Assembly (NCBI RefSeq): GCF_002847345.1
Contig: NZ_LXFV01000001.1
Coordinates: 186,001-250,000, forward strand
DNA: 64,000 nucleotides
Source: Pectobacterium peruviense
GTDB lineage: Bacteria; Pseudomonadota; Gammaproteobacteria; Enterobacterales; Enterobacteriaceae
Direction of reading: 5' to 3'
Shown: piece after piece, positions 1-64,000 of the stretch
How positions within the stretch are numbered: position 1 is the stretch's first letter
Layout: each line of letters begins with the position of its first letter
The notes under the pieces: generated by a model
Told to the model about the DNA's origin: nothing
The model's database searches: none
Seen by the model: the letters and a program-made list of their open reading frames with translations, nothing else
Program-made: the position numbers and the translations under genes

Positions 1-466
1 CTGCCGGTGTGGGTACAGCGTTGGCTTTGGGGGGCGGTGGAGGAGAAAGATGGGGGACTTTGGGTTTTTCCTGATGCTTCAGCGCCTTGACGCCATCTCT
101 GCCAGCCTCCAGTGCAATAGAAACCAGATCGGAGAAGGACGGATTATCATCCCGAGCCATAAAGGTTTCCGCCAGCATGGGGATATTCACGCCGGCGATA
201 ACATCATGGTTTTCTTTATCCGTGACGAGGCGACTGGCGGCGTTAAACGGGCTGCCGCCCCATGTATCAACGAGAAACAGCACGCCTTGCGATGTGTCTA
301 AGTGCGTGAGTTTTTCCTGATATTTTTCTATCAATGTTTCGGCGTTTTCTCCGGGAACGAAATCAATCCAGGCGACATTACTTTGTTCACCAAGAATCAT
401 TTCTGCTGTCTTTAACAGCGGTCCCGCAGTGGCGCCGTGAGTGCATAACATGATTGCAATACTCAC
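1..466 (-). CDS. manX: PTS mannose transporter subunit IIAB, 5' part only
   Basis: Cytoplasmic phosphocarrier of the mannose/glucose-type PTS. The window holds about 155 N-terminal residues; the rest, including the whole IIB domain, lies beyond the left edge. The visible part is a IIA domain starting SIAIMLCTHG, with His10 the likely phosphorylation site, the conserved segment FVPGENAETLIEKY, and then a proline-rich linker from about residue 130. The start is GTG at 464-466, set by a strong AGGAGGT five bases upstream. manY and manZ should follow outside the window. The gene is divergent from yoaE, as in E. coli. Identity is firm from N-terminal similarity to E. coli ManX. Confidence 0.93.
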   Translation of the reverse strand, partial: MSIAIMLCTHGATAGPLLKTAEMILGEQSNVAWIDFVPGENAETLIEKYQEKLTHLDTSQGVLFLVDTWGGSPFNAASRLVTDKENHDVIAGVNIPMLAETFMARDDNPSFSDLVSIALEAGRDGVKALKHQEKPKVPHLSPPPPPKANAVPTPA

Positions 467-1035
467 TTGCTACCTCCTCACGTTCACGATCAAAAAGAGT
501 CAATGTGTCAGGAAACAGAGTTAACGTTCCGGTAGTGAAAACGTTAACCGTCGCGGTATTAGTATGGCTGCAAGAAAAAATTTTACCGTGGATTCATGAC
601 ATTCACTGTATTCCTCCAGGTTGTCAGGCGAGAAATCGTGACTGACGGATTTATTTTACTTATCGAAAAAATAAATAGTGTGATGATGCTCTAATGCTGA
701 CCAGTTAAGCAGGGGACTAAAATGGCGCGGAATAGGAAAATTTGAACGTGTTATCAATGCGAAGCGGGTCTACGAAATTCTTTGTGAAAAATGGTAACAA
801 CCTGTTAGAGTAAACATCCCATTAATTGCTTAGGAGCACCGGGCATCAGCCCTTCCCATGGACTGTCACCGACAAACTGTTCTCTGTTTCCCCGCTAATG
901 CTGGCGGTTTTCTGTACTCAGCTGGTCACTCAGACCACATTCAGAATCTCTCTGATTCACACCAACTCTTTTTATTACCATTCAATGCGGCTCATGCATT
1001 GATGTCATCTGCTCGTTCATTTTCTGGAGTCTGAC
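467..1035. other. manX-yoaE divergent intergenic region
   Basis: This 569-bp stretch has no convincing gene. It should hold both divergent promoters. Near manX there is a GTTAACG / CGTTAAC inverted pair (520-526 and 542-548) and a longer palindrome at 649-676, listed separately. The last 250 bp before yoaE look like a long leader with small hairpins such as GGTC-ACTCA-GACC near 925-940. I do not recognise a known riboswitch there; in particular the yybP-ykoY motif GGGGAGTAGC is absent. Confidence 0.6.
649..676. promoter_or_regulatory. Mlc/NagC-like palindrome upstream of manX
   Basis: Arms ATTTATTTT (649-657) and AAAATAAAT (668-676) form a perfect 9-bp inverted repeat with a 10-bp centre, about 185 bp upstream of the manX start. 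The TTATTT...AAATAA form resembles operators of the ROK repressors Mlc and NagC, which are known to control manXYZ in E. coli. Binding is inferred from sequence only. Confidence 0.4.
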
Positions 1036-2592
1036 ATGGAATTTTTGCTAGATCCTTCAATCTGGGCAGGCCTATTGACGCTGGTGGTACTTGAAATTGT
1101 TCTGGGTATCGACAATTTGGTGTTTATCGCCATTTTGGCGGATAAATTACCCCCCAAGCAGCGAGATAAAGCCCGCATTATCGGTTTAAGCCTGGCGTTG
1201 TTCATGCGTCTGGGCCTGTTGTCTTTGATTTCCTGGATGGTCACACTGACGCGTCCATTGTTTAGCGTTGGCGATTTCAGCTTCTCGGGTCGTGACCTGA
1301 TTCTGCTGTTCGGTGGGGTATTCCTACTATTTAAAGCCACAGTGGAATTGCATGAACGGCTAGAGAATAAAACGCACGATGGCAACGGTAATCGCGCGCA
1401 TGCCAGCTTCTGGGCCGTGGTTGCGCAGATCGTCGTGCTGGATGCGGTGTTCTCACTGGATGCCGTCATTACCGCGGTGGGGATGGTGGATCACCTGGGC
1501 GTCATGATGACGGCGGTGATCATTGCAATGGGCGTCATGCTGATTGCTTCTAAACCACTGACCAACTTCGTCAACGAGCACCCAACGGTGGTTGTCCTGT
1601 GTCTCAGCTTCTTGCTGATGATTGGTCTGAGCCTGATGGCGGAAGGTTTTGGCTTCCATATTCCGAAAGGCTACCTGTATGCAGCGATTGGTTTCTCTAT
1701 CCTGATCGAACTGTTTAACCAAATTGCCCGTCATAACTTTATGAAGCATCAGTCGCACCGTCCTTTGCGTGAACGTACCGCAGAGGCCATTCTGCGCCTG
1801 ATGGGCTCACGGAAAAACATGGACGATGTGGATGCGGATGAACCGCAGAAGAAGCTCACGACAGAAGAATTTGCTGAGGAAGAGCGCAATATGATCAGCG
1901 GTGTGCTGACATTAGCCTCGCGTTCGCTGCGTAGCGTGATGACGCCGCGTACTGAAATTTCCTGGGTAGATAGTGGCAGTTCTGTCGAACAGATCCGGAT
2001 GCAATTGCTGGACACGCCTCACAGCCTGTTCCCAATATGTCGCGGCTCTCTGGATGAAATTATCGGTGTCGTCCGTGCTAAAGATCTGCTGGTGGCGCTG
2101 GAAACTCAGACCGATGTGGAAAGCTTTGCCGCTGCTAATCCGCCAATTGTGGTGCCGGAAACGCTGGATGTGATAAACCTGCTGCCTGTTCTGCGCCGTG
2201 CGAAAGGTAGTCTGGTTATCATCGCCAACGAGTTTGGTGTGGTGCAAGGGTTGGTAACGCCGTTGGACGTACTAGAAGCGATTGCGGGTGAATTCCCGGA
2301 TGAAGACGAAACGTTGGATATCATCCCAGACGGCGAAGGCTGGTTGGTGAAAGGCGGAACGGACCTCCACGCTTTACAACAGGTAGTGGATAGCAGCGTT
2401 CTGGTTGATCCGAAGGAAGAGTATGCTTCACTAGCGGGGATGCTGCTGGCACATAGCGATGAGTTCCCGAAAGTCGGTGCCATCATTGAGTTGTACAACC
2501 TGCGCTTCCATATCATTGAGGTTTCCGAATACCGTATTGAACTGGTGCGTGTAGAACGTATCGTCGATCGGGAAGAGGATGAAGACGCGTAA
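1036..2592 (+). CDS. yoaE: TerC-family membrane protein with CBS pair and CorC domain
   Basis: Inner membrane protein of 518 residues, matching E. coli YoaE over its full length. A TerC-type membrane domain spans about residues 11-235, with the acidic motifs [10 protein letters not shown] (18-27) and DAVFSLDAV (136-144). A cytoplasmic CBS pair follows (about 300-420, starting at MTPR 302-305), then a CorC/HlyC domain (about 430-510) and an acidic tail. TerC-family proteins are linked to metal ion handling, and CorC domains to magnesium/cobalt efflux proteins. The substrate of YoaE itself is not known. The start is preceded by TGGAG. It is divergent from manX, as in E. coli. Confidence 0.93.
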
Positions 2593-2693
2593 TTAGCGCT
2601 TTGCGGGGCGATTGTAGAATAAAGCTCCGCCAATGATTTGGTGTAATGCCAGTCGGTTGAGTGTATTGGTACGTTTCTGCGAGTCATAAACAA

Positions 2694-2719
2694 TCTGGAA
2701 TCAGGTCTCTGATTCCAGA
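2694..2719. repeat. perfect inverted repeat downstream of yoaE
   Basis: TCTGGAATCA and TGATTCCAGA pair perfectly around a 6-base loop, 100 bp after the yoaE stop. No T-run follows on either strand, so it may stabilise a 3' end or be a weak terminator between the convergent genes. Confidence 0.55.
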
Positions 2720-2737
2720 TGAACGGCGTGATGATTA

Positions 2738-2769
2738 CACCCTGTGAGCGGTGCGCTGACAGGGTGTTT
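2738..2769 (+). terminator. possible terminator after yoaE
   Basis: Stem CACCCTGT / ACAGGGTG with a 13-base loop, followed by TTTA. It lies between yoaE and the convergent hydrolase gene. The short T-run makes this tentative. Confidence 0.4.
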
Positions 2770-2791
2770 ACTCGATTGGTTCGGATGTCTA

Positions 2792-3622
2792 TTACTTCAC
2801 CACTTTGAACGGGTCTGGAACGGTATGTTGGTTAGCATTGTTCCAATAGTTCTGTAATACCCAGCCATATTCTGGCAATCCATTGATAAATGGTGGAAGC
2901 ATCGAGTCAGCGGTTGGGTTTTTCCAGTCTGCCTGCAGCTCTGCACCAAGTGCAAACACGCTTTCAAGTTCAGCGCCTGCCGCAGTCATTCTCTGCATCG
3001 CGGCATCTGCTTCGTATTTGCTCCATGCGCCAGATGCATCAACAACGGGATACACTTGGTACCCATCATTTATCATTGCCAACGTCGGTAAGGTTACACA
3101 CGTTCCCAATGTGACACCGGAAATGATAATGTGTCGACGCCCAGTTTTAGCCACTAAATCTTCTAAAGCTTTACGGAACGTCGGATCTTCATAAGCATTG
3201 ATAATACCCGTACGACGGTAAATCGGCTGATCTTTGAATATTTCTTTCAATTCCGGCAGCGTATCGCCATTTTGCCATTGCGCATTGGAACTTGTAATTA
3301 ATACGGGAATATTCAATGCCTTCGCCATCTGCGCTAAGGCAATAACATTGTTTTTATAGCCTGATGCCTGTTGAAAATCTCGAACGCTAGCCATCAACCC
3401 CACTTGGTGATCGACAAATAACATAATGCTATTTTCAGGCATCGGTTTATCATAAGCCACGCGACCCGATTTACGTGCGTCTGAAGGGCTTGTTTTATAT
3501 GGCAAAACTTTGTCCGTAATAGGGCTAACAATATCGGTTGATTTCTGTTCCGCAAAAGAAAATGAAGAAACGCAAAGTATTGTTAAAGCGAGAGAGAGTT
3601 GAGTCAATTTTGTACGTGGCAT
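2792..3622 (-). CDS. secreted isochorismatase-family (YcaC-like) hydrolase
   Basis: A 276-residue cysteine hydrolase of the isochorismatase superfamily. The core resembles E. coli YcaC: DHQVGL at 71-76 supplies the catalytic Asp, and ISGVTLGTCVT places the nucleophile at Cys175. Unlike cytoplasmic YcaC it starts with a signal peptide (basic MPRTK, hydrophobic core, likely cleavage after Ala24 of FSFA) and a 45-residue spacer, so periplasmic location is inferred. YcaC-like enzymes have no settled physiological substrate. Its neighbours are an NAD(P)-binding oxidoreductase on the same strand (30 bp away) and a divergent LysR regulator, suggesting one regulated module. Confidence 0.85.
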   Translation of the reverse strand: MPRTKLTQLSLALTILCVSSFSFAEQKSTDIVSPITDKVLPYKTSPSDARKSGRVAYDKPMPENSIMLFVDHQVGLMASVRDFQQASGYKNNVIALAQMAKALNIPVLITSSNAQWQNGDTLPELKEIFKDQPIYRRTGIINAYEDPTFRKALEDLVAKTGRRHIIISGVTLGTCVTLPTLAMINDGYQVYPVVDASGAWSKYEADAAMQRMTAAGAELESVFALGAELQADWKNPTADSMLPPFINGLPEYGWVLQNYWNNANQHTVPDPFKVVK

Positions 3623-3652
3623 AGTTATCCTGAGAAAATAATAAACAGTGAT

Positions 3653-4285
3653 TTAAATACGACTAATCCAAGTCGGCGCAATTTGAGTGCCTTTATTTGC
3701 ACCGTACCCAAAATAAATATTGAGTCCGCCAAGCGGCTCCAGATAACGTGAGTTTTTTAGGCCACCCGAATATATTGGAGAGAACCCTATACTTTCGATT
3801 AATTCGCGGACAGATTCTTTGGCGGATTCGCTATCTGTGGCATAAAAAGCAGGGACAGTGGCATTCTGGGCAAAATTTGCCCCCTCTGACAAAACTTGAG
3901 CAAAAATGGTGTTAAATGCTTTAACAACAATAGCCTCCGGAACCATTTTTGCGATTTCTTCTCCTGCCGAGGTGTTATGCCCAAGGGTTAGTCCCATGTA
4001 ATCGGCTGTGAGTGGGTTGGTTATATCAACAATCACTTTCCCTTTTAGATCGCCAAGCGAGCGTAATGCGGAGTGCGCATCGTTGTAACCTACCGCTAAA
4101 ATCGCTATGTCTGAATCCTGCAACGCGTCACCAGACTCGACTGCCACAGCCCCCGGGTATTGAGCTGCAAGCGCTCTGGCTTTTGTGAGATCGCGCGCGG
4201 TTACACGGACTTCATGCCCAGCCAAGGTAAGTTGCTTGACGAACCCCTGTCCCATATTTCCAGTACCTATAACGGCAATTCTCAT
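3653..4285 (-). CDS. NAD(P)-binding oxidoreductase, F420-dependent reductase-like
   Basis: A 210-residue Rossmann protein with a dinucleotide loop IGTGNMGQG at residues 6-14. NMGQGFVKQLTLAGHEV is typical of the NADPH:F420 oxidoreductase-like family. Enterobacteria lack coenzyme F420, so a different NAD(P)H reaction is likely and the substrate is unknown. An open frame continues upstream to 4402, but I place the start at ATG 4283-4285: the family N-terminus MRIAVIG begins there and GAGGA lies seven bases upstream. The 102 bp to the divergent LysR gene should hold both promoters. It probably forms an operon with the downstream isochorismatase-like gene. Confidence 0.82.
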   Translation of the reverse strand: MRIAVIGTGNMGQGFVKQLTLAGHEVRVTARDLTKARALAAQYPGAVAVESGDALQDSDIAILAVGYNDAHSALRSLGDLKGKVIVDITNPLTADYMGLTLGHNTSAGEEIAKMVPEAIVVKAFNTIFAQVLSEGANFAQNATVPAFYATDSESAKESVRELIESIGFSPIYSGGLKNSRYLEPLGGLNIYFGYGANKGTQIAPTWISRI

Positions 4286-4387
4286 TGTGTAATCCTCGTG
4301 TAATAAAAGTATCCACGACACTTTATTAGTAATGTTGATAATGATAAATAAGGGATAAATAGATATATTCTCTCTCTGGAGGAGACT

Positions 4388-5329
4388 ATGGATAAATTGC
4401 AAGCGATGACGACCTTTGTTGCGGTAGTTAAGGCTGGAAGTTTTGTCAAAGCGGTAGAAAGTACGGGGTTTTCTAAACCGGCAGTATCACGCCAGGTTAT
4501 TGAACTTGAGAAGTTTTTGGGAGTGAGATTACTTCACCGTACCACCCGGCGTATTTCTTTGACGAGTGAGGGGCAGATTTATTATCAACGCTGTAAAGAG
4601 GTGTTATCGGTTATCGAGGAGGCCGAAAACCAAGTTTGCGCACGAGCCAATCAAGCACATGGGCGTTTGCGAATCGGTGTACCGCAGGATTTCGGTGTAC
4701 TTCAATTGGCTCCGCTATGGGGACAGTTTATGGATAGAAATCCGAAAGTTGAGCTCGATATTGTTCTTTCTGATCGTAACGTCGATCCAGTGGAAGAAGG
4801 CTACGATTTAGTGGTTCGCATCGGCAATTTACCTGATTCAACGCTGGTATCCTCTCTGTTGGCAACAACGCGTCTGGTATTGTGCGCCTCACCCGAATAC
4901 CTTCGCTTACGGGGGACACCAACACACCCGACAGACTTAGATGAACATGTAGTCATTGCTTATAGTTATAACGCCAGTGGCAACGAATGGTTATTCTGCA
5001 AGGAAAAAAGAGAACAGATAAAAGTTAGCACCCATCCGCGTCTCAATGTTAATAGCGGCGCAACATGCCGACTTCTCGCTATCGAAAGCCAGGGGATAAT
5101 CTTGCAACCAGATTTTCTGGTACACAGTGATATTATAAAAGGGAAATTAGTCGAAATTATCCCGGAATGGCAAGCGCAAACACTGGAAATACATGCCCTT
5201 TACCCTACACGTGTCCTATTGCCCCTCAAAGTGCAACTTTTACGTGATTTTTTATCGGACTCTTTACGTCCCAAGCCATGGCTATCGCCCGCTTATGACC
5301 CGTGGGAAAAATTGTTAACAGGAAACTGA
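4388..5329 (+). CDS. LysR-family transcriptional regulator
   Basis: A 313-residue LysR regulator. The N-terminal winged helix-turn-helix covers about residues 1-60 (KAVESTGFSKPAVSRQVIELE, then LLHRTTRRISLTSEG). An effector-binding domain of the CrgA-like class covers about 90-295. A strong GGAGGAG precedes the ATG. It is divergent from the oxidoreductase/hydrolase pair, the classic arrangement in which a LysR protein controls its neighbours and itself from the shared 102-bp region. The effector is unknown. Confidence 0.9.
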   Translation: MDKLQAMTTFVAVVKAGSFVKAVESTGFSKPAVSRQVIELEKFLGVRLLHRTTRRISLTSEGQIYYQRCKEVLSVIEEAENQVCARANQAHGRLRIGVPQDFGVLQLAPLWGQFMDRNPKVELDIVLSDRNVDPVEEGYDLVVRIGNLPDSTLVSSLLATTRLVLCASPEYLRLRGTPTHPTDLDEHVVIAYSYNASGNEWLFCKEKREQIKVSTHPRLNVNSGATCRLLAIESQGIILQPDFLVHSDIIKGKLVEIIPEWQAQTLEIHALYPTRVLLPLKVQLLRDFLSDSLRPKPWLSPAYDPWEKLLTGN

Positions 5330-5447
5330 ATGTTCAATCATTGAATATCTGCCTATTACGACAAATAGCGCTTAGCGCTTTATGATTAAGACGGCTTTAT
5401 TAAATAAATTGAATTTTCAGAGGTAGCCAGAAGGTGTGGGAAAGGAT

Positions 5448-5464
5448 GGCGGGGATACCCCGCC
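5448..5464 (-). terminator. terminator of sdaA
   Basis: GC-rich hairpin GGCGGGG-ATA-CCCCGCC, 24 bp beyond the sdaA stop. On the minus strand it is followed by a pyrimidine-rich stretch (ATCCTTTCCC) rather than a clean T-run. It may also stop LysR-gene transcripts. Confidence 0.5.
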
Positions 5465-5487
5465 TCCTGTTCGATCGTGTCGTACTT

Positions 5488-6852
5488 TTAATCACATTGC
5501 ACTTTGATCGCCAGCCCGCCTCGTGAGGTTTCACGGTATTTGGCGTTCATGTCTTTACCCGTCTCGTACATGGTTTCAATGACCTTATCCAGCGATACAC
5601 GGGCTTCACTGGTGCGGCGGGTAGCCATGCGAGCGGCGTTAATCGCCTTAACGGAGGCAATCGCGTTGCGTTCGATGCACGGAACCTGTACTTGGCCCGC
5701 AACCGGATCGCAGGTTAGGCCCAGATTGTGTTCCATCCCGATCTCGGCAGCGACGCAGACTTGTTCTGGGCTAGCGCCCATCAGTTCTGCCAGCCCAGCG
5801 GCTGCCATGGAGCAGGCTACGCCCACTTCACCCTGACAGCCTACTTCAGCACCGGAGATAGAGGCGTTCATTTTGTACAGAATGCCAACTGCGCCTGCCG
5901 CGAGGAAATAACGAATATAAATGGTTGGGCTAACCGGCTCGATGAAGTGGTCGTAATAGGCGAGGACGGCTGGGACGATACCGCATGCGCCATTCGTTGG
6001 TGCGGTTACCACACGGCCCCCCGCGGCATTTTCTTCATTCACTGCCAGCGCGAACATATTAACCCAGTCCACCACGTTCATCGGGTCGTTGGATAGCTTA
6101 TCGGAAGACACCAGTATACGACGCAGCGCTGAAGCGCGACGAGGAACGCGCAGCGGGCCGGGTAAAACGCCTTCGGTGTTCATGCCGCGATCGATGCAGG
6201 CACGCATTGTCTGCCAAATGTCGGCAAAGTACGCGTCAATATCCTGTCGGCTATGCAGTGCCAGCTCGTTCCGCATCACCATCCCGGAAAGCGACAGGCC
6301 ATTCTGTTTACAATGGTCCAGCATCTCTTTGGCGGAATTGAATGTATAAGGAACGGAGACGTCGTTGGCGGCGTCTTTGCCAAAATTCTCGGCATCAACG
6401 ATGAAGCCACCGCCGATAGAGTAATAGGTTTTGCTATAAATTTCTTTATTGCTGGCAAAGGCGGTGATGGTCATACCGTTTTCATGCAACGGTAAATTTT
6501 CGCTGCGGAAAACCATCCCACCTTCGCGTGGGAAATCGACCTCGTGCTGTCCGTTAGCCAGCAGCAGGCGTCCGCGTTGCTCAACATCGCGGATAAAGCC
6601 GGGAATCGCATCAATATCAACGGTATCCGGCATGTTTCCCGCCAGGCCCATGATGATGGCGATATCCGTATGGTGTCCTTTACCTGTCAGCGACAGAGAA
6701 CCATACACATCGACGGCAATACGCGTAGTCGCGGTCAGTAAATCCTGATTGATCAATTCATCGACAAATTGCTTACCGGCTTTCATCGGTCCAACCGTAT
6801 GAGAGCTAGAGGGGCCAATACCGATCTTAAACATGTCGAAAACGCTTATCAC
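5488..6852 (-). CDS. sdaA: L-serine ammonia-lyase (L-serine deaminase)
   Basis: Converts L-serine to pyruvate and ammonia with an oxygen-sensitive 4Fe-4S cluster. The 454 residues match E. coli SdaA end to end. The N-terminal domain has the SSSHT motif (15-19). The C-terminal half has the cysteines of the cluster in GCQGE, LTCDP and VPCIE, and ends GGLAIKVQCD. Position beside nudL-pabB is as in E. coli, but the 339-bp gap upstream implies its own promoter. Paralogues SdaB and TdcG are similar, but length and neighbours favour SdaA. Confidence 0.97.
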   Translation of the reverse strand: MISVFDMFKIGIGPSSSHTVGPMKAGKQFVDELINQDLLTATTRIAVDVYGSLSLTGKGHHTDIAIIMGLAGNMPDTVDIDAIPGFIRDVEQRGRLLLANGQHEVDFPREGGMVFRSENLPLHENGMTITAFASNKEIYSKTYYSIGGGFIVDAENFGKDAANDVSVPYTFNSAKEMLDHCKQNGLSLSGMVMRNELALHSRQDIDAYFADIWQTMRACIDRGMNTEGVLPGPLRVPRRASALRRILVSSDKLSNDPMNVVDWVNMFALAVNEENAAGGRVVTAPTNGACGIVPAVLAYYDHFIEPVSPTIYIRYFLAAGAVGILYKMNASISGAEVGCQGEVGVACSMAAAGLAELMGASPEQVCVAAEIGMEHNLGLTCDPVAGQVQVPCIERNAIASVKAINAARMATRRTSEARVSLDKVIETMYETGKDMNAKYRETSRGGLAIKVQCD

Positions 6853-7191
6853 GCGAAACTCCTTAAAGACTCAGGATCGTATCCGGAATTCTCTGGTCGC
6901 CTGCTTTTAGTTCTGGCGAGACATGACCTGAATTGTAGTGGATATATACCCAAAGATTAGAATAAAACTCGTCAAATCGCGCTATTGTAGTGTGGAATAT
7001 GTTGCATAGCTTTCTTTTTCGCATGAAATAAACTTATGCCTATGCATAATTTAACTTATCTCAAATATGACCTAAGTCATTGTAAATGTTATGTCTGAAT
7101 GATTTTTATTCGGTAAGGACGCTTTTAATATGGGGATAATTAGTGGGGGAAAAGAAGTGTCGAGACAAAAACTGCCGAATGTGGCCCGTGC
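6853..7191. other. sdaA upstream region
   Basis: 339 bp without a gene between sdaA and the 3' end of nudL; the sdaA promoter should be here. I see two dyads: TTATGC-CTAT-GCATAA (7034-7049) and TGACCTAAGTCA (7068-7079). A TATACCC stretch near 6945-6955 resembles the left tip of an ERIC element but has no partner nearby. Confidence 0.5.
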
Positions 7192-7785
7192 TTAGGGCCT
7201 GTCGGAAATTTGTAAAGCAAGCTGGTGGATGATGGCGGCGGTCAGTCCCCAGACAAACTGCTGCTGATACCAGGAGAGGTAAACCCGGTGCCGCTGCTGT
7301 TTACGCTCGATATCCAGTGGGTAATAGCGTGTCAACGCAAAAGCCTCGTCCAACGGCATTTCAAACAGGTCGGCGACTTCATCTTCATTAGGGTGGAAAC
7401 GAGTCTGTGCGGCGATCAGCCCGACGACGGGCGTCACCTGAAAGCCACTAACGCTGTCCAACGGCGGTAAGACACCCAACACCTGTACATTCTCCGGTGG
7501 GATAGCCACTTCTTCCTGCGCTTCACGCAGCGCTGTTTCGATGATAGAACGATCCGTTTTGTCTGCCGCACCGCCGGGAAAGGCAACTTGTCCGGCATGC
7601 TTACGGAGATCGGCAGAACGGCGAGTCAATAATAGCGTGGGTGTCGGGTGACAAATAATCGGCACCAGAACCGCCGCCTGCCGTTGTTGATGAACGGGGC
7701 GTAGCGGTGGTGGAAGCTGTAGCTGAAAGCGCGTGATAAAGTCGTTCAGCGCAAACGCCGTTGGCGGCAAGGCGATCTCACTCAT
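7192..7785 (-). CDS. nudL: CoA-type Nudix hydrolase NudL
   Basis: A 197-residue Nudix hydrolase. The subfamily motif [20 protein letters not shown] (52-71) precedes a Nudix box with REAQEE at 87-92 that binds the catalytic metal. Family members of this type act on CoA or related pyrophosphates; the E. coli protein's real substrate is not settled. The ATG abuts the pabB stop codon (TAA then ATG on the minus strand), so the two are translationally linked, as in E. coli. Confidence 0.95.
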
Positions 7786-9240
7786 TTACTCGGTACCTGA
7801 ATTGTTGGTCTGGGAACCATCCAGCAGGGGAAGAATGCGGCCCACTTTATCAAACGTTTCCTGATATTCAGCCTGTTCCTGACTGTCGGCGACGATGCCG
7901 CCACCTGCCCAACAGTAGATTCTGCCGCGTTCGGTTAATAACGTTCTGATGGTGATGTTGGTGTCCATGGTTCCACACACGCTAATGTAACCGACACTAC
8001 CGCAGTAGGCATTGCGACGCTGAGGCTCTAGTTCCTCAATAATCTGCATCGCGCGGATTTTTGGTGCACCGGTAATCGATCCACCGGGGAAACAAGCGCG
8101 TAGCAGCGTGGTGGCAGGGCAATTTTCCGGTAGCAGTGCTTCAATTGTGCTGACCAGATGATGTACCGCGGGAAAAGGTTCGACGACGAACAGTTCAGGT
8201 ACGCGAACGCTGCCCGGAACCGCGACGCGGCCGATATCATTGCGCAGAAGATCGACAATCATCAAATTTTCAGAGCGATCTTTCTCGGAGCTGGCGAGCC
8301 GCATGGCCTGTCGTTTATCGGCATCCGGGTCTGCGAGGCGCGGTAATGTACCTTTAATCGGGCGAGTTTGAATGTGATTATTTTCCAGCCAGAGGAAGCG
8401 CTCTGGCGATACGCTGATTACCGTATTTTCCGGCAGACGCAGGAAAGCAGAAAAAGGCGCTTTATTGCCTGCGGACAGTCGTAAAAATGCTTGCCATTCA
8501 TCGCCCGTATAAGCCGCACAAAAACGCTGCGCCAGATTGACCTGATAGCAATCGCCCGCCAGAAGATAGTCCTGTATTTTGCGGAATTTTTCGCCGTATG
8601 CGTCGCGTGACATATTCGGCTGCCAGGCGCTGGCGAGACTGAAATCGGCTTTCGGGGGATCAACGGACGGATTGGCTAACCAGTCGAGCCGGGCCTGAAG
8701 AGAATGATGTACGATCAGCGTTAATGTTTGCTTGTGATGGTCGGCAACCAGCGCCCAGTCGTATAAACCAATCGCCATATCCAGCAGGTCGATATCCTGT
8801 TCTGCCTGTGTAGGTAGCGTTTCAATCTGACGCCCCAAATCATAGCCGAACAGGCCAAGTGCGCCGCCCTGAAACGGGAAATCAGCGTGCGTTTCGGTAG
8901 TCAGCGCCAATGCATCCAGCTGTTGTTGCAGAAGATCAAACGGGTCACTCTCTGAGGTATTGGTTACACCGCCACTTGTGGTTTCCGTCTTGCCTCCGCG
9001 TGTGCACAGCGTGGCTAGTGGGTCAGCGACCATGATATCGAAACGATTGTGCGGATGATCGGCAAACCCAGAATGCAGCAACATAGCCCACGGCTGTTGG
9101 GAAAAGGGCGCAAAGCGATCGAGCAGCACAGTCGGATAATAAGGCAGCGCGTGATAGAGAACGGCGGAGCCCGTTGCTGTGGCCGAATCGCTTATAGAAT
9201 CTCTTTTATTAGTGACGTGAGTCGTATTGGCGGCAGTCAT
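7786..9240 (-). CDS. pabB: aminodeoxychorismate synthase component 1
   Basis: Large subunit of 4-amino-4-deoxychorismate synthase. With PabA glutamine amidotransferase it makes the precursor of p-aminobenzoate for folate. 484 residues with the anthranilate synthase-like fold: N-terminal part to about 190 (PFQGGALGLFGYDLGRQIE) and a chorismate-binding domain with IQTRPIKGTLPRL (the PIKGT lysine), FPGGSITGAPK and GGGIVADS. The N-terminus has a variable extension of about 20 residues compared with E. coli (453 residues), so a downstream start cannot be excluded. Cotranscribed with nudL. Confidence 0.95.
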   Translation of the reverse strand: MTAANTTHVTNKRDSISDSATATGSAVLYHALPYYPTVLLDRFAPFSQQPWAMLLHSGFADHPHNRFDIMVADPLATLCTRGGKTETTSGGVTNTSESDPFDLLQQQLDALALTTETHADFPFQGGALGLFGYDLGRQIETLPTQAEQDIDLLDMAIGLYDWALVADHHKQTLTLIVHHSLQARLDWLANPSVDPPKADFSLASAWQPNMSRDAYGEKFRKIQDYLLAGDCYQVNLAQRFCAAYTGDEWQAFLRLSAGNKAPFSAFLRLPENTVISVSPERFLWLENNHIQTRPIKGTLPRLADPDADKRQAMRLASSEKDRSENLMIVDLLRNDIGRVAVPGSVRVPELFVVEPFPAVHHLVSTIEALLPENCPATTLLRACFPGGSITGAPKIRAMQIIEELEPQRRNAYCGSVGYISVCGTMDTNITIRTLLTERGRIYCWAGGGIVADSQEQAEYQETFDKVGRILPLLDGSQTNNSGTE

Positions 9241-9370
9241 GTTTTTCGTGTTGTGTCTACTATTATGGTGTCGATTTTACTGACCACAGCGTACCACAAA
9301 GCAGAAATGCTGGTGTATGCCGAAGCGGGCATGCGATGATACGCGCGAATTTATCAACCAGGAAACAATC

Positions 9371-9613
9371 ATGATTGCAGGTATGCCCGCGCTGACACAC
9401 AAGCAGCAACAAGATGCCGTAGAGCGCATTCAGGAATTGATGTCTGAGGGCATGAGTAGTGGACAGGCTATCGCGCTCGTCGCGGCAGAAATTCGCGAAA
9501 ACCATAAGGGTGGCAACGTCGCGATGATGTTTGACGAAGACGATGATGACATGGTTAATGATAGCGATGAAGAGCACCATTTTGACGATGGTGAAGAAGA
9601 GGAAGAACAGTAA
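9371..9613 (+). CDS. yoaH: UPF0181 family protein YoaH with long acidic tail
   Basis: An 80-residue protein of unknown function. The first 50 residues match E. coli YoaH (59 residues), including VERIQELM and [12 protein letters not shown]. The rest is a strongly acidic tail ([15 protein letters not shown] and a final EEEEEQ) longer than in E. coli. The start is ATG 9371 with AGGAA upstream; an open frame reaches back to 9317 but adds residues not found in the family. Divergent from pabB across 130 bp. Confidence 0.9.
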
Positions 9614-9642
9614 GCGCGCTTCCCCTGCAAGACGTTGGTGGT

Positions 9643-9987
9643 TTATACCGCCGCGATTGCTTTTATTTCGACTTTAAATTTCGGATGCATCAACTTCGCC
9701 TGCACGGTGCAGCGTACAGGCGCGCTGCCAGCCACGACCCAGGCATCCCACGCGGCGTTCATCGCGGAAAAATCATCGGCATCGGCGAGAAAGATCGTCA
9801 CGTCCAGCAGCTTGCTCTTATCCGTTCCCGCCTGTTTTAGGATCGCATCTATCGCGCTCAGCGCGTTTTCCGTCTGCGACTGAGCATCGTCATCCAGATT
9901 CTCCGGCACGCTGGTGTAATAGAGCGTGTTGTTGTGGATGACAGCATCTGACCAGCGTGCTTCAGGATTAATTCGTGTGATCGCCAT
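9643..9987 (-). CDS. yoaB: RidA/YjgF/RutC-family protein YoaB
   Basis: A 114-residue member of the RidA superfamily of small trimeric proteins. RidA itself deaminates reactive enamine/imine intermediates. The C-terminal PVRCTVQAKLMHPKFKVEI carries the Arg typical of the RidA active-site cleft. Nearly collinear with E. coli YoaB. It converges on yoaH with 29 bp between and is divergent from yoaA, matching E. coli gene order. The specific substrate is unknown. Confidence 0.93.
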   Translation of the reverse strand: MAITRINPEARWSDAVIHNNTLYYTSVPENLDDDAQSQTENALSAIDAILKQAGTDKSKLLDVTIFLADADDFSAMNAAWDAWVVAGSAPVRCTVQAKLMHPKFKVEIKAIAAV

Positions 9988-10182
9988 GGGTGAGGTTTCT
10001 CCTAACGTAATAAAAGCGAATCGCCAAGCCTAACACAGTAGGTGCTGGCACGTGTTCCTGATTTAGGGTGGTAGCGGCGGGTGACTCTTGGCATAATCAG
10101 CGCGATATTTTGCCGCGACCTGAAACGGTTAGGGGCTTATAGATTTTATAAATAAAGCATTCCTTTGAAAAAGAGAGCAGGC

Positions 10183-12102
10183 GTGACGAACGATCGGGTA
10201 ATCGATGATTTTGCTAATGACGGCGCGCTGGCGAAAGCGATCACGGGCTTCAAGCCTCGTGAACCACAGCGGCAGATGGCGCAGGCTGTCATGCGGGCCA
10301 TTGACGACAAAACGGCGCTGGTGGTGGAAGCAGGAACCGGAACGGGTAAAACCTATGCTTACCTTGCGCCTGCGTTGCGTTCAGATAAAAAAGTCATCAT
10401 TTCTACCGGGTCGAAAGCGCTACAGGATCAGCTCTATAGCCGTGATTTGCCGACGATTGCACAGGCGCTCAAGTACAAAGGCAAATTAGCGCTGTTGAAA
10501 GGCCGCTCGAACTATCTCTGTCTGGAACGGCTTGAACAGCAATCGCTGGGGGGCGGTGATTTACCCGGCGAAACGCTGAGCGAACTAGTCAGGCTGCGCG
10601 GTTGGTCGTCGGAAACAAAGGAAGGCGATGTTACGACCTGTGCAGGCGTGGCAGAAGACAGCGCGATTTGGCCATTAGTGACCAGCACCAACGATAACTG
10701 TCTGGGCAGCGACTGTCCGCATTATAAAGAATGCTTCGTAGTGAAGGCGCGGCGCAAAGCGATGGATGCCGATATCGTGGTGGTCAACCATCATCTTTAT
10801 CTGGCTGACATGGTGGTGAAGGAGACGGGCTTTGCGGAGCTGATTCCTGAAAGCGATGTCGTTATTTTCGATGAAGCCCATCAGATACCCGATATCGCCA
10901 GCCAATATTTTGGCCAACAGCTTTCCAGCCGCCAACTGCTGGATCTGGCAAAAGACATCATCATTGCCTACCGCACCGAGGTACGTGATGCCTCTCAACT
11001 ACAAAAAAGCGCCGATCGCCTGACGCAAAGTACGCAGGACTTCCGGCTAGCGCTGGGCGATCCGGGGTTTCGCGGCAATCTCCGCGATGTGCTTGAGCAG
11101 CCGTCGCTTCAGCGTGCGTTACTGTTGCTGGATGATGCACTGGAGCTGTGTTACGACGTCGCGAAACTGTCGCTCGGGCGTTCTGCGCTGCTGGATATTG
11201 CCTTTGAACGTGCCACTCTTTACCGCAACCGTCTGAAACGACTGAAAGACGTCCAGTTGCCGGGTTATAGCTACTGGTATGAATGCAATTCGCGTCATTT
11301 CGTGTTGGCGCTGACACCGTTGTCCGTCGCCGATCGCTTTCGTGAATTGATCAAAGATAAGCCCGCAGCCTGGGTGTTTACCTCTGCGACGCTGTCTGTT
11401 AACGATCAACTCTTTCACTTCACCGATAGGCTGGGTTTGGATAACGCCAAGACGCTCCTGTTACCCAGCCCGTTTGATTACGCCAATCAGGCACTGCTCT
11501 GCGTTCCTCGTAACCTGCCGGAAACTAATCGTCCCGGTGCGGCGAAAAGGCTGGCAGCAATGCTGCGGCCGTTGATTGAAGCGAATCAGGGACGCTGCTT
11601 TATGCTGTGCACCTCGCACCAAATGATGCGCGATTTGGCTGCCGAATTCCGTGCCTCGCTGACGCTACCGGTGCTGTTGCAGGGGGAAACCGGCAAAGCA
11701 CAGTTGCTATCGCAGTTTGTATCGGCGGGGAATGCCTTGCTGGTGGCGACGAGCAGCTTCTGGGAAGGCGTGGATGTGCGCGGCGATACGCTCTCTTGCG
11801 TCATTATCGATAAATTGCCGTTTACCTCACCGGACGATCCGCTGTTGAAGGCGCGCATAGAAGACTGTCGCCTGCGCGGCGGTGAACCGTTCGACGATGT
11901 GCAGGTTCCTGATGCGGTGATTACCTTGAAACAAGGCGTGGGGCGTCTCATCCGTGATGTTGAGGATCGTGGCGTGATTGTGATTTGCGATAATCGGTTG
12001 GTGATGCGGCCGTACGGCGCAGTGTTTCTTAACAGCTTACCGCCGACACCGCGTACCCGTGATATTCAGCAAGCGATTACTTTCCTGACGCGTAACACAT
12101 AA
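10183..12102 (+). CDS. yoaA: DinG/XPD-family ATP-dependent DNA helicase YoaA
   Basis: Superfamily 2, XPD-like iron-sulfur helicase linked in E. coli to DNA damage tolerance with HolC. Visible: Walker A GTGTGKT (51-57), four cysteines of the 4Fe-4S domain (about 113, 173, 178, 184), DEAH box (230-233), and C-terminal helicase motifs GVDVRGDTLS and QGVGRLIRD. I use the GTG at 10183 (639 residues) because E. coli YoaA (636) starts equivalently. A TTG at 10165 would add six residues. Divergent from yoaB. Confidence 0.95.
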   Translation: MTNDRVIDDFANDGALAKAITGFKPREPQRQMAQAVMRAIDDKTALVVEAGTGTGKTYAYLAPALRSDKKVIISTGSKALQDQLYSRDLPTIAQALKYKGKLALLKGRSNYLCLERLEQQSLGGGDLPGETLSELVRLRGWSSETKEGDVTTCAGVAEDSAIWPLVTSTNDNCLGSDCPHYKECFVVKARRKAMDADIVVVNHHLYLADMVVKETGFAELIPESDVVIFDEAHQIPDIASQYFGQQLSSRQLLDLAKDIIIAYRTEVRDASQLQKSADRLTQSTQDFRLALGDPGFRGNLRDVLEQPSLQRALLLLDDALELCYDVAKLSLGRSALLDIAFERATLYRNRLKRLKDVQLPGYSYWYECNSRHFVLALTPLSVADRFRELIKDKPAAWVFTSATLSVNDQLFHFTDRLGLDNAKTLLLPSPFDYANQALLCVPRNLPETNRPGAAKRLAAMLRPLIEANQGRCFMLCTSHQMMRDLAAEFRASLTLPVLLQGETGKAQLLSQFVSAGNALLVATSSFWEGVDVRGDTLSCVIIDKLPFTSPDDPLLKARIEDCRLRGGEPFDDVQVPDAVITLKQGVGRLIRDVEDRGVIVICDNRLVMRPYGAVFLNSLPPTPRTRDIQQAITFLTRNT

Positions 12103-12216
12103 TCCCCGCTGACGATTGCCGTATGGCCTGACCGATGGTGGGAAGGGCTGCGGCACGGCAGGGGCTTATGCTATGATACGGGTTATTAAGATTTATTTAT
12201 CCTGCCTGAGGTTGGC

Positions 12217-12918
12217 ATGTCTACGCGAATTCTAGCGCTTGATACCGCAACGGAAGCCTGTTCCGTCGCACTCTGGAATGAAGGTGAAATTCATTCTCTG
12301 TTCGAAATTTGTCCCCGTGAACACACACAACGTATTCTGCCGATGGTTCAGCAAGTGCTGGCTGACTGCGGCCTGGCGCTCAAGGATCTTGATGTACTGG
12401 CCTTTGGTCAGGGGCCAGGAAGTTTTACCGGTGTGCGGATTGGTATTGGTATTGCGCAAGGGCTGGCGCTGGGGGCGGATTTACCGCTGCTCGGTGTCTC
12501 GTCACTGGCGGCCATGGCGCAGGGCGCTTTCCGCCTGACGCAGGCGACGCAAGTGCTGGCTGCTATTGATGCGCGGATGGGAGAAGTGTACTGGGGCTGT
12601 TATCAGCGTGACGCTGACGGCGGCTGGCAGGGGGAATCCGAAGAGGCCGTATTAAAACCTGAACAGGTGCAGGCGTTAACTGCCGCGCTGTCAGGCGAAT
12701 GGGTCACGGTAGGAACTGGGTGGGAAACCTACCCTGAGCTGGTCAATCATTCCTCGCTGGTGTTAGCGAAAGGTGACGTGCTGTTGCCACAGGCGCAGGA
12801 CATGTTGCCGCTGGCCTGTCAGCTATGGCACGCAGGAAAAGCAGTCAGCGTTGAAAATGCGCAACCGCGTTATCTGCGCAATGAAGTGACCTGGAAAAAA
12901 CTGCCTGGCCGCGAGTAG
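12217..12918 (+). CDS. tsaB: tRNA t6A biosynthesis protein TsaB
   Basis: A 233-residue ASKHA-fold partner of TsaD in the TsaBDE complex that transfers threonylcarbamoyl to A37 of ANN-decoding tRNAs. N-terminal [15 protein letters not shown] and [17 protein letters not shown] are family signatures; it lacks the TsaD metal-binding His residues. GAGG precedes the ATG. Follows yoaA on the same strand (114 bp) and precedes yeaY, as in E. coli. Old name yeaZ. Confidence 0.97.
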
Positions 12919-13016
12919 CTAAAACGCACATTTTTCATAAAGTATAACGGGAATAAACAGCAACTTATTCGATGCTGAGCAGTCTAACGATCAGATATCT
13001 GAAGAGGGGTTGTGCC

Positions 13017-13646
13017 ATGCGTGTACAGATAAAAAGTATGCAAATGAAAAGTCTGCATCTGAATCAGAAAAAAGCACGCCTCTGTATGGTGGCGGCGACA
13101 GCGCTGCTGCTTTCAGGTTGTGTCACGGTGCCGGATGCCATCAAAGGCACGTCGCCAACGCCGCAGGACGATCTCGTTCGTGTGATGAATGCGCCGCAGA
13201 TTTATGTCGGGCAGGAATCTCGCTTTGGCGGACGGGTAGTCAGCATCCGCAATGACGTGAATAAAACGCGCCTTGAGATAGCCAGTATGCCGCTAGATAG
13301 CGGGGCGAAACCACGGCTGGATATGCCGTCAGAAGGGCGCTTTATTGCCTATGTGAATCGCTTTCTGGAACCCGTCGATTTTAAAGACCAACTGGTAACC
13401 GTTGTTGGGCCGATTACTGGTACCGAACAGGGGGCTATCGGTGATAAACCCTATCGCTATGTTGTGATCGATGCGCAAGGCTACAAACGCTGGAATGTCG
13501 TGCAGCGTCTGATGGTGCCGCCCGGTGGTTATGGCTATGGGCCGTGGGGATGGCGCGCGGGTTACGGCTACGGTTGGGGCCCCGGATGGGGATTTGACGG
13601 CGGTTGGCACGGTCCGGCACGGATTGAGAATATCGTGACAGAATAA
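13017..13646 (+). CDS. yeaY: Slp-family outer membrane lipoprotein YeaY
   Basis: A 209-residue lipoprotein with a basic N-region and lipobox LLLSGC, acylated at Cys35. The Slp-like domain follows ([20 protein letters not shown], then VTVVGPITG). The last 45 residues are rich in Gly, Tyr and Trp ([16 protein letters not shown]) and may be flexible or aromatic-stacking. Function unknown; relatives are stationary-phase outer membrane lipoproteins. The start is ATG 13017 with GAGGGG eight bases upstream; the open frame back to 12972 is not supported. Confidence 0.92.
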
Positions 13647-13648
13647 GA

Positions 13649-13770
13649 ATAGGGCTATTTTACTTGTCATTTTGAACCTGGGCAGTGCTCAAAATCCTCA
13701 CGTACTACGTGTACGCTCCGGTTTTTCCGCGCTGTCCGTGTCCAAACTGACTGCGCCAATAACGCCCTAT
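13649..13770. repeat. putative intergenic repeat with short terminal inverted repeats
   Basis: A 122-bp stretch directly after yeaY bounded by ATAGGGC (13649-13655) and GCCCTAT (13764-13770). Inside is CGTAC-TACGT-GTACG. The sequence is non-coding and distinct from ERIC. I believe similar blocks occur between genes of related genomes, but that is memory and not tested here. Confidence 0.4.
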
Positions 13771-13808
13771 GGGGTAGGCTCTAAAATTATTTTGTTGGAC
13801 ATAAAGAG

Positions 13809-13839
13809 ATCAGGCGACGCAGGTCGCCTGATTTTTTTT
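13809..13839 (+). terminator. rho-independent terminator after yeaY
   Basis: Perfect 10-bp stem ATCAGGCGAC / GTCGCCTGAT with a 4-base loop, followed by eight T residues. It ends transcripts from tsaB-yeaY before fadD. Confidence 0.9.
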
Positions 13840-13893
13840 GAATAAAGAATAAATTAGTGATCGTTCTCGCAACCTTAACATTGTTTGTTAGCT

Positions 13894-13910
13894 AACTGGT
13901 AGGCTGAGTT
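13894..13910. promoter_or_regulatory. FadR operator in the fadD promoter
   Basis: AACTGGTAGGCTGAGTT matches the FadR operator pattern (ANCTGGT core followed by a GAGTT half) and closely resembles the E. coli fadD operator. It sits 75 bp upstream of the fadD start. fadR is encoded at 24576-25295, so acyl-CoA-relieved repression is expected. Confidence 0.75.
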
Positions 13911-13984
13911 AAAATTATGTTAATAACAATATGCCTCTGAGGGCGACGACGATGCCACTAAAAAAATATCTCGGGAGTGACGTC

Positions 13985-15670
13985 TTGGAAAAAATTTGGT
14001 TATCACGCTATCCGGCGGACGTACCTGCGGAAATTGACCCGGATCGCTATTCGTCATTGATTGACATGTTTGAAAATAACGTGAGGCGTTATGCCGATCG
14101 ACCTGCATTCATCAACATGGGTGAGGTGATGACGTTTCGCAAGTTGGAAGAGCGGAGCCGGGCGTTTGCGGCCTATCTGCAAAATCAGCTTAAATTGCAG
14201 AAAGGCGATCGCGTGGCGTTGATGATGCCCAACCTGCTGCAATACCCCGTTGCGCTGTTTGGTGTGTTGCGTGCGGGTATGGTGGTCGTCAACGTTAACC
14301 CGCTGTACACGCCACGGGAACTGGAACATCAGCTAAAAGATAGCGGGGCCAGCACGATTGTTATTGTGTCTAACTTTGCGCATACGCTGGAAAAAGTCGT
14401 TCATAACACGGCGGTGAAACACGTTATCCTGACCCGCATGGGCGACCAGCTATCCACGGCAAAAGGCACGTTAGTTAACTTTGTCGTGAAATACATTAAG
14501 CGACTGGTGCCCAAATACCATCTGCCGGATGCAATATCATTTCGTCGCGTGTTACAGGAAGGGCGACGTCAGCAGTACGTTCGGCCTGACATCATCAATA
14601 GCGATCTCGCCTTTCTGCAATATACTGGCGGTACTACAGGCGTGGCGAAAGGTGCCATGCTCACGCACCGCAATATGCAGGCGAATGTGGCACAGTGTCT
14701 TGCCGCTTATGGCCCGGTGTTGAAGGAAGGGAATGAATGGGTGGTCACGGCGTTGCCGCTGTACCATATTTTTGCTTTGACGGCTAACTGTCTGCTGTTC
14801 TTTGAGCTGGGTGGACAGAATCTGCTGATCACCAATCCCCGAGATATCCCCGCAGTGGTAAAAGAACTGAAACAGTATCCTTTTACTGCGATTACGGGCG
14901 TCAATACGTTGTTTAATGCGTTGTTAAATAATAAAGAATTCCATGAACTTGATTTCTCTACACTGCGATTATCCGTTGGCGGAGGCGCGTCAGTGCAACG
15001 GGCCGTAGCGGAACGCTGGGAGAAACTAACGGGTAAACATCTGCTTGAGGGCTATGGGTTAACAGAAAGTTCCCCTCTGGTGGCCGTGAACCCCTACGAT
15101 CTCAAGCATTACAGCGGCAGCATCGGGCTGCCCGTGGCATCAACGGATGTCAGAATCATTGACGATAACGGCAACGATGTGGGGCCGGGCGAATCCGGTG
15201 AACTGTGGGTGCGCGGGCCGCAGGTGATGTTAGGGTATTGGCAGCAGCCTGCCGCCACGGATGACGTATTAAAAGACGGCTGGCTGGCGACAGGTGACAT
15301 TGTCACGGCTGATGACGAAGGATTTCTGCGGGTGATCGACCGCAAAAAAGACATGATTCTGGTTTCCGGTTTTAACGTCTATCCGACGGAGATTGAAGAC
15401 GTGATCAGCCGTCATCCAAAAGTCTCCGAGTCGGCGGTGATAGGGGTCGAGAATGAGGTATCCGGTGAGGCGGTAAAAGCCTTTGTAGTCAGACGCGATA
15501 ACTCGTTAACGAAAGAGGAACTTATTACGCACTGTCGCCGTAATCTTACAGGCTATAAAGTGCCGAAAGAGATCGAATTCTGTGACGATCTGCCAAAATC
15601 TAACGTCGGGAAAATTCTGCGTCGTGAATTACGTGACGATAAGACGGCAAAGAAAGACGCTGCCGCCTGA
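13985..15670 (+). CDS. fadD: long-chain fatty acid-CoA ligase
   Basis: Peripheral inner membrane enzyme that activates exogenous long-chain fatty acids to acyl-CoA for beta-oxidation and for FadR signalling. The AMP-binding P-loop [11 protein letters not shown] starts at residue 213, as in E. coli. Later motifs are [30 protein letters not shown] and the C-terminal [16 protein letters not shown] at 13985 is chosen: it gives 561 residues, identical to E. coli FadD, which also starts with TTG, and GGGAG lies about eight bases upstream. ATG codons at 13931 and 13952 are in frame but add non-conserved residues. Confidence 0.96.
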
Positions 15671-15728
15671 CGATTTTCCGCGAAAAACGACTGCCAGAGA
15701 GAGAGGCAGGACGCGATATGATGTTTTC

Positions 15729-15755
15729 ACGCCGGTTTATCCGGCGTTCTTTTTT
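15729..15755 (+). terminator. terminator after fadD
   Basis: Stem ACGCCGG / CCGGCGT with loop TTTAT, followed by TCTTTTTT. It separates fadD from rnd. In E. coli the small RNA SroD maps to this 3' end; whether one is made here is unknown. Confidence 0.85.
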
Positions 15756-15813
15756 ATGGCGATATGGATTTGACCCAGAACCGTAAAGTAAAAACAACCA
15801 AGAGAATGACGTT

Positions 15814-16938
15814 TTGAATTATCAGTTGATCACTTCCGACATCGGGTTACAACAGGTTTGCTCTCAGGCGCGACGCTTTCCGCAGGTGGCATTGGACACG
15901 GAGTTCGTCAGAACCCGCACGTATTACCCGCAATTAGGGTTGATTCAATTGTATGACGGCGAACAGCTTTCACTTATCGACCCGTTAACAATTACAGACT
16001 GGGCACCCTTTCAGGCGTTACTGCGTGACGAGCAGGTCACTAAATTCCTTCATGCAGGCAGCGAAGATCTGGAGGTGTTTCTCAATACGTTTGGAACATT
16101 GCCGACGCCTTTCATTGACACTCAGATTCTGGCCGCATTTTTGGGTAAGCCGCTTTCTTATGGTTTCGCTGCGCTGGTGGCTGACTACATGGGCGTATCG
16201 CTGGATAAAAGCGAGTCGAGAACGGACTGGCTTGCCCGACCGCTGAGCGAAAAGCAGTGTGACTATGCCGCTGCCGATGTGTTCTACCTGCTGCCGATGG
16301 CCATTCAACTGGTGGCAGATACGGAAACCGCAGGGTGGATGAACGCCGCGCTGGACGAATGTCTCCTGCTCTGTCAGCGTAAACAGGCTATTTTAGCCCC
16401 GGAGCTGGCCTATCGTGAATTTGGCAATGCCTGGCAGCTACGTGGCCGGAATCTGGCTTGCCTTCAGCGTCTGGCTGAGTGGCGTTTGCGCAAAGCGCGT
16501 GAGCGGGACAGCGCGGTGAATTTTGTCGTACGTGAAGAGAACCTCTTGCAGGTAGCGCGCTGTCTGCCTTCTTCGCTGGGAGAGTTAAGTTCACTAGGGC
16601 TGAGCGGCCCAGAGATCCGCTACCACGGGAAAACGTTGCTGGATTGTGTGGCGCAGACAGAAGGTATCTCTGACGCGGATTGTCCTCCGCCAGTGATTAA
16701 TTTGGTCGACTATCCCGGCTATAAAAAAGCGTTTAAAGATATCAAGGCATTGGTGCAGCGCGCGAGCGAGCAGAGTGGACTATCCGCCGAATTGTTGGCA
16801 TCACGTCGCCAAATTAATCGCCTGCTGAACTGGCACTGGAAATTAACGGGGCAAGATGCGAGTACGCCGGAAATGTTGTCCGGCTGGCGTGGGCAGCTAT
16901 ATGGCGCTGAGCTGCGTGAAATTGTGCAGAGCTATTAA
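15814..16938 (+). CDS. rnd: ribonuclease D
   Basis: A 374-residue 3'-5' exoribonuclease for tRNA 3' maturation. The DEDD exonuclease domain shows Asp28 and Glu30 in LDTEFVRTRTYYPQLGLIQL, Asp85 in HAGSEDLEVF, and the fourth Asp in QCDYAAADVFYLLP. A HRDC domain follows (about 210-290: LACLQRLAEWRLRKARERD). The start is TTG 15814, as the E. coli gene starts UUG; rare start codons are a known brake on rnd expression. It sits downstream of fadD, as in E. coli. Confidence 0.96.
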   Translation: MNYQLITSDIGLQQVCSQARRFPQVALDTEFVRTRTYYPQLGLIQLYDGEQLSLIDPLTITDWAPFQALLRDEQVTKFLHAGSEDLEVFLNTFGTLPTPFIDTQILAAFLGKPLSYGFAALVADYMGVSLDKSESRTDWLARPLSEKQCDYAAADVFYLLPMAIQLVADTETAGWMNAALDECLLLCQRKQAILAPELAYREFGNAWQLRGRNLACLQRLAEWRLRKARERDSAVNFVVREENLLQVARCLPSSLGELSSLGLSGPEIRYHGKTLLDCVAQTEGISDADCPPPVINLVDYPGYKKAFKDIKALVQRASEQSGLSAELLASRRQINRLLNWHWKLTGQDASTPEMLSGWRGQLYGAELREIVQSY

Positions 16939-17081
16939 TCACTGGGAAATGAGTATTCTCAATACGCCTTATTTGTTGTGATGCTTCAATTATGGAAATG
17001 CAGCAAATAGGGTGACGAGAATATGGCGAAAAAACAAAATAAGAGAAATATAACTGGCTAAATATACAGTTATATTGTGAA

Positions 17082-17116
17082 GCGAAACGCATGTGATTTG
17101 AAGTATGACGGGAATA
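17082..17116. repeat. solo ERIC terminal fragment
   Basis: The stretch ending TTGAAGTATGACGGGAATA closely matches the right end of the complete ERIC element at 32405-32673 (TTGAAGTATGACGGGTATA). No left end is visible nearby, so this is a remnant. It abuts the hairpin at 17118-17145. Confidence 0.6.
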
Positions 17117-17117
17117 G

Positions 17118-17145
17118 ATATCCCCTGCGTGAAAGCAGGGGATAT
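17118..17145. terminator. hairpin between convergent rnd and minE
   Basis: Perfect 11-bp stem ATATCCCCTGC / GCAGGGGATAT with loop GTGAAA, 13 bp past the minE stop. It lacks a strong T-run on either strand but is well placed to end both transcripts. Confidence 0.55.
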
Positions 17146-17158
17146 TACAGCAGAAAAA

Positions 17159-17428
17159 TCATTTAGGCGTTTCTTCCGCTTCCGGTAATGTAACGTTCAA
17201 CTCAAGCACGGAAATATCATCTCCTTTTTGCTCAAGTTGAACTGTCACCATCTCAGGATCAATCTGTACATATCTACAGATAACCTCAAGAATGTCTCGC
17301 TTTAATTGCGGCAGATAATGAGGCTCGTTATCACCCCGGCGTCGCTCCGCGACAATAATTTGCAGCCGTTCCTTGGCAATATTGGCTGTCGTTTTTTTGC
17401 GGGACAGAAAGAAGTCCAGTAAAGCCAT
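17159..17428 (-). CDS. minE: cell division topological specificity factor MinE
   Basis: An 89-residue protein that stimulates MinD ATPase and confines MinCD to the poles. The N-terminal [26 protein letters not shown] is the anti-MinCD and membrane-targeting segment; the C-terminal half gives topological specificity. Three bases separate it from minD, so minC-minD-minE are one operon. Confidence 0.97.
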
Positions 17429-17431
17429 AAT

Positions 17432-18244
17432 TTATCCCCCAAAAAGTCGTTTAAGGAAACCCTTCTTCTCTTCTTCAATAAAACGGAAAGGACGCTCTTC
17501 GCCAAGCAAGCGTTCAACGGTGTCTGCGTAGGCTTTACCCGCGTCAGCTTCAGCATCCAGAATCACGGGCTCGCCCTGGTTAGAGGCGCGAAGTACGGAT
17601 TGATCTTCAGGAATAACGCCAATCAGCGGAATCCGTAGGATCTCAAGAACATCTTCCATACTCAGCATGTCGCCGCGGCTCACCCGTCCTGGGTTGTAAC
17701 GCGTCAACAGCAAATGCTCTTTGATTGGGTCTTCAGAACGCTCCGCGCGACGTGATTTTGAGGACAGAATGCCCAGGATACGGTCGGAGTCGCGAACGGA
17801 AGAGACTTCTGGGTTGGTGGTGATAATCGCTTCGTCGGCGAAATAGAGCGCCATCAACGCACCTGTTTCAATCCCAGCTGGCGAATCACATACGACAAAA
17901 TCGAACTCCATATCGCCCAAGTCGTTGAGTATTTTTTCAACGCCTTCATGCGTTAACGCATCTTTATCACGCGTTTGTGATGCGGGCAGAATGTAGAGGT
18001 TGTCTGTTCTCTTATCTTTGATCAGCGCCTGATTCAGCGTGGCATCACCTTGAATGACGTTCACGAAGTCATAGACCACGCGACGTTCACATCCCATGAT
18101 CAGGTCGAGGTTACGCAGACCAATGTCAAAATCGATGACAACGGTCTTTTTTCCTTTCTGGGCTAAACCGGTAGCAATGGCCGCGCTTGATGTGGTCTTG
18201 CCAACGCCCCCTTTACCCGATGTAACAACAATGATGCGTGCCAT
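17432..18244 (-). CDS. minD: septum site-determining ATPase MinD
   Basis: A 270-residue ParA/MinD-type ATPase. Deviant Walker A SGKGGVGKTT near residues 9-18, switch region DSPAGIE, and a C-terminal amphipathic membrane helix (EEEKKGFLKRLFGG). It recruits MinC to the membrane and oscillates with MinE. Middle gene of minC-minD-minE; 20 bp follow minC. Confidence 0.98.
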   Translation of the reverse strand: MARIIVVTSGKGGVGKTTSSAAIATGLAQKGKKTVVIDFDIGLRNLDLIMGCERRVVYDFVNVIQGDATLNQALIKDKRTDNLYILPASQTRDKDALTHEGVEKILNDLGDMEFDFVVCDSPAGIETGALMALYFADEAIITTNPEVSSVRDSDRILGILSSKSRRAERSEDPIKEHLLLTRYNPGRVSRGDMLSMEDVLEILRIPLIGVIPEDQSVLRASNQGEPVILDAEADAGKAYADTVERLLGEERPFRFIEEEKKGFLKRLFGG

Positions 18245-18264
18245 AAATGTTTCCTTGGGAGATT

Positions 18265-18951
18265 CTAGTCTAGAGGTTTTATCGTTAAAACATTGTCCAG
18301 CTGGTTCAGGTTGATCCGCGCTGGCTGCCCAAAATATGCTTCCGGTATCTGGTCGCTTAGCCAGTAACGACCCGCGATAGAAACCAGTTCTGCGGCCAGA
18401 TGCGTACAGAATATCTGGCTCTGAACATCGCCAGAAACGCCTGCGAGGGCTCGGCCGCGCATCATGCCGTAAATATGAATATTGCCATCGGCAATCACCT
18501 CTGCCCCTGCGCTGACGCTGCCCATGACGATTAAGTCACAGTTCCGAGCGTAAATCTGTTGGCCGGAGCGAACAGGGGTGTTGATAATTTTCGTTTTCAC
18601 CGCAGCAGGAACGGCGGCGACGGGTTCGACTACCCGGCGTTGTGCTTTACCTTCGCTCAAGAGGGGAAGCCCCGCCTGTGCAATGATTTTCTTTAATGCG
18701 TCATCGGTACATCCGCTGACGCCAACGACATGCAGGCCCGTTGACGAAATAGCCTGCTGCAATTTTATCCAGTCGGTTTCCGCTGTTAATGCAGCAACAT
18801 TAATGACAACGGGGGCATTTTTCAGGAAAGCAGGCGCTTGCTCTATTTTTTCCTGTAGTGCCTGGTAAATTACCTCGGGTTGGGAATCATGCAAATGAAC
18901 AACCGATAAGGTAAAGCTGCTGCCTTTTAGCTCTATTGGCGTTTGTGACAT
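18265..18951 (-). CDS. minC: septum formation inhibitor MinC
   Basis: A 228-residue inhibitor of FtsZ assembly. The N-terminal FtsZ-interacting domain covers about 1-105; a linker is followed by the C-terminal beta-helix (about 125-225) with [20 protein letters not shown] and a Gly-rich segment that binds MinD and dimerises. First gene of the operon, divergent from ycgL across about 130 bp. Confidence 0.97.
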
Positions 18952-19087
18952 CTATCCTGACTCAGTTTCAGCATCTTTTAATCCCTAGAGTAACATTTAA
19001 GGCATGATATTCCAGAGCGCTGTAAGCATGTTATAGTCACAATTATATACAGGCAAGATGGCATTCCCATCAAATAGAGTAAAAAAA

Positions 19088-19345
19088 ATGTTTTGTGTGA
19101 TCTATCGAAGTGCGAAACGCGATCAGACCTATCTTTATGTTGAAAAAAAAGACGATTTCTCACGTGTGCCGGAAGAATTAATGAAAAGCTTTGGCACGCC
19201 GCAGCTAGCGATGCTCTTACCGTTGAATGGACGTAAAAAACTGGCGAATGCCGATATAGAAAAAGTGAAACTGGCGCTACAGGAACAAGGTTTTTATCTG
19301 CAAGTTCCACCTCCGATCGAGAGCTTATTAAACACGCCCGTGTAA
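19088..19345 (+). CDS. ycgL: YcgL domain protein
   Basis: A small conserved gammaproteobacterial protein of unknown function; 85 residues from the conserved start [30 protein letters not shown] and [17 protein letters not shown] also match E. coli YcgL. An in-frame ATG at 19058 (with AGGCAAG just upstream) would add ten residues. I favour 19088 because conservation begins there, but the ribosome site is weak. Divergent from minC. Confidence 0.88.
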
Positions 19346-19686
19346 GTGTAAAGAAATAATACCAAGACGTACTTTCAGATAAAGCCGCAAACATAATTTG
19401 GCGTGGAATATCTCGACCATTAACATGATATTCCGCGCGATAAATATTCACCTTTTGAGTTTTACTCCGCCCTAATTTAATTGTTTCCATTTTTGATGCG
19501 TGATGACGTCGTCTTCAGACCACGCGATTGCCAGCCCGCGCTCCTGAAATCTGTTGGGGTAACCCCCGTTGCGATGATATAACGATGGTTTTGCACCATC
19601 GTGTTCTTATATAGCTGTTTTCCTTTTGGGCGAGTTCTGCGCCATGAAGGCAGCGATAATCCAACAGACAGGGCAGGAGAATACCC
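19346..19686. other. ycgL-ycgM intergenic region
   Basis: 341 bp with no supported gene. It contains a hairpin ACGATGGT-TTTGC-ACCATCGT (19582-19602), and the ycgM promoter is expected here. An open frame on the minus strand (19477-19698) overlaps the ycgM start and has no family features. Confidence 0.5.
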
Positions 19687-20343
19687 ATGTATCAACACAG
19701 AGACTGGCAGGGCGCGCTACTTGATTTCCCCGTAAATAAAGTCGTTTGCGTCGGAAGCAACTACTCAGAACACATCAAAGAAATGGGAAGTGCGACCCCA
19801 AGCGAGCCAGTTTTATTCATCAAGCCTGAAACCGCGCTGTGTGATTTACGTCAACCCGTCGCCATTCCTAAAAATCTGGGATCGGTTCACCACGAAGTCG
19901 AACTGGCAGTGCTGATCGGTACGCCGTTAAAGCAGGCGAATGAAGAACGCGTTGCTCGCGCAATCGCAGGTTATGGCGTGGCGCTGGATTTGACACTGCG
20001 TGATTTGCAGTCCGAATTTAAAAAAGTGGGCCAGCCGTGGGAAAAGGCCAAAGCCTTTGACGGTTCCTGCCCGATCTCCGGTTTTATTCCGGTTGCCGAG
20101 TTTGGCGATCCGCAGCAAACCGATCTGGGTGTAAAAGTGAATGATGAAGTGCGCCAGCAAGGCAACACGCGTGATATGATTACGCCGATTCTGCCGCTGA
20201 TTGCCTATATGAGCCGTTTCTTTACGCTACGCGCGGGCGATATTATTTTAACGGGTACGCCAAAAGGGGTCGGCCCGATTCTGTCAGGCGATATGCTGAC
20301 GATTACGGTCAATGACCGGACGCTGAGCACGCGTATTATCTAA
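19687..20343 (+). CDS. ycgM: fumarylacetoacetate hydrolase-family protein YcgM
   Basis: A 218-residue FAH-fold hydrolase or decarboxylase. [10 protein letters not shown] and [13 protein letters not shown] carry the metal-binding acidic residues; [14 protein letters not shown] closes the active site. Full-length match to E. coli YcgM, for which oxaloacetate or acylpyruvate-type substrates are discussed for the family; the physiological one is not certain. Followed by ycgN, as in E. coli. Confidence 0.93.
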
Positions 20344-20350
20344 CGCTCTG

Positions 20351-20376
20351 GCTGCCCGTGTTGAACAACGGGCAGC
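20351..20376. repeat. hairpin between ycgM and ycgN
   Basis: Stem GCTGCCCGT / ACGGGCAGC with an 8-base loop just after the ycgM stop. No T-run follows, so it may be an mRNA stability element between the two genes. Confidence 0.45.
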
Positions 20377-20449
20377 AAAACTTCCCCGCAGTGCCTGCCA
20401 GAATCACGCATCTTTTTTACAACGCTATCGATTTACAACAGGAAGAAAC

Positions 20450-20896
20450 ATGACTGAACGCCCTTTTTGGCAGCAAAAAACGTTGTCTGAGATGTCTGAC
20501 GATGAATGGGAGTCGCTGTGCGATGGCTGCGGTCAGTGCTGTTTGCATAAACTGATTGATGAGGATACGGAGGAGATCTACTTTACCAACGTCGCCTGTA
20601 ATCAACTCAATATTAAAAGCTGTCAGTGCCGTAACTATGAGAAACGCTTCGAGTACGAACCGGATTGCATCAAGCTGACGCGTGAAAACCTGCTGACGTT
20701 TAATTGGCTACCGGCGACCTGTGCCTATCGTCTGATTCATGAACGTGAAAATTTACCGCAGTGGCATCCACTGGTCTGTGGCACGAAGACAGAATTGCAC
20801 CGCGAGCGTATCTCAGTCCGTCATATCGCCGTGCGTGAGAGTGAGGTGGTGGACTGGCAAGAGCATATTTTGAACAAACCTTCGTGGGCTAGGTGA
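20450..20896 (+). CDS. ycgN: UPF0260 cysteine-cluster protein YcgN
   Basis: A 148-residue protein of unknown function with a YkgJ/UPF0153-type cysteine cluster: Cys24, 27, 30 and 31 in [12 protein letters not shown], then Cys in [18 protein letters not shown] and ATCAYR. The pattern suggests metal or Fe-S binding. Full-length match to E. coli YcgN. In E. coli it lies between ycgM and hlyE; here a lipoprotein gene follows. Confidence 0.93.
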
Positions 20897-20916
20897 GGCC
20901 GTAAAGTAAAGAGATT

Positions 20917-20948
20917 GTCACCGTGATGTGGGTAGACGCCACGGTGAC
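20917..20948. terminator. hairpin between convergent ycgN and lipoprotein gene
   Basis: Stem GTCACCGTG / CACGGTGAC with a 14-base loop in the 75-bp gap between the two convergent genes. It lacks a clear T-run. Confidence 0.5.
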
Positions 20949-20971
20949 GTGTTGCTGTGCGGTATTAAGTC

Positions 20972-21382
20972 CTACTGCTGTGCGGCGATTTTATCGTTTA
21001 TGATTTTTGCTCTGTCTATCGACTGCTGATTCCTGTCAATTTCCTGTTGCACTAACTGATTTTGTTGTGACTGTTGATAGCGAATGGCGTCGGCCTCTGC
21101 TTCTTTTTGTTTGAAAGCAATATACTGATTTTGCAATTCAATTCTTGCTTCCAGATCATCCATTTCCCCTTTGTCCACTTTTTTTCCCAACACTTTTGCG
21201 TTTAAGACATAGAGTTTCAGCCAAGGTGTTGAAGCGAGTATGGGCTCTTCTTTTATTGAGTAATCCAGACAGGTCGCCATATCGCTGAGGCGAGGGTACC
21301 GCTTTTCGCATGCAGATTGGAGCTCGCTTGTTGTTGTACACGACGTCAACATCAGTGGAATAATGGCAAAAAGATATTTCAT
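20972..21382 (-). CDS. small predicted lipoprotein of unknown function
   Basis: 136 residues that I do not recognise. The N-terminus MKYLFAIIPLMLTSC is a lipoprotein signal with acylation at Cys15. Residues about 70-136 are Gln/Glu/Lys-rich with heptad character (RYQQSQQNQLVQQEIDRN), likely a coiled coil in the periplasm. Two further cysteines (Cys25, Cys38) could form a disulfide. AAGGA lies upstream of the ATG. It occupies the position of hlyE-umuDC in E. coli K-12 and is read from its own promoter. Confidence 0.75.
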   Translation of the reverse strand: MKYLFAIIPLMLTSCTTTSELQSACEKRYPRLSDMATCLDYSIKEEPILASTPWLKLYVLNAKVLGKKVDKGEMDDLEARIELQNQYIAFKQKEAEADAIRYQQSQQNQLVQQEIDRNQQSIDRAKIINDKIAAQQ

Positions 21383-21747
21383 TACAGACTGCTTCCTTGT
21401 GAAAAACCACAGTAATTTTAAGTGATTATACTGTAATGAATGGCGGTTTTCTTCTTCATATTTTTAGGTTATGGCAGTGGGGATTTACACTATCGATAGC
21501 GATAAATAGGTAGGTATTGCAGGCATTGAATTGTAAAACTGTAACCCGCATCACAATGTTTCATTAATGATGTTAATCTGCTGTTTTCTAAGTCTATCTT
21601 CCATACTCCATTCAAGTTTTTGCTAGGAGTTAATGTATTTTTCTTCTTTTCGGCAGAAGTCGAGTGGCGGAGGCTGAGGGCTTCCCTGTGTTATTGCTAG
21701 CGTGTTGTATAATTTTAAAGCAATCAAACCAGCAGGAGGGAGAGCAT
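21383..21747. other. region between lipoprotein gene and 65-residue gene
   Basis: 365 bp holding two divergent promoters. TATAAT occurs at about 21709-21714, roughly 35 bp before the small gene and a plausible -10 box. In-frame codons extend upstream of the small gene to 21664 but without a good ribosome site. Confidence 0.45.
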
Positions 21748-21945
21748 GTGATTAACTTTGAGAAAATCATTCTTGAGTACAGCGAGCAGTACACCGACTT
21801 TGCTGCCTCCACCATTGCTTTTATGGAAAGTCAGGAAAAAAAGATCGACGCAGATGAAATATCACGAAGAATTCCGCAGGAAAAGAGACCTTTTTTCAAC
21901 GAACGATTAGGCCATTATCGCGATATCTACAGACCACAGCAGTGA
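21748..21945 (+). CDS. small protein, 65 residues, unknown function
   Basis: Starts at GTG 21748 behind a strong GGAGGGAG and ends with YRDIYRPQQ. Charged and helical, with no signal peptide or membrane segment. Key segment: IPQEKRPFFNERLGHYRDI. I do not recognise the family. Support comes from the ribosome site, an upstream TATAAT and a terminator right after the stop. It sits between the lipoprotein gene and dsbB, where E. coli K-12 has umuDC. Confidence 0.65.
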   Translation: MINFEKIILEYSEQYTDFAASTIAFMESQEKKIDADEISRRIPQEKRPFFNERLGHYRDIYRPQQ

Positions 21946-21984
21946 GGGTTGGCACAACCTGTGAAGCGTAGAAACAGTTACCAG

Positions 21985-22013
21985 AAGCCCGACAATCGTC
22001 TCGTCGGGCTTTT
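21985..22013. terminator. bidirectional terminator between small gene and dsbB
   Basis: Stem AAGCCCGAC / GTCGGGCTT with a 9-base loop followed by TT; on the other strand the A/T-flanked stem can serve dsbB. Confidence 0.7.
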
Positions 22014-22039
22014 CGGTCTATTTCTTAACAGATTATGTA

Positions 22040-22570
22040 CTAGCGGCTGAAGAGGTCGCGTCGCTTCGGACGGAAAGGTTGAGCGATCAACACCAGCACG
22101 GCAATCACCAGATAAGCGGCGAAGATGCCAAGCAGCCATTGTGGCATTTCCATAGAGAGAAATTCCCACTGACGTACTGAACAATCACCTGTCGCATTGA
22201 AAATGGCTGGGAGCCATTTGTCTAAAGGCAACCATGACGGGAAGCTGACAAAGAAATCACAGGTGGTAAACGGCGACGGATTCAGCAGAATATCCGTGTG
22301 TTTCCAGGCCAGTCGAACCCCTTCGTAAGCACTGTATATCCATAACGCGATGGCCGGGTAACGTAATGCGGTTGATGGCGCGACGGCACCAACAATACCT
22401 GCCGCGAAGACGCCCCACAGCGCACAGCGTTGGTAGATACACAACACGCAGGGTTTTAATAACATAACGTGCTGGAAATAGAGCGCAGTCAATTCTAATG
22501 CTAAAGCAGTAAACGCCAGCAGCAGCCACGCACCACGTCCGCGTGAGCAACGATTAAGAAATCGCAACAT
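22040..22570 (-). CDS. dsbB: disulfide bond formation protein DsbB
   Basis: Inner membrane quinone reductase that reoxidises DsbA. 176 residues with four membrane helices and both redox pairs at E. coli positions: Cys41-Cys44 (KPCVLC) and Cys104-Cys130 in the second periplasmic loop. Electrons pass from DsbA to ubiquinone or menaquinone. Upstream lies nhaB on the same strand, 194 bp away, as in E. coli. Confidence 0.98.
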
Positions 22571-22764
22571 AAAAATATTCCATGCTAAACATGACTAAAG
22601 CAGCAGTGTAAACCGTTCAGGTTTCACTGCCATCATTTCACTGTGCAAAACGTAACAATATGTTTATTTGATGCTTTTCTATCATTTTACGGCGGCGAAA
22701 CCGCTATTGATAACGTCATCAAGACGGAAATTGTCGCCACCGTGATTACTATACACGATCGTGA

Positions 22765-24345
22765 TTATGAGTGACTGCCCGATATGGTCAAATTTGGCAA
22801 AGAAATCCAATGATTATTCATCAAAAACTCAGTAAACGGCACGAGCGTGAACTCAACGCAAAGTAACCCGACCAGCGTCATTACAATCGTGTAAGGCAGC
22901 GCCATGATCACCATGCGTCCGTAAGACAGGCGGATAAGCGGAGCCAGCGCGGAGGTCAGCAGGAACAGAAATGCGGCTTGCCCATTTGGTGTGGCGACGG
23001 AAGGCAGGTTAGTGCCGGTATTGATCGCCACGGCGAGCAGCTCAAATTGGGGTAAGGATATTTTGCCATTCTCAAACGCATTGCGTGCCTCGTTGATATA
23101 AACCGAACCAACAAATACGTTATCCGATATCGACGATAGCAGGCCATTGAACAGATAAAACTGTGTCAGCTGGGCGCTATCAGAAGATTGTAAGACGTAA
23201 TGGATAATCGGTGAGAACAACTGCTGATCGATAATGACGGCGACGATGGCAAAGAAGACCGTCAGCAGTGCGGTAAACGGCATGGCATCCTGAAACGCTT
23301 TGCCGATAGCGTGTTCTTCGGTCACGCCACAGAACGTTGTGGCCATAATAATCACGGAGAGGCCAATTAACCCAACTTCGGCCAGATGAAATGCCAGCGC
23401 AATAATGAGCCAGACGCCAATCACGGCCTGCACGAGTAAACGCACTTTATCCTGCGGTGTGCGCTTTTCTGTCATGTCCCGATCGTAATCCTCAAGCACG
23501 CGGCGCACGTTATCCGGCAGGTTTACCCCATAGCCGAACAGCTTGAAGCGTTCGACCAGCACACAGGTCAGAACGCCGCAGATAAAGACGGGCACGGTCA
23601 CTGGTGACATGCGTAGGAAAAAGCTGACGAAATCCCAGCCTGCGCTTTTCGCGATAATCAGGTTCTGAGGTTCGCCAACCATCGTCATCACCCCACCCAG
23701 CGCGGTACCGACGCCAGCGTGCATCATCAGACTACGCAGAAATGCACGGAATTGCTCCAGCGTACGATGATGTTCCTCGCCGTTTAACGCGCTGTCATCG
23801 CTGATATCGGCTTCGTCTTCACCTTGTTGAGAGGCGAAGCGGTGGTAAATACCATAAAACCCGATAGCGACGCTGATGACGACGGCAATCACGGTCAACG
23901 CGTCTAAAAAAGCAGAGAGAAACGCAGCCGCCATACAGAAGGCGAGTGAGAGCAGGGGTTTAGAATGGATGCGCAGTAGCAGTTTGGTAAACACAAACAG
24001 CAGCAGTTGCTTCATGAAGTAGATACCTGCCACCATAAACACCAACAACATCAGAACTTCAATGTTCCCCGTGACTTCATGCCACACCTGTTGTGGGTTG
24101 GTCATGCCGATGAGTATCGCCTGTAGTGCCAGCAGGCCACCAGGCTGTAGCGGATAACATTTCAGCGCCATGCCGAGCGTAAAAATAAACTCCACGACCA
24201 ATAACCAACCGGCCCAAAACGGGCTGACAAAATAGAACAGCAGCGGATTAATCAGTAAGAAAGCAAAAATAGTCAGTTTGTACCAGTCTGGCGCGTATCC
24301 CAGAAAGTTTTTTAACAGTGCACGGTGGAAGGGCATGGCGATCAT
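22765..24345 (-). CDS. nhaB: Na+/H+ antiporter NhaB
   Basis: Inner membrane sodium/proton antiporter, 526 residues, many membrane segments, matching E. coli NhaB (513) throughout: [40 protein letters not shown] and [20 protein letters not shown]. The ATG at 24343-24345 and another three codons on are both possible; AAGGA upstream fits either loosely. Divergent from fadR, as in E. coli. Confidence 0.97.
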
Positions 24346-24575
24346 AATGGGAGGGGAATCCTTATTCGTTATAATAGTTTGATGGTTTTTATCATATAGT
24401 AAAAACTTTACAAACGGCCATAAGTCTACCGTTCTACGCTGTAAGAGAGCGGTTTGCAGTCACAATTTTTCATTGAAATGGTTCGGGGTCTGAGTACGGC
24501 GCTATATCATGATTCTTTCGTCTGGTATTATGATTCGGCTTTTTTCGGCAATCACCGCTACGGATTATCAAACAC

Positions 24576-25295
24576 ATGGTTATAAAGGCGCAAAGTCCGG
24601 CTGGATTCGCGGAAGAATACATTATCGAAAGTATATGGAATAACCGTTTTCCTCCTGGCTCTATTTTGCCCGCGGAAAGAGAGCTTTCCGAACTGATCGG
24701 CGTGACCCGTACTACCTTGCGAGAGGTGCTTCAGCGCTTAGCGCGCGATGGCTGGCTGACGATACAGCACGGGAAACCGACAAAGATTAACAACTTTTGG
24801 GAAACCTCCGGCCTCAATATTCTGGAAACGTTGGCCCGACTCGATCACGATAGCGTGCCGCAATTGATCGATAACCTGCTGGCTGTGCGCACCAACATCG
24901 CCGCCATCTTTATTCGGACGGCGTTACGGCATAATCCGGAAAAGGTGCGTGATGTATTGACCCAGTCAAACGCTGTGGACGACAGCGCGGAAGCCTTTGC
25001 GCAACTTGACTACAATGTGTTCCGTGGTTTGGCGTTTGCCTCCGGCAACCCGATTTATGGCCTGATCCTGAACGGTCTGAAAGGATTATATATTCGCGTA
25101 GGGCGATACTATTTCTCCAACCCAGAAGCCCGCAAACTGGCGGTGAACTTCTACAGTCGGTTGGAAACGTTGCGTAGCGAAGAGTTGTACGATCAGGTTA
25201 TGGATGTCGTTAGACATTACGGTAAAGAAAGTGGAGCGATCTGGCATTCTATGCAGAGCGCGATCCCGCGAGATATCGCGGAAGTGCGCCGCTAA
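24576..25295 (+). CDS. fadR: fatty acid metabolism regulator FadR
   Basis: GntR-family repressor of fad genes and activator of fabA/fabB. 239 residues; winged helix N-terminus ([20 protein letters not shown]) is near identical to E. coli, and the C-terminal domain binds long-chain acyl-CoA ([18 protein letters not shown]). Its likely target, an operator upstream of fadD, is in this window (13894-13910). Divergent from nhaB across 230 bp. Confidence 0.98.
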
Positions 25296-25325
25296 GACGT
25301 CATACGCTTCATCGCGAAAACGTGA

Positions 25326-25365
25326 AAAGGGGATTCAGGTATTGCCTGAATCCCCTTTGTTTTTT
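25326..25365 (+). terminator. rho-independent terminator after fadR
   Basis: Perfect 14-bp stem (25326-25339 with 25345-25358), loop TATTG, followed by G and six T residues. It also sits between the convergent fadR and ycgB. Confidence 0.93.
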
Positions 25366-25401
25366 ATCGGCGAGACTTTTCACCAGTGTAACGGCGTTCT
25401 G

Positions 25402-26943
25402 CTATGCAGATGCCGCTCCGTTACGCGGCGGGCAGCGCTCTATCAGCTCAATGCTCCCATCTGCATTAGCCTGCTCCAGATAAACGTCGAAGCCCCACAG
25501 GCGGTGAACGTGTTTCAACACTTCCTGGCTGCTTTTATCCAACGGTGCGCGGTTATGTGGAACATAGCGCAGCGTTAGCGCCCGATTGCCGCGCAAATCC
25601 ACATTCCAGACCTGAATGTTTGGTTCCAGATGGCTCAGGTTGTACTGTGCGGACAGCTCCTGCCGGATCAAACGATAACCTTCTTCGTCGTGAATTGCGG
25701 CAATTTCCAGGTAGTTGTTTCGATCATCGTCCAGCACGGTGAATAGCCGGAAATCGCGCATCAATTTAGGCGATAAGAACTGGCTGATGAAGCTCTCGTC
25801 CTTAAAATTCTGCATCGCGAAATGCAGCGTATCGAGCCAATCTTTACCTGCAATATCAGGGAACCAGTAGCGATCTTCATCCGTCGGCGACTGACAAATA
25901 CGTTTAATGTCCTGAAACATCGCGAAGCCCAGCGCATACGGATTGATGCCGCTGTAATACGGACTGTTATACGGCGGCTGATAAATCACGTTGGTATGGC
26001 TGTGCAGGAATTCCAGCATGAAGCGCTCAGAGACACGGCCTTCATCATAAAGATGGTTGAGAATGGTGTAGTGCCAGAAGGTCGCCCAGCCTTCATTCAT
26101 CACCTGAGTCTGCTTCTGCGGATAGAAATACTGACTGACTTTCCGTACGATGCGCAAGACTTCTCGCTGCCAGGGTTCCAGCAACGGGGCGTTTTTCTCC
26201 ATAAAGTAGAGCAGGTTTTCCTGCGGCTCTTGTGGAAAGCGTCTCGCTTGTTCCGGTGCGGCACCCTGTTCGCGGCGCGGTAAGGTTTTCCAGAGATCGT
26301 TCACCTGACTTTGCAGGTAGGCTTCACGACTTTTCTGGCGAGATTTCTCCTCTTCGAGCGAGATTTTTTGCGGACGTTTGTAGCGGTCAACGCCGTAGTT
26401 CATGAGAGCATGACAGGAGTCAAGCAGTCGCTCTACCTCGTCCACGCCATAACGCTCTTCGCATTGTGCGATGTATTGTCGGGCAAAGAGCAGGTAATCG
26501 ACGATAGAGCTGGCATCGGTCCAACTGCGGAACAGATAATTACCCTTGAAGAATGAGTTGTGTCCGTAACAGGCGTGCGCCATGACGAGCGCCTGCATCG
26601 GCAGCGTATTCTCTTCCATCAAGTACGCAATACAGGGATCGGAGTTAATAACGATTTCGTATGCCAATCCCTGTTGCCCATGTTTGTAACGTTGTTCGGT
26701 TTCAATAAATTTCTTTCCGAACGACCAGTGGGAATAGTTAATCGGCATACCTATGCTGGAATAGGCATCCATCATTTGTTCTGAGGTGATTACTTCAATC
26801 TGGTGAGGATAGGTCGCCAGACGGTACAGCTTGGCTACTCGATCAATCTCGTCGAGATAAACCCGCAATAACTCAAATGTCCAGTCCGGTCCATCACTCA
26901 GGCGAAGTGTTTTTTTTACCTGATTATCCGTCGATATAGCCAT
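25402..26943 (-). CDS. ycgB: SpoVR-family protein YcgB
   Basis: A 513-residue conserved protein named for Bacillus SpoVR, of unknown biochemical role and stationary-phase regulated in E. coli. Highly conserved segments include SDGPDWTFELLRVYLDEIDR, QVMNEGWATFWHY, NPYALGFAMFQDIKR and LTLRYVPHNRAPL. The start is ATG 26941-26943, with AGGGGG upstream. An ATG six codons earlier is in frame but overlaps that ribosome site. SpoVR genes often lie beside yeaG-yeaH-type genes; here those are about 9 kb away on the same strand. Confidence 0.95.
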   Translation of the reverse strand: MAISTDNQVKKTLRLSDGPDWTFELLRVYLDEIDRVAKLYRLATYPHQIEVITSEQMMDAYSSIGMPINYSHWSFGKKFIETEQRYKHGQQGLAYEIVINSDPCIAYLMEENTLPMQALVMAHACYGHNSFFKGNYLFRSWTDASSIVDYLLFARQYIAQCEERYGVDEVERLLDSCHALMNYGVDRYKRPQKISLEEEKSRQKSREAYLQSQVNDLWKTLPRREQGAAPEQARRFPQEPQENLLYFMEKNAPLLEPWQREVLRIVRKVSQYFYPQKQTQVMNEGWATFWHYTILNHLYDEGRVSERFMLEFLHSHTNVIYQPPYNSPYYSGINPYALGFAMFQDIKRICQSPTDEDRYWFPDIAGKDWLDTLHFAMQNFKDESFISQFLSPKLMRDFRLFTVLDDDRNNYLEIAAIHDEEGYRLIRQELSAQYNLSHLEPNIQVWNVDLRGNRALTLRYVPHNRAPLDKSSQEVLKHVHRLWGFDVYLEQANADGSIELIERCPPRNGAASA

Positions 26944-27148
26944 CAGCGCGCCCCCTAACATAACAAGCCTGTACGTGAGATCCCGTTTACTACTTTCCCG
27001 CTAGCTCCTGTCAAAAAATCATCGTGGTTCATTTAGTTATAGCTGAGCTTTGGACACGCGGCAATTGACGAATTGACCGCATTCAATGGATAAATATCGC
27101 TGATGGGATAAAAAAGACGTGTGTTTGCGCTGTCTATCAATCGAGAAG

Positions 27149-27170
27149 TGCGCTCCCCTGAGAGAGCGCA
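27149..27170 (-). terminator. possible terminator of the PTS operon
   Basis: Stem TGCGCTC / GAGCGCA with an 8-base loop, 15 bp beyond the aldolase stop. Followed on the minus strand by CTTCTCGATT, so a weak T-run. Confidence 0.5.
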
Positions 27171-27184
27171 ACATTCCGACTGAA

Positions 27185-28084
27185 CTAGGGGCGTTGGTAC
27201 CGTTTTAACAGTGCCTGAATATCGTTAAGGCGGGAGACGGCAACCGTGGATAGCTTCTCTTTAGAAACGTTGCGATCGAGCGAGATGCAATCCTTCCACA
27301 GAGAACGACCGGCAATCACGCCAGAAGCGCCATTTTTCAACGCGCTCTCTACCTGAGGCAGAAAGGTGGCGTGATCGACTCCTGCAGACAGAACGGCCCA
27401 GGGTATTTCACCGCAGAGTGTGGTCACGCGCGCACAGGCTTCATCCGACCCAGGATAAGGAATCTTCAAGACTTTCGCGCCTTGATCGATACAGGCTTGA
27501 CAGCCCGCCGGAATGAGTTCAGGCAGGAGGCGGGTGTAGGCGTCGCGAGATTCATTTTCCAGAGAATAGGTTAGGAACTCGACGACGAGCAGTAAATCCT
27601 CCTGCGCAAAATCCTGAATCACGGTACGGAGTGTTGCAAGGTTACGCGTATTGGCTTCTGGGATATCTGGGCGAAGGTAGATCATGATTTTTCCACCGGT
27701 GGCCCCCCATTCGCGCACTTTACGTGCCGTAACGCCCTCAACCATCGTGGAGATCCGGTAACCTTCCGGACTCGTTTCCCAGCCTGAAGCATCAAGACCG
27801 ATGAGCAGGCCGATATCGCGAGGTAAAATATCTTCATCTATCAGACCCGGTATGGCGCAGATCGGGTCGACCAATACACAGCCCGCCTCAGCTGCCAGAT
27901 AGCGAGTGATGTCATATTTTGTTTTTCCTAATGTTTCATTGGTAATCGCAGCCTGCGCATCAGAGGTCGGTGCTAATAACGTTCGCATACCGCCACGTTG
28001 ATCGCAGGCAATAACCATCATCGCGCCCGTCGCGTTACAAATTAATTGATATCCCCGGTGCTCAGCTGTTGTCATGGTGTTCAT
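27185..28084 (-). CDS. class I aldolase of the LacD/YihT family
   Basis: A 299-residue TIM-barrel aldolase related to tagatose-1,6-bisphosphate aldolase LacD and sulfofructose-phosphate aldolase YihT. Marks: ACDQRGGMR near the N-terminus, the Schiff-base lysine in KVLKIPYPGS, PWAVLSAGVD, and the phosphate-binding ASGVIAGRSLW. It probably splits a ketose (bis)phosphate to dihydroxyacetone phosphate plus an aldehyde. ATG 28082-28084 is chosen because AGGA sits eight bases upstream; an ATG five codons earlier overlaps that site. Last gene of the operon, whose upstream kinases could make its substrate. The exact sugar is unknown. Confidence 0.85.
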   Translation of the reverse strand: MNTMTTAEHRGYQLICNATGAMMVIACDQRGGMRTLLAPTSDAQAAITNETLGKTKYDITRYLAAEAGCVLVDPICAIPGLIDEDILPRDIGLLIGLDASGWETSPEGYRISTMVEGVTARKVREWGATGGKIMIYLRPDIPEANTRNLATLRTVIQDFAQEDLLLVVEFLTYSLENESRDAYTRLLPELIPAGCQACIDQGAKVLKIPYPGSDEACARVTTLCGEIPWAVLSAGVDHATFLPQVESALKNGASGVIAGRSLWKDCISLDRNVSKEKLSTVAVSRLNDIQALLKRYQRP

Positions 28085-28120
28085 GATAATTATCCTCATA
28101 AAATTAATGTAAATAAGCGA

Positions 28121-28654
28121 TTAATCCAGGTGTGTTTTGATCCATTGAATTAATTCCTGATGATTAATTTCCTTATCCTGATCAACCGTGTAACACTTCC
28201 CAATGCACATTGGTTGTGCCTGATGTGCGAGTGAAGTTAATTCCGGGAGATACTCATCACCAGGATGACCCTTTATTCTTTCATTCATTCTGGCTTGATA
28301 TCGTTCTGCCACCCGATCAGATGAGATGGCATTCCATATTTCAAGCGGGTGTTCGATATCACACGAGGTCAGATATTCCTGTAATATCGATTTTTCGCGA
28401 AAGCCGAACCAGGCATCAAGAATAAAAATACTATTATTAGGCGCTTGCCTAACGATGTTAAACATCGCCTGATACGCGGCGCATCCCAGTTTTCTATTTA
28501 ACGCTCTATCGATAATGTCGCAGAACTGCATCATGAATGGCTCTTTTATTTCATCGAGGCTTAACCGTGGGAGATGCAATTCATCAGAAATAATACGCGC
28601 TACCGTGCTTTTCCCTGATGCAGGTATGCCATTTACTAAAATGATTTTTTTCAT
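28121..28654 (-). CDS. P-loop kinase-like protein in the PTS operon
   Basis: A 177-residue P-loop NTPase with Walker A GIPASGKST (9-17) followed by DELHLPRLSLDEIKEPF and FILDAWF, a layout seen in small-molecule kinases such as the shikimate/gluconate kinase and chloramphenicol phosphotransferase groups. The substrate cannot be read from sequence. Its ATG overlaps the IIA stop by four bases (ATGA), so translation is coupled. The next gene, the aldolase, starts 36 bp after its stop. It could phosphorylate a sugar or an intermediate of the same pathway. Confidence 0.75.
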   Translation of the reverse strand: MKKIILVNGIPASGKSTVARIISDELHLPRLSLDEIKEPFMMQFCDIIDRALNRKLGCAAYQAMFNIVRQAPNNSIFILDAWFGFREKSILQEYLTSCDIEHPLEIWNAISSDRVAERYQARMNERIKGHPGDEYLPELTSLAHQAQPMCIGKCYTVDQDKEINHQELIQWIKTHLD

Positions 28655-29088
28655 AATACCCCGACAATATCATCTGACGTGGTGGCACATCGAATCCGAG
28701 AGAGCATGTCATCCTGCTCCAATAGATTGATGATGGAGGCGATGCCTTCTGTGATATGAGCATCACTGTTAATGCCACCGAACATAATTAAAATATCTAC
28801 CGGTTCACTTCCCTGAATAGAGAGTGGCGTGCGTAACGTCAATAAGCTGAAGCAATTCTCAATAACGCCACACTCAGGGCGTGCATGTGGAATAGCGATG
28901 CCTTCATCAAAAACATAATAAGGGCCGTATTCCTTCGTGCTTTCGATCACCGCAATGGGATAGTCTTCCGTAATACACCCTGCGTTGATTAATGGTTGTG
29001 CGGCACAATAAATAGCTTCTTCCCATGTTTCACATATCATGCCGAGTTGAATGCAATTGTGCTGCAAAAGGAAATTTCTTATGCTCAT
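28651..29088 (-). CDS. PTS IIA component, ascorbate/fructose-type
   Basis: A 145-residue PTS EIIA domain of the mannitol/fructose superfamily, closest in feel to UlaC. His68 in DEGIAIPHARP is the likely phosphorylation site. GAGG lies just upstream of the ATG. It accepts phosphate from HPr and passes it to the IIB at 30798-31091. Six bases separate it from the preceding small gene, and it overlaps the next kinase gene by four bases. Confidence 0.88.
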   Translation of the reverse strand: MSIRNFLLQHNCIQLGMICETWEEAIYCAAQPLINAGCITEDYPIAVIESTKEYGPYYVFDEGIAIPHARPECGVIENCFSLLTLRTPLSIQGSEPVDILIMFGGINSDAHITEGIASIINLLEQDDMLSRIRCATTSDDIVGVL

Positions 29089-29094
29089 AAAGCC

Positions 29095-29373
29095 TCATAT
29101 ATTTTTCCGAATGGTGTTTCTGAGTTCATCGATCTGAATGAAAATAGTATCAACGCGATCCCGGTAATCAGGATGGGAAGAAAATAATTGAATGGCCTGG
29201 TTGTATTTAATCATTAACGTTTTTTGTGTTTCACTATGCGTCGGATCTTGTGCTAAACGAGATTCAAGCTCCGTTAATTCCTCCTCAATTTCCCTGACGC
29301 GATTGTCATTTGTATTATCACGGTGACCGGAAGACGGGGCAGGCGATAAAAAACGTTTGAGTAGAGAAAACAT
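29095..29373 (-). CDS. 92-residue protein of unknown function in the PTS operon
   Basis: Begins MFSLLKRFLSPAPSSG, a short amphipathic or membrane-touching start, then mostly charged helix (VREIEEELTELESRLAQD) ending DELRNTIRKNI, which looks coiled coil. I do not recognise a family. The strong AAGGAG eight bases before the ATG and tight packing against IIA (6 bp) support a real gene. A gap of 73 bp separates it from IIC. A role as an accessory of the transporter is guesswork. Confidence 0.7.
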   Translation of the reverse strand: MFSLLKRFLSPAPSSGHRDNTNDNRVREIEEELTELESRLAQDPTHSETQKTLMIKYNQAIQLFSSHPDYRDRVDTIFIQIDELRNTIRKNI

Positions 29374-29446
29374 AGTGACTCCTTAGCAATTGACACAATT
29401 GACACAATGACATTAATGACGACAGGCCATACGACGTGTTTATGCG

Positions 29447-30784
29447 CTATTGCGATAGTTTACGATTCGCAATAAAGGCAATGGCTGCAACGAACGCGAC
29501 AAATGCGGCGACAAATAACCAGTCCTGCTGGAAGGCGTGTCCTAATATCAGGCCAGTACCGATGACGTCAGAATCACTGAAGGTGACGCCGGTAAATCCG
29601 AAGACTTCCAGTAATGGCACCAGAATGGCAGGCAATAAGGTAATGAAAAGACCATGAACCACACCGCCGATAATAGCGCCGCGCCGTCCTCCCATGGCGT
29701 TACCGAAAATACCCGCCGTGCCGCCCGCAAAGAAGTTGGTCAGTAAACCTGGCAAAATCATCGCCAACCCAAACATCGGGAAAATCAGCATTCCCAGAAT
29801 AGAACCGACGGTGGTGGCGAGGAAGCCAACAATCACGGCGTTGGGTGCATAAGGGAAGAGCACCGGGCAATCCAATGCGGGTTTAGCGTTAGGCACCAGG
29901 CGCATGGCGATACCTCGAAATGCGGGAACCAACTCATTAAGCAGCAGACGGACACCGCTGTAGAGAACGAAAACGCCCGCCACAAACTGCATGGACTGCA
30001 TAAACGAATACATCAGATAGTTGACGCCGTTGGCATATTGCGCGATGTATTCCGGTCCCGCTGCCACGGCAGGGATGAGGTACATCGGTACCATAACGAC
30101 GGCCATCGACAGGTAGGTATCCTGCAAGAATTTGAAGTTATCGGGCAGCGTTAAATCTTCTGTAGATTTGGAGTTTTTACCGACTAGCCGAGCGACGGCG
30201 GCCTGCACCAGATACCCGATGGTACAAAAATGCCCGAGCGCGACATCATCGGAATTCGTGATTTTACGGACAATCGGCTGTGCCAGCGCAGGCATTAGCA
30301 CGGCCATAATGCCGCCAAATATGCCTCCGGTTAGGATCAGCGTCGCGCCGGTCAAGCCCGACTTATAGCCGATCACGGTACCGATTGTTGCCATCCACAG
30401 CAGAGCCTGTCCCGTCAGGAAGATATATTTAAAGGGGGTAATTCGTGCAATCAGGATGTTGACGGCAAAGATCACCATCAGCGTTAACGCGACTTCTGAG
30501 CCGAGTTCGCGGTTTGCCAATCCGGCGATGGCGGCGACATCGGTGATGTAGCCCTTCATACCGAAACCGTGGGTAAAGATACTGTTCAAATACGTCAGGG
30601 CATCGACGATGATGTTAATCCCCGCCATCATGATGAGGAACCCAAGCAGTGTCTTGAATGTCCCCTCTGCAATTTTCCCTACCGACTTCTTCTGTAAAAT
30701 CAACCCGATCATGGCGATCAGCGCGATTAATATGGATGCCTGGCCTAATAAATCTTTCACAATGAAATTGATAACGGTGTTCAT
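29447..30784 (-). CDS. PTS IIC permease of the ascorbate (UlaA/SgaT) family
   Basis: A 445-residue polytopic membrane permease. Signature segments match UlaA: MAGINIIVDALTYLNSIF, LTGGIFGGIMAVLMPALAQP, FAGGTAGIFGNAMGGRRGA and GLILGHAFQQDW. GAGGTG precedes the ATG. The family includes L-ascorbate transporters, but no UlaG lactonase, UlaD decarboxylase or UlaE/UlaF epimerase genes are present, and a phosphofructokinase-like and an aldolase gene are, so the substrate is probably another sugar. Forms the transporter with IIB and IIA of the operon. Confidence 0.9.
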   Translation of the reverse strand: MNTVINFIVKDLLGQASILIALIAMIGLILQKKSVGKIAEGTFKTLLGFLIMMAGINIIVDALTYLNSIFTHGFGMKGYITDVAAIAGLANRELGSEVALTLMVIFAVNILIARITPFKYIFLTGQALLWMATIGTVIGYKSGLTGATLILTGGIFGGIMAVLMPALAQPIVRKITNSDDVALGHFCTIGYLVQAAVARLVGKNSKSTEDLTLPDNFKFLQDTYLSMAVVMVPMYLIPAVAAGPEYIAQYANGVNYLMYSFMQSMQFVAGVFVLYSGVRLLLNELVPAFRGIAMRLVPNAKPALDCPVLFPYAPNAVIVGFLATTVGSILGMLIFPMFGLAMILPGLLTNFFAGGTAGIFGNAMGGRRGAIIGGVVHGLFITLLPAILVPLLEVFGFTGVTFSDSDVIGTGLILGHAFQQDWLFVAAFVAFVAAIAFIANRKLSQ

Positions 30785-30797
30785 TTTTCACCTCATG

Positions 30798-31091
30798 CTA
30801 TTTATGAGCCTGGATATACGCTAAAATTTTTTCTTCTATTTCATCTTTGTCGGTAAGTTTATTAAGAATGATGACCCTTTTTTTCTCATCTTCACTGGCA
30901 TCGCTATTCAGAATGTCAGCAAATATTTTCTGGGTTAGGATGACGTCATAATTGAAGGCAGAGGCTTCTGAAATCGTGGTGTGATTGATTTCCGCATCAA
31001 TGCCCAGCTTTTTTAGTACGGATATCGCACTCATTTCGATAGCGAAACTGGAGCCTAATCCACAGCCGCAAACGCAAAGTACTTTCAACAT
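30798..31091 (-). CDS. PTS IIB component, ascorbate/galactitol-type
   Basis: A 97-residue PTS EIIB with the P-loop CGCGLGSSF; Cys8 is the likely phosphocysteine. ATG 31089-31091 (GAGG nine bases upstream) gives the canonical short N-terminus MLKVLCVC. The frame is open further up, but only into the kinase gene. Ten bases from the phosphofructokinase-like gene and 13 from IIC, so clearly cotranscribed. Confidence 0.88.
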   Translation of the reverse strand: MLKVLCVCGCGLGSSFAIEMSAISVLKKLGIDAEINHTTISEASAFNYDVILTQKIFADILNSDASEDEKKRVIILNKLTDKDEIEEKILAYIQAHK

Positions 31092-31101
31092 AATAATGGC
31101 C

Positions 31102-32082
31102 TCATATAAGATGATGAGTTTTCGCGAGCTTATAAAAGTGACTTTCGACATCAACCAAGCGTCGTTCAGAATCTTCCAGATCGATAGGGATCGCTTTGTT
31201 GTTATTATTGATAATGATAATTTTATTAGTCAGCCCAGCGTTAATGCACCGAACCATTTCTTCTGCTAACAGAGTGCCCTGAATAATTTCTTCCCCAGTG
31301 GGCGCGCCATTTCGTAAGCCGTATCCTAAAATAGTTTTTCGGATACGGATTCCAACCTTATGTTCGAGTTTCTTGATAATAGTATCGATAGCGCCCTGAA
31401 AACCGGGAGTGTATTCATGGGTGTAGCCTTCAGAGCATAAAATGATCACGCTATTTTGTTCTGCGATTTTATCCCGAATACATTGTGCTAACGCATCAAT
31501 ATCCCACGGTGATTCTGGAATGAGTGCGATATCAGCATTACTCTTTAATGCCGCCTGTAGTGTTAATTCACCACAATAGCCACCGAGTAATTCAATCATG
31601 AATACCCGACCTTGTAATCCACGGCCCGTATTACGCAATTTCTCTACTTCACTCATTACTTGTTCGCAGGCGGTGGAGAAACCAATCGTATAGCTATTTC
31701 CTGAGATATCATTATCAATCGTCATTCCTACGCCGTAGCAATGAATACCGTAGTGGCTTAATTTTTTTAGAAATTGAAATGATCCATCTCCTCCCGCCAT
31801 AATGAGTGCGTCGAGTTTTTGTTTTTGGATGTTTTTAACAATTTTCTCGTAGTCTGTTTTTCTACACTTTCCGGTTTTTCTCCCTGATGTAATCAAGGGC
31901 ATTGATGCGAGTGAATAATCCACCAGATCGCGGCGAGTGAGGGCTTTACAGCAGTTATCGATAAGGCCATTAATTCCACCATCGAAAATGACGATGTCAG
32001 AGGCAGTCATTCTATTCACCTGAAAGATGAAGTTATTTATTCCGCTAACGTCGCCGCCGCTAATGACTAATCCAATTTTCAT
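31102..32082 (-). CDS. divergent phosphofructokinase-family sugar-phosphate kinase
   Basis: A 326-residue PfkA-superfamily kinase and first gene of the operon. Kept: GGDVSG (9-14), ATP-type GGDGS (97-101), the catalytic TIDND (121-125), and Arg in the RKTILG strand. Changed: the MGR loop that contacts fructose 6-phosphate reads LGG (166-168), and the GHxQRGG loop reads GYGLRNG (253-259). It therefore probably phosphorylates a different sugar phosphate. GAGGG precedes the ATG. With the PTS and the LacD-type aldolase it forms a logical import, second phosphorylation and cleavage series. Confidence 0.86.
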   Translation of the reverse strand: MKIGLVISGGDVSGINNFIFQVNRMTASDIVIFDGGINGLIDNCCKALTRRDLVDYSLASMPLITSGRKTGKCRKTDYEKIVKNIQKQKLDALIMAGGDGSFQFLKKLSHYGIHCYGVGMTIDNDISGNSYTIGFSTACEQVMSEVEKLRNTGRGLQGRVFMIELLGGYCGELTLQAALKSNADIALIPESPWDIDALAQCIRDKIAEQNSVIILCSEGYTHEYTPGFQGAIDTIIKKLEHKVGIRIRKTILGYGLRNGAPTGEEIIQGTLLAEEMVRCINAGLTNKIIIINNNNKAIPIDLEDSERRLVDVESHFYKLAKTHHLI

Positions 32083-32223
32083 CGTCGCCCTCTAAAAATA
32101 TGAATAACCATCGTGTGAACACAATGTTATTAAATTGATGAAGTGTTTTTTTGATGAATGTCGCAAATTTGTATTTAACTATGCTGAGACTTGGCTTGAC
32201 AGTGATGTCGCTGGTTCTATTGC

Positions 32224-32239
32224 TGTGATGGTTATCACG
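32224..32239. promoter_or_regulatory. CRP-like site, PTS operon promoter
   Basis: TGTGATGGTTATCACG matches the CRP consensus TGTGA-N6-TCACA in nine of ten conserved bases, 142 bp upstream of the first gene of the operon. Fits a catabolite-controlled sugar operon. Confidence 0.65.
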
Positions 32240-32262
32240 ATTTAAAAATAAGCAGTCTGACT

Positions 32263-32278
32263 AACTTATTAATTAGTT
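32263..32278. promoter_or_regulatory. near-palindromic operator-like dyad
   Basis: AACTTATTAATTAGTT is palindromic at 14 of 16 positions and lies between two CRP-like sites upstream of the PTS operon. A repressor binding site is possible, but no regulator gene is encoded in the operon. Confidence 0.35.
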
Positions 32279-32345
32279 TGAGATTTAACATTTTCATCTT
32301 TTTTATTTCTTCGGTTCTTTTCTGTTAAAAAATGAATACATATTT

Positions 32346-32361
32346 TGTGAATGATTTCACA
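32346..32361. promoter_or_regulatory. perfect CRP-type site
   Basis: TGTGAATGATTTCACA matches TGTGA-N6-TCACA at all ten positions. It is 264 bp upstream of the PTS operon and 465 bp from dadA, with the ERIC element on the dadA side, so the PTS operon is the likelier target. Confidence 0.7.
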
Positions 32362-32404
32362 GTTATTTCGTTACGATCTCAATGATGAATCGAAGAGAGA
32401 AAAA

Positions 32405-32673
32405 TATACCCTAAATAATTCGAGTTTCAGGACAAAACGTTAGCGTTTTGAACAGCGCTTGCGCTGGCCCCGAAGGGGGTGAAGCCATAAGGCTGAATAA
32501 CGCGGCAAGGGAAGAAATCCCGATGAGATTACTCAGGTAAGTGATTCGGGTGAGTGACAAACCTGCCAAAGGCAGGTTTGAACGCTGCTTGCAGCGGCTC
32601 CCACGGAGCGAGACACACGTGTGTGTCGAGTAACGCAGCCAACGCACATGTAACTTGAAGTATGACGGGTATA
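32405..32673. repeat. ERIC element, 269-bp variant with two insertions
   Basis: Ends TATACCCTAAATAATTCGAG and the right tip ACTTGAAGTATGACGGGTAT mark an enterobacterial repetitive intergenic consensus element (usually about 127 bp). Two insertions enlarge it: 32431-32500 (70 bp) and 32556-32633 (78 bp). Removing them leaves 121 bp. Each insertion starts GACAAA, passes through TTTGAAC, and ends GAATAA or GAGTAA. Each can fold into four successive hairpins at matching positions but with different stem sequences. Confidence 0.88.
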
Positions 32674-32825
32674 AAGAAATGTTCTCGCTGAGACGAGTGA
32701 CAATTCCCTCCCAAATGCTAGAGTAGTCTTCAGTTTTACCTTTTAACTAGTGTTTTATTCCATTAAATAAGCATTTTTCCAGCAGATTAGACGGTCTTTA
32801 ACGGAAAGGAAGGGAGAGCGGTAGC

Positions 32826-34079
32826 ATGCGGGTTGTAATTCTGGGAAGTGGCGTAGTTGGTGTAAGTACCGCCTGGTATCTTGCGCAGGAAGGGCATGAT
32901 GTTACCGTTATCGACAGGCAGCCGGAGCCTGCGTTAGAAACCAGCGCCGGGAATGCCGGACAGATTTCCCCCGGCTATGCCGCACCGTGGGCTGCACCGG
33001 GAATACCGCTAAAAGCGATAAAATGGATGTTTCAGCGCCATGCGCCGCTGGCCATTCGGCCAGACTTCACGGCCACACAGCTTTGCTGGATGTGGCAAAT
33101 GTTGCTCAATTGCGATGCCCGCCACTATAAAACTAATAAAGCACGAATGGTGCGTCTGGCTGAATACAGCCGTGATTGCCTACAGCAGCTGCGGCGAGAT
33201 ACAGATATCCAGTACGAAGGTCGACAAGGTGGAACGCTGCAACTGTTCCGCACCGAACAGCAATATGACAATGCGACACGAGATATCGCTGTACTCGAAG
33301 AGGCTGGGGTACCGTATCAATTGTTGGCTCGCCATGAGCTTGTCTCCGTCGAACCCGCATTGGCGAATGTAGTCGGGAAGCTAACCGGCGGACTGCGTTT
33401 GCCGCATGATGAGACGGGCGATTGCCAACTGTTCACCCGCCAATTGGCGGCGATGGCTGCTGATGCTGGCGTCACCTTTAAACTGGGGCGTAACGTCCGT
33501 CAACTACGGGTCGAAGGGCAGAACGTCACAGGTGTGCAGTGCGACGACGGTATGATCGTGGCAGATGCCTATGTGATGGCTTGCGGTTCCTATTCAACAG
33601 GGCTATTGCGGCAGTGGTTCGATATTCCGGTTTATCCGCTGAAAGGCTATTCACTGACGATTCCTCTGGCGGATGACGCCTCAGCACCGGCGTCTACCGT
33701 GTTGGATGAAACGTATAAAGTGGCGATTACGCGTTTTGACAATCGCATTCGCGTTGGTGGCATGGCAGAAGTGGTGGGCTTCAACACCGATCTGAATCCC
33801 AAGCGTCGAGAAACGTTGGAAATGGTGGTGCGCGATCTGTATCCCCATTGTGGGCCGATTGAGCAAGCGACATTCTGGACAGGACTGCGTCCGATGACGC
33901 CAGACGGCACGCCGCTGGTGGGGCGCTCACCGCTGAAAAACCTGTATCTGAATACCGGTCACGGCACATTAGGTTGGACGATGGCCTGCGGGTCGGGGAA
34001 ATTGCTGGCGGATATTCTGTCGGATAAATCACCGGAGATTGAAGCCGATGATTTATCCGTGTCTCGCTATACTCGTTAG
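32826..34079 (+). CDS. dadA: D-amino acid dehydrogenase
   Basis: FAD-dependent membrane-associated dehydrogenase oxidising D-alanine and other D-amino acids to 2-oxo acids. 417 residues (E. coli 432). N-terminal FAD loop [19 protein letters not shown], then [21 protein letters not shown], and C-terminal [14 protein letters not shown]. In E. coli dadX (alanine racemase) follows in an operon; here a convergent exporter gene follows, so DadA must rely on a racemase encoded elsewhere. The slightly shorter C-terminus looks natural, not truncated. Confidence 0.95.
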
Positions 34080-34110
34080 AGTATCTGTATTCTGCATTCG
34101 GTGTTTTGAA

Positions 34111-35310
34111 TTAGCTGCGGGGCAGCGACGTAATGCTGCTCTTGTGGTGACGCGTGAGCAGACGGGCGCGTATCGCCAACAGGGCTGCACAGAGCATAAC
34201 CAGCGCCAGTGATATTTTTGACGGCAGAGGAATGGCCATCGCACCCAGTCCCAACGCCGCACCGCCTGCCATCTGCACAAAGCCTACCATCGCCGATGCA
34301 ATACCCGCTTCATTGGAATAAGGCTCCAGCGCATAGCTGGTGGACGGCCCGATCAAAAATGCCAAGCCCGCACAGGCCAGTGCGACGGGCAACATGTAGG
34401 TTGGCCAAGTATCTTGCATCGCTTCGGGTAAGAGCGCGACACCGGCAAGCAGCGAAAGAAAACCCGCCCCCATCAGCAGGCTACCGATAGCCAGACAACG
34501 TGGCCGACCGACTTTACGGATAATACGATTCGCGAAGAAGCTGACCAGCATGATCCAAAAACCGTTCGCGCCGAAGGCAATAGAAAACTCAAGCGGCGTG
34601 AGTTGCGCCTGATTCATTAACACCACGGGGGAAAAGGTGACGTAGGTTAACGCCATCCCCATCGCGCCTGTATTGACTGATGCGAACCCCAGAAAGTGGC
34701 GATCGGATAAAAGGCGAGCATATTGGCGCAGCGGCAAACCGTGCACAGGTAAGGTTGAATCTGGGCGTGTTTCTGGCAGAAAGCGGATAACGAGTGCCAG
34801 CACCAAAACACTGTAACCAGCAAGGAACCAGAAGGGCGCACGCCAGCCGAAGGCTTCGGCCAAAAGCCCGCCTAATAGCGGTGCCAGCGCGGGTACAATG
34901 TTCAGCGTGCCGTTAAGAAAGCCATAGGTTCTGGCAGCATCATCGCCGTTCAGTTTGTCACGCACGCTGCTGAAAATGGCAACGGCGGTGCAGCACACGG
35001 CGATGCCCTGAAAAAGACGTGAGAGGATGAACAGTGTGGCGCTGGTGGCCAGTGCGCCCATGATCGCGCCGATGATGTAGATCACCACGCCAGCGAGCGC
35101 CATTGGACGGCGGCCATATTTATCTACCAGCGGTCCGGCCAGAAGTTGGCCTAATCCCATAACCAGAATAAAGAGGGCGACGGTGGACTGAATCAGCGAT
35201 TCCGGGCTGTTCAGCGCCACGGCAATGGCGGGAATAAGCGGTAAATAGATGTCAATGCCCAGAGGGCCGAGTAGAACCAGAGTCAGTAAAATCAGAACAA
35301 ATCGTTGCAT
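34111..35310 (-). CDS. Bcr/CflA-subfamily MFS drug exporter
   Basis: A 399-residue major facilitator with 12 predicted membrane helices. Signature motifs: GIDIYLPLIPAIA near the N-terminus, GPLVDKYGRRPM (motif A) and NGTLNIVPALAPLLGG (motif C, typical of drug/proton antiporters). Bcr/CflA members export bicyclomycin, chloramphenicol or other compounds; the substrate here is unknown. Converges on dadA with 31 bp between, and has its own upstream region of about 200 bp. Confidence 0.87.
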   Translation of the reverse strand: MQRFVLILLTLVLLGPLGIDIYLPLIPAIAVALNSPESLIQSTVALFILVMGLGQLLAGPLVDKYGRRPMALAGVVIYIIGAIMGALATSATLFILSRLFQGIAVCCTAVAIFSSVRDKLNGDDAARTYGFLNGTLNIVPALAPLLGGLLAEAFGWRAPFWFLAGYSVLVLALVIRFLPETRPDSTLPVHGLPLRQYARLLSDRHFLGFASVNTGAMGMALTYVTFSPVVLMNQAQLTPLEFSIAFGANGFWIMLVSFFANRIIRKVGRPRCLAIGSLLMGAGFLSLLAGVALLPEAMQDTWPTYMLPVALACAGLAFLIGPSTSYALEPYSNEAGIASAMVGFVQMAGGAALGLGAMAIPLPSKISLALVMLCAALLAIRARLLTRHHKSSITSLPRS

Positions 35311-35507
35311 AACAATACAGAAATCTATGTTTTATGGGTTCGACAGGGTAATGCGCACACTGGCGGAAAGGAAGTGTTATCTTTGTGACGGTGTCACAAG
35401 TATGTGACAGGAATGTGTTTACGAGATCGAATGCGGGCAGTTATTAACAGGGCGGAGCGTCGTTTATCAGAGGCTCTCCGCCCTTTAGTCAGGCGTGTTT
35501 AATGCAC

Positions 35508-35918
35508 TCAGGCCGTTTCAATGCGAGGATAAAAATCATGATTCTCGCGCTGCATGCGTTCATAGACCTTACGCAATACGTGATTGGCGTCAGCTCGGAA
35601 ATCGCGGTCGTGACCAATCAACTGTGAGGCCGTATTCCAGCGTCGGGAAAATGCATCGTAATCTGCGGCAATGGTCTGCATTTCGTTCTGATAATGCTGG
35701 CTCATTTTCGTTAATTGTTCATCACCACTGCGCTGAAGAGAAGGGTAAAGCACGCGATCTTCTGCCGAAAGATGCAGTTTGATGGTTGAGCTCATGGCAA
35801 CAATGGCGCGAGCGATATCAGTGGCGTTCTCCGTCACGCCTTCCCGCGACAGGCGGCGTAGGGTATCAATACTATCGAGGATTGCGGTGTGCTGGTGTTT
35901 GAATTTATCAATATTCAT
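35508..35918 (-). CDS. hemerythrin-domain protein
   Basis: A 136-residue four-helix hemerythrin-like protein. Likely di-iron ligands lie in KHQH (7-10), KLHLSAED (48-54), HYQNE (75-79) and ENHDFYPRIE (126-134). Such proteins bind O2 or NO, or serve iron-sulfur repair (YtfE is a larger relative). ATG 35916-35918 fits the family start MNIDKFKHQH; an upstream ATG at 35948 adds ten residues. An NsrR-like operator lies about 40 bp upstream, which supports a nitrosative-stress role. Confidence 0.87.
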   Translation of the reverse strand: MNIDKFKHQHTAILDSIDTLRRLSREGVTENATDIARAIVAMSSTIKLHLSAEDRVLYPSLQRSGDEQLTKMSQHYQNEMQTIAADYDAFSRRWNTASQLIGHDRDFRADANHVLRKVYERMQRENHDFYPRIETA

Positions 35919-35955
35919 GAGCGATTCTCTGTGCAGGTATAATGCCATCTATAAT

Positions 35956-35976
35956 ACATGTATTTTAAATGCATGT
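35956..35976. promoter_or_regulatory. NsrR-like operator upstream of hemerythrin gene
   Basis: Half-sites ACATGTATTT (35956-35965) and AAATGCATGT (35967-35976) form a dyad with one central base, agreeing at nine of ten pairs. The ATGYATTT-N-AAATGCAT core matches the known 11-1-11 NsrR operator. It lies 38 bp upstream of the start, overlapping the expected core promoter, so repression relieved by nitric oxide is likely. Confidence 0.7.
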
Positions 35977-36004
35977 TTATGGAAAAGTGCCTAGAGAGAA
36001 GAGA

Positions 36005-36052
36005 TTAGCCAGCTAACTGTTAATTATTAACAACTAACAGATAACTGGCTAA
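36005..36052 (-). terminator. hairpin downstream of yeaH
   Basis: Stem TTAGCCAG / CTGGCTAA enclosing a second self-complementary part (GTTAATTATTAAC). It lies right after the yeaH stop and is followed on the minus strand by a pyrimidine-rich stretch. Confidence 0.55.
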
Positions 36053-36063
36053 TTGAGGTGTGC

Positions 36064-37338
36064 TCAATGTCCTACGGTTTGTTTACGGAAGAGTTCACGG
36101 AAGACAGGGTAGATATCATCCTGATCGCGAATATGCTGCATGGCGAAGTTGTCGAACGTATCGCGCAGCGTTTCATATTCACGCCAGAGCGTCTGGTGTG
36201 AACGTCGGGTGATTTCAATATAACTGTAGTAACGCACCATCGGCAGAAGCTTACTCGCCAGAATCTGATGACACAGCGGCGAATCATCAGCCCAGTTATC
36301 GCCATCCGATGCCTGTGCCGCGTAGATATTCCACTGTGATGGATCGTAACGCTCGCGCACCACTTCCTCCATCAGCTTTAACGCACTGGAGACAATGGTC
36401 CCGCCGGTTTCCTGAGAGTAGAAGAACTCCTGTTCATCGACCTCTTTGGCCTGCGTGTGGTGGCGAATATAGACAACGTCGACGTTTTTGTAATTTCTGC
36501 TGAGGAACAGGTACAGCAGAATATAAAAGCGTTTCGCCATGTCTTTCGTCGCCTGATCCATGGAACCGGACACGTCCATCAAACAGAACATCACGGCCTG
36601 ACTCGATGGTTCGGCCCGGCGCTCGTAGTTCTTGTAGCGCAGGTCAAACGTATCGATAAAAGGCACGCGTGCGATTTTCTGGCGCAGTTCAGCGATGTCT
36701 TGCCGTAACCGTTCCTCTTCCAGCAATTGTGCCGGTTCGGTGTGCGCCAACTGTTCTAACGATTCTTCCAACTCATGCAGCGTACGGCGTTTCCCCGCTG
36801 TCATCGCCATACGGCGCGCCAGCGAATTTTGCAGCGAACGCACCACGCTGATATTGGCAGGAACGCCGTTAGCGGTGTACCCAGCACGGTGCGTTTTGTA
36901 CTCGTTCATCTGTCGATGCTGCGTCTTCTTCAGATTCGGCAGTGCCAGATCTTCAAACAGCAGGTCCAGATATTCGTCTTTGGAGATCTGAAAGACAAAC
37001 TCATCATCGCCTTCGCCGTCTTTACTGGCGTCACCCTGACCGGAGCCACTGCCGCCACCTCCTTGTGGCCGCTCGATTTTGTCGTTCTGTACGAAGTGAT
37101 CGTTACCTGGGTGGACGCGATGGCGGTGGCCTCCGCGCCCCTGATGGAACATCGGTTCATTGATGTCTGCATTGGGGATCGAGACTGACTCCCCGCTTTC
37201 GATGTCGGTCACCGAACGCTTATTAATGGCCTCGGAAATCGACTGTTTTATTTGCGACTTATAGCGGCGCAGAAAGCGTTGGCGGTTCACCGTGCTTTTG
37301 TTTTTGCCGTTCAGCCGTCGATCAATAAAATAGGCCAT
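36064..37338 (-). CDS. yeaH: vWA-like domain protein YeaH
   Basis: A 424-residue UPF0229 protein. Conserved start [20 protein letters not shown], a Gly-rich low-complexity stretch ([10 protein letters not shown]) near 90-105, and a von Willebrand A-type domain with the metal site LMDVSGSMD in the second half. It is the usual partner of the YeaG kinase, to which it is adjacent (36 bp). ATG 37336-37338 follows GGGGGAAAC; the frame is open nine codons further. Biochemical role unknown; induced in starvation in E. coli. Confidence 0.95.
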
Positions 37339-37374
37339 GTTTCCCCCAAACGCTGTTGCCAGCATCGTGCATCA

Positions 37375-39309
37375 TTATGATGATTTCCTCACCCGCAGAT
37401 ACCATTCGCACAGCAAACGAACCTGCTTCCGGGTGTAGCCTTTCTCCATCATGCGATCGACGAAGTCATCATGTTTTTTCTGCTCATCCGTTGAGGTTTT
37501 GGTGTTAAACGAAATCACAGGCAGCAACTCTTCCGTGTTGGAGAACATCTTCTTCTCGATAACCGTGCGCAGTTTCTCGTAGCTGGTCCAGTTTGGGTTG
37601 CGGCCGCTATTGCTGGCGCGGGCGCGCAGAACGAAGTTGACGATCTCGTTACGGAAGTCTTTAGGGTTACTGATGCCCGCAGGCTTCTCGATTTTTTCCA
37701 ACTCGGCGTTCAGCGATTCACGGTCAAACAGCTGTCCCGTATCTGGGTCACGGTACTCCTGATCCTGAATCCAGAAATCCGCATAGGTAACATAACGGTC
37801 AAAAATGTTCTGTCCGTATTCGGAATAGGATTCGAGATAGGCAGTCTGGATCTCTTTACCGATAAATTCGGCGTATTTCGGCGTCAGATAGCCTTTCAGG
37901 TGCTCCAGATACTTCTCTGCCAGCTCCTGCGGGAACTGCTCGCGTTCGATCTGCTGTTCCAGTACGTAAAACAGATGTACCGGGTTGGCGGCGACTTCGC
38001 TGTGATCGAAGTTGAAGACGCGTGACAGAATCTTAAAGGCGAAGCGGGTCGACAGACCGTTCATCCCTTCATCCACGCCCGCGTAGTCACGATACTCCTG
38101 ATAGGATTTGGCCTTCGGGTCGGTATCTTTCAGGCTTTCCCCGTCGTAAACCCGCATCTTGGAGTAGATGCTGGAGTTTTCAGGATCTTTCAGGCGCGAC
38201 AGAATGGAGAAGCGAGCCAGCGTTTCCAGCGTGCCAGGTGCGCAAGGCGCATGCGTCAGCTCACTGTGATCCAGCAGCTTGTCGTAGATTTTGACCTCTT
38301 CGGACACACGCAGGCAGTACGGCACCTTCACGATATATACGCGGTCGAGGAACGCTTCATTGTTCTTGTTGTTACGGAACTGCACCCACTCAGATTCGTT
38401 GGAGTGCGCCAGAATAATCCCGTTGAACGGCAGGGCAGCAATGCCTTCCGTCCCGTTATAGTTGCCTTCCTGTGTGGCGGTCAGCAGCGGATGGAGCACC
38501 TTGATGGGTGCTTTGAACATCTCGACGAACTCCATAATGCCTTGGTTCGCGCGGCACAATGCACCGGAGTAGCCGTAGGCATCGGGATCGTTCTGGGCAA
38601 AATGCTCCAGCTTACGGATATCGACTTTACCGACCAGCGCTGAAATGTCTTGGTTGTTTTCATCGCCCGGCTCGGTTTTCGCGATCCCGATTTGCGCCAG
38701 AATCGATGGCCACACTTTGACGACTCTGAATTTGGAAATATCGCCACCGAAATCCTGTAGGCGTTTGGCCGCCCACGGCGACATGATCGTGCCGAGATAA
38801 CGTCGCGGAATCGTATACTCTTTCTCGAGTATTGCGGCATCTTCCTGCGGATTGAACAGGCAGAGCGGATGATCATTGACTGGGCTGCGTTCGCCGTTGG
38901 CGCTGAGGATGTAAATGGGCACGCGCTGCATCAGCGCTTTCAGGCGTTCAGCCAGAGAAGATTTCCCGCCGCCGACTGGCCCCAATAGATACAGAATCTG
39001 TTTCTTCTCTTCCAAACCCTGTGCTGCATGTTTTAGGTAAGAGACAATCTGCTCGATAGCCTCTTCCATACCGTAAAATTCTTCAAAAGCAGGGTAGCGA
39101 GCAATCACCCGGTTAGAGAATAGGCGCGACATTCGTGATTCTTGGGCGGTATCCACCATTACAGGCTCACCGATAGCCGTTAACAATCGTTCAGCCGCGT
39201 TTGCATAAGCGTTGCGATCCTGCTGACAGATGGTAAGGAATTCCTGCAGAGTGAACTCTTCGTCCTTGGCAGCGTCGTAGCGCTGGCGGTAGTGATCAAA
39301 TATGTTCAT
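37375..39309 (-). CDS. yeaG: PrkA-type serine protein kinase YeaG
   Basis: A 644-residue AAA-plus protein with an N-terminal PrkA AAA domain (Walker A GPVGGGKSS at 110-118) and a C-terminal PrkA kinase-like domain. Near identical in length and sequence to E. coli YeaG, linked to nitrogen starvation and stationary phase. First gene of yeaG-yeaH. A sigma-54-type promoter lies about 100 bp upstream (39409-39424). Confidence 0.96.
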   Translation of the reverse strand: MNIFDHYRQRYDAAKDEEFTLQEFLTICQQDRNAYANAAERLLTAIGEPVMVDTAQESRMSRLFSNRVIARYPAFEEFYGMEEAIEQIVSYLKHAAQGLEEKKQILYLLGPVGGGKSSLAERLKALMQRVPIYILSANGERSPVNDHPLCLFNPQEDAAILEKEYTIPRRYLGTIMSPWAAKRLQDFGGDISKFRVVKVWPSILAQIGIAKTEPGDENNQDISALVGKVDIRKLEHFAQNDPDAYGYSGALCRANQGIMEFVEMFKAPIKVLHPLLTATQEGNYNGTEGIAALPFNGIILAHSNESEWVQFRNNKNNEAFLDRVYIVKVPYCLRVSEEVKIYDKLLDHSELTHAPCAPGTLETLARFSILSRLKDPENSSIYSKMRVYDGESLKDTDPKAKSYQEYRDYAGVDEGMNGLSTRFAFKILSRVFNFDHSEVAANPVHLFYVLEQQIEREQFPQELAEKYLEHLKGYLTPKYAEFIGKEIQTAYLESYSEYGQNIFDRYVTYADFWIQDQEYRDPDTGQLFDRESLNAELEKIEKPAGISNPKDFRNEIVNFVLRARASNSGRNPNWTSYEKLRTVIEKKMFSNTEELLPVISFNTKTSTDEQKKHDDFVDRMMEKGYTRKQVRLLCEWYLRVRKSS

Positions 39310-39762
39310 AGCGATGCCCGTCCTTCGTCGATTAGCACAGATTAAGAGAGCGTGTGGAATATATGCCTATTAATGTATTGCCCTCCGAAAGAAGAAGTCT
39401 TTGAGTCCAGCAACCCTTATGCCAACTTGTAGCCTCAGGGCGTCGTAATTTTATTCATACCTGCTGGTCAGTAAGACGTCACCTTCTGTATTAAAGCGTA
39501 GTTTGCATCCGTAAAATTTCCTCTAGTCCACAGACGTATTTTTAAGATATTTCAATGACTCACTTTCAGGAAAATCCGTGTAACATTACCGTTAATAGGC
39601 TCTCAGCCTTAAGAACACTGCCTATTACCGACGTTAGCGCACGTAAAACCTATCGAATATATCGGTTATTCGTTAATGTTATTTTTATATAACCTGAACG
39701 CGAACGTGTGTAATTGGCTATCATGTTTCATGATGTTTATCTGTAATAGGAAATAGAAAACT
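39310..39762. other. yeaG-mipA divergent intergenic region
   Basis: 453 bp without a gene. It has the sigma-54-like promoter for yeaG; the mipA side is AT-rich near 39650-39740. I saw no clear NtrC site. Confidence 0.6.
39409..39424 (-). promoter_or_regulatory. sigma-54 promoter of yeaGH
   Basis: On the minus strand TGGCATAAGGGTTGCT matches the sigma-54 consensus TGGCAYR-N4-TTGCW completely, with correct GG to GC spacing. Predicted transcription start near 39398 gives a leader of about 90 bases before yeaG. In E. coli yeaGH is known to be sigma-54/NtrC dependent. Confidence 0.75.
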
Positions 39763-40512
39763 GTGAAAAAACCTCAACTATGTGTGCTGGCCGCGCTGAT
39801 TTCTGGTGCTGTGGTCCTGCCTTCAGCCTATGCCGCCGATGTTTCTCTGGGCCTCGGCGCTGCGGGCTCAACGTCCGTGTACCGTGGTGTTGATAATGAT
39901 GTTTATCCGCTTCCTGTACTGAATTATGAAAGTGAAAGTTTTTATTTCCGCGGGCTGGGTGGTGGATACTACCTGTGGAATGACGGCGCAAATCGTTTCT
40001 CTTTAACGGCTTACTACCTGCCTTTAGGCTTTAAGCCAGGAGATAGCGACGATCAGCGTATGAAGCAGTTGGACAAACGCCGCGGTACGCTAATGGCGGG
40101 CGCGGCTTATCGTCATACTGCTGACTGGGGTGAAATTCGTACCGTGTTGGCAGGCGATACGCTGGATTACAGCAACGGCTTCGCGTGGGATACCGCTTAC
40201 CTTTACCGTTTCTCAATGGGCGATCTGAGCATCACCCCTGGTATCGGTGCAACCTGGTTCAGTGAAAACATGAACCAGTATTACTACGGCGTGAGTGCGC
40301 AAGAATCTTCGCGTTCTGGCTTTAACCAATACAGCCCTGGTGATGGCTGGGCTCCGTATCTTGAACTGAGCGCAGGCTATCAGATTAACGAAAGCTGGAG
40401 CGCCTGGGCGGTCGGCCGTTACACGCGTTTGTCTGACGAAATGAAAGACAGCCCTATCGTTGATAGTAATCACAGCATCTTAATGAGCGCAGGCGTCAGC
40501 TATCGCTTCTAA
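39763..40512 (+). CDS. mipA: MltA-interacting outer membrane protein MipA
   Basis: Outer membrane scaffold-type protein of 249 residues. Signal peptide with likely cleavage after Ala24 (SAYA), then a beta-barrel ending in the aromatic-terminal GVSYRF typical for outer membrane insertion. FRGLGGGYYLWND and LAGDTLDYSNG match E. coli MipA, which links MltA with PBP1B. The start is GTG 39763. Followed by yeaE, as in E. coli. Confidence 0.93.
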   Translation: MKKPQLCVLAALISGAVVLPSAYAADVSLGLGAAGSTSVYRGVDNDVYPLPVLNYESESFYFRGLGGGYYLWNDGANRFSLTAYYLPLGFKPGDSDDQRMKQLDKRRGTLMAGAAYRHTADWGEIRTVLAGDTLDYSNGFAWDTAYLYRFSMGDLSITPGIGATWFSENMNQYYYGVSAQESSRSGFNQYSPGDGWAPYLELSAGYQINESWSAWAVGRYTRLSDEMKDSPIVDSNHSILMSAGVSYRF

Positions 40513-40547
40513 CGCTTTTCGTTAGCATGGTGCATCTGCCGTACAAT

Positions 40548-40569
40548 AATGGGGTGATATCACCCCATT
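40548..40569 (+). terminator. palindromic terminator after mipA
   Basis: A perfect 22-bp palindrome with arms AATGGGGTGAT and ATCACCCCATT, 35 bp past the mipA stop and followed by TTTG. Probable terminator; effective loop is short. Confidence 0.65.
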
Positions 40570-40648
40570 TGCACGTTTATGGTGCGCCGAATGCCATGTT
40601 AGGTTGACGGTAAACACGTTGCGTTGACGGAAAACAAGGGAAAGATTC

Positions 40649-41500
40649 ATGACAAAAGCGATTCATTTTCCAGATGATACCCGCGTACCGGCAATCGGGC
40701 AGGGAACGTGGTACATGGGCGAAGATGCCCGAATGAAAGCGCAGGAAGTGACCGCGCTGCAAGCGGGCATCGACCTTGGATTAACGTTGATTGATACCGC
40801 TGAAATGTACGCAGAAGGCAGGGCGGAAGATGTTGTCGGGGAAGCGATACGTGGCCGTCGCGATAGCGTTTATCTGGTATCAAAAGTCTACCCGCACAAT
40901 GCGGGAGGCGAAAAAGCGATACAGGCATGTGAACGTAGTCTGAAGCGACTGAAAACCGAGCATATTGATTTGTATCTGCTGCACTGGCGCGGCGGTATCC
41001 CGCTAGTTGATACGATTGCAGCGATGGAACGGTTGCAGCAGGCTGGTAAAATTGGTCAGTGGGGCGTATCCAATCTCGATCTTGAAGATATGCAGGAGCT
41101 ATGGTCGCTAAGCGGCGGGCAGCGCTGCATGACCAATCAGGTGCTGTACCATGTGGCATCACGCGGTATTGAGTTTGATTTGTTGCCGTGGTGTCAGCAA
41201 CAGCAGCTTCCCGTAATGGCGTATTGCCCGCTGGCGCAGGCGGGGCGGTTGCGTGATGGATTATTCTCACATCCAGTGGTGAATCGCATTGCGCACGAAC
41301 ACAATATTACGCCAGCTCAACTTTTATTGGCATGGGTCATCCGTCAGCCGGGCGTGATCGCGATTCCAAAAGCAAGTGCTGTAAAGCATGTTCAGGAAAA
41401 TGCGAAAGCGCTGAACGTGTTGTTGTCTACGGAGGATCTCACGCAGCTAGATCAGGCGTTTCCACCGCCAACGCGTAAACAACATTTGGATGTGGTGTGA
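40649..41500 (+). CDS. yeaE: aldo/keto reductase YeaE
   Basis: A 283-residue NADPH-dependent aldo/keto reductase. Active-site tetrad is visible: Asp and Tyr in TLIDTAEMYAEG, Lys in LVSKVYP, His in LYLLHWRG. The C-terminal nucleotide-binding IAIPKASAVKHVQENA is typical. In E. coli YeaE reduces methylglyoxal. Convergent with yeaD; AGGGAAAG precedes the ATG. Confidence 0.95.
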   Translation: MTKAIHFPDDTRVPAIGQGTWYMGEDARMKAQEVTALQAGIDLGLTLIDTAEMYAEGRAEDVVGEAIRGRRDSVYLVSKVYPHNAGGEKAIQACERSLKRLKTEHIDLYLLHWRGGIPLVDTIAAMERLQQAGKIGQWGVSNLDLEDMQELWSLSGGQRCMTNQVLYHVASRGIEFDLLPWCQQQQLPVMAYCPLAQAGRLRDGLFSHPVVNRIAHEHNITPAQLLLAWVIRQPGVIAIPKASAVKHVQENAKALNVLLSTEDLTQLDQAFPPPTRKQHLDVV

Positions 41501-41520
41501 CGAAAGGATTTAGAAGAAGA

Positions 41521-41548
41521 GTGTATGGCGAACAGCGTCGCCATACAC
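41521..41548. terminator. hairpin between convergent yeaE and yeaD
   Basis: Perfect 11-bp stem GTGTATGGCGA / TCGCCATACAC with a 6-base loop in the 61-bp gap. No T-run, but the position fits a shared 3' end structure. Confidence 0.6.
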
Positions 41549-41561
41549 GGTATAGCAGTGG

Positions 41562-42431
41562 TTATTTCTTGATGCGGATAACCGTCGTCAGACGAGCCGG
41601 AGCGTTGTCGGACGCTACAAACGGTTGGTTAATTCGCGCTGTTTCCACGCACACGAACGTTTTATATCCCTCATCCGGCATATCGCTAATCGTACGAGAA
41701 AGCTCTGCACCGGGGTTCCATGACACTACATCGCTATGGTGTGTATGGTGGACTTCAATGGCGCGTTTCAGTACTGCATCATGCACCACGCTAGTGTCCT
41801 GCGGCTTGGTATAGATACGGTCTGTACGATCGGTAAAGACCAGATCGCCTTGCTGCGTTGCCAGCTTGCCTTGATCGACCTTATCAATGAATGGTTCACC
41901 CAGACCGGCAATGCGAATATCGCTGATGTTGCCGATGTTGAAATAGGTGTGCAGCGCGCTGGTAATGCTGTAATCGCCATGCGCTTCCAGTTCAATACCG
42001 CACTCCTTGCCCAGCTTGAAGCGGGCGATGAGTGTGAATTCATGCGGCCAGCTCTTACGCGTTTCTTCGTTATCGCGCAGCGTGAACGTGAGCTGTACGC
42101 CGTGCTCATCTTCGCTGTGAGCGGTAAATTCCCACGGCAGCAGACGGGCAAAACCGTGGTTAGGCTCGGCGAAAGGCCCAAACCAAGGGAAACAGATAGG
42201 GACACCGCCACGGATAGCAACGTGATGAGTAAACGGTGTATTGTCGCTCAGCCAAAGCACTGGCTCTTCGTTTGTCGGCTGCCAACTGAGCAGGTGCGCC
42301 CCTTGTAGTGCTACTGCTGCGCGAACTTCAGGATGATCAACGACGATGATGGGTAATTGGTCCAACTGACGCTGGCTGAGGGTTGCGCTAATTTGCTTAG
42401 TGACGGGGAGTGAGAAAATTGTGTTATGCAT
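41562..42431 (-). CDS. yeaD: D-hexose-6-phosphate mutarotase YeaD
   Basis: Aldose-1-epimerase-fold enzyme of 289 residues that interconverts glucose 6-phosphate anomers. Motifs: VALQGAHLLSWQP, RGGVPICFPWFGPFAEP, TSALHTYFNIGNI (active-site His) and DEGYKTFVCVETA (Glu). ATG 42429-42431 agrees with E. coli YeaD and has AGG eight bases upstream; the open frame 16 codons further up lies in the gapA terminator region. Downstream of gapA on the same strand. Confidence 0.94.
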   Translation of the reverse strand: MHNTIFSLPVTKQISATLSQRQLDQLPIIVVDHPEVRAAVALQGAHLLSWQPTNEEPVLWLSDNTPFTHHVAIRGGVPICFPWFGPFAEPNHGFARLLPWEFTAHSEDEHGVQLTFTLRDNEETRKSWPHEFTLIARFKLGKECGIELEAHGDYSITSALHTYFNIGNISDIRIAGLGEPFIDKVDQGKLATQQGDLVFTDRTDRIYTKPQDTSVVHDAVLKRAIEVHHTHHSDVVSWNPGAELSRTISDMPDEGYKTFVCVETARINQPFVASDNAPARLTTVIRIKK

Positions 42432-42487
42432 GATAGAGCCTTTTTTTGATTGTTTTTCGTTGTAAAAAGAAATCTGCAATTAACAAT

Positions 42488-42518
42488 AAAAAAGGGCGAC
42501 ATCACGTCGCCCTTTTTT
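42488..42518. terminator. bidirectional terminator after gapA
   Basis: AAAAAAGGGCGAC / GTCGCCCTTTTTT with loop ATCAC. A-run and T-run on both sides make it work in both directions; its main role is to end gapA transcripts before yeaD. Confidence 0.93.
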
Positions 42519-42538
42519 CACCGAATCATCGCTGACGC

Positions 42539-43891
<1,353 letters not shown>

Positions 43892-44311
43892 ATGACTAAC
43901 GACTCTGCTTCGCATACCCCATCCGACAATACTGAAATGACAGAGATGCAGCGCTATGTCACCCAGCAACGCGGTACCGAGCCTGCGTTTTCAGGCAAAT
44001 TGCTGCATAACAAGCGTACAGGTGCTTATCACTGCCTGTGCTGCCAGGCTCCGCTGTTTTATTCCGACAGCAAATATGATTCTGGCTGTGGCTGGCCGAG
44101 CTTCGACCAGCCCGTCTCCTCAGAGGCGATTCGCTATCTGGAGGATGAGTCACACAACATGCGCCGTATTGAGATCCGCTGCGGGCAGTGTGATGCGCAT
44201 CTGGGGCACGTTTTCCCTGATGGCCCGAAAACTACTGGCGAACGCTACTGCGTGAATTCTGCTTCGCTGAGCTTTATCGACGACGTTGATGGCGAACGCG
44301 TTGACGGGTAA
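43892..44311 (+). CDS. msrB: peptide-methionine (R)-S-oxide reductase
   Basis: Repairs methionine-R-sulfoxide in proteins with thioredoxin as reductant. 139 residues. Zinc ligands in CLCC (48, 51) and CGQC (97, 100); catalytic Cys120 in [16 protein letters not shown] and [10 protein letters not shown] are family hallmarks. Upstream of yeaC, as in E. coli. Confidence 0.97.
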
Positions 44312-44443
44312 TCTGTCTGCGATAAGTGCGATGACTATAAGCTAGATGATATCTTGCTTTAAACGATTCAGCTACTAAAGATCGCTGTCAATACAGGAAT
44401 CCAGTAATAATAAACCTGATCTTTCTCGGAGCAGAAACCGGAT

Positions 44444-44716
44444 ATGGAACTCAATGATCTGATCGACGTCATGACGCCAGAGATTTATCAGCGGTTAGTC
44501 ACGGCGGTAGAGCTGGGCAAATGGCCAGACGGTGTCGCGTTGACGGCTGAACAGAAAGAAAACTGCCTGCAAATGGTGATGATGTGGCAGGCTCGTCATA
44601 ACGAACAGGCTGAGCACATGACGATTGGCACTAATGGTGAAATCGTGATGAAGAGCAAGCAGGAACTGAAGCGCCAGTTTAACGGTTCTGATGCGATTGT
44701 TACGCTTAAACCCTAG
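44444..44716 (+). CDS. yeaC: DUF1315 protein YeaC
   Basis: A 90-residue protein of unknown function, conserved in gammaproteobacteria. LIDVMTPEIYQRLVTAVELG and NCLQMVMMWQARHN match E. coli YeaC. Helical, no membrane segment. 132 bp downstream of msrB on the same strand. Confidence 0.93.
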   Translation: MELNDLIDVMTPEIYQRLVTAVELGKWPDGVALTAEQKENCLQMVMMWQARHNEQAEHMTIGTNGEIVMKSKQELKRQFNGSDAIVTLKP

Positions 44717-44772
44717 TTGCTCTTAAACTCAATGACTCTTACATCTGCCTGCTCACAGGTTACCCTGAACCC

Positions 44773-44790
44773 GACGGCTGCCGTCATTTT
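44773..44790 (+). terminator. terminator after yeaC
   Basis: Short stem GACGG-CTG-CCGTC followed by ATTTT, 57 bp after the yeaC stop and 16 bp before the pncA 3' end. Confidence 0.5.
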
Positions 44791-44805
44791 AGGCTGTGAG
44801 TGGCG

Positions 44806-45453
44806 CTAGCTGACTGACGAGAGTGTGGTAAGAAACCGCGACATGTCTGTAAGCGTAGCTCCACGCTGCACCATTTCTTGCAATGCGGATTCACTGTCGC
44901 TTGGCGAAAGATTAACGCCACGACAGCCATCCACCAAGACTTCGGTGTGATAGCCCAGAGCAATCGCATCCAATACGCTGAACTTGACGCAATAATCGGT
45001 CGCCAGCCCCAGAATAGTCAAATGGGTGATGTGATTGGCGTGTAGCCACGCATCCAATTCGGTTTTAACCCGATGCCCGTTATCGAAAAAAGCGCTATAG
45101 CTGTCGATTTCCGGCTGGGTTCCTTTTTGTACGATCCACTGAATGGCCGATTGATTTAGTGCGGGATGAAAATCAGCCCCGGTGGTTCCCTGCACGCAGT
45201 GAACGGGCCACCAGATCTGCGGCCACCCGTTTAACTCACCGATTTCTCCGACCTTGGTATTCGCATTCACGGCAAAACTGCCGTGGTTAGCCGGGTGCCA
45301 ATCCTGACTGGCAATCACCGCGACGCCAGCGGCCACGCAGGCTTCAATGGCACGGTTAGCAACCTCAATGACGCTGTCGCCTTCGTTAACGGCCAATGCG
45401 CCATAGGGACAAAAATCATTTTGTAAATCAACTAATAGCAATGCTTTTTTCAT
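44806..45453 (-). CDS. pncA: nicotinamidase/pyrazinamidase
   Basis: Hydrolyses nicotinamide to nicotinate in NAD salvage. 215 residues of the isochorismatase fold. Catalytic Asp9 (VDLQNDF), Lys110 and Cys155 (LATDYCVKF); metal ligands Asp51, His53 and His57 in DWHPANHGSF. Nineteen bases downstream of ansA, forming an operon as in E. coli. Confidence 0.96.
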   Translation of the reverse strand: MKKALLLVDLQNDFCPYGALAVNEGDSVIEVANRAIEACVAAGVAVIASQDWHPANHGSFAVNANTKVGEIGELNGWPQIWWPVHCVQGTTGADFHPALNQSAIQWIVQKGTQPEIDSYSAFFDNGHRVKTELDAWLHANHITHLTILGLATDYCVKFSVLDAIALGYHTEVLVDGCRGVNLSPSDSESALQEMVQRGATLTDMSRFLTTLSSVS

Positions 45454-45472
45454 TACCTACTCCGTGATTAAC

Positions 45473-46492
45473 TCAATCTTTATCGCTCAATTCCCCATGC
45501 AGATTTTGCTGCATCAACTGGCGAATGTCATCTGCGCTTAAATCTTGTTGGCTCAATAAATAGTGTAGTTTGGTCAACGCGGCCTCAACGGTCATGTCAA
45601 ACCCACTAATCACCCCCGCATGCGCCAGCGCATTGCCTGTCGCATAGCCGCCCATATTCACACGCCCGGAAATACACTGAGTCAGATTAACGACTACAAT
45701 GCCGCGTGCGGAGGCTTCACGCAATTCGTGCAGCAGCCCAGGGCTTTGCGGCGCGTTGCCAACGCCATAGGAACGCAAAATCAGCGCCTTCACGGGCTGA
45801 CGGAGAAAATTGCTGATGACATCGGCAGAAATGCCGGGGTAAATCGTAATCACTCCGATAGGTTGCGGCGTAATGTGATGGACTTTCAGCGGTGGACAGT
45901 TGCTGCATTCTACGGTGGGTGCCAACCGACGAATATGGATACCGGCTTCCAGCAGCGGTGGATAGTTGGGGGAGGCAAAGGCATCAAAACCATCTGCATG
46001 GGCTTTGGTCGTGCGGTTGCCGCGTAGCAGTTTGTTATTGAAGAAGAGGGCGACTTCATTAATCGGATGATTAGCGGCAACGTATAGCGCGTTTAGCAGG
46101 TTTGTCTGGCCGTCTGAGCGCAATTCCGCTAACGGAATTTGTGACCCTGTCACGATCACTGGCTTGGCAAGATTTTCCAGCATGAATGAGAGCGCGGATG
46201 CGGTGAACGCCATCGTGTCAGTGCCATGCAGAATCACGAAGCCGTCATAATCATCGTAGTGGGCTTGAATGTCGTCCGCGATGGATTGCCAATCTGCTGG
46301 CGTCATGTCGGATGAGTCGATCAGCGGTGCGTATTCATTAATCGTGAATGACGGCATCTCTTCGCGGTGGAATTCGGGCATTTTTGCCAGTTGCTGCTGT
46401 AAATGACCGGATACCGGCACATAGCCATTGGCGGAACGCTGCATACCGATGGTGCCGCCTGTATAGGCGACATAAATGGATTTCTTTTGCAT
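45473..46492 (-). CDS. ansA: L-asparaginase I, cytoplasmic
   Basis: Hydrolyses asparagine to aspartate and ammonia. 339 residues. First catalytic Thr at 14 in AYTGGTIGM; second catalytic region VILHGTDTMAFTASALSFML with Thr and Asp. No signal peptide, which sets it apart from periplasmic AnsB. First gene of ansA-pncA. Confidence 0.96.
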   Translation of the reverse strand: MQKKSIYVAYTGGTIGMQRSANGYVPVSGHLQQQLAKMPEFHREEMPSFTINEYAPLIDSSDMTPADWQSIADDIQAHYDDYDGFVILHGTDTMAFTASALSFMLENLAKPVIVTGSQIPLAELRSDGQTNLLNALYVAANHPINEVALFFNNKLLRGNRTTKAHADGFDAFASPNYPPLLEAGIHIRRLAPTVECSNCPPLKVHHITPQPIGVITIYPGISADVISNFLRQPVKALILRSYGVGNAPQSPGLLHELREASARGIVVVNLTQCISGRVNMGGYATGNALAHAGVISGFDMTVEAALTKLHYLLSQQDLSADDIRQLMQQNLHGELSDKD

Positions 46493-46597
46493 GGTGGTGT
46501 GAGTCAGGATTAAAAATCAAGTATAGAGGGAAAAACAGCCCGACAATATCATCATAAGCAATGACTATTACCGGGCTATTTGAGACTTATGTAAACG

Positions 46598-48448
46598 CTA
46601 CCGGACTTCTCCGCAGGTGAGACAAAATGCATATCGGTTCTGCGGGTCGTTCAGGTTATTCATGATGGACGGCTGTGAGCGCACGACTTCCGCCAACTGT
46701 GCGACTGGTGCTGGCAGCATGGACTGAACAGCAACCGGCAGCAGGGCATAAACAGAGGCGTTCACCTGATTCAACATGGTATCGAGCAGACCCGGCTGTT
46801 CGGCATACCAGTTCAATTGATATTGCCCCAGTTTTGCCAGTTCAGCGGCTTTCTTCACGGCATCATCAAAATCACCGATCTGATCGACCAGACCATTTTC
46901 TTTCGCATCGCTACCGACCCAGACGTGTCCTTGCGCGATTTCATTGATTTGCTCTGGCGTTTTCTTACGTGCCTGCGCCACGATATCGATGAAGTTCTTA
47001 TAACCACGTTCGATACTCAACTGCATCATCTGCGAGAATTCAGGCGGCAGTGATTTAGTAATCGACAGATCGGCCAGCGGTGAGGTGGCAACGCCATCCG
47101 TGTGGACGCCAAGGTTTTCCAGCGAATCTTCGAACGTGGTAATCACGCCAAAAATACCGATAGATCCTGTTAGCGTACTGGCGCTGGAGATGATCGTGTT
47201 CGCCGGCGTTGATATCCAGTAGCCGCCCGATGCCGCCATACCGCCCATGGATACCACGATCGGTTTACCCGCCAGACGGAGTGCCATCAGTTCTGAGCGA
47301 ATCAGTTCCGATGCCGTGACGCTACCGCCAGGGCTATTGACGCGCAGTACCAGCGCTTTCACTTTAGGATCGAGGCGTGCGGCACGAATTTGTGCAGCCG
47401 TAGTATCACCACCGACCATTCCTGGCGTTTCCGGTCCGTCAATGATGGCGCCATTGGCAAAGACAACCGCAATCTGGTTGTTATTTTGCACAGGCGGTTT
47501 GACGACATAGTCGTAAATGCTGACGAAATTAAAGTTGTTCTTCTGGCTATTCCAGCCGAACGTTTTCACCAGCGATTGTTCAGTCACGGAACGTGATGCC
47601 ACTTCATCGACCAGCTTGTTATCCAGCGCATAGCGTGCGGTGTCACCCTGAACGGCCTGCAAACCCGCAATAATGTTGGTTGCACCAGGGAAGAGCTGCT
47701 GAGGCGTAATCTGACGGTTAGCGGAAACCGTATTTAAATACTGCTGCCACAGCGCGTTGATCCAACGGCCATCTGCATCACGCGCAGCAGGCGACATATC
47801 ATCACGTAGATACGGTTCAACGGCTGATTTATAGGTTCCCACACGGAAGACATTGGTGGTCACTTTCAGCTTGTCGAGCATGGATTTGAAGTAGAGGTTG
47901 TTGGTCGCGAAACCGTGCAGATCAACACTGCCTTGTGGCGTCAATGACACCGTGTTGGCAAAACTGGCCAAATAGTATTGAGACTGGTTGTAGCTGTCAC
48001 CAACGGCATAAATGGGTTTACCACTATCACGAAATTCACGCAGCGCCTTGCCAATATATTGCAGAGACGGCTGATCGGCACCGGTAAAATCGCTGAGATC
48101 CAGCACCATTCCGGTAATATTGTCGTCGCCTTTTGCCTGCCGAATGGTGTCGACGATATCAAACAGTGAGTTTTCCTGGCGGCGATTATTCGACGCGCCG
48201 AAGAATTCGCGCCCTAATTGACGCAGCTTATTGTTGACGGTCGGCTGATCAACCACCACGCCCGTCAGATCGACCAGCAGAGCCCCCTTCGAGGCCTCTT
48301 CCGGCGTCGTTTTTACCTGTGAGTAGATCCCAACGCCAACTAAAATCAGCGCGATAAGGAAAATATTGAGAATAAATTCTCTGATAAAATTAAGCAGACG
48401 CCATGTCCACTTAAAAAATCCGCTAAAAATTCGCCACAATGTGCGCAT
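46598..48448 (-). CDS. sppA: signal peptide peptidase SppA, protease IV
   Basis: Inner membrane serine protease that degrades cleaved signal peptides. 616 residues; one N-terminal membrane anchor (about 24-43), then two S49 repeats. Catalytic Lys207 (GTYKSAVEP) and Ser407 (GGMAASGGYW) occupy E. coli-like positions. Divergent from ydjA, as in E. coli. Confidence 0.96.
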   Translation of the reverse strand: MRTLWRIFSGFFKWTWRLLNFIREFILNIFLIALILVGVGIYSQVKTTPEEASKGALLVDLTGVVVDQPTVNNKLRQLGREFFGASNNRRQENSLFDIVDTIRQAKGDDNITGMVLDLSDFTGADQPSLQYIGKALREFRDSGKPIYAVGDSYNQSQYYLASFANTVSLTPQGSVDLHGFATNNLYFKSMLDKLKVTTNVFRVGTYKSAVEPYLRDDMSPAARDADGRWINALWQQYLNTVSANRQITPQQLFPGATNIIAGLQAVQGDTARYALDNKLVDEVASRSVTEQSLVKTFGWNSQKNNFNFVSIYDYVVKPPVQNNNQIAVVFANGAIIDGPETPGMVGGDTTAAQIRAARLDPKVKALVLRVNSPGGSVTASELIRSELMALRLAGKPIVVSMGGMAASGGYWISTPANTIISSASTLTGSIGIFGVITTFEDSLENLGVHTDGVATSPLADLSITKSLPPEFSQMMQLSIERGYKNFIDIVAQARKKTPEQINEIAQGHVWVGSDAKENGLVDQIGDFDDAVKKAAELAKLGQYQLNWYAEQPGLLDTMLNQVNASVYALLPVAVQSMLPAPVAQLAEVVRSQPSIMNNLNDPQNRYAFCLTCGEVR

Positions 48449-48716
48449 GATATCTCCATGAACGGGTAAACAGCGTGTGCCCTACGTCCTTCAACTCGCC
48501 TTCTGGCAAGTGGTGAAGCACAAGGAGTGATAGTATCCTAATGAGCGGACAGTAAAAAGTCAGCATTAAATCACCGTGGTAGCGCGCCCTGTCGGGGTTA
48601 TCTTGTAACAAAACTTCTACTTGTGCTAACGTGGCGCGCAACGTTGCCGTACCGCTGTTTCTTCCTGAGAAATGGGTTGTGCCGCAGAAATTATATTGCC
48701 AGACAGGAGATGTGCG

Positions 48717-49268
48717 ATGGATGCTCTTGAATTGCTATTGAATCGTCGTTCGGCCTCGCGCCTGACCGCGCCAGCACCGACAGGTGACGCATTGAATAAC
48801 ATTATCCACGCCGGTATGCGTGCACCGGATCATGGGGCGATGCAGCCGTGGCGCTTTTTTATGATCGAAAATGAGGGTCTGGATCGTTTTAGTACATTAC
48901 TGACCCGTGCTGCACAGCAAGAAGGGCTGGACGAGGCAGGTATAGATAAAGCACGTCAGGCTCCTTATCGCGCCCCGCTGATCATCACCGTTGTCGCGCA
49001 TTGTGAAGATAGCCCGAAAGTCCCGCTCTGGGAGCAAATTGTCTCCGCAGGCTGTGCGGTTCAGGCGATGCAGATGGCGGCATTGGCGCAAGGCTTTAAT
49101 GGCATCTGGCGTAGCGGTGCCTGGACGCACAATACTCTGGTGCGTGAAGCATTCAACTGCCGCGAACAGGATGAAATTGTCGGTTTCCTCTATCTTGGGA
49201 CACCACAGTTGAAAGCATCGACCACGGTCACGCCGCTTGATACCGACGCGTTTGTTCACTACTTCTGA
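48717..49268 (+). CDS. ydjA: nitroreductase-family flavoprotein YdjA
   Basis: A 183-residue minimal FMN nitroreductase, same length as E. coli Ydj[12 protein letters not shown] and [18 protein letters not shown] form the FMN phosphate site; [13 protein letters not shown] closes the pocket. ATG 48717 follows CAGGAG; upstream in-frame codons to 48672 are not conserved. Native substrate unknown. Confidence 0.95.
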
Positions 49269-49364
49269 TCGCCGTCTTTTGAATAATATCGATTTCCCAC
49301 CCGTTTTACAGCGTGCTTTCCCGCGAGTTGCGCGGGAAATGCCCAGTCTGCTTGATGGTGAATA

Positions 49365-51290
49365 ATGCGACTTTTTATTGCCGAAAAGCCCAGTCTTGCG
49401 CGGGCGATTGCAGACGTGTTACCCAAACCGCATCGACGCGGCGATGGCTTTATTGCTTGCGGCCAGCATGATGTCGTGACGTGGTGCGTAGGGCACCTGC
49501 TGGAGCAGGCGCAGCCAGATGTTTATGATGCGCGCTACGCCCGCTGGTCTCTCGCCGACCTACCTATCATTCCTCAAAAATGGCTGTTACAACCGAGACC
49601 ATCGGTCAGCAAGCAGTTGAACGCGATAAAGAAACTCCTGAATGATGCCAGCGAAGTGATTCATGCGGGAGACCCCGATCGTGAAGGACAGCTGCTGGTT
49701 GATGAAGTACTGGAATATCTTTCCCTACCGGAAGAGAAGCGTCAGCAGGTACGTCGTTGCCTGATTAACGATCTCAATCCACAGGCAGTAGAGCGTGCCG
49801 TTTCTCGCTTGCGTGAGAACAGAGAGTTCATTCCTTTGTGCGTTTCGGCATTGGCGCGTTCCCGTGCCGACTGGCTCTACGGCATTAACATGACCCGAGC
49901 CTATACGATATTAGGGCGCAACGCTGGCTATGATGGCGTGCTGTCGGTTGGCCGAGTGCAAACGCCGGTGCTGGGGCTGGTGGTACGACGAGATGAAGAG
50001 ATAGAAAACTTCGTTTCCAAAGATTACTTTGAAGTTAAAGCCCACATCGTGACGCCAGCCGATGAACGCTTTGTTGCTATCTGGCAGCCCAGCGAATCCT
50101 GCGAGCCTTATCAGGATGAAGAAGGGCGCCTACTGCACCGTTCTCTAGCGGATCACGTCGTTAAACGAATCGAAGGTCAGCCTGCGTTCGTCACCAGCTA
50201 TAATGATAAGCGGGAATCGGAAACGGCACCGCTGCCTTATTCGCTCTCGACGCTACAGATTGAAGCCGCGAAGCGTTTCGGGCTGAGTGCGCAGCAGGTG
50301 CTGGACGTGTGTCAGAAGTTGTATGAAACCCATAAGCTGATCACGTACCCACGTTCTGACAGTCGCTATCTGCCAGAAGAACATTTTGCCGGACGTCATG
50401 CTGTCTTGAATGCGATCGCCGTGCACCAGCCTGACCTCTTGCCACAGCCAGTTATGGATATCGATCGGCGCAACCGCTGCTGGGACGATGGCAAGGTTGA
50501 TGCTCACCACGCGATTATTCCCACTGCTCGCAGTGCAAGTGCTTCGCTGACAGAGAATGAACGCAAGGTGTATGGTTTAGTCGCGCGGCAGTACATCATG
50601 CAATTCTGCCCGGACGCCGTGTTTCGTAAATGTGTTATTGAATTGGATATTGCGGGCGGTAAATTTATTGCCAAAGCACGATTCCTGGCCGAAGCCGGTT
50701 GGCGAACGCTGTTAGGCGGCAAAGAGCGAGATGAAGAGAACGAAGGCATGCCGTTGCCCGTGGTGGCAAAGGGTGATGAATTACTGTGTGAACGCGGTGA
50801 GGTTGTTGAGCGTCAAACTCAGCCGCCACGACCTTTTACCGATGCGACGCTGTTATCAGCGATGACGGGGATCGCACGCTTTGTGCAGGATAAAGAATTA
50901 AAGAAAATCCTGCGGGCGACCGATGGTTTAGGCACGGAGGCGACGCGTGCAGGTATCATCGAGCTCTTGTTTAAGCGGACATTTCTGTTTAAAAAAGCGC
51001 GCTATATTCACGCGAGTGAAGCGGGGCGAGCATTAATTCACTCGTTGCCTGCGAGTGCGGCGCATCCTGATATGACCGCACATTGGGAAGCCACGTTGAC
51101 GCAGATTAGCGAGAAAAAATGTCGCTATCAGGATTTTATGCAACCGCTGACGAATTCCTTACAGGATCTGATTCAGCAAGCGAAACAAAACGGTGCGGTT
51201 AGAGCGTTCAAAGGGCTTTCTGCGCCGCCGTCGGGTGCCTCAAAACGGCGCAAGCCTCAGGCTAAAAAAGCGAAGGAGCAGGATCAATGA
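49365..51290 (+). CDS. topB: DNA topoisomerase III
   Basis: Type IA topoisomerase for decatenation and recombination intermediates. 641 residues (E. coli 653). TOPRIM acidic motif [10 protein letters not shown] (101-110), catalytic Tyr328 in [12 protein letters not shown], and the decatenation-type insertions; the C-terminus is Lys/Arg-rich ([18 protein letters not shown]) for DNA contact. Its stop overlaps the ynjH start by four bases. Confidence 0.97.
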
Positions 51291-51574
51291 AATCGTTAGT
51301 GTCTTTGTGTTTCGTCAGTGTGATGCTGGTGCTGCCCACACTGGCGCAGGCTAATCGCGGCGGAACGGATATTGTCGTTCCTGTTCCACCAGAAGTGTGG
51401 GGAGCCGGAACGACGGTTCGTGAGCAAAGCAATAGTTGTCTGCGCTGCTGTGTGTATGAAAACCGTAATTATTCTGAAGGTGCGGTAGTAAAGGTCGAAG
51501 GGGTGATTCTGCAATGCGTGCGGGACAAGCAAACGCTGGGAACGAATAACCTGATATGGCAGTTGATTAAGTAG
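51287..51574 (+). CDS. ynjH: DUF1496 exported protein YnjH
   Basis: A 95-residue secreted protein with a signal peptide likely cut after Ala22 (LAQA). The mature part has a conserved cysteine group [17 protein letters not shown] and ILQC, suggesting disulfides. Function unknown. ATGA overlap with topB indicates coupled translation, which is a tighter link than in E. coli. Confidence 0.9.
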
Positions 51575-51622
51575 TAACCGTGAATCAAGAAAATATTACA
51601 TTCGGCACGACTGTTGGTATTA

Positions 51623-51660
51623 ATCACCGCTGTGGCTTTGATGCCCAGCGGTGATGTCAT
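51623..51660. terminator. terminator between ynjH and xthA
   Basis: Perfect 10-bp stem ATCACCGCTG / CAGCGGTGAT with a 13-base loop, then GTCATTTTT. Ends topB-ynjH and, by position, xthA on the other strand. Confidence 0.8.
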
Positions 51661-51678
51661 TTTTACCACTCACTCTTT

Positions 51679-52485
51679 TTAAAGCGTAAATTCCGCCCAG
51701 ATTGGCGCATGGTCGGAAGGTTTCTCCATTCCACGAATAGCGTAATCAATACCAGTGGCGATACAGCGTTCAGCCAGGAAGGTACTGGCGAGAATGAGAT
51801 CGATACGCAGACCGCGGTTGTCATCAAATCCAGAAGAGCGATAGTCAAACCAGGAGAAACGATCGTTGTTCTCTGGATTGGCAGCTCGGAAGGTGTCGAT
51901 GAGCCCCCAACCTTGTAAACGCGCCATCCATTCACGTTCTTCCGGTAAGAAGGAGCATTTGCCGGTGCGTAGCCAGCGCTTGCGGTTATCTTCACCTATG
52001 CCGATATCCAGATCGGTAGGGCTGATATTCACATCCCCCATCACAATCAGCGGCTGTGTCGCACTATGGTGCTGTTCCAGATAAGTTTGCAGATCCTGAT
52101 AGAAACGTGTCTTAGCGGGGAATTTTATCGGATGGTCGCGGCTTTCTCCTTGAGGAAAATACCCGTTTACTACTGTAAGCGTGCCATGCTCGGTGGCGAA
52201 GTCCGCCATGATGATCCGACGTTGTGCATCCTCTTCATCCGTTGGGAAACCGCGACGGACTGCAAGAGGCTTTTCTTTACACAGCAGAGCAACACCGTAG
52301 TGACCTTTCTGTCCATGATAATAAACGTGGTAGCCGTACTTGCTGACATCCTCTAACGGAAACATGTCGTCGTGGACTTTCGTTTCCTGCAACCCGATCA
52401 CATCCGGTTGGTGTTGTTCGATAATGGCGGCCAACTGATGAGGGCGCGCCCGCAGGCCATTGATATTAAAAGATACAACTTTCAT
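51679..52485 (-). CDS. xthA: exonuclease III
   Basis: Abasic endonuclease and 3'-5' exonuclease of base excision repair. 268 residues, same as E. coli, from [18 protein letters not shown]. Metal Glu in LQETKVHDD, the [13 protein letters not shown] segment with Asp and Asn, and the catalytic Asp-His in PSDHAPI. An ATG four codons upstream (52497) is in frame; I use the family start. Confidence 0.97.
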
Positions 52486-52687
52486 GTTCGCTGCCATTCG
52501 CTAAAAAATGTGACCAGATGGTAGCAGAAAATGGCGCGTGGCGTCACGGCGAGGCTGCGCTTTCGGACTGAGTTGATAGGCTTATTGCTATGGCTTTACT
52601 GACGGGTGAGGCAGATAAAATCGTTGAAAATAAGATTCACTTATATTCAGTTGAACACGAGGCTTATCGACCGTTATACTCCGCACC

Positions 52688-52905
52688 TCGCAGGAGAGAG
52701 GGCGTGTACTCCAGCATACTTCAAGCTGCATGTATGTTGGCATAAAGTATAACGCTCCGCCGAAGGCGCAAACTCCCATAATCGCTCAGGCTACCCTAAC
52801 TGCGAATTCCATTGAAGCCAACTGGAGAGAGGTTGCGATGCAACCCACCGAAGGGGCAAGCAGCTCTGCTGCGTAAACTCTCAGGTAAAGCGGACAGAGG
52901 GAGTG
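52688..52905 (+). promoter_or_regulatory. tandem glycine riboswitch
   Basis: Two aptamers in a row. Aptamer 1 (about 52688-52805) is closed by P1 TCGCAG / CTGCGA and contains GGAGAGAGGGCG, CCGCCGAAGGCGCAAAC and CGCTCAGGC. Aptamer 2 (about 52815-52905) contains TGGAGAGAG, CCACCGAAGGGGCAAG and ACTCTCAGGTAAAGCGGACA. All are hallmarks of the glycine riboswitch. It leads directly into a TRIC-family gene. No clear terminator follows; CACA...TGTG pairing around the ribosome site suggests translational control. Confidence 0.93.
52715..52740. repeat. ERIC-end sequence inside riboswitch aptamer 1
   Basis: These 26 bases match 22 of 26 bases of the complement of 32639-32664, the right end of the ERIC element. 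They form the variable arm of aptamer 1; CCAGCATAC (52711-52719) can pair with GTATGTTGG (52732-52740). Confidence 0.65.
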
Positions 52906-52928
52906 GCACATTTCACAGGATAACTTGT

Positions 52929-53555
52929 GTGCTGACTTACATCTATCTGATCGCGATTACGGCTGAAGGGATGTCCGGGGCGCTGGCCGCCGGGCGTCGC
53001 AATATGGATATTTTTGGCGTAGGCATGATTGCCTTTATCACCGCGCTTGGCGGTGGCACCGTTCGCGATATTCTTCTCGGTAATTATCCCATCGGCTGGA
53101 CGCAGCATCCCGGCTATATTTACCTCACCATTGGTGCGGGTCTTTTCACGATTATTATTGCGCGCTTTATGCACCATTTGCATCGCTTGTTTCTAGTGCT
53201 GGATGCGATGGGGCTCATTGCTTTTACCATTATTGGTTGCAATGTGGCGCTGAAGTTGAATTATTCGATGACAGTAGTCGTCATGGCGGGGATTGTGACC
53301 GGGATTTTCGGTGGCATATTGCGTGATATTTTCTGTAACCGTACGCCAATGGTGTTGAAGAAAGAGCTGTATGCCAGCGTCTCGCTCCTCGTCGCACTTT
53401 TATATCTGGGGCTAAAATCGCTTAATATCAATCACGATATTAACCTACTGGCGTCATTCACTATCGGTCTGGCTGTGCGATTGGCAGCAATTCGCTGGTC
53501 ATGGCAGCTTCCCGTGTTCTCTTATGTTCCCGGACGCTGGAAAGGGAAGGCGTAA
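52929..53555 (+). CDS. TRIC (UPF0126)-family membrane protein
   Basis: A 208-residue inner membrane protein with about seven helices and two repeats of a glycine-rich motif (FITALGGGTVRDILLG and GIVTGIFGGILRDIF), typical of the bacterial TRIC/UPF0126 family; some are cation channels and others are proposed amino acid exporters. The GTG at 52929 is the best start: AGGA lies eight bases before it and the family N-terminus starts here. The longer open frame from 52812 runs through the riboswitch. Control by a glycine riboswitch suggests a role in glycine export or balance. Confidence 0.88.
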   Translation: MLTYIYLIAITAEGMSGALAAGRRNMDIFGVGMIAFITALGGGTVRDILLGNYPIGWTQHPGYIYLTIGAGLFTIIIARFMHHLHRLFLVLDAMGLIAFTIIGCNVALKLNYSMTVVVMAGIVTGIFGGILRDIFCNRTPMVLKKELYASVSLLVALLYLGLKSLNINHDINLLASFTIGLAVRLAAIRWSWQLPVFSYVPGRWKGKA

Positions 53556-53604
53556 GGGTATCTTTTCCCCCATTCCATAATATCATTCTGATTGTTGGTG
53601 CAAG

Positions 53605-53618
53605 TGGTGGTGGGGGAA
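53605..53618 (-). repeat. repeat of the tRNA-Tyr 3' end
   Basis: TGGTGGTGGGGGAA here equals the complement of the tRNA-Tyr 3' terminus at 53745-53758, 140 bp away. The arrangement resembles the rtT repeats after E. coli tyrT, each of which begins with the tRNA 3' end. Confidence 0.6.
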
Positions 53619-53636
53619 AAATAACGCCAAGCGTTG
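53616..53636 (-). terminator. terminator of the tRNA-Tyr transcript
   Basis: On the minus strand AACGC-TTG-GCGTT followed by ATTTTT. Short but with a good T-run. Confidence 0.65.
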
Positions 53637-53744
53637 CTCAAAACCGTACCGGTTTTGTCGAACCTTAGTCGAAGGTTCTCACCTTCCCTTTACGGGAATT
53701 TACTGCTTTAGTGTTGGGATGTACTTCAGAAGTGTTGCTTGAAA

Positions 53745-53829
<85 letters not shown>

Positions 53830-53983
53830 ACTGGCCTTGCTGCAAGAAGCTTTCGCTTCAAGCGGGGCGCATCATATCAAATGCCACGCCCCTGTAAAGC
53901 GGTATATATCAAAAATAAATGCGTCTGCCGTTTTTTTATTCCGTTCGGCGCATCCTTATACAAAAAGATGTCCGATCAACCAA

Positions 53984-54832
53984 TTACAGAATAATGGTAC
54001 GGTTCCCGTAGACAAAAACACGCTGCGCCAGCACGCGGTACAGTGCACGGCTCAGGACATTTTTCTCAACGTCGCGACCTGCACGCATCATGTCGTCGCC
54101 TGAGTACGTATGGTCGACGTGAATGACGTCTTGCATGATGATCGGGCCTTCATCCAGATTATCGTTGACGTAGTGAGCTGTCGCGCCAATGATTTTCACA
54201 CCGCGCTCGTATGCTTGATGGTATGGACGAGCACCGATAAACGCGGGTAAGAACGAATGGTGGATGTTGATCACCTGATTCGGATAGTGCTGAACAAACG
54301 CCGGGGTCAGTACCCGCATGTATTTCGCTAGCACAACATAATCAGGTTTGTATTGATCGATCTGCGCGATCATCTGTTGATCGTGCTCTTCGCGAGTCAG
54401 CCCTTCATGGCTAACCAAATGGAAAGGGATATCAAACCGCTCGACCAGCGTCTGTAAGGTATCGTGGTTGCCGATGACGGCAGAGATTTCGACATCCAGA
54501 CCGCCATACGCGCTTTTCATCAACAGATCGCCCAGACAGTGAGCTTCTTTCGTTACCAGAACGACGATGCGACGACGGCCTGCCGCGGTTAATTCGCGAG
54601 ACGATCCTTCGGGAAGTGCGCTATCCAAATCGGCTAACAGTGTGGTGTCGTTGAAAATCCCTTCCAACTCGGTCCGCATGAAAAAGCGTCCAGTGCGATG
54701 ATCGACAAACTCATTGTTTTGCACGATGTTCAGTTCGTGCTTATAACAAATATTCGTAATTTTCGCGATGAGCCCTTTTGCGTCGGGGCAAATGGTTCGT
54801 AATACTTTTCTTTGTATATTTTGGGATTGCAT
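53984..54832 (-). CDS. purU: formyltetrahydrofolate deformylase
   Basis: Hydrolyses 10-formyl-THF to formate and THF, supplying formate for PurT and balancing one-carbon pools with glycine. 282 residues: an N-terminal ACT domain (about 8-85) and a formyltransferase domain with INIHHSFLPAFIGA (catalytic His) and EGPIIMQDVIHV (Asp). ATG 54830-54832 gives the E. coli-like start; the TTG seven codons upstream is unlikely. Confidence 0.97.
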   Translation of the reverse strand: MQSQNIQRKVLRTICPDAKGLIAKITNICYKHELNIVQNNEFVDHRTGRFFMRTELEGIFNDTTLLADLDSALPEGSSRELTAAGRRRIVVLVTKEAHCLGDLLMKSAYGGLDVEISAVIGNHDTLQTLVERFDIPFHLVSHEGLTREEHDQQMIAQIDQYKPDYVVLAKYMRVLTPAFVQHYPNQVINIHHSFLPAFIGARPYHQAYERGVKIIGATAHYVNDNLDEGPIIMQDVIHVDHTYSGDDMMRAGRDVEKNVLSRALYRVLAQRVFVYGNRTIIL

Positions 54833-54915
54833 GAGTGTGTGGATCCTGTCCAAAAGCTAAAATAACGATCTTATGGTAACGCAGCGGTAAGGCCGCGTGG
54901 GCGACTGCCTGTGTT

Positions 54916-55383
54916 CTATTGTCCGCAACACTTTTTGTATTTTTTGCCGGAACCACACGGGCAAGATTCATTTCTGCCTGTCTGCAAATGAACTCCGTCT
55001 ATATAGTACCAGCGATTATGCTGGCGAAGGAAGCGTGAGCGCTCTCGCATCACTTCTGTACGCTGACTGTCGATTTCCGATATATAACGCGCGGCAAATT
55101 CCACATACCCCTCATTGGGGGTTTTCCCTAGAGACGTTGCCAGTATAGTGAGGCCAAGCCACTGTGAATTCTGGCAGCTTTCAGTGAGAGACTCGCGCCA
55201 TTTCTCGGGTTGGAGATCGGGATGCCAGGTAGCGATAAGGTAATCGACATCGTGCCTGACGTAGGCGGTGTAGCGCGACCTCATTAATATGGCAGGCTCG
55301 GCGGCTATGGAGGCGTGCGTGAGGTAGGGTTGACAGCATGCGTTATACTGCAACCCACTGCAGCAGGGGCAAGATTCAGACAC
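54916..55383 (-). CDS. ychJ: SEC-C motif protein YchJ
   Basis: A 155-residue UPF0225 protein with SEC-C zinc motifs at both ends: SCPCCSGLQYNACCQPY (N-terminal) and SCPCGSGKKYKKCCGQ (C-terminal, identical in type to the SecA tail). The middle is an NTF2-like domain. Function unknown. Lies between purU and rssA, as in E. coli. Confidence 0.94.
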   Translation of the reverse strand: MSESCPCCSGLQYNACCQPYLTHASIAAEPAILMRSRYTAYVRHDVDYLIATWHPDLQPEKWRESLTESCQNSQWLGLTILATSLGKTPNEGYVEFAARYISEIDSQRTEVMRERSRFLRQHNRWYYIDGVHLQTGRNESCPCGSGKKYKKCCGQ

Positions 55384-55515
55384 GATGTCTCCTGAAGAAA
55401 ATTTAAGATAAAAACTGATAGATAATAAACAGATCCCTATGCAGGATGCCGATATGTTACCTAAGAAACTCTACGTGTAGCAATGTGCGCTAAAATGAAA
55501 ACAGGTGGAACAATC

Positions 55516-56421
55516 ATGCAGCGGAAGAAAATTGGCGTAGCCTTGGGATCTGGGGCCGCGAAAGGATGGGCGCATATTGGCGTATTTAATGCGTTAACTG
55601 AAATGGGGATCGAGGTTGATATTGTTGCTGGTTGTTCTATTGGCGCGCTGGTTGGCGCGGCGTATGCCACAAACAATTTATCTTCAATGGATCGCTGGGT
55701 GAGAAGTTTTGGCTACTGGGACGTGATTCGTCTGATGGATCTTTCCTGGCAGCGCGGCAGTTTGTTACGTGGCGATCGCGTTTTTAACAGTGTGAAGCAT
55801 TTGTTACATACAACAAAGATCGAAGATTGTGATATCAAATATGGCGTAGTGACAACAAACCTGAGTACAGGGCGTGAGCTCTGGTTGACAGAAGGTGATT
55901 TACATCAGGCAATGCGGGCCTCTTGCAGTATGCCAGGTCTGCTATCTCCCGTTAGATTTAACGATTATTGGCTGGTGGATGGTGCGGTGGTTAACCCTGT
56001 TCCCGTTTCTTTGGCACGGGCAATGGGGGCGGACATCGTAATTGCGGTTGATCTCCAGCACGACGCGAGCCTTAATCATCAGGATTTGCTGTCGATCAAA
56101 CCGACGGCATCGGACATTGATGCGGAGAATGTTCCACAAGATTGGCGTAGCAGGATTCGGGAACGGTTACTGCGTGGGCGACGTCATCCAGCAGAAAATT
56201 CTCCAACGGCGATGGAGATAATGAGTACATCGATCCAGATTCTTGAAAACCGATTGAAGATGACAAGGATGGCGGGCGATCCGCCCGACGTGTTGCTGCA
56301 ACCGCATTGTCCCCAGATTGCTACGTTAGATTTTCATCGGGCGCAGGAGGCGATTGATGCGGGCTATAAGGCGGTGGAAAAAATGCGTGATGAATTGCTG
56401 CCGCTAGCGAAAGAGGCATAG
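55516..56421 (+). CDS. rssA: patatin-like phospholipase-family protein RssA
   Basis: 301 residues, same as E. coli RssA. Patatin fold with oxyanion glycines (LGSGAAKGWAHIG), nucleophile Ser in GCSIG and the DGA dyad motif in LVDGAVVNPV. Substrate unknown. ATG 55516 follows AGGTGGA; codons upstream to 55483 are not conserved. It precedes rssB, which it may be cotranscribed with. Confidence 0.95.
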   Translation: MQRKKIGVALGSGAAKGWAHIGVFNALTEMGIEVDIVAGCSIGALVGAAYATNNLSSMDRWVRSFGYWDVIRLMDLSWQRGSLLRGDRVFNSVKHLLHTTKIEDCDIKYGVVTTNLSTGRELWLTEGDLHQAMRASCSMPGLLSPVRFNDYWLVDGAVVNPVPVSLARAMGADIVIAVDLQHDASLNHQDLLSIKPTASDIDAENVPQDWRSRIRERLLRGRRHPAENSPTAMEIMSTSIQILENRLKMTRMAGDPPDVLLQPHCPQIATLDFHRAQEAIDAGYKAVEKMRDELLPLAKEA

Positions 56422-56558
56422 TGAAGAACCTATGCATGTCGTTCAGAGCGCACACGTAGCGAAGAAGACATGTATTAAGAAGATATAGTGTGCCGTCTAT
56501 CCGGCGCATTGACGCTAAAGCAGATGTGATTATTCGGTGTTTGAAGTAAGGGGTACTG

Positions 56559-57575
56559 ATGGAACAACCACTAGCGGGTAAGCATATTTTAGTCATTGAT
56601 GACGAGGCCGTTTTTCGATCTGTGCTCGCTGGTTATCTGACTTCTCTTGGCGCTTTAGTTCAGGAGGCGGTTAATGGATTAGATGCACTACGTATTCTTG
56701 AACATTACCAACCCGATTTAATAATTTGCGATCTGAAGATGCCGACGATGGGAGGTATTGAATTCCTTGAGTGTCTGCGTTTGAAGGATAACGATACGCC
56801 AATACTGGTTATTTCTGCGACCAGCCAGATGGCGGACATCGCCAAAGTCCTGCGCCTTGGTGTTCAGGATGTATTGCTGAAACCGATTCGTGATTACATG
56901 CGTTTGCGTGAGGCGGTTATGTCTTGCCTCTATCCTGACATGTTCACCTCACAGTTGAATGAGATGGATCAACTGATGCAGGATATGGATTCCTTAAATC
57001 AATCTCCTGACGCGGTAACGAAACTGCTCGCTCAGTTGCAGCCGCCCGTTCAGCAAACGCTTGCACGCTGCCGTGTTAATTATCGTCAGTTGACGACAGC
57101 GGAACAACCGGGTCTGGTGCTGGATATTGCCGCGCTGTCGGACACAGAGCTAGCGTTCTATTGCCTTGATGTCACTCAGGGCGTCAATAATAATGGGACG
57201 TTGGCAGCGTTGCTGCTTCGGACGTTGTTTAATGGGTTACTTCAGGAGCATTTGGCCGATCAGCAACATCGTTTACCGTATCTGCCGACGTTATTAAAGC
57301 AGGTAAACCAGCTGCTGCGACAGGCGAGCCTAGACGGTCGTTTTCCTTTGCTTGTGGGATATTACCATCGGCAATTAAAACAGCTGATACTGATTTCTGC
57401 TGGGTTAAACGCGACGTTGAATGTTAACGAGCAGCAAATAGCATTGAATAGCGGTATCCCTTTAGGAACGCTTGAAGGCGCTTATCTCAACCAGCTAAAT
57501 TATCAGTGCGAAGCGTGGCAGTGTCAGATATGGGGTGGCGGCGGTCGTTTACGGCTCATGTTGGCGACAGAATAG
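56559..57575 (+). CDS. rssB: RpoS adaptor/response regulator RssB
   Basis: Delivers sigma-S to ClpXP for degradation. 338 residues. N-terminal receiver domain with acidic pocket (IDDE 13-16), phosphorylation site Asp58 (ICDLKMP) and Lys in LLKPIRD; C-terminal inactive PP2C-like domain ending WGGGGRLRLML. The receiver is less conserved with E. coli than the C-terminal part, but identity is clear. Between rssA and galU, as in E. coli. Confidence 0.95.
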   Translation: MEQPLAGKHILVIDDEAVFRSVLAGYLTSLGALVQEAVNGLDALRILEHYQPDLIICDLKMPTMGGIEFLECLRLKDNDTPILVISATSQMADIAKVLRLGVQDVLLKPIRDYMRLREAVMSCLYPDMFTSQLNEMDQLMQDMDSLNQSPDAVTKLLAQLQPPVQQTLARCRVNYRQLTTAEQPGLVLDIAALSDTELAFYCLDVTQGVNNNGTLAALLLRTLFNGLLQEHLADQQHRLPYLPTLLKQVNQLLRQASLDGRFPLLVGYYHRQLKQLILISAGLNATLNVNEQQIALNSGIPLGTLEGAYLNQLNYQCEAWQCQIWGGGGRLRLMLATE

Positions 57576-57780
57576 TCTGATAGACGAGACGGGCGCTGGT
57601 TTCGCGTAATACTTCTCTTTCGGTACTATTTTTTATTTCCTACTCTGTAGGGAGTTATCTTATTTTTATTGAACCCCAACGTTGGGACAAGCGTACCCTT
57701 GTTAAAGTCGTTATACTCTTCCGGTTATCTTGATTAGATAAATAAAGTTCATTATTTGAACGGTATATAAGAGGCTGTTT

Positions 57781-58692
57781 ATGTCTATTGTGAATAAAAA
57801 AGTAAAAAAAGCGGTCATACCGGTTGCTGGATTAGGTACGCGTATGCTGCCTGCCACCAAAGCCATTCCTAAAGAAATGCTGCCGTTGGTAGATAAACCG
57901 CTGATCCAATATGTCGTTAATGAGTGTATCGCCGCAGGGATTACTGAAATTATTCTGGTTACGCACTCCTCTAAGAATTCCATCGAAAACCATTTCGATA
58001 CCAGTTTTGAGCTGGAAGCGATACTGGAAAAGCGTGTTAAACGTCAGCTGTTGGAAGAAGTCCAATCCATCTGCCCTAAACACGTCACCATTATGCAAGT
58101 CCGTCAGGGATTGGCGAAAGGGTTAGGCCATGCCGTATTATGCGCGCATCCGCTAGTTGGGGATGAGCCAGTCGCGGTTATTCTGCCTGATGTGATTATT
58201 GATGAATATGAATCCGATCTGAAGAAAGATAACCTGAGCGAAATGCTACAGCGTTTTTCTACTACAGGTCACAGCCAGATTATGGTTGAACCAGTTGAGA
58301 ATGTAAGTAGCTACGGCGTGGTTGATTGCAAAGGCGTGGAATTAAAAGCAGGGGATAGCGCACCGATGGTTGGTGTGGTTGAAAAACCGAAAGCTTCCGA
58401 AGCGCCATCTAATTTAGCCGTTGTTGGTCGTTATGTCCTCTCTGCGGATATTTGGTCTCTGCTGGAGAAAACACCGCCAGGCGCGGGTAATGAAATTCAG
58501 TTAACAGATGCCATTGCGATGCTGATGGAAAAAGAAACGGTAGAAGCGTATCACCTGAAAGGTGTGAGCCATGACTGTGGTAACAAATTAGGCTATATGC
58601 AGGCATTCGTAGAATATGGCTTACGTCATGATGGTTTAGGCGAAGACTTCGCGCAATGGTTGCAGGAAACGATTGACGCAGAAGAAAAATAA
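57781..58692 (+). CDS. galU: UTP-glucose-1-phosphate uridylyltransferase
   Basis: Makes UDP-glucose for LPS, capsule and trehalose synthesis. 303 residues. N-terminal nucleotide loop [32 protein letters not shown], and [12 protein letters not shown]-like segment ([14 protein letters not shown]). Its own promoter lies in the 205 bp after rssB. Followed by convergent hns. Confidence 0.97.
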
Positions 58693-58706
58693 CAGAATGT
58701 AATAAT

Positions 58707-58734
58707 TACCCTCTGTTTACAAAAACAGAGGGTA
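58707..58734 (+). terminator. hairpin after galU
   Basis: Perfect 12-bp stem TACCCTCTGTTT / AAACAGAGGGTA with a 4-base loop, 15 bp after the galU stop. The U-rich left-arm end and lack of a following T-run make efficiency uncertain. Confidence 0.6.
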
Positions 58735-58784
58735 GCCTAAAACGGCGACATATCTGTTTTCTCTTTACACAATGCGTTATAAAG

Positions 58785-58814
58785 AAAAACCCCCGATAAG
58801 TATCGGGGGTTTTT
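58785..58814. terminator. terminator of hns, bidirectional
   Basis: AAAAACCCCCGAT / ATCGGGGGTTTTT around AAGT. Strong stem with A and T runs on both sides, 22 bp after the hns stop. Confidence 0.93.
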
Positions 58815-58836
58815 AGTATTCAGTACTTATAAACAA

Positions 58837-59244
58837 TTACAGCAGGAAATCGTCTAACGATTTACCTTGCTCTTCGATTGCTTTCTTGATTACTGCTGGA
58901 GTACGACCTTGACCAGTCCAGGTTTTAGCTTCACCGTTCTCGTCAATGTATTGATATTTTGCCGGACGGGCAGCGCGTTTGCTTTTACCTGCAACTTTCA
59001 CTGAACCTAAAGATTGCAATAATTCGTTAGGGTCAATACCATCGGCAATCAGCATATCGCGGTATTGTTGCAATTTACGCGCACGTTCTTCAACTTCAGC
59101 CTGAACCTGGGTATCTTCTTCGCGGCGTTCATTAACCACGACTTCCAGTTTTTCCAGCATTTCTTCCAAAGTATCCAGGGTACATTCTCTTGCCTGGGCA
59201 CGCAGAGTACGGATGTTGTTAAGAATCTTTAGTGCTTCGCTCAT
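58837..59244 (-). CDS. hns: nucleoid protein H-NS
   Basis: A 135-residue global silencer of AT-rich and acquired DNA. N-terminal coiled-coil oligomerisation domain (1-80), linker, and C-terminal DNA-binding domain with [12 protein letters not shown] around residues 108-119, whose QGR loop enters the minor groove. 393 bp of AT-rich DNA upstream should hold the promoter. Confidence 0.98.
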
Positions 59245-59637
59245 TGTGATAATCTCAAATTAATATTATTGGTGGCGTGTAGTGTGATAATAGAGTGCTA
59301 TTTTCTTTTCTGCAATAGTCAAATTTGTAAGTTTGTTAAAAAACATCATTTTTAAAACAGAACTCACATCGTATGTTACATAAATATAAATACTTTCCTG
59401 TTATCAAAAAAATACATTTTGTATGCCGTTTTTCTCTCTCAAACGACAGTGAATGGCTTATTGATGCCGCGCCGTTGTTATAAGGAATGTTTATATCTTT
59501 TATCGTAATGGTTAGCCAGTGGCGGCCGTATGGACAAGATATGGTCGGGGAATAGCCCATTGCACAGCATGAAGACGAGTTGTTACAATAAGTTTTTACG
59601 ACACGACGATCATATAGCCTGTGTTTGGAGTAGCTGA
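59245..59637. other. hns-tdk divergent intergenic region
   Basis: 393 bp, AT-rich near hns (59280-59420), without a supported gene. An open frame on the minus strand (59336-59707) overlaps the start of tdk and looks random. Confidence 0.55.
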
Positions 59638-60234
59638 GTGGCCCAACTTTATTTTTATTATTCTGCAATGAATGCAGGGAAATCGACGGCGCTATTGCAG
59701 TCGTCATATAACTACCAGGAACGCGGGATGCGCACGCTGGTGTTCACCGCAGAAATAGATAATCGGCATGGAGTAGGGATAGTAAGTTCACGGATCGGTC
59801 TTTCTTCCCCAGCATTATTGTTTAATCCGCAGACATCCTTATTTGAACTGCTGGAGAAAGAGCACCGCACTCAGCCCGTAGATTGTGTATTAATTGACGA
59901 ATGTCAATTTTTAACCCGCGAGCAGGTGAACGAGCTTTCCGATGTCGTGGACCAATTAGATATCCCGGTATTGTGTTACGGGTTGCGTACTGATTTTCGT
60001 GGTGACTTGTTTTCCGGGAGTCACTATTTATTAGCGTGGGCTGATAAGCTGATTGAGTTAAAAACGGTCTGTCATTGCGGCCGTAAAGCCAACTGTGTAT
60101 TGCGGTTAGATGCGCAGGGTAATGCCGTCCACGAAGGAGAGCAGGTCGTTATTGGTGGCAATGAGAGTTATGTTTCTGTGTGTCGTAAGCATTATAAAAT
60201 TGCGTTGGGATTAACCCGTAAGGAAAGCGTGTAA
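59638..60234 (+). CDS. tdk: thymidine kinase
   Basis: Phosphorylates thymidine and deoxyuridine in salvage. 198 residues (E. coli 205). P-loop [10 protein letters not shown] (9-18), Mg-binding DECQF, lasso-domain zinc cysteines in [11 protein letters not shown] and [11 protein letters not shown] start at 59638 with GGAG eight bases upstream. Confidence 0.97.
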
Positions 60235-60300
60235 GGCGGTTAAATATCCGGCTTGCGGGATGATTAATAAACGGTGCATTGAGACCTGCGCGTGTAATAA

Positions 60301-60331
60301 AAATGCCCAACCTTAAAAGCGTTGGGCATTT
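60301..60331. terminator. bidirectional terminator between tdk and adhE
   Basis: AAATGCCCAAC / GTTGGGCATTT with a 9-base loop, serving convergent tdk and adhE. Confidence 0.85.
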
Positions 60332-60369
60332 GTAGTGGACTAAACGATGAGGCCGTAACGGCTTACACC

Positions 60370-63045
60370 TTAATGTGCGGCTTTCTTGCCAGTTTTGGCG
60401 GCTTTTGCTACAGGTTCAACGGCTTCCGCTTTTACCTCTTCAGAGAACTTACGTCCATAGTAAGTATCCAGCAGAATCTGTTTCAGCTCGGAAATCAGCG
60501 GGTAGCGTGGGTTAGCGCCAGTACACTGATCGTCGAATGCATCTTCTGACAGCTTATCAACCTTGGCCAGGAAATCGGCTTCCTGTACGCCCGCTTCACG
60601 AATGGACGTTGGGATCCCCAACTCGGTCTTAATTTCTTCCAACCAGTTCAGTAATTTCTCGATTTTCTGTGCAGTCCGGTCGCTAGGCGCAGTCAAACGC
60701 AGATGGTCAGCTATCTCTGCATAACGGCGACGCGCTTGCGGACGGTCATACTGGCTGAATGTCGTCTGTTTGGTCGGGTTGTCGTTCGCGTTATAGCGAA
60801 TCACGTTAGAGATCAGCAGGGCGTTAGCCAGGCCATGCGGAATATGGAACTCCGAGCCCAGTTTATGCGCCATTGAGTGGCAGACGCCGAGGAATGCGTT
60901 GGCAAACGCGATACCTGCAATCGTCGCAGCGTTATGCACGCGCTCACGGGCAACCGGGTTTTTCGCACCGTCACGGTAGCTGTCTGGCAGATTTTCCTTC
61001 AGCAGCTTCAGCGCTTGTAACGCCTGTCCGTCTGAATATTCATTTGCCAGCACGGAAACATAGGCTTCCAGTGAGTGTGTTACGGCATCGAGTCCACCAA
61101 ACGCACACAGTGATTTCGGCATGTTCATTACCAGATTGGCATCAACAATCGCCATATCCGGCGTCAGCGCATAGTCCGCCAACGGATATTTCTGCCCCGT
61201 TGCATCGTCGGTCACGACGGCAAACGGCGTGACTTCGGAACCGGTACCGGATGTGGTGGTAATCGCCACCATTTTGGCTTTGACGCCCATTTTCGGGAAT
61301 TTATAGATACGTTTACGGATATCCATAAAGCGTAGTGCCAGCTCTTCGAAGTGTGTTGTAGGGTGTTCATACATCACCCACATGATCTTCGCGGCATCCA
61401 TTGGAGAACCGCCACCCAGCGCAATAATCACATCAGGCTTGAAGGAGTGCATTTGTTCCGCGCCTTTGCGTACGATGCTCAGTGTTGGATCCGCTTCAAC
61501 TTCAAAGAAAACTTCGGTTTCCAGTCCGTGCTGTTTCAATACGGAAGTTACCTGATCGACATACCCGTTATTGAACAGGAAGCGATCCGTCACGATAAAT
61601 GCGCGTTTTGCGCCATCGGATGCGACTTCTTCAAGTGCGATAGGCAGTGAGCCACGACGGAAGTAAATGGATTTAGGAAGTTTATGCCACAACATATTCT
61701 CTGCTCGCTTGGCTACCGTTTTCTTGTTGATCAAGTGCTTCGGACCGACGTTTTCGGAGATGGAGTTTCCGCCCCATGAGCCACAGCCCAGCGTCAGAGA
61801 CGGAGCGAGTTTGAAGTTGTAGAGATCGCCGATACCACCTTGAGACGCCGGTGTGTTAATCAGGATACGCGCCGTTTTCATCATATTACCGAAATGATTC
61901 ACGCGCTCTGGCTGATTGTCTTGATCGGTGTACAGACACGATGTGTGACCGATGCCACCCATTGCGACCAGCTTTTCCGCTTTAATGACGGCATCATTGA
62001 AGTCTTTCGCTCGGTACATTGCCAGCGTTGGAGACAGTTTTTCATGGGCAAACGGTTCGGATTCATCGACTGCCGTCACTTCACCGATCAGCACTTTGGT
62101 GTTTGCAGGGACGGTGATGCCTGCCATTTCGGCGATCTTCGGTGCTGGTTGGCCAACAATGTCGGCATTCAGTGAACCGTTTTTCAGCAGAATGCTTTGT
62201 ACGGCATGAAGTTCTTTGCCTTTCAGCATGTAGCCGCCGTGGGTAGCAAAACGCTCACGCACGGCATCATAGACGCTGTCTACCACGATGACTGACTGCT
62301 CTGATGCACAAATGACGCCGTTATCGAAGGTTTTCGACATCAGGATAGAGGCAACGGCACGCTTAATATCCGCCGTTTCGTCAATAACAACGGGGGTGTT
62401 ACCGGCACCTACGCCGATCGCTGGTTTACCTGAACTGTATGCCGCTTTCACCATACCCGGTCCGCCGGTAGCCAGAATCAGGTTGATATCCGGGTGGTGC
62501 ATAAGCTGGTTGGATAAATCGACGGACGGTTGATCGATCCAGCCGATGATATCTTTCGGGGCACCTGCGGCAATCGCGGCTTGCAGAACAATGTCTGCGG
62601 CTTTATTGGTCGCGTTTTTTGCTCGTGGATGAGGAGAGAAGATGATCCCGTTACGGGTCTTCAGGCTGATCAGCGCTTTAAAAATCGCGGTAGAAGTGGG
62701 GTTGGTGGTGGGAACAATACCGCAAATCAGGCCAATAGGCTCTGCAATCGTAATGGTACCGAAAGTGTCATCAGTAGAGAGGACGCCACAGGTTTTTTCA
62801 TCCTGATAGGCGTTATAAATGTATTCGGATGCGAAGTGGTTTTTGATGACTTTATCTTCGACGATCCCCATACCGGATTCAGCAACTGCCATTTTTGCTA
62901 GCGGGATACGGGCATCCGATGCCGCGAGTGCGGCAGCACGGAAGATCTTATCCACCTGTTCCTGACTGTAAGTGGCAAATTCCTGCTGTGCCTTTCTTAC
63001 TCTTTCGACCAGTGCGTTAAGTTCAGCAACGTTGGTTACGGCCAT
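60370..63045 (-). CDS. adhE: bifunctional aldehyde-alcohol dehydrogenase
   Basis: Anaerobic conversion of acetyl-CoA to ethanol in two NADH-dependent steps; forms spirosomes. 891 residues, same as E. coli. N-terminal CoA-acylating aldehyde dehydrogenase (about 1-440; catalytic Cys near 246 in VICASEQ) and C-terminal iron alcohol dehydrogenase (about 450-870; ALGGGSPMD, HSMAHKLGSEFHIPHG with iron His residues). Low-complexity Lys/Ala tail. Long leader region upstream fits complex control. Confidence 0.98.
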   Translation of the reverse strand: MAVTNVAELNALVERVRKAQQEFATYSQEQVDKIFRAAALAASDARIPLAKMAVAESGMGIVEDKVIKNHFASEYIYNAYQDEKTCGVLSTDDTFGTITIAEPIGLICGIVPTTNPTSTAIFKALISLKTRNGIIFSPHPRAKNATNKAADIVLQAAIAAGAPKDIIGWIDQPSVDLSNQLMHHPDINLILATGGPGMVKAAYSSGKPAIGVGAGNTPVVIDETADIKRAVASILMSKTFDNGVICASEQSVIVVDSVYDAVRERFATHGGYMLKGKELHAVQSILLKNGSLNADIVGQPAPKIAEMAGITVPANTKVLIGEVTAVDESEPFAHEKLSPTLAMYRAKDFNDAVIKAEKLVAMGGIGHTSCLYTDQDNQPERVNHFGNMMKTARILINTPASQGGIGDLYNFKLAPSLTLGCGSWGGNSISENVGPKHLINKKTVAKRAENMLWHKLPKSIYFRRGSLPIALEEVASDGAKRAFIVTDRFLFNNGYVDQVTSVLKQHGLETEVFFEVEADPTLSIVRKGAEQMHSFKPDVIIALGGGSPMDAAKIMWVMYEHPTTHFEELALRFMDIRKRIYKFPKMGVKAKMVAITTTSGTGSEVTPFAVVTDDATGQKYPLADYALTPDMAIVDANLVMNMPKSLCAFGGLDAVTHSLEAYVSVLANEYSDGQALQALKLLKENLPDSYRDGAKNPVARERVHNAATIAGIAFANAFLGVCHSMAHKLGSEFHIPHGLANALLISNVIRYNANDNPTKQTTFSQYDRPQARRRYAEIADHLRLTAPSDRTAQKIEKLLNWLEEIKTELGIPTSIREAGVQEADFLAKVDKLSEDAFDDQCTGANPRYPLISELKQILLDTYYGRKFSEEVKAEAVEPVAKAAKTGKKAAH

Positions 63046-64000
63046 AATGCTCTCCTGATAAATGTTAAACTCTTTCAGTCAATTGTTCGCCGGATAGAAC
63101 AGTATAGATAAACGAGCGGGGTACGTTTCCGTTACCAAGCTATTCTTTCCTGCCGACCTCACGTTAATTGACTCAAAGAGCTTGTCAGACGCCGTTATGG
63201 CGCGATTTCTACTTTTTAAAATACTGTAACCGCCGATATCGTAAATTTTTGAAATATTGTTTTGAAAATAGGTCAAAATTAAGAGGATTTACGCGTTCAC
63301 TACGGTATGGAATGAGCATACCTATTTGTGGGTGCCTTTTTTGTGATCAATATCGAATTTTCTTTAAGCTGACACCATTCAGCATGATAGTGTTGATAAT
63401 CAATATCATTCATTGAGTAAAGACGGGCGCTTTTCTACTCACAACGGAGCGGGAAGGTAGAATCGACGGCGGTGATGCCGATAATTGTCGGCGTCAATTC
63501 CGAGCTCAGCCTGTTCGTATAATAGAGACAACCCGTCGTATAAAACGTGTTCGTATAAATATTGCTTATATCTTAATCGGGTTAGTTATTTTACGTGCCG
63601 CCTATCGCTGGGAGGTTGGGGACCATAAAGCGTGTATGGTTAGTAATGGAATTGTTAAAATAATAACATTTCGTTCAGATAATGACGCGGATAGGTAAGC
63701 ATGCGTCATCATTTTTGTGCTGTGAAAATGATGAAACCCACTACGATGTTTTTTTGTTCAAAATCTATAAATTGCTGAATATTTAAAAAATACTTGCAAA
63801 ATAAGATAAAAGACATTGATTATCATGGGGTTAATGTTTGTATCACGCTATTGCAATAAAACATCTACCCGCCTGTAGTAAAGAAAATTAAGCAACATCA
63901 ATGTAAAAATATTGGCGAATGTGTCCGCTTTTGATAGCTTCGAGTGTCGACCTGTTATTCGTTATTCACCCATAAATTAATTTTATGATTTATTTGGATA
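63046..64000. other. non-coding region upstream of adhE
   Basis: 955 bp to the window end with no supported gene; AT-rich in the last 300 bp. The adhE promoters and a long leader are expected here. A Fur-like sequence GATAATCAATATCATTCAT (63395-63413) agrees with the 19-bp Fur consensus at 13 positions. The short open frames look random. Confidence 0.5.

Follow-up and report, generated by a model that had tools for sequence, protein, structure and literature searches.

In the analyzed window, a 64,000-nucleotide stretch of the Pectobacterium peruviense genome, the list of open reading frames places seven adjacent genes on the minus strand, running from 32082 to 27185 (Table 1). In transcription order they are separated by 10, 13, 73 and 6 bp, a 4-bp ATGA overlap and 21 bp. 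The gene order, spacing, overlap and family calls of the initial annotation were borne out by the open reading frames and the profile scores. The open reading frame positions likewise confirmed the flanking by ycgB and dadA, whose names we took over from that annotation, and a family search of the seven genes agreed that ula catabolic genes are missing from the operon. Since the same seven genes recur in the same order in 22 operons (layout A, below), a chance grouping can be excluded. The aldolase reading frame covers 27185-28099 (304 aa) at its full extent; as seen in the alignment, its relatives begin at the second methionine (MNxMTTAE), and the start given in Table 1 is therefore the probable one. 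No known RNA element was detected near the operon at Rfam gathering scores.

Table 1. Genes and sequence features of the operon, its flanks and its upstream region (window coordinates)
Feature	Position	Strand	Remarks
PFK-family (PfkA-like) kinase, gene 1	31102..32082	-	326 aa; PF00365
PTS IIB	30798..31091	-	97 aa; PF02302; longer TTG start listed at 31154
PTS IIC, UlaA / EIIC-GAT family	29447..30784	-	445 aa; PF03611
92-residue helical protein, possible PTS accessory	29095..29373	-	92 aa; below family cut-offs
PTS IIA	28651..29088	-	145 aa; PF00359
P-loop kinase	28121..28654	-	177 aa; no Pfam cut-off reached
DeoC/LacD-family class I aldolase	27185..28084	-	probable start 28084, 299 aa; PF01791
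ycgB	25402-26961	-	flanks operon; name from initial annotation
dadA	32826-34079	+	flanks operon; name from initial annotation
CRP-like palindrome TGTGAN6TCACA, perfect	32346..32361	.	279 bp before PFK start
CRP-like site 2, one mismatch	32224..32239	.	157 bp before PFK start
CRP-like site 3, two mismatches	32150..32165	.	83 bp before PFK start
Candidate -10 box TAACAT	32124..32129	-	read from sequence and alignment; transcription start inferred

Layouts, distribution and upstream sites

In total, 56 complete relatives were counted, falling into four layouts. Layout A (n = 22) has the gene order of the window, and layout B (n = 22) shares its genes except that a class II ketose-bisphosphate aldolase stands in for the class I gene in every operon. 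Layout C (n = 9) is composed of a SorC regulator, an aldolase, the kinase and a PTS, and lacks the PFK gene in 8 of 9 cases. Layout D (n = 3), found in Alphaproteobacteria, combines the aldolase with an ABC transporter for sugars and with a fusion of a ROK sugar kinase and the P-loop kinase; none of the three has a PTS or a PFK. The count includes L074 despite an internal TAA in its PFK gene, and leaves out L043 (contig ends in IIC), L072 (a decayed remnant) and L053 and L054 (general PFK only); L149 to L154 are reported apart from the 56. At the D loci L151 and L152, a sugar-phosphate isomerase/epimerase gene lies in a neighboring cluster. The P-loop kinase is present in 56/56 operons, and each also has an aldolase, of class I in 34 and of class II in the other 22. 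The fixed core is thus P-loop kinase plus aldolase, with exchangeable uptake and an optional PFK, which alters the scheme of the initial annotation.

The closest relatives of the window's set are from Pectobacterium, and others were found in Sodalis, Lonsdalea, Erwinia, Klebsiella/Raoultella and further genera, while the PTS-free relatives sit on Rhizobium and Agrobacterium plasmids; the block is a mobile catabolic module and no peculiarity of Pectobacterium. Within that genus, the PFK was found at an E value of 1e-100 or better in 17 of 25 genomes. Among the eight lacking it, a ycgB homologue directly adjoins dadA in five, whose ycgB-dadA intergenic region matches mainly the outer flanks of the window, and in the remaining three other genes adjoin dadA within the stretch seen. 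In the E. coli collection, neither the window operon nor a layout-C operon gave a match by megablast, a mode that needs about 85% identity. Genes neighboring the operons (PQQ-linked dehydrogenase, FSA-type transaldolase, DeoR, LysR and mal, named by eye) were considered as clues to the substrate and set aside, being inconsistent across loci.

Sigma-70 and terminator scans of the operon did no better than shuffled sequences; therefore, the alignment of upstream regions was used instead. The perfect CRP-like palindrome occurs at -278 to -295 in 23/23 layout-A loci, and site 2 (up to two mismatches) at -151 to -159 in 23/23 A loci and at -142 to -152 in 22/22 B loci. Wherever sites 2 and 3 are both listed (21/23 A, 11/22 B) they are spaced 74 bp apart, and the center of site 3 lies about 41 bp upstream of the inferred transcription start; the TAACAT box is missing from the promoter-scan matches. 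Overall, CRP-like sites with up to two mismatches occupy conserved positions in all 45 A and B loci scanned, against a background, in 3000 random 500-bp stretches of the window, of 1.2% for a perfect site and 15% for up to two mismatches. Perfect or one-mismatch CRP-like sites were absent from the 12 loci of layouts C and D; a two-mismatch match occurs in five, four of them having the same one at -30. No dedicated regulator of layouts A and B was found, and we infer from these sequences putative binding of CRP to the upstream region.

Protein families of the operon

The three PTS subunits were assigned by profile: IIB to PF02302 (44 bits, cut-off 23.6), IIC to PF03611, EIIC-GAT (409 bits, cut-off 24.2) and to NF009551 (826 bits, cut-off 657), and IIA to PF00359 (92 bits, cut-off 27). 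IIA scored 104 bits with PRK10372, under the cut-off of 187. IIB, which all 53 A, B and C operons encode, carries the loop VCGCGLGSS, which we take to be the cysteine loop, and IIA carries IAIPHARPE, presumably the histidine motif. The 92-residue protein gave nothing over cut-off in family searches; its structure model has three helices (mean pLDDT 82.8), and a fold search with it returned nothing at E < 0.5. Weak TPR matches appeared in 1 of 18 members of its set A3. Layouts A and B both encode the protein, layout C encodes one of similar size, and no counterpart was seen in D; homology to the 101-residue protein of layout C was unsupported (hhalign probability 6.9%, E 0.0053).

The aldolase belongs to the DeoC/LacD superfamily (PF01791, 55.4 bits, cut-off 23.8) and is 61-97% identical to 13 gamma- and alphaproteobacterial relatives. 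Residues D33, K137, E174 and K212 are invariant in the 14 aligned rows, and K137 and E174 align with the Lys and Glu of tagatose-bisphosphate aldolases; Lys126/Glu164 of LacD are named in PMC9007349. Record annotations label the protein a tagatose-bisphosphate aldolase. Nevertheless, it falls below the cut-off of every listed tagatose-bisphosphate aldolase model, the best score being 148.6 vs 184 (PRK12858); with the lacD equivalog TIGR01232 it scores 52.5 bits where 432 are required. In one layout-B operon (L063), the class II enzyme passes the ketose-bisphosphate aldolase model TIGR00167 (261 bits, cut-off 216).

The P-loop kinase reached no Pfam cut-off (AAA_33, 26.3 against 27), and its alignment has 42 invariant columns across 21 rows. 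An AlphaFold model (pLDDT 89) gave 2rhm as its best fold match (Z 20.7), followed by phosphoseryl-tRNA, adenylate and gluconate kinases. In layout D, it forms the C-terminal part of the ROK sugar kinase at 7/7 loci (L096-L098, L149-L152), and the fusion gene adjoins the aldolase, with no PFK gene. The fold is also near that of 6-phosphofructo-2-kinase; the idea of 2,6-bisphosphate signaling was dropped, since the fold is a common one and the kinase is retained without a PFK in layouts C and D.

The PFK-like kinase scored 210 bits with PF00365 (cut-off 30.9) and 168.6 against 371.35 bits with the NCBIfam equivalog PFKA_ATP. It retains GGDGS and TIDND, with ATP-type motifs across the A and B rows, and its motif GGYCG is common to the C-terminal half of muscle PFK. 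In 14 rows, a chosen subset of the 44 A and B copies, all carry M169L, R171G and H249Y relative to E. coli PfkA, at residues that we take to form the fructose 6-phosphate pocket; the housekeeping PFK of the same genome (L002) has the canonical M169, R171 and H249. In the same rows the allosteric site is altered (R21F or Y, E187D, K213Q, K211 replaced), and R72, D103, D127, D129, R162, E222, R243 and R252 are kept. In a PFK tree, the operon kinase forms a separate long-branch clade apart from housekeeping PfkA; the layout-C copy (L073) is also on a long branch, of unsure placement (support 85/64). Among the layout-D genomes, G760 gave no match to the PFK family at E 1e-10, and a single distant match, on a different contig, was found in each of G521 and G722.

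Proposed pathway and rival explanations

We consider it probable that the operon serves CRP-activated ketohexose catabolism, most likely of D-tagatose, through a sugar phosphate and a bisphosphate to two triose phosphates. The UlaA-family PTS (IIA, IIB, IIC) would bring the sugar in as its monophosphate; in the Alphaproteobacteria, the ABC transporter and ROK kinase would take this role. Either the P-loop kinase or the PFK-like kinase, or the two together, would add a second phosphate, giving a ketose 1,6-bisphosphate, from which the LacD-type aldolase would by cleavage produce dihydroxyacetone phosphate and glyceraldehyde 3-phosphate as inputs to glycolysis. The aldol step via a bisphosphate, already suggested in the initial annotation, is supported by the class II ketose-bisphosphate aldolase that fills the class I place in 22/22 layout-B operons; the PFK as fixed kinase of that scheme did not hold. 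Two phosphorylations are supported by the fusion of the layout-D P-loop kinase to a ROK kinase, beside the aldolase and without a PFK gene. No isomerase is found among the genes common within any layout, which argues for a ketose over an aldose. D-Tagatose is proposed because the binding protein of layout D matches PDB 5dkv best, with 566 bits over 303 residues vs 129 bits for the next entry, and we take the 5dkv ligand to be D-tagatose (alpha-D-tagatopyranose). The gene for the binding protein occurs in 23 plasmid records, with the aldolase gene 1.3-1.7 kb away in 23/23. Several points count against this reading: 5dkv bears the molecule name 'ABC transporter substrate binding protein (Ribose)'; the D-tagatose PTSs known to us are of the fructose family, not the UlaA family; layouts A and B hold two candidate second kinases where one pathway should need one; and the substrate could vary by layout, given that the IIC proteins of A and C share about 71% identity and that D has no PTS. 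To these come the aldolase scores below cut-off, the promoter and terminator scans, the missing dedicated regulator of A and B and the mismatched CRP-like matches of C and D described above.

More tentatively, and with somewhat less than even confidence, we suggest that the P-loop kinase represents a new sugar-phosphate kinase family that gives the ketose phosphate its second phosphate, either alone after PTS import or as half of the ROK fusion after ABC import. With the dedicated aldolase it would form a portable core for D-tagatose use, combined in different bacteria with varied importers, with either of two unrelated aldolases and, in some, with a re-tuned PFK, and the 92-residue protein would be a new PTS accessory subunit. 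A role as dihydroxyacetone or triose kinase would account for the optional PFK, but is disfavored, since the kinase is kept in the 22 operons with a class II (bisphosphate-family) aldolase and is fused to a ROK kinase.

Read with the PFK-like enzyme as the C1 kinase, the scheme of the initial annotation would leave the P-loop kinase to act elsewhere, for example on the aldehyde product or in rescue of free sugar. We regard this as rather unlikely. It agrees with the eight residues (R72 to R252) kept in the 14 examined of 44 A and B rows, with the presence of the PFK in 22/22 class II-aldolase operons (17 of them found via the PFK and 5 via the kinase), and with a housekeeping PfkA, seen in G024 and G035, that could do the work in layout C. 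However, the PFK is missing from 8/9 C and 3/3 D operons, one D genome lacks any PFK-family match at E 1e-10, the P-loop kinase occurs in every operon and is joined to a sugar kinase in layout D, and the PFK sugar pocket is changed. Less likely still, the PFK-like protein could be a paralogue that is drifting or has turned regulatory, with no catalytic part in the pathway: its branch is very long, the L073 copy of layout C has lost the GGDG aspartate and the L074 copy of layout A is interrupted by its TAA, but the ATP and catalytic residues checked are all kept in the 14 A and B copies and the gene opens the operon in 44/44 A and B operons.

As for the sugar, the pathway could operate as proposed on another ketohexose (L-sorbose, D-psicose or D-fructose), a minority possibility in our judgment. 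The D-tagatose call depends on the ligand that we ascribe to 5dkv, LacD-type aldolases have loose stereochemistry, and an epimerase of the ribulose-phosphate/allulose-phosphate superfamily lies near 2/4 annotated Rhizobiaceae loci (L151 scanned); on the other side, the binding protein scores 566 bits with 5dkv but under 130 bits with ribose- or allose-binding proteins. An ascorbate (ula) type system is very improbable. IIC does pass the NCBIfam ascorbate IIC model NF006919 (483 vs 380 bits), but NF009551, a different model, is far ahead, IIA and IIB stay under the ascorbate-model cut-offs, and the seven genes include no lactonase, decarboxylase or epimerase, with an aldolase and kinases there instead.

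Relation to known systems and significance

No described operon with this gene set appeared among the listed matches of open-access papers, as far as their titles and abstract openings tell.

The tagatose 6-phosphate pathway of Gram-positive bacteria uses LacC, a PfkB-type kinase, and LacD. The proposed route resembles it in passing from a 6-phosphate through a 1,6-bisphosphate to two triose phosphates, and in a LacD-superfamily aldolase with matching Lys and Glu, but has a P-loop kinase and a PfkA-type enzyme, an aldolase outside the lacD equivalog and a UlaA-family PTS. The enterobacterial tag/gat and kba/aga clusters use the class II aldolase GatY/KbaY; they share with our operons PTS import, the proposed bisphosphate cleavage and, in layout B, a class II enzyme from the GatY/KbaY/FbaA superfamily, whereas no shared dehydrogenase, isomerase or GatZ-type subunit was seen among the families here and the PTS family differs. 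The families of IIC, IIB and IIA are those of the ascorbate PTS UlaABC, yet the operon lacks ula catabolic genes and its IIA and IIB score below the ascorbate cut-offs. Moreover, the PFK-like kinase shares with PfkA 6-phosphofructokinase the fold family and the ATP and catalytic motifs, and differs in the sugar pocket and allosteric site (14 A and B rows). The sulfofructose-phosphate aldolase YihT is, like our aldolase, a LacD-superfamily class I enzyme (7ag7 and 1to3 matched at E of about 7e-14 to 8e-14), but the seven genes include no sulfosugar genes.

If the proposed reading is correct, it would provide a substrate and a testable pathway for an operon scattered across the Enterobacterales that has kin on megaplasmids of plant-associated Rhizobiaceae. 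The operon is a clear case of a pathway core kept constant while importer, aldolase class and regulator are swapped. It also cautions against taking a PFK homologue as the defining enzyme, the protein being labeled 6-phosphofructokinase in a Sodalis record although the pocket is changed in the examined A and B copies. Since D-tagatose is sold as a commercial sweetener, enzyme engineers as well as gut and plant microbiologists would have an interest in a UlaA-type tagatose PTS and a new kinase.

Gene content and layouts of related operons

Among named genomes, Pectobacterium species are the closest to the one that holds the window, a 4.78-Mb assembly. The ORF listing of the window contained the seven minus-strand genes described by the initial annotation, and family searches agreed with the protein families it had given them, with neither the small P-loop kinase nor the 92-residue protein passing any Pfam cut-off. 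Related loci were gathered with different probes (PFK, kinase and aldolase), which bears on the bias of the counts, and their neighbourhoods were tabulated with tblastn. In all, 56 complete operons were sorted into four layouts; four Rhizobiaceae plasmid loci of layout D are additional to this number.

Layout A (n=22), that of the window, runs PFK-IIB-IIC-92-residue protein-IIA-kinase-class I aldolase, followed in 12 of the 22 by a HAD phosphatase; none of these 12 is from Pectobacterium or Samsonia. Layout B (n=22) has the order PFK-IIB-IIC-class II aldolase-92-residue protein-IIA-kinase. In layout C (n=9), a divergent SorC-type regulator precedes class I aldolase-kinase-IIA-IIB-IIC-101-residue protein, and a divergent PFK occurs in one operon (L073). 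Layout D (n=3, plus the four plasmid loci) consists of a SorC-type regulator, a class I aldolase, a ROK::P-loop kinase fusion (7/7 loci) and a sugar ABC transporter; neither PTS nor PFK was seen in these loci. The same ribose-type binding protein is found in six of the seven; in its place, the seventh, locus L149, has a UgpC-type transporter in the vicinity. In two Rhizobiaceae plasmid loci, a HAD phosphatase gene and one resembling pyridoxine 5'-phosphate synthase adjoin the SorC-type regulator, and the phosphatase of L149 shares 43% identity with that of layout A. We also observed a second IIC/IIB/IIA cluster (46, 28 and 32% identity) close to a layout-B operon, L094. The 92-residue protein, present in 44/44 A/B operons, is predicted to form a three-helix bundle for which the fold search gave no significant match; its comparison with the 101-residue protein (9/9 layout-C operons) did not demonstrate homology.

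Coordinates of features in the window and in other loci
Feature	Sequence	Position	Strand	Remark
Seven-gene operon	window	32082 to 27185	-	layout A
Class I aldolase	window	start 28084	-	probable translation start
TTGACA	window	32196-32201	+	consensus of A and B upstream regions
Left outer flank	window	to ~26975		aligns with operon-less genomes
Right outer flank	window	from ~32671		aligns with operon-less genomes
Short matching stretch	window	near 32410		18-24 bp
Second IIC/IIB/IIA cluster	L094	16919-18867
HAD phosphatase and synthase-like gene	L149	6034-7473
HAD phosphatase and synthase-like gene	L152	6351-7856
PFK homologue	L073	9988-10980		layout-C operon
dadA, Pectobacterium sp. PL152	L036	6266-7515

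Pathway logic and the two kinases

The aldol-cleavage route proposed initially is supported by the exchange of aldolases, since layout B has, in place of the class I enzyme, a class II ketose-bisphosphate aldolase unrelated to it. Such an exchange within the same operon is good evidence, at the level of gene content, that the step that matters would be the splitting of a ketose bisphosphate by aldol cleavage. The central place given to PFK is probably wrong, as PFK occurs in 45/56 operons versus 56/56 for the small kinase; an aldolase of either class is likewise found in 56/56. By probe, the kinase was present in 38/38 complete A/B operons obtained through PFK searches, the ten new loci from the kinase search had aldolase in 10/10 and PFK in 5/10, and the six from the aldolase search had kinase in 6/6 and PFK in 0/6.

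The substitution of an ABC transporter and a ROK kinase for the PTS suggests that import and first phosphorylation together form one exchangeable module. Its fusion to the ROK kinase makes the P-loop kinase the natural candidate to add the second phosphate. That step seems not to require PFK: no match to the PFK family was obtained for genome G760 at E 1e-10, and in genomes G521 and G722 the sole match is a distant one, located elsewhere in the genome. The predicted structure of the small kinase (pLDDT 89) best matched 2rhm (Z 20.7, rmsd 2.2, 169 aligned), whose annotation says no more than putative kinase, followed at Z 13-16 by phosphoseryl-tRNA, adenylate and gluconate kinases. These matches of a model fit a small-molecule kinase and do not name its substrate.

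In the PFK tree, the A/B copies form their own fully supported clade, whose stem is very long at 4.27 changes per column, and the same genome also encodes a housekeeping PfkA outside this clade. In each of the 14 A/B rows examined, the residues for ATP and catalysis are conserved, M169L, R171G and H249Y are present, and the PEP/ADP site is altered. Given the roles of the residues compared (sugar pocket, PEP/ADP site), we infer that the A/B enzyme may have been re-tuned to another ketose phosphate and released from glycolytic control. The L073 homologue shows the same His to Tyr change, and its GGDG has become GGGG, with loss of the aspartate.

Candidate substrate

The best PDB match of the layout-D binding protein was 5dkv (566 bits across 303 residues; the runner-up scored 129 bits). 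We take 5dkv to be a binding protein of Agrobacterium vitis with alpha-D-tagatopyranose as ligand; the PDB molecule name shown for it says ribose, and none of the open-access papers among the matches listed mentions "5DKV". In the plasmid collection, the binding protein occurs in 23 records and the aldolase gene in 25, the aldolase lying 1.3-1.7 kb away in 23/23. Moreover, record annotation calls the enzyme tagatose-bisphosphate aldolase. Together, the 5dkv match, with its presumed ligand, the aldolase linkage and the annotation favour D-tagatose as the substrate of the operon, a sister ketohexose being possible.

No description of the seven-gene set was found among the matches listed from the open-access literature; one may exist in the subscription literature. 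Related papers describe the evolution of E. coli on tagatose by way of the fructose PTS (PMC10101011), LacD catalytic residues (PMC9007349), a Rhizobium rhododendri cluster annotated psicose/tagatose/ribulose (PMC10064268) and a binding protein of A. vitis with allitol (PMC10318746); another cites an S. meliloti tagatose operon (PMC10433430).

Distribution, genomic setting and upstream regions

At E 1e-40 or better, PFK matched in 30/198 genomes of the family, comprising 28 A/B-type copies, a partial remnant in G104 and a divergent copy in G141. Two copies are decaying: G104 holds a layout-A operon remnant (L072), and the A/B-type PFK of G113 (L074) is interrupted by an internal TAA. A GTDB contig scan returned 23 loci, 21 with the operon PFK, from Pectobacterium, Samsonia, Lonsdalea, Erwinia, Winslowiella, Raoultella/Klebsiella, Cedecea, Izhakiella and two MAGs. 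The small-kinase profile (E 1e-10) matched 12/295 genomes of the order and 11/398 of the phylum. The aldolase profile (E 1e-70) matched 20/198 family genomes and, in the class of G521, 1/289, namely G521 itself; therefore, layout D is rare among alphaproteobacteria.

Within the genus, 17/25 genomes carry the PFK. In five of the eight without it, a ycgB homologue adjoins dadA across an intergenic region of ~330 bp that aligns with the window's outer flanks; three of these five regions also match the short stretch listed in the table. In the remaining three (L148, L142, L145), genes other than ycgB stand beside dadA in the stretch seen, among them, by eye, an integrase-like gene in L145. The dadA of PL152 matches in two frames, suggesting a frameshift. 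In other genera the operon occupies different genomic places, and Sodalis plasmid pHS1 carries it. A 5.4-Mb record (L154, CP125156.1), labelled a Klebsiella pneumoniae plasmid yet chromosome-sized, has a layout-B-like operon; its PFK, matched in two pieces, is missing from the gene table, which is also empty across the interval expected to contain the aldolase.

Upstream of PFK, 23/23 layout-A loci have a perfect CRP-like palindrome at -278 to -295 and, at -151 to -159, a second site that deviates by no more than two mismatches; at least 21/23 have a third among their best three sites, at -77 to -85. Layout B has a site at -142 to -152 in 22/22 (12 perfect, 8 with one mismatch, 2 with two). 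The background rate in random 500-bp stretches of the window is 1.2% for a perfect site and 15% for one with at most two mismatches. Wherever the sites listed include both of the last two, in either layout, the spacing between them is 74 bp. Given a candidate TAACAT -10 box, the last would be centred ~41 bp before the transcription start, a class II arrangement. Between the second and third sites, the two layouts share a consensus TGTCAA motif, which reads TTGACA on the opposite strand and may serve as a specific operator or belong to a divergent promoter. Layouts C and D carry the SorC-type regulator instead: the 300 bp before their aldolase contain no CRP-like site with fewer than two mismatches, and a two-mismatch match occurs in 5/12 loci, four of the five being the same one at -30.

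Overall, the initial observation is correct, and the gene set, which had been regarded as local, is more general than could then be known, with 56 complete operons in several genera, the three of the alphaproteobacterial layout D among them.
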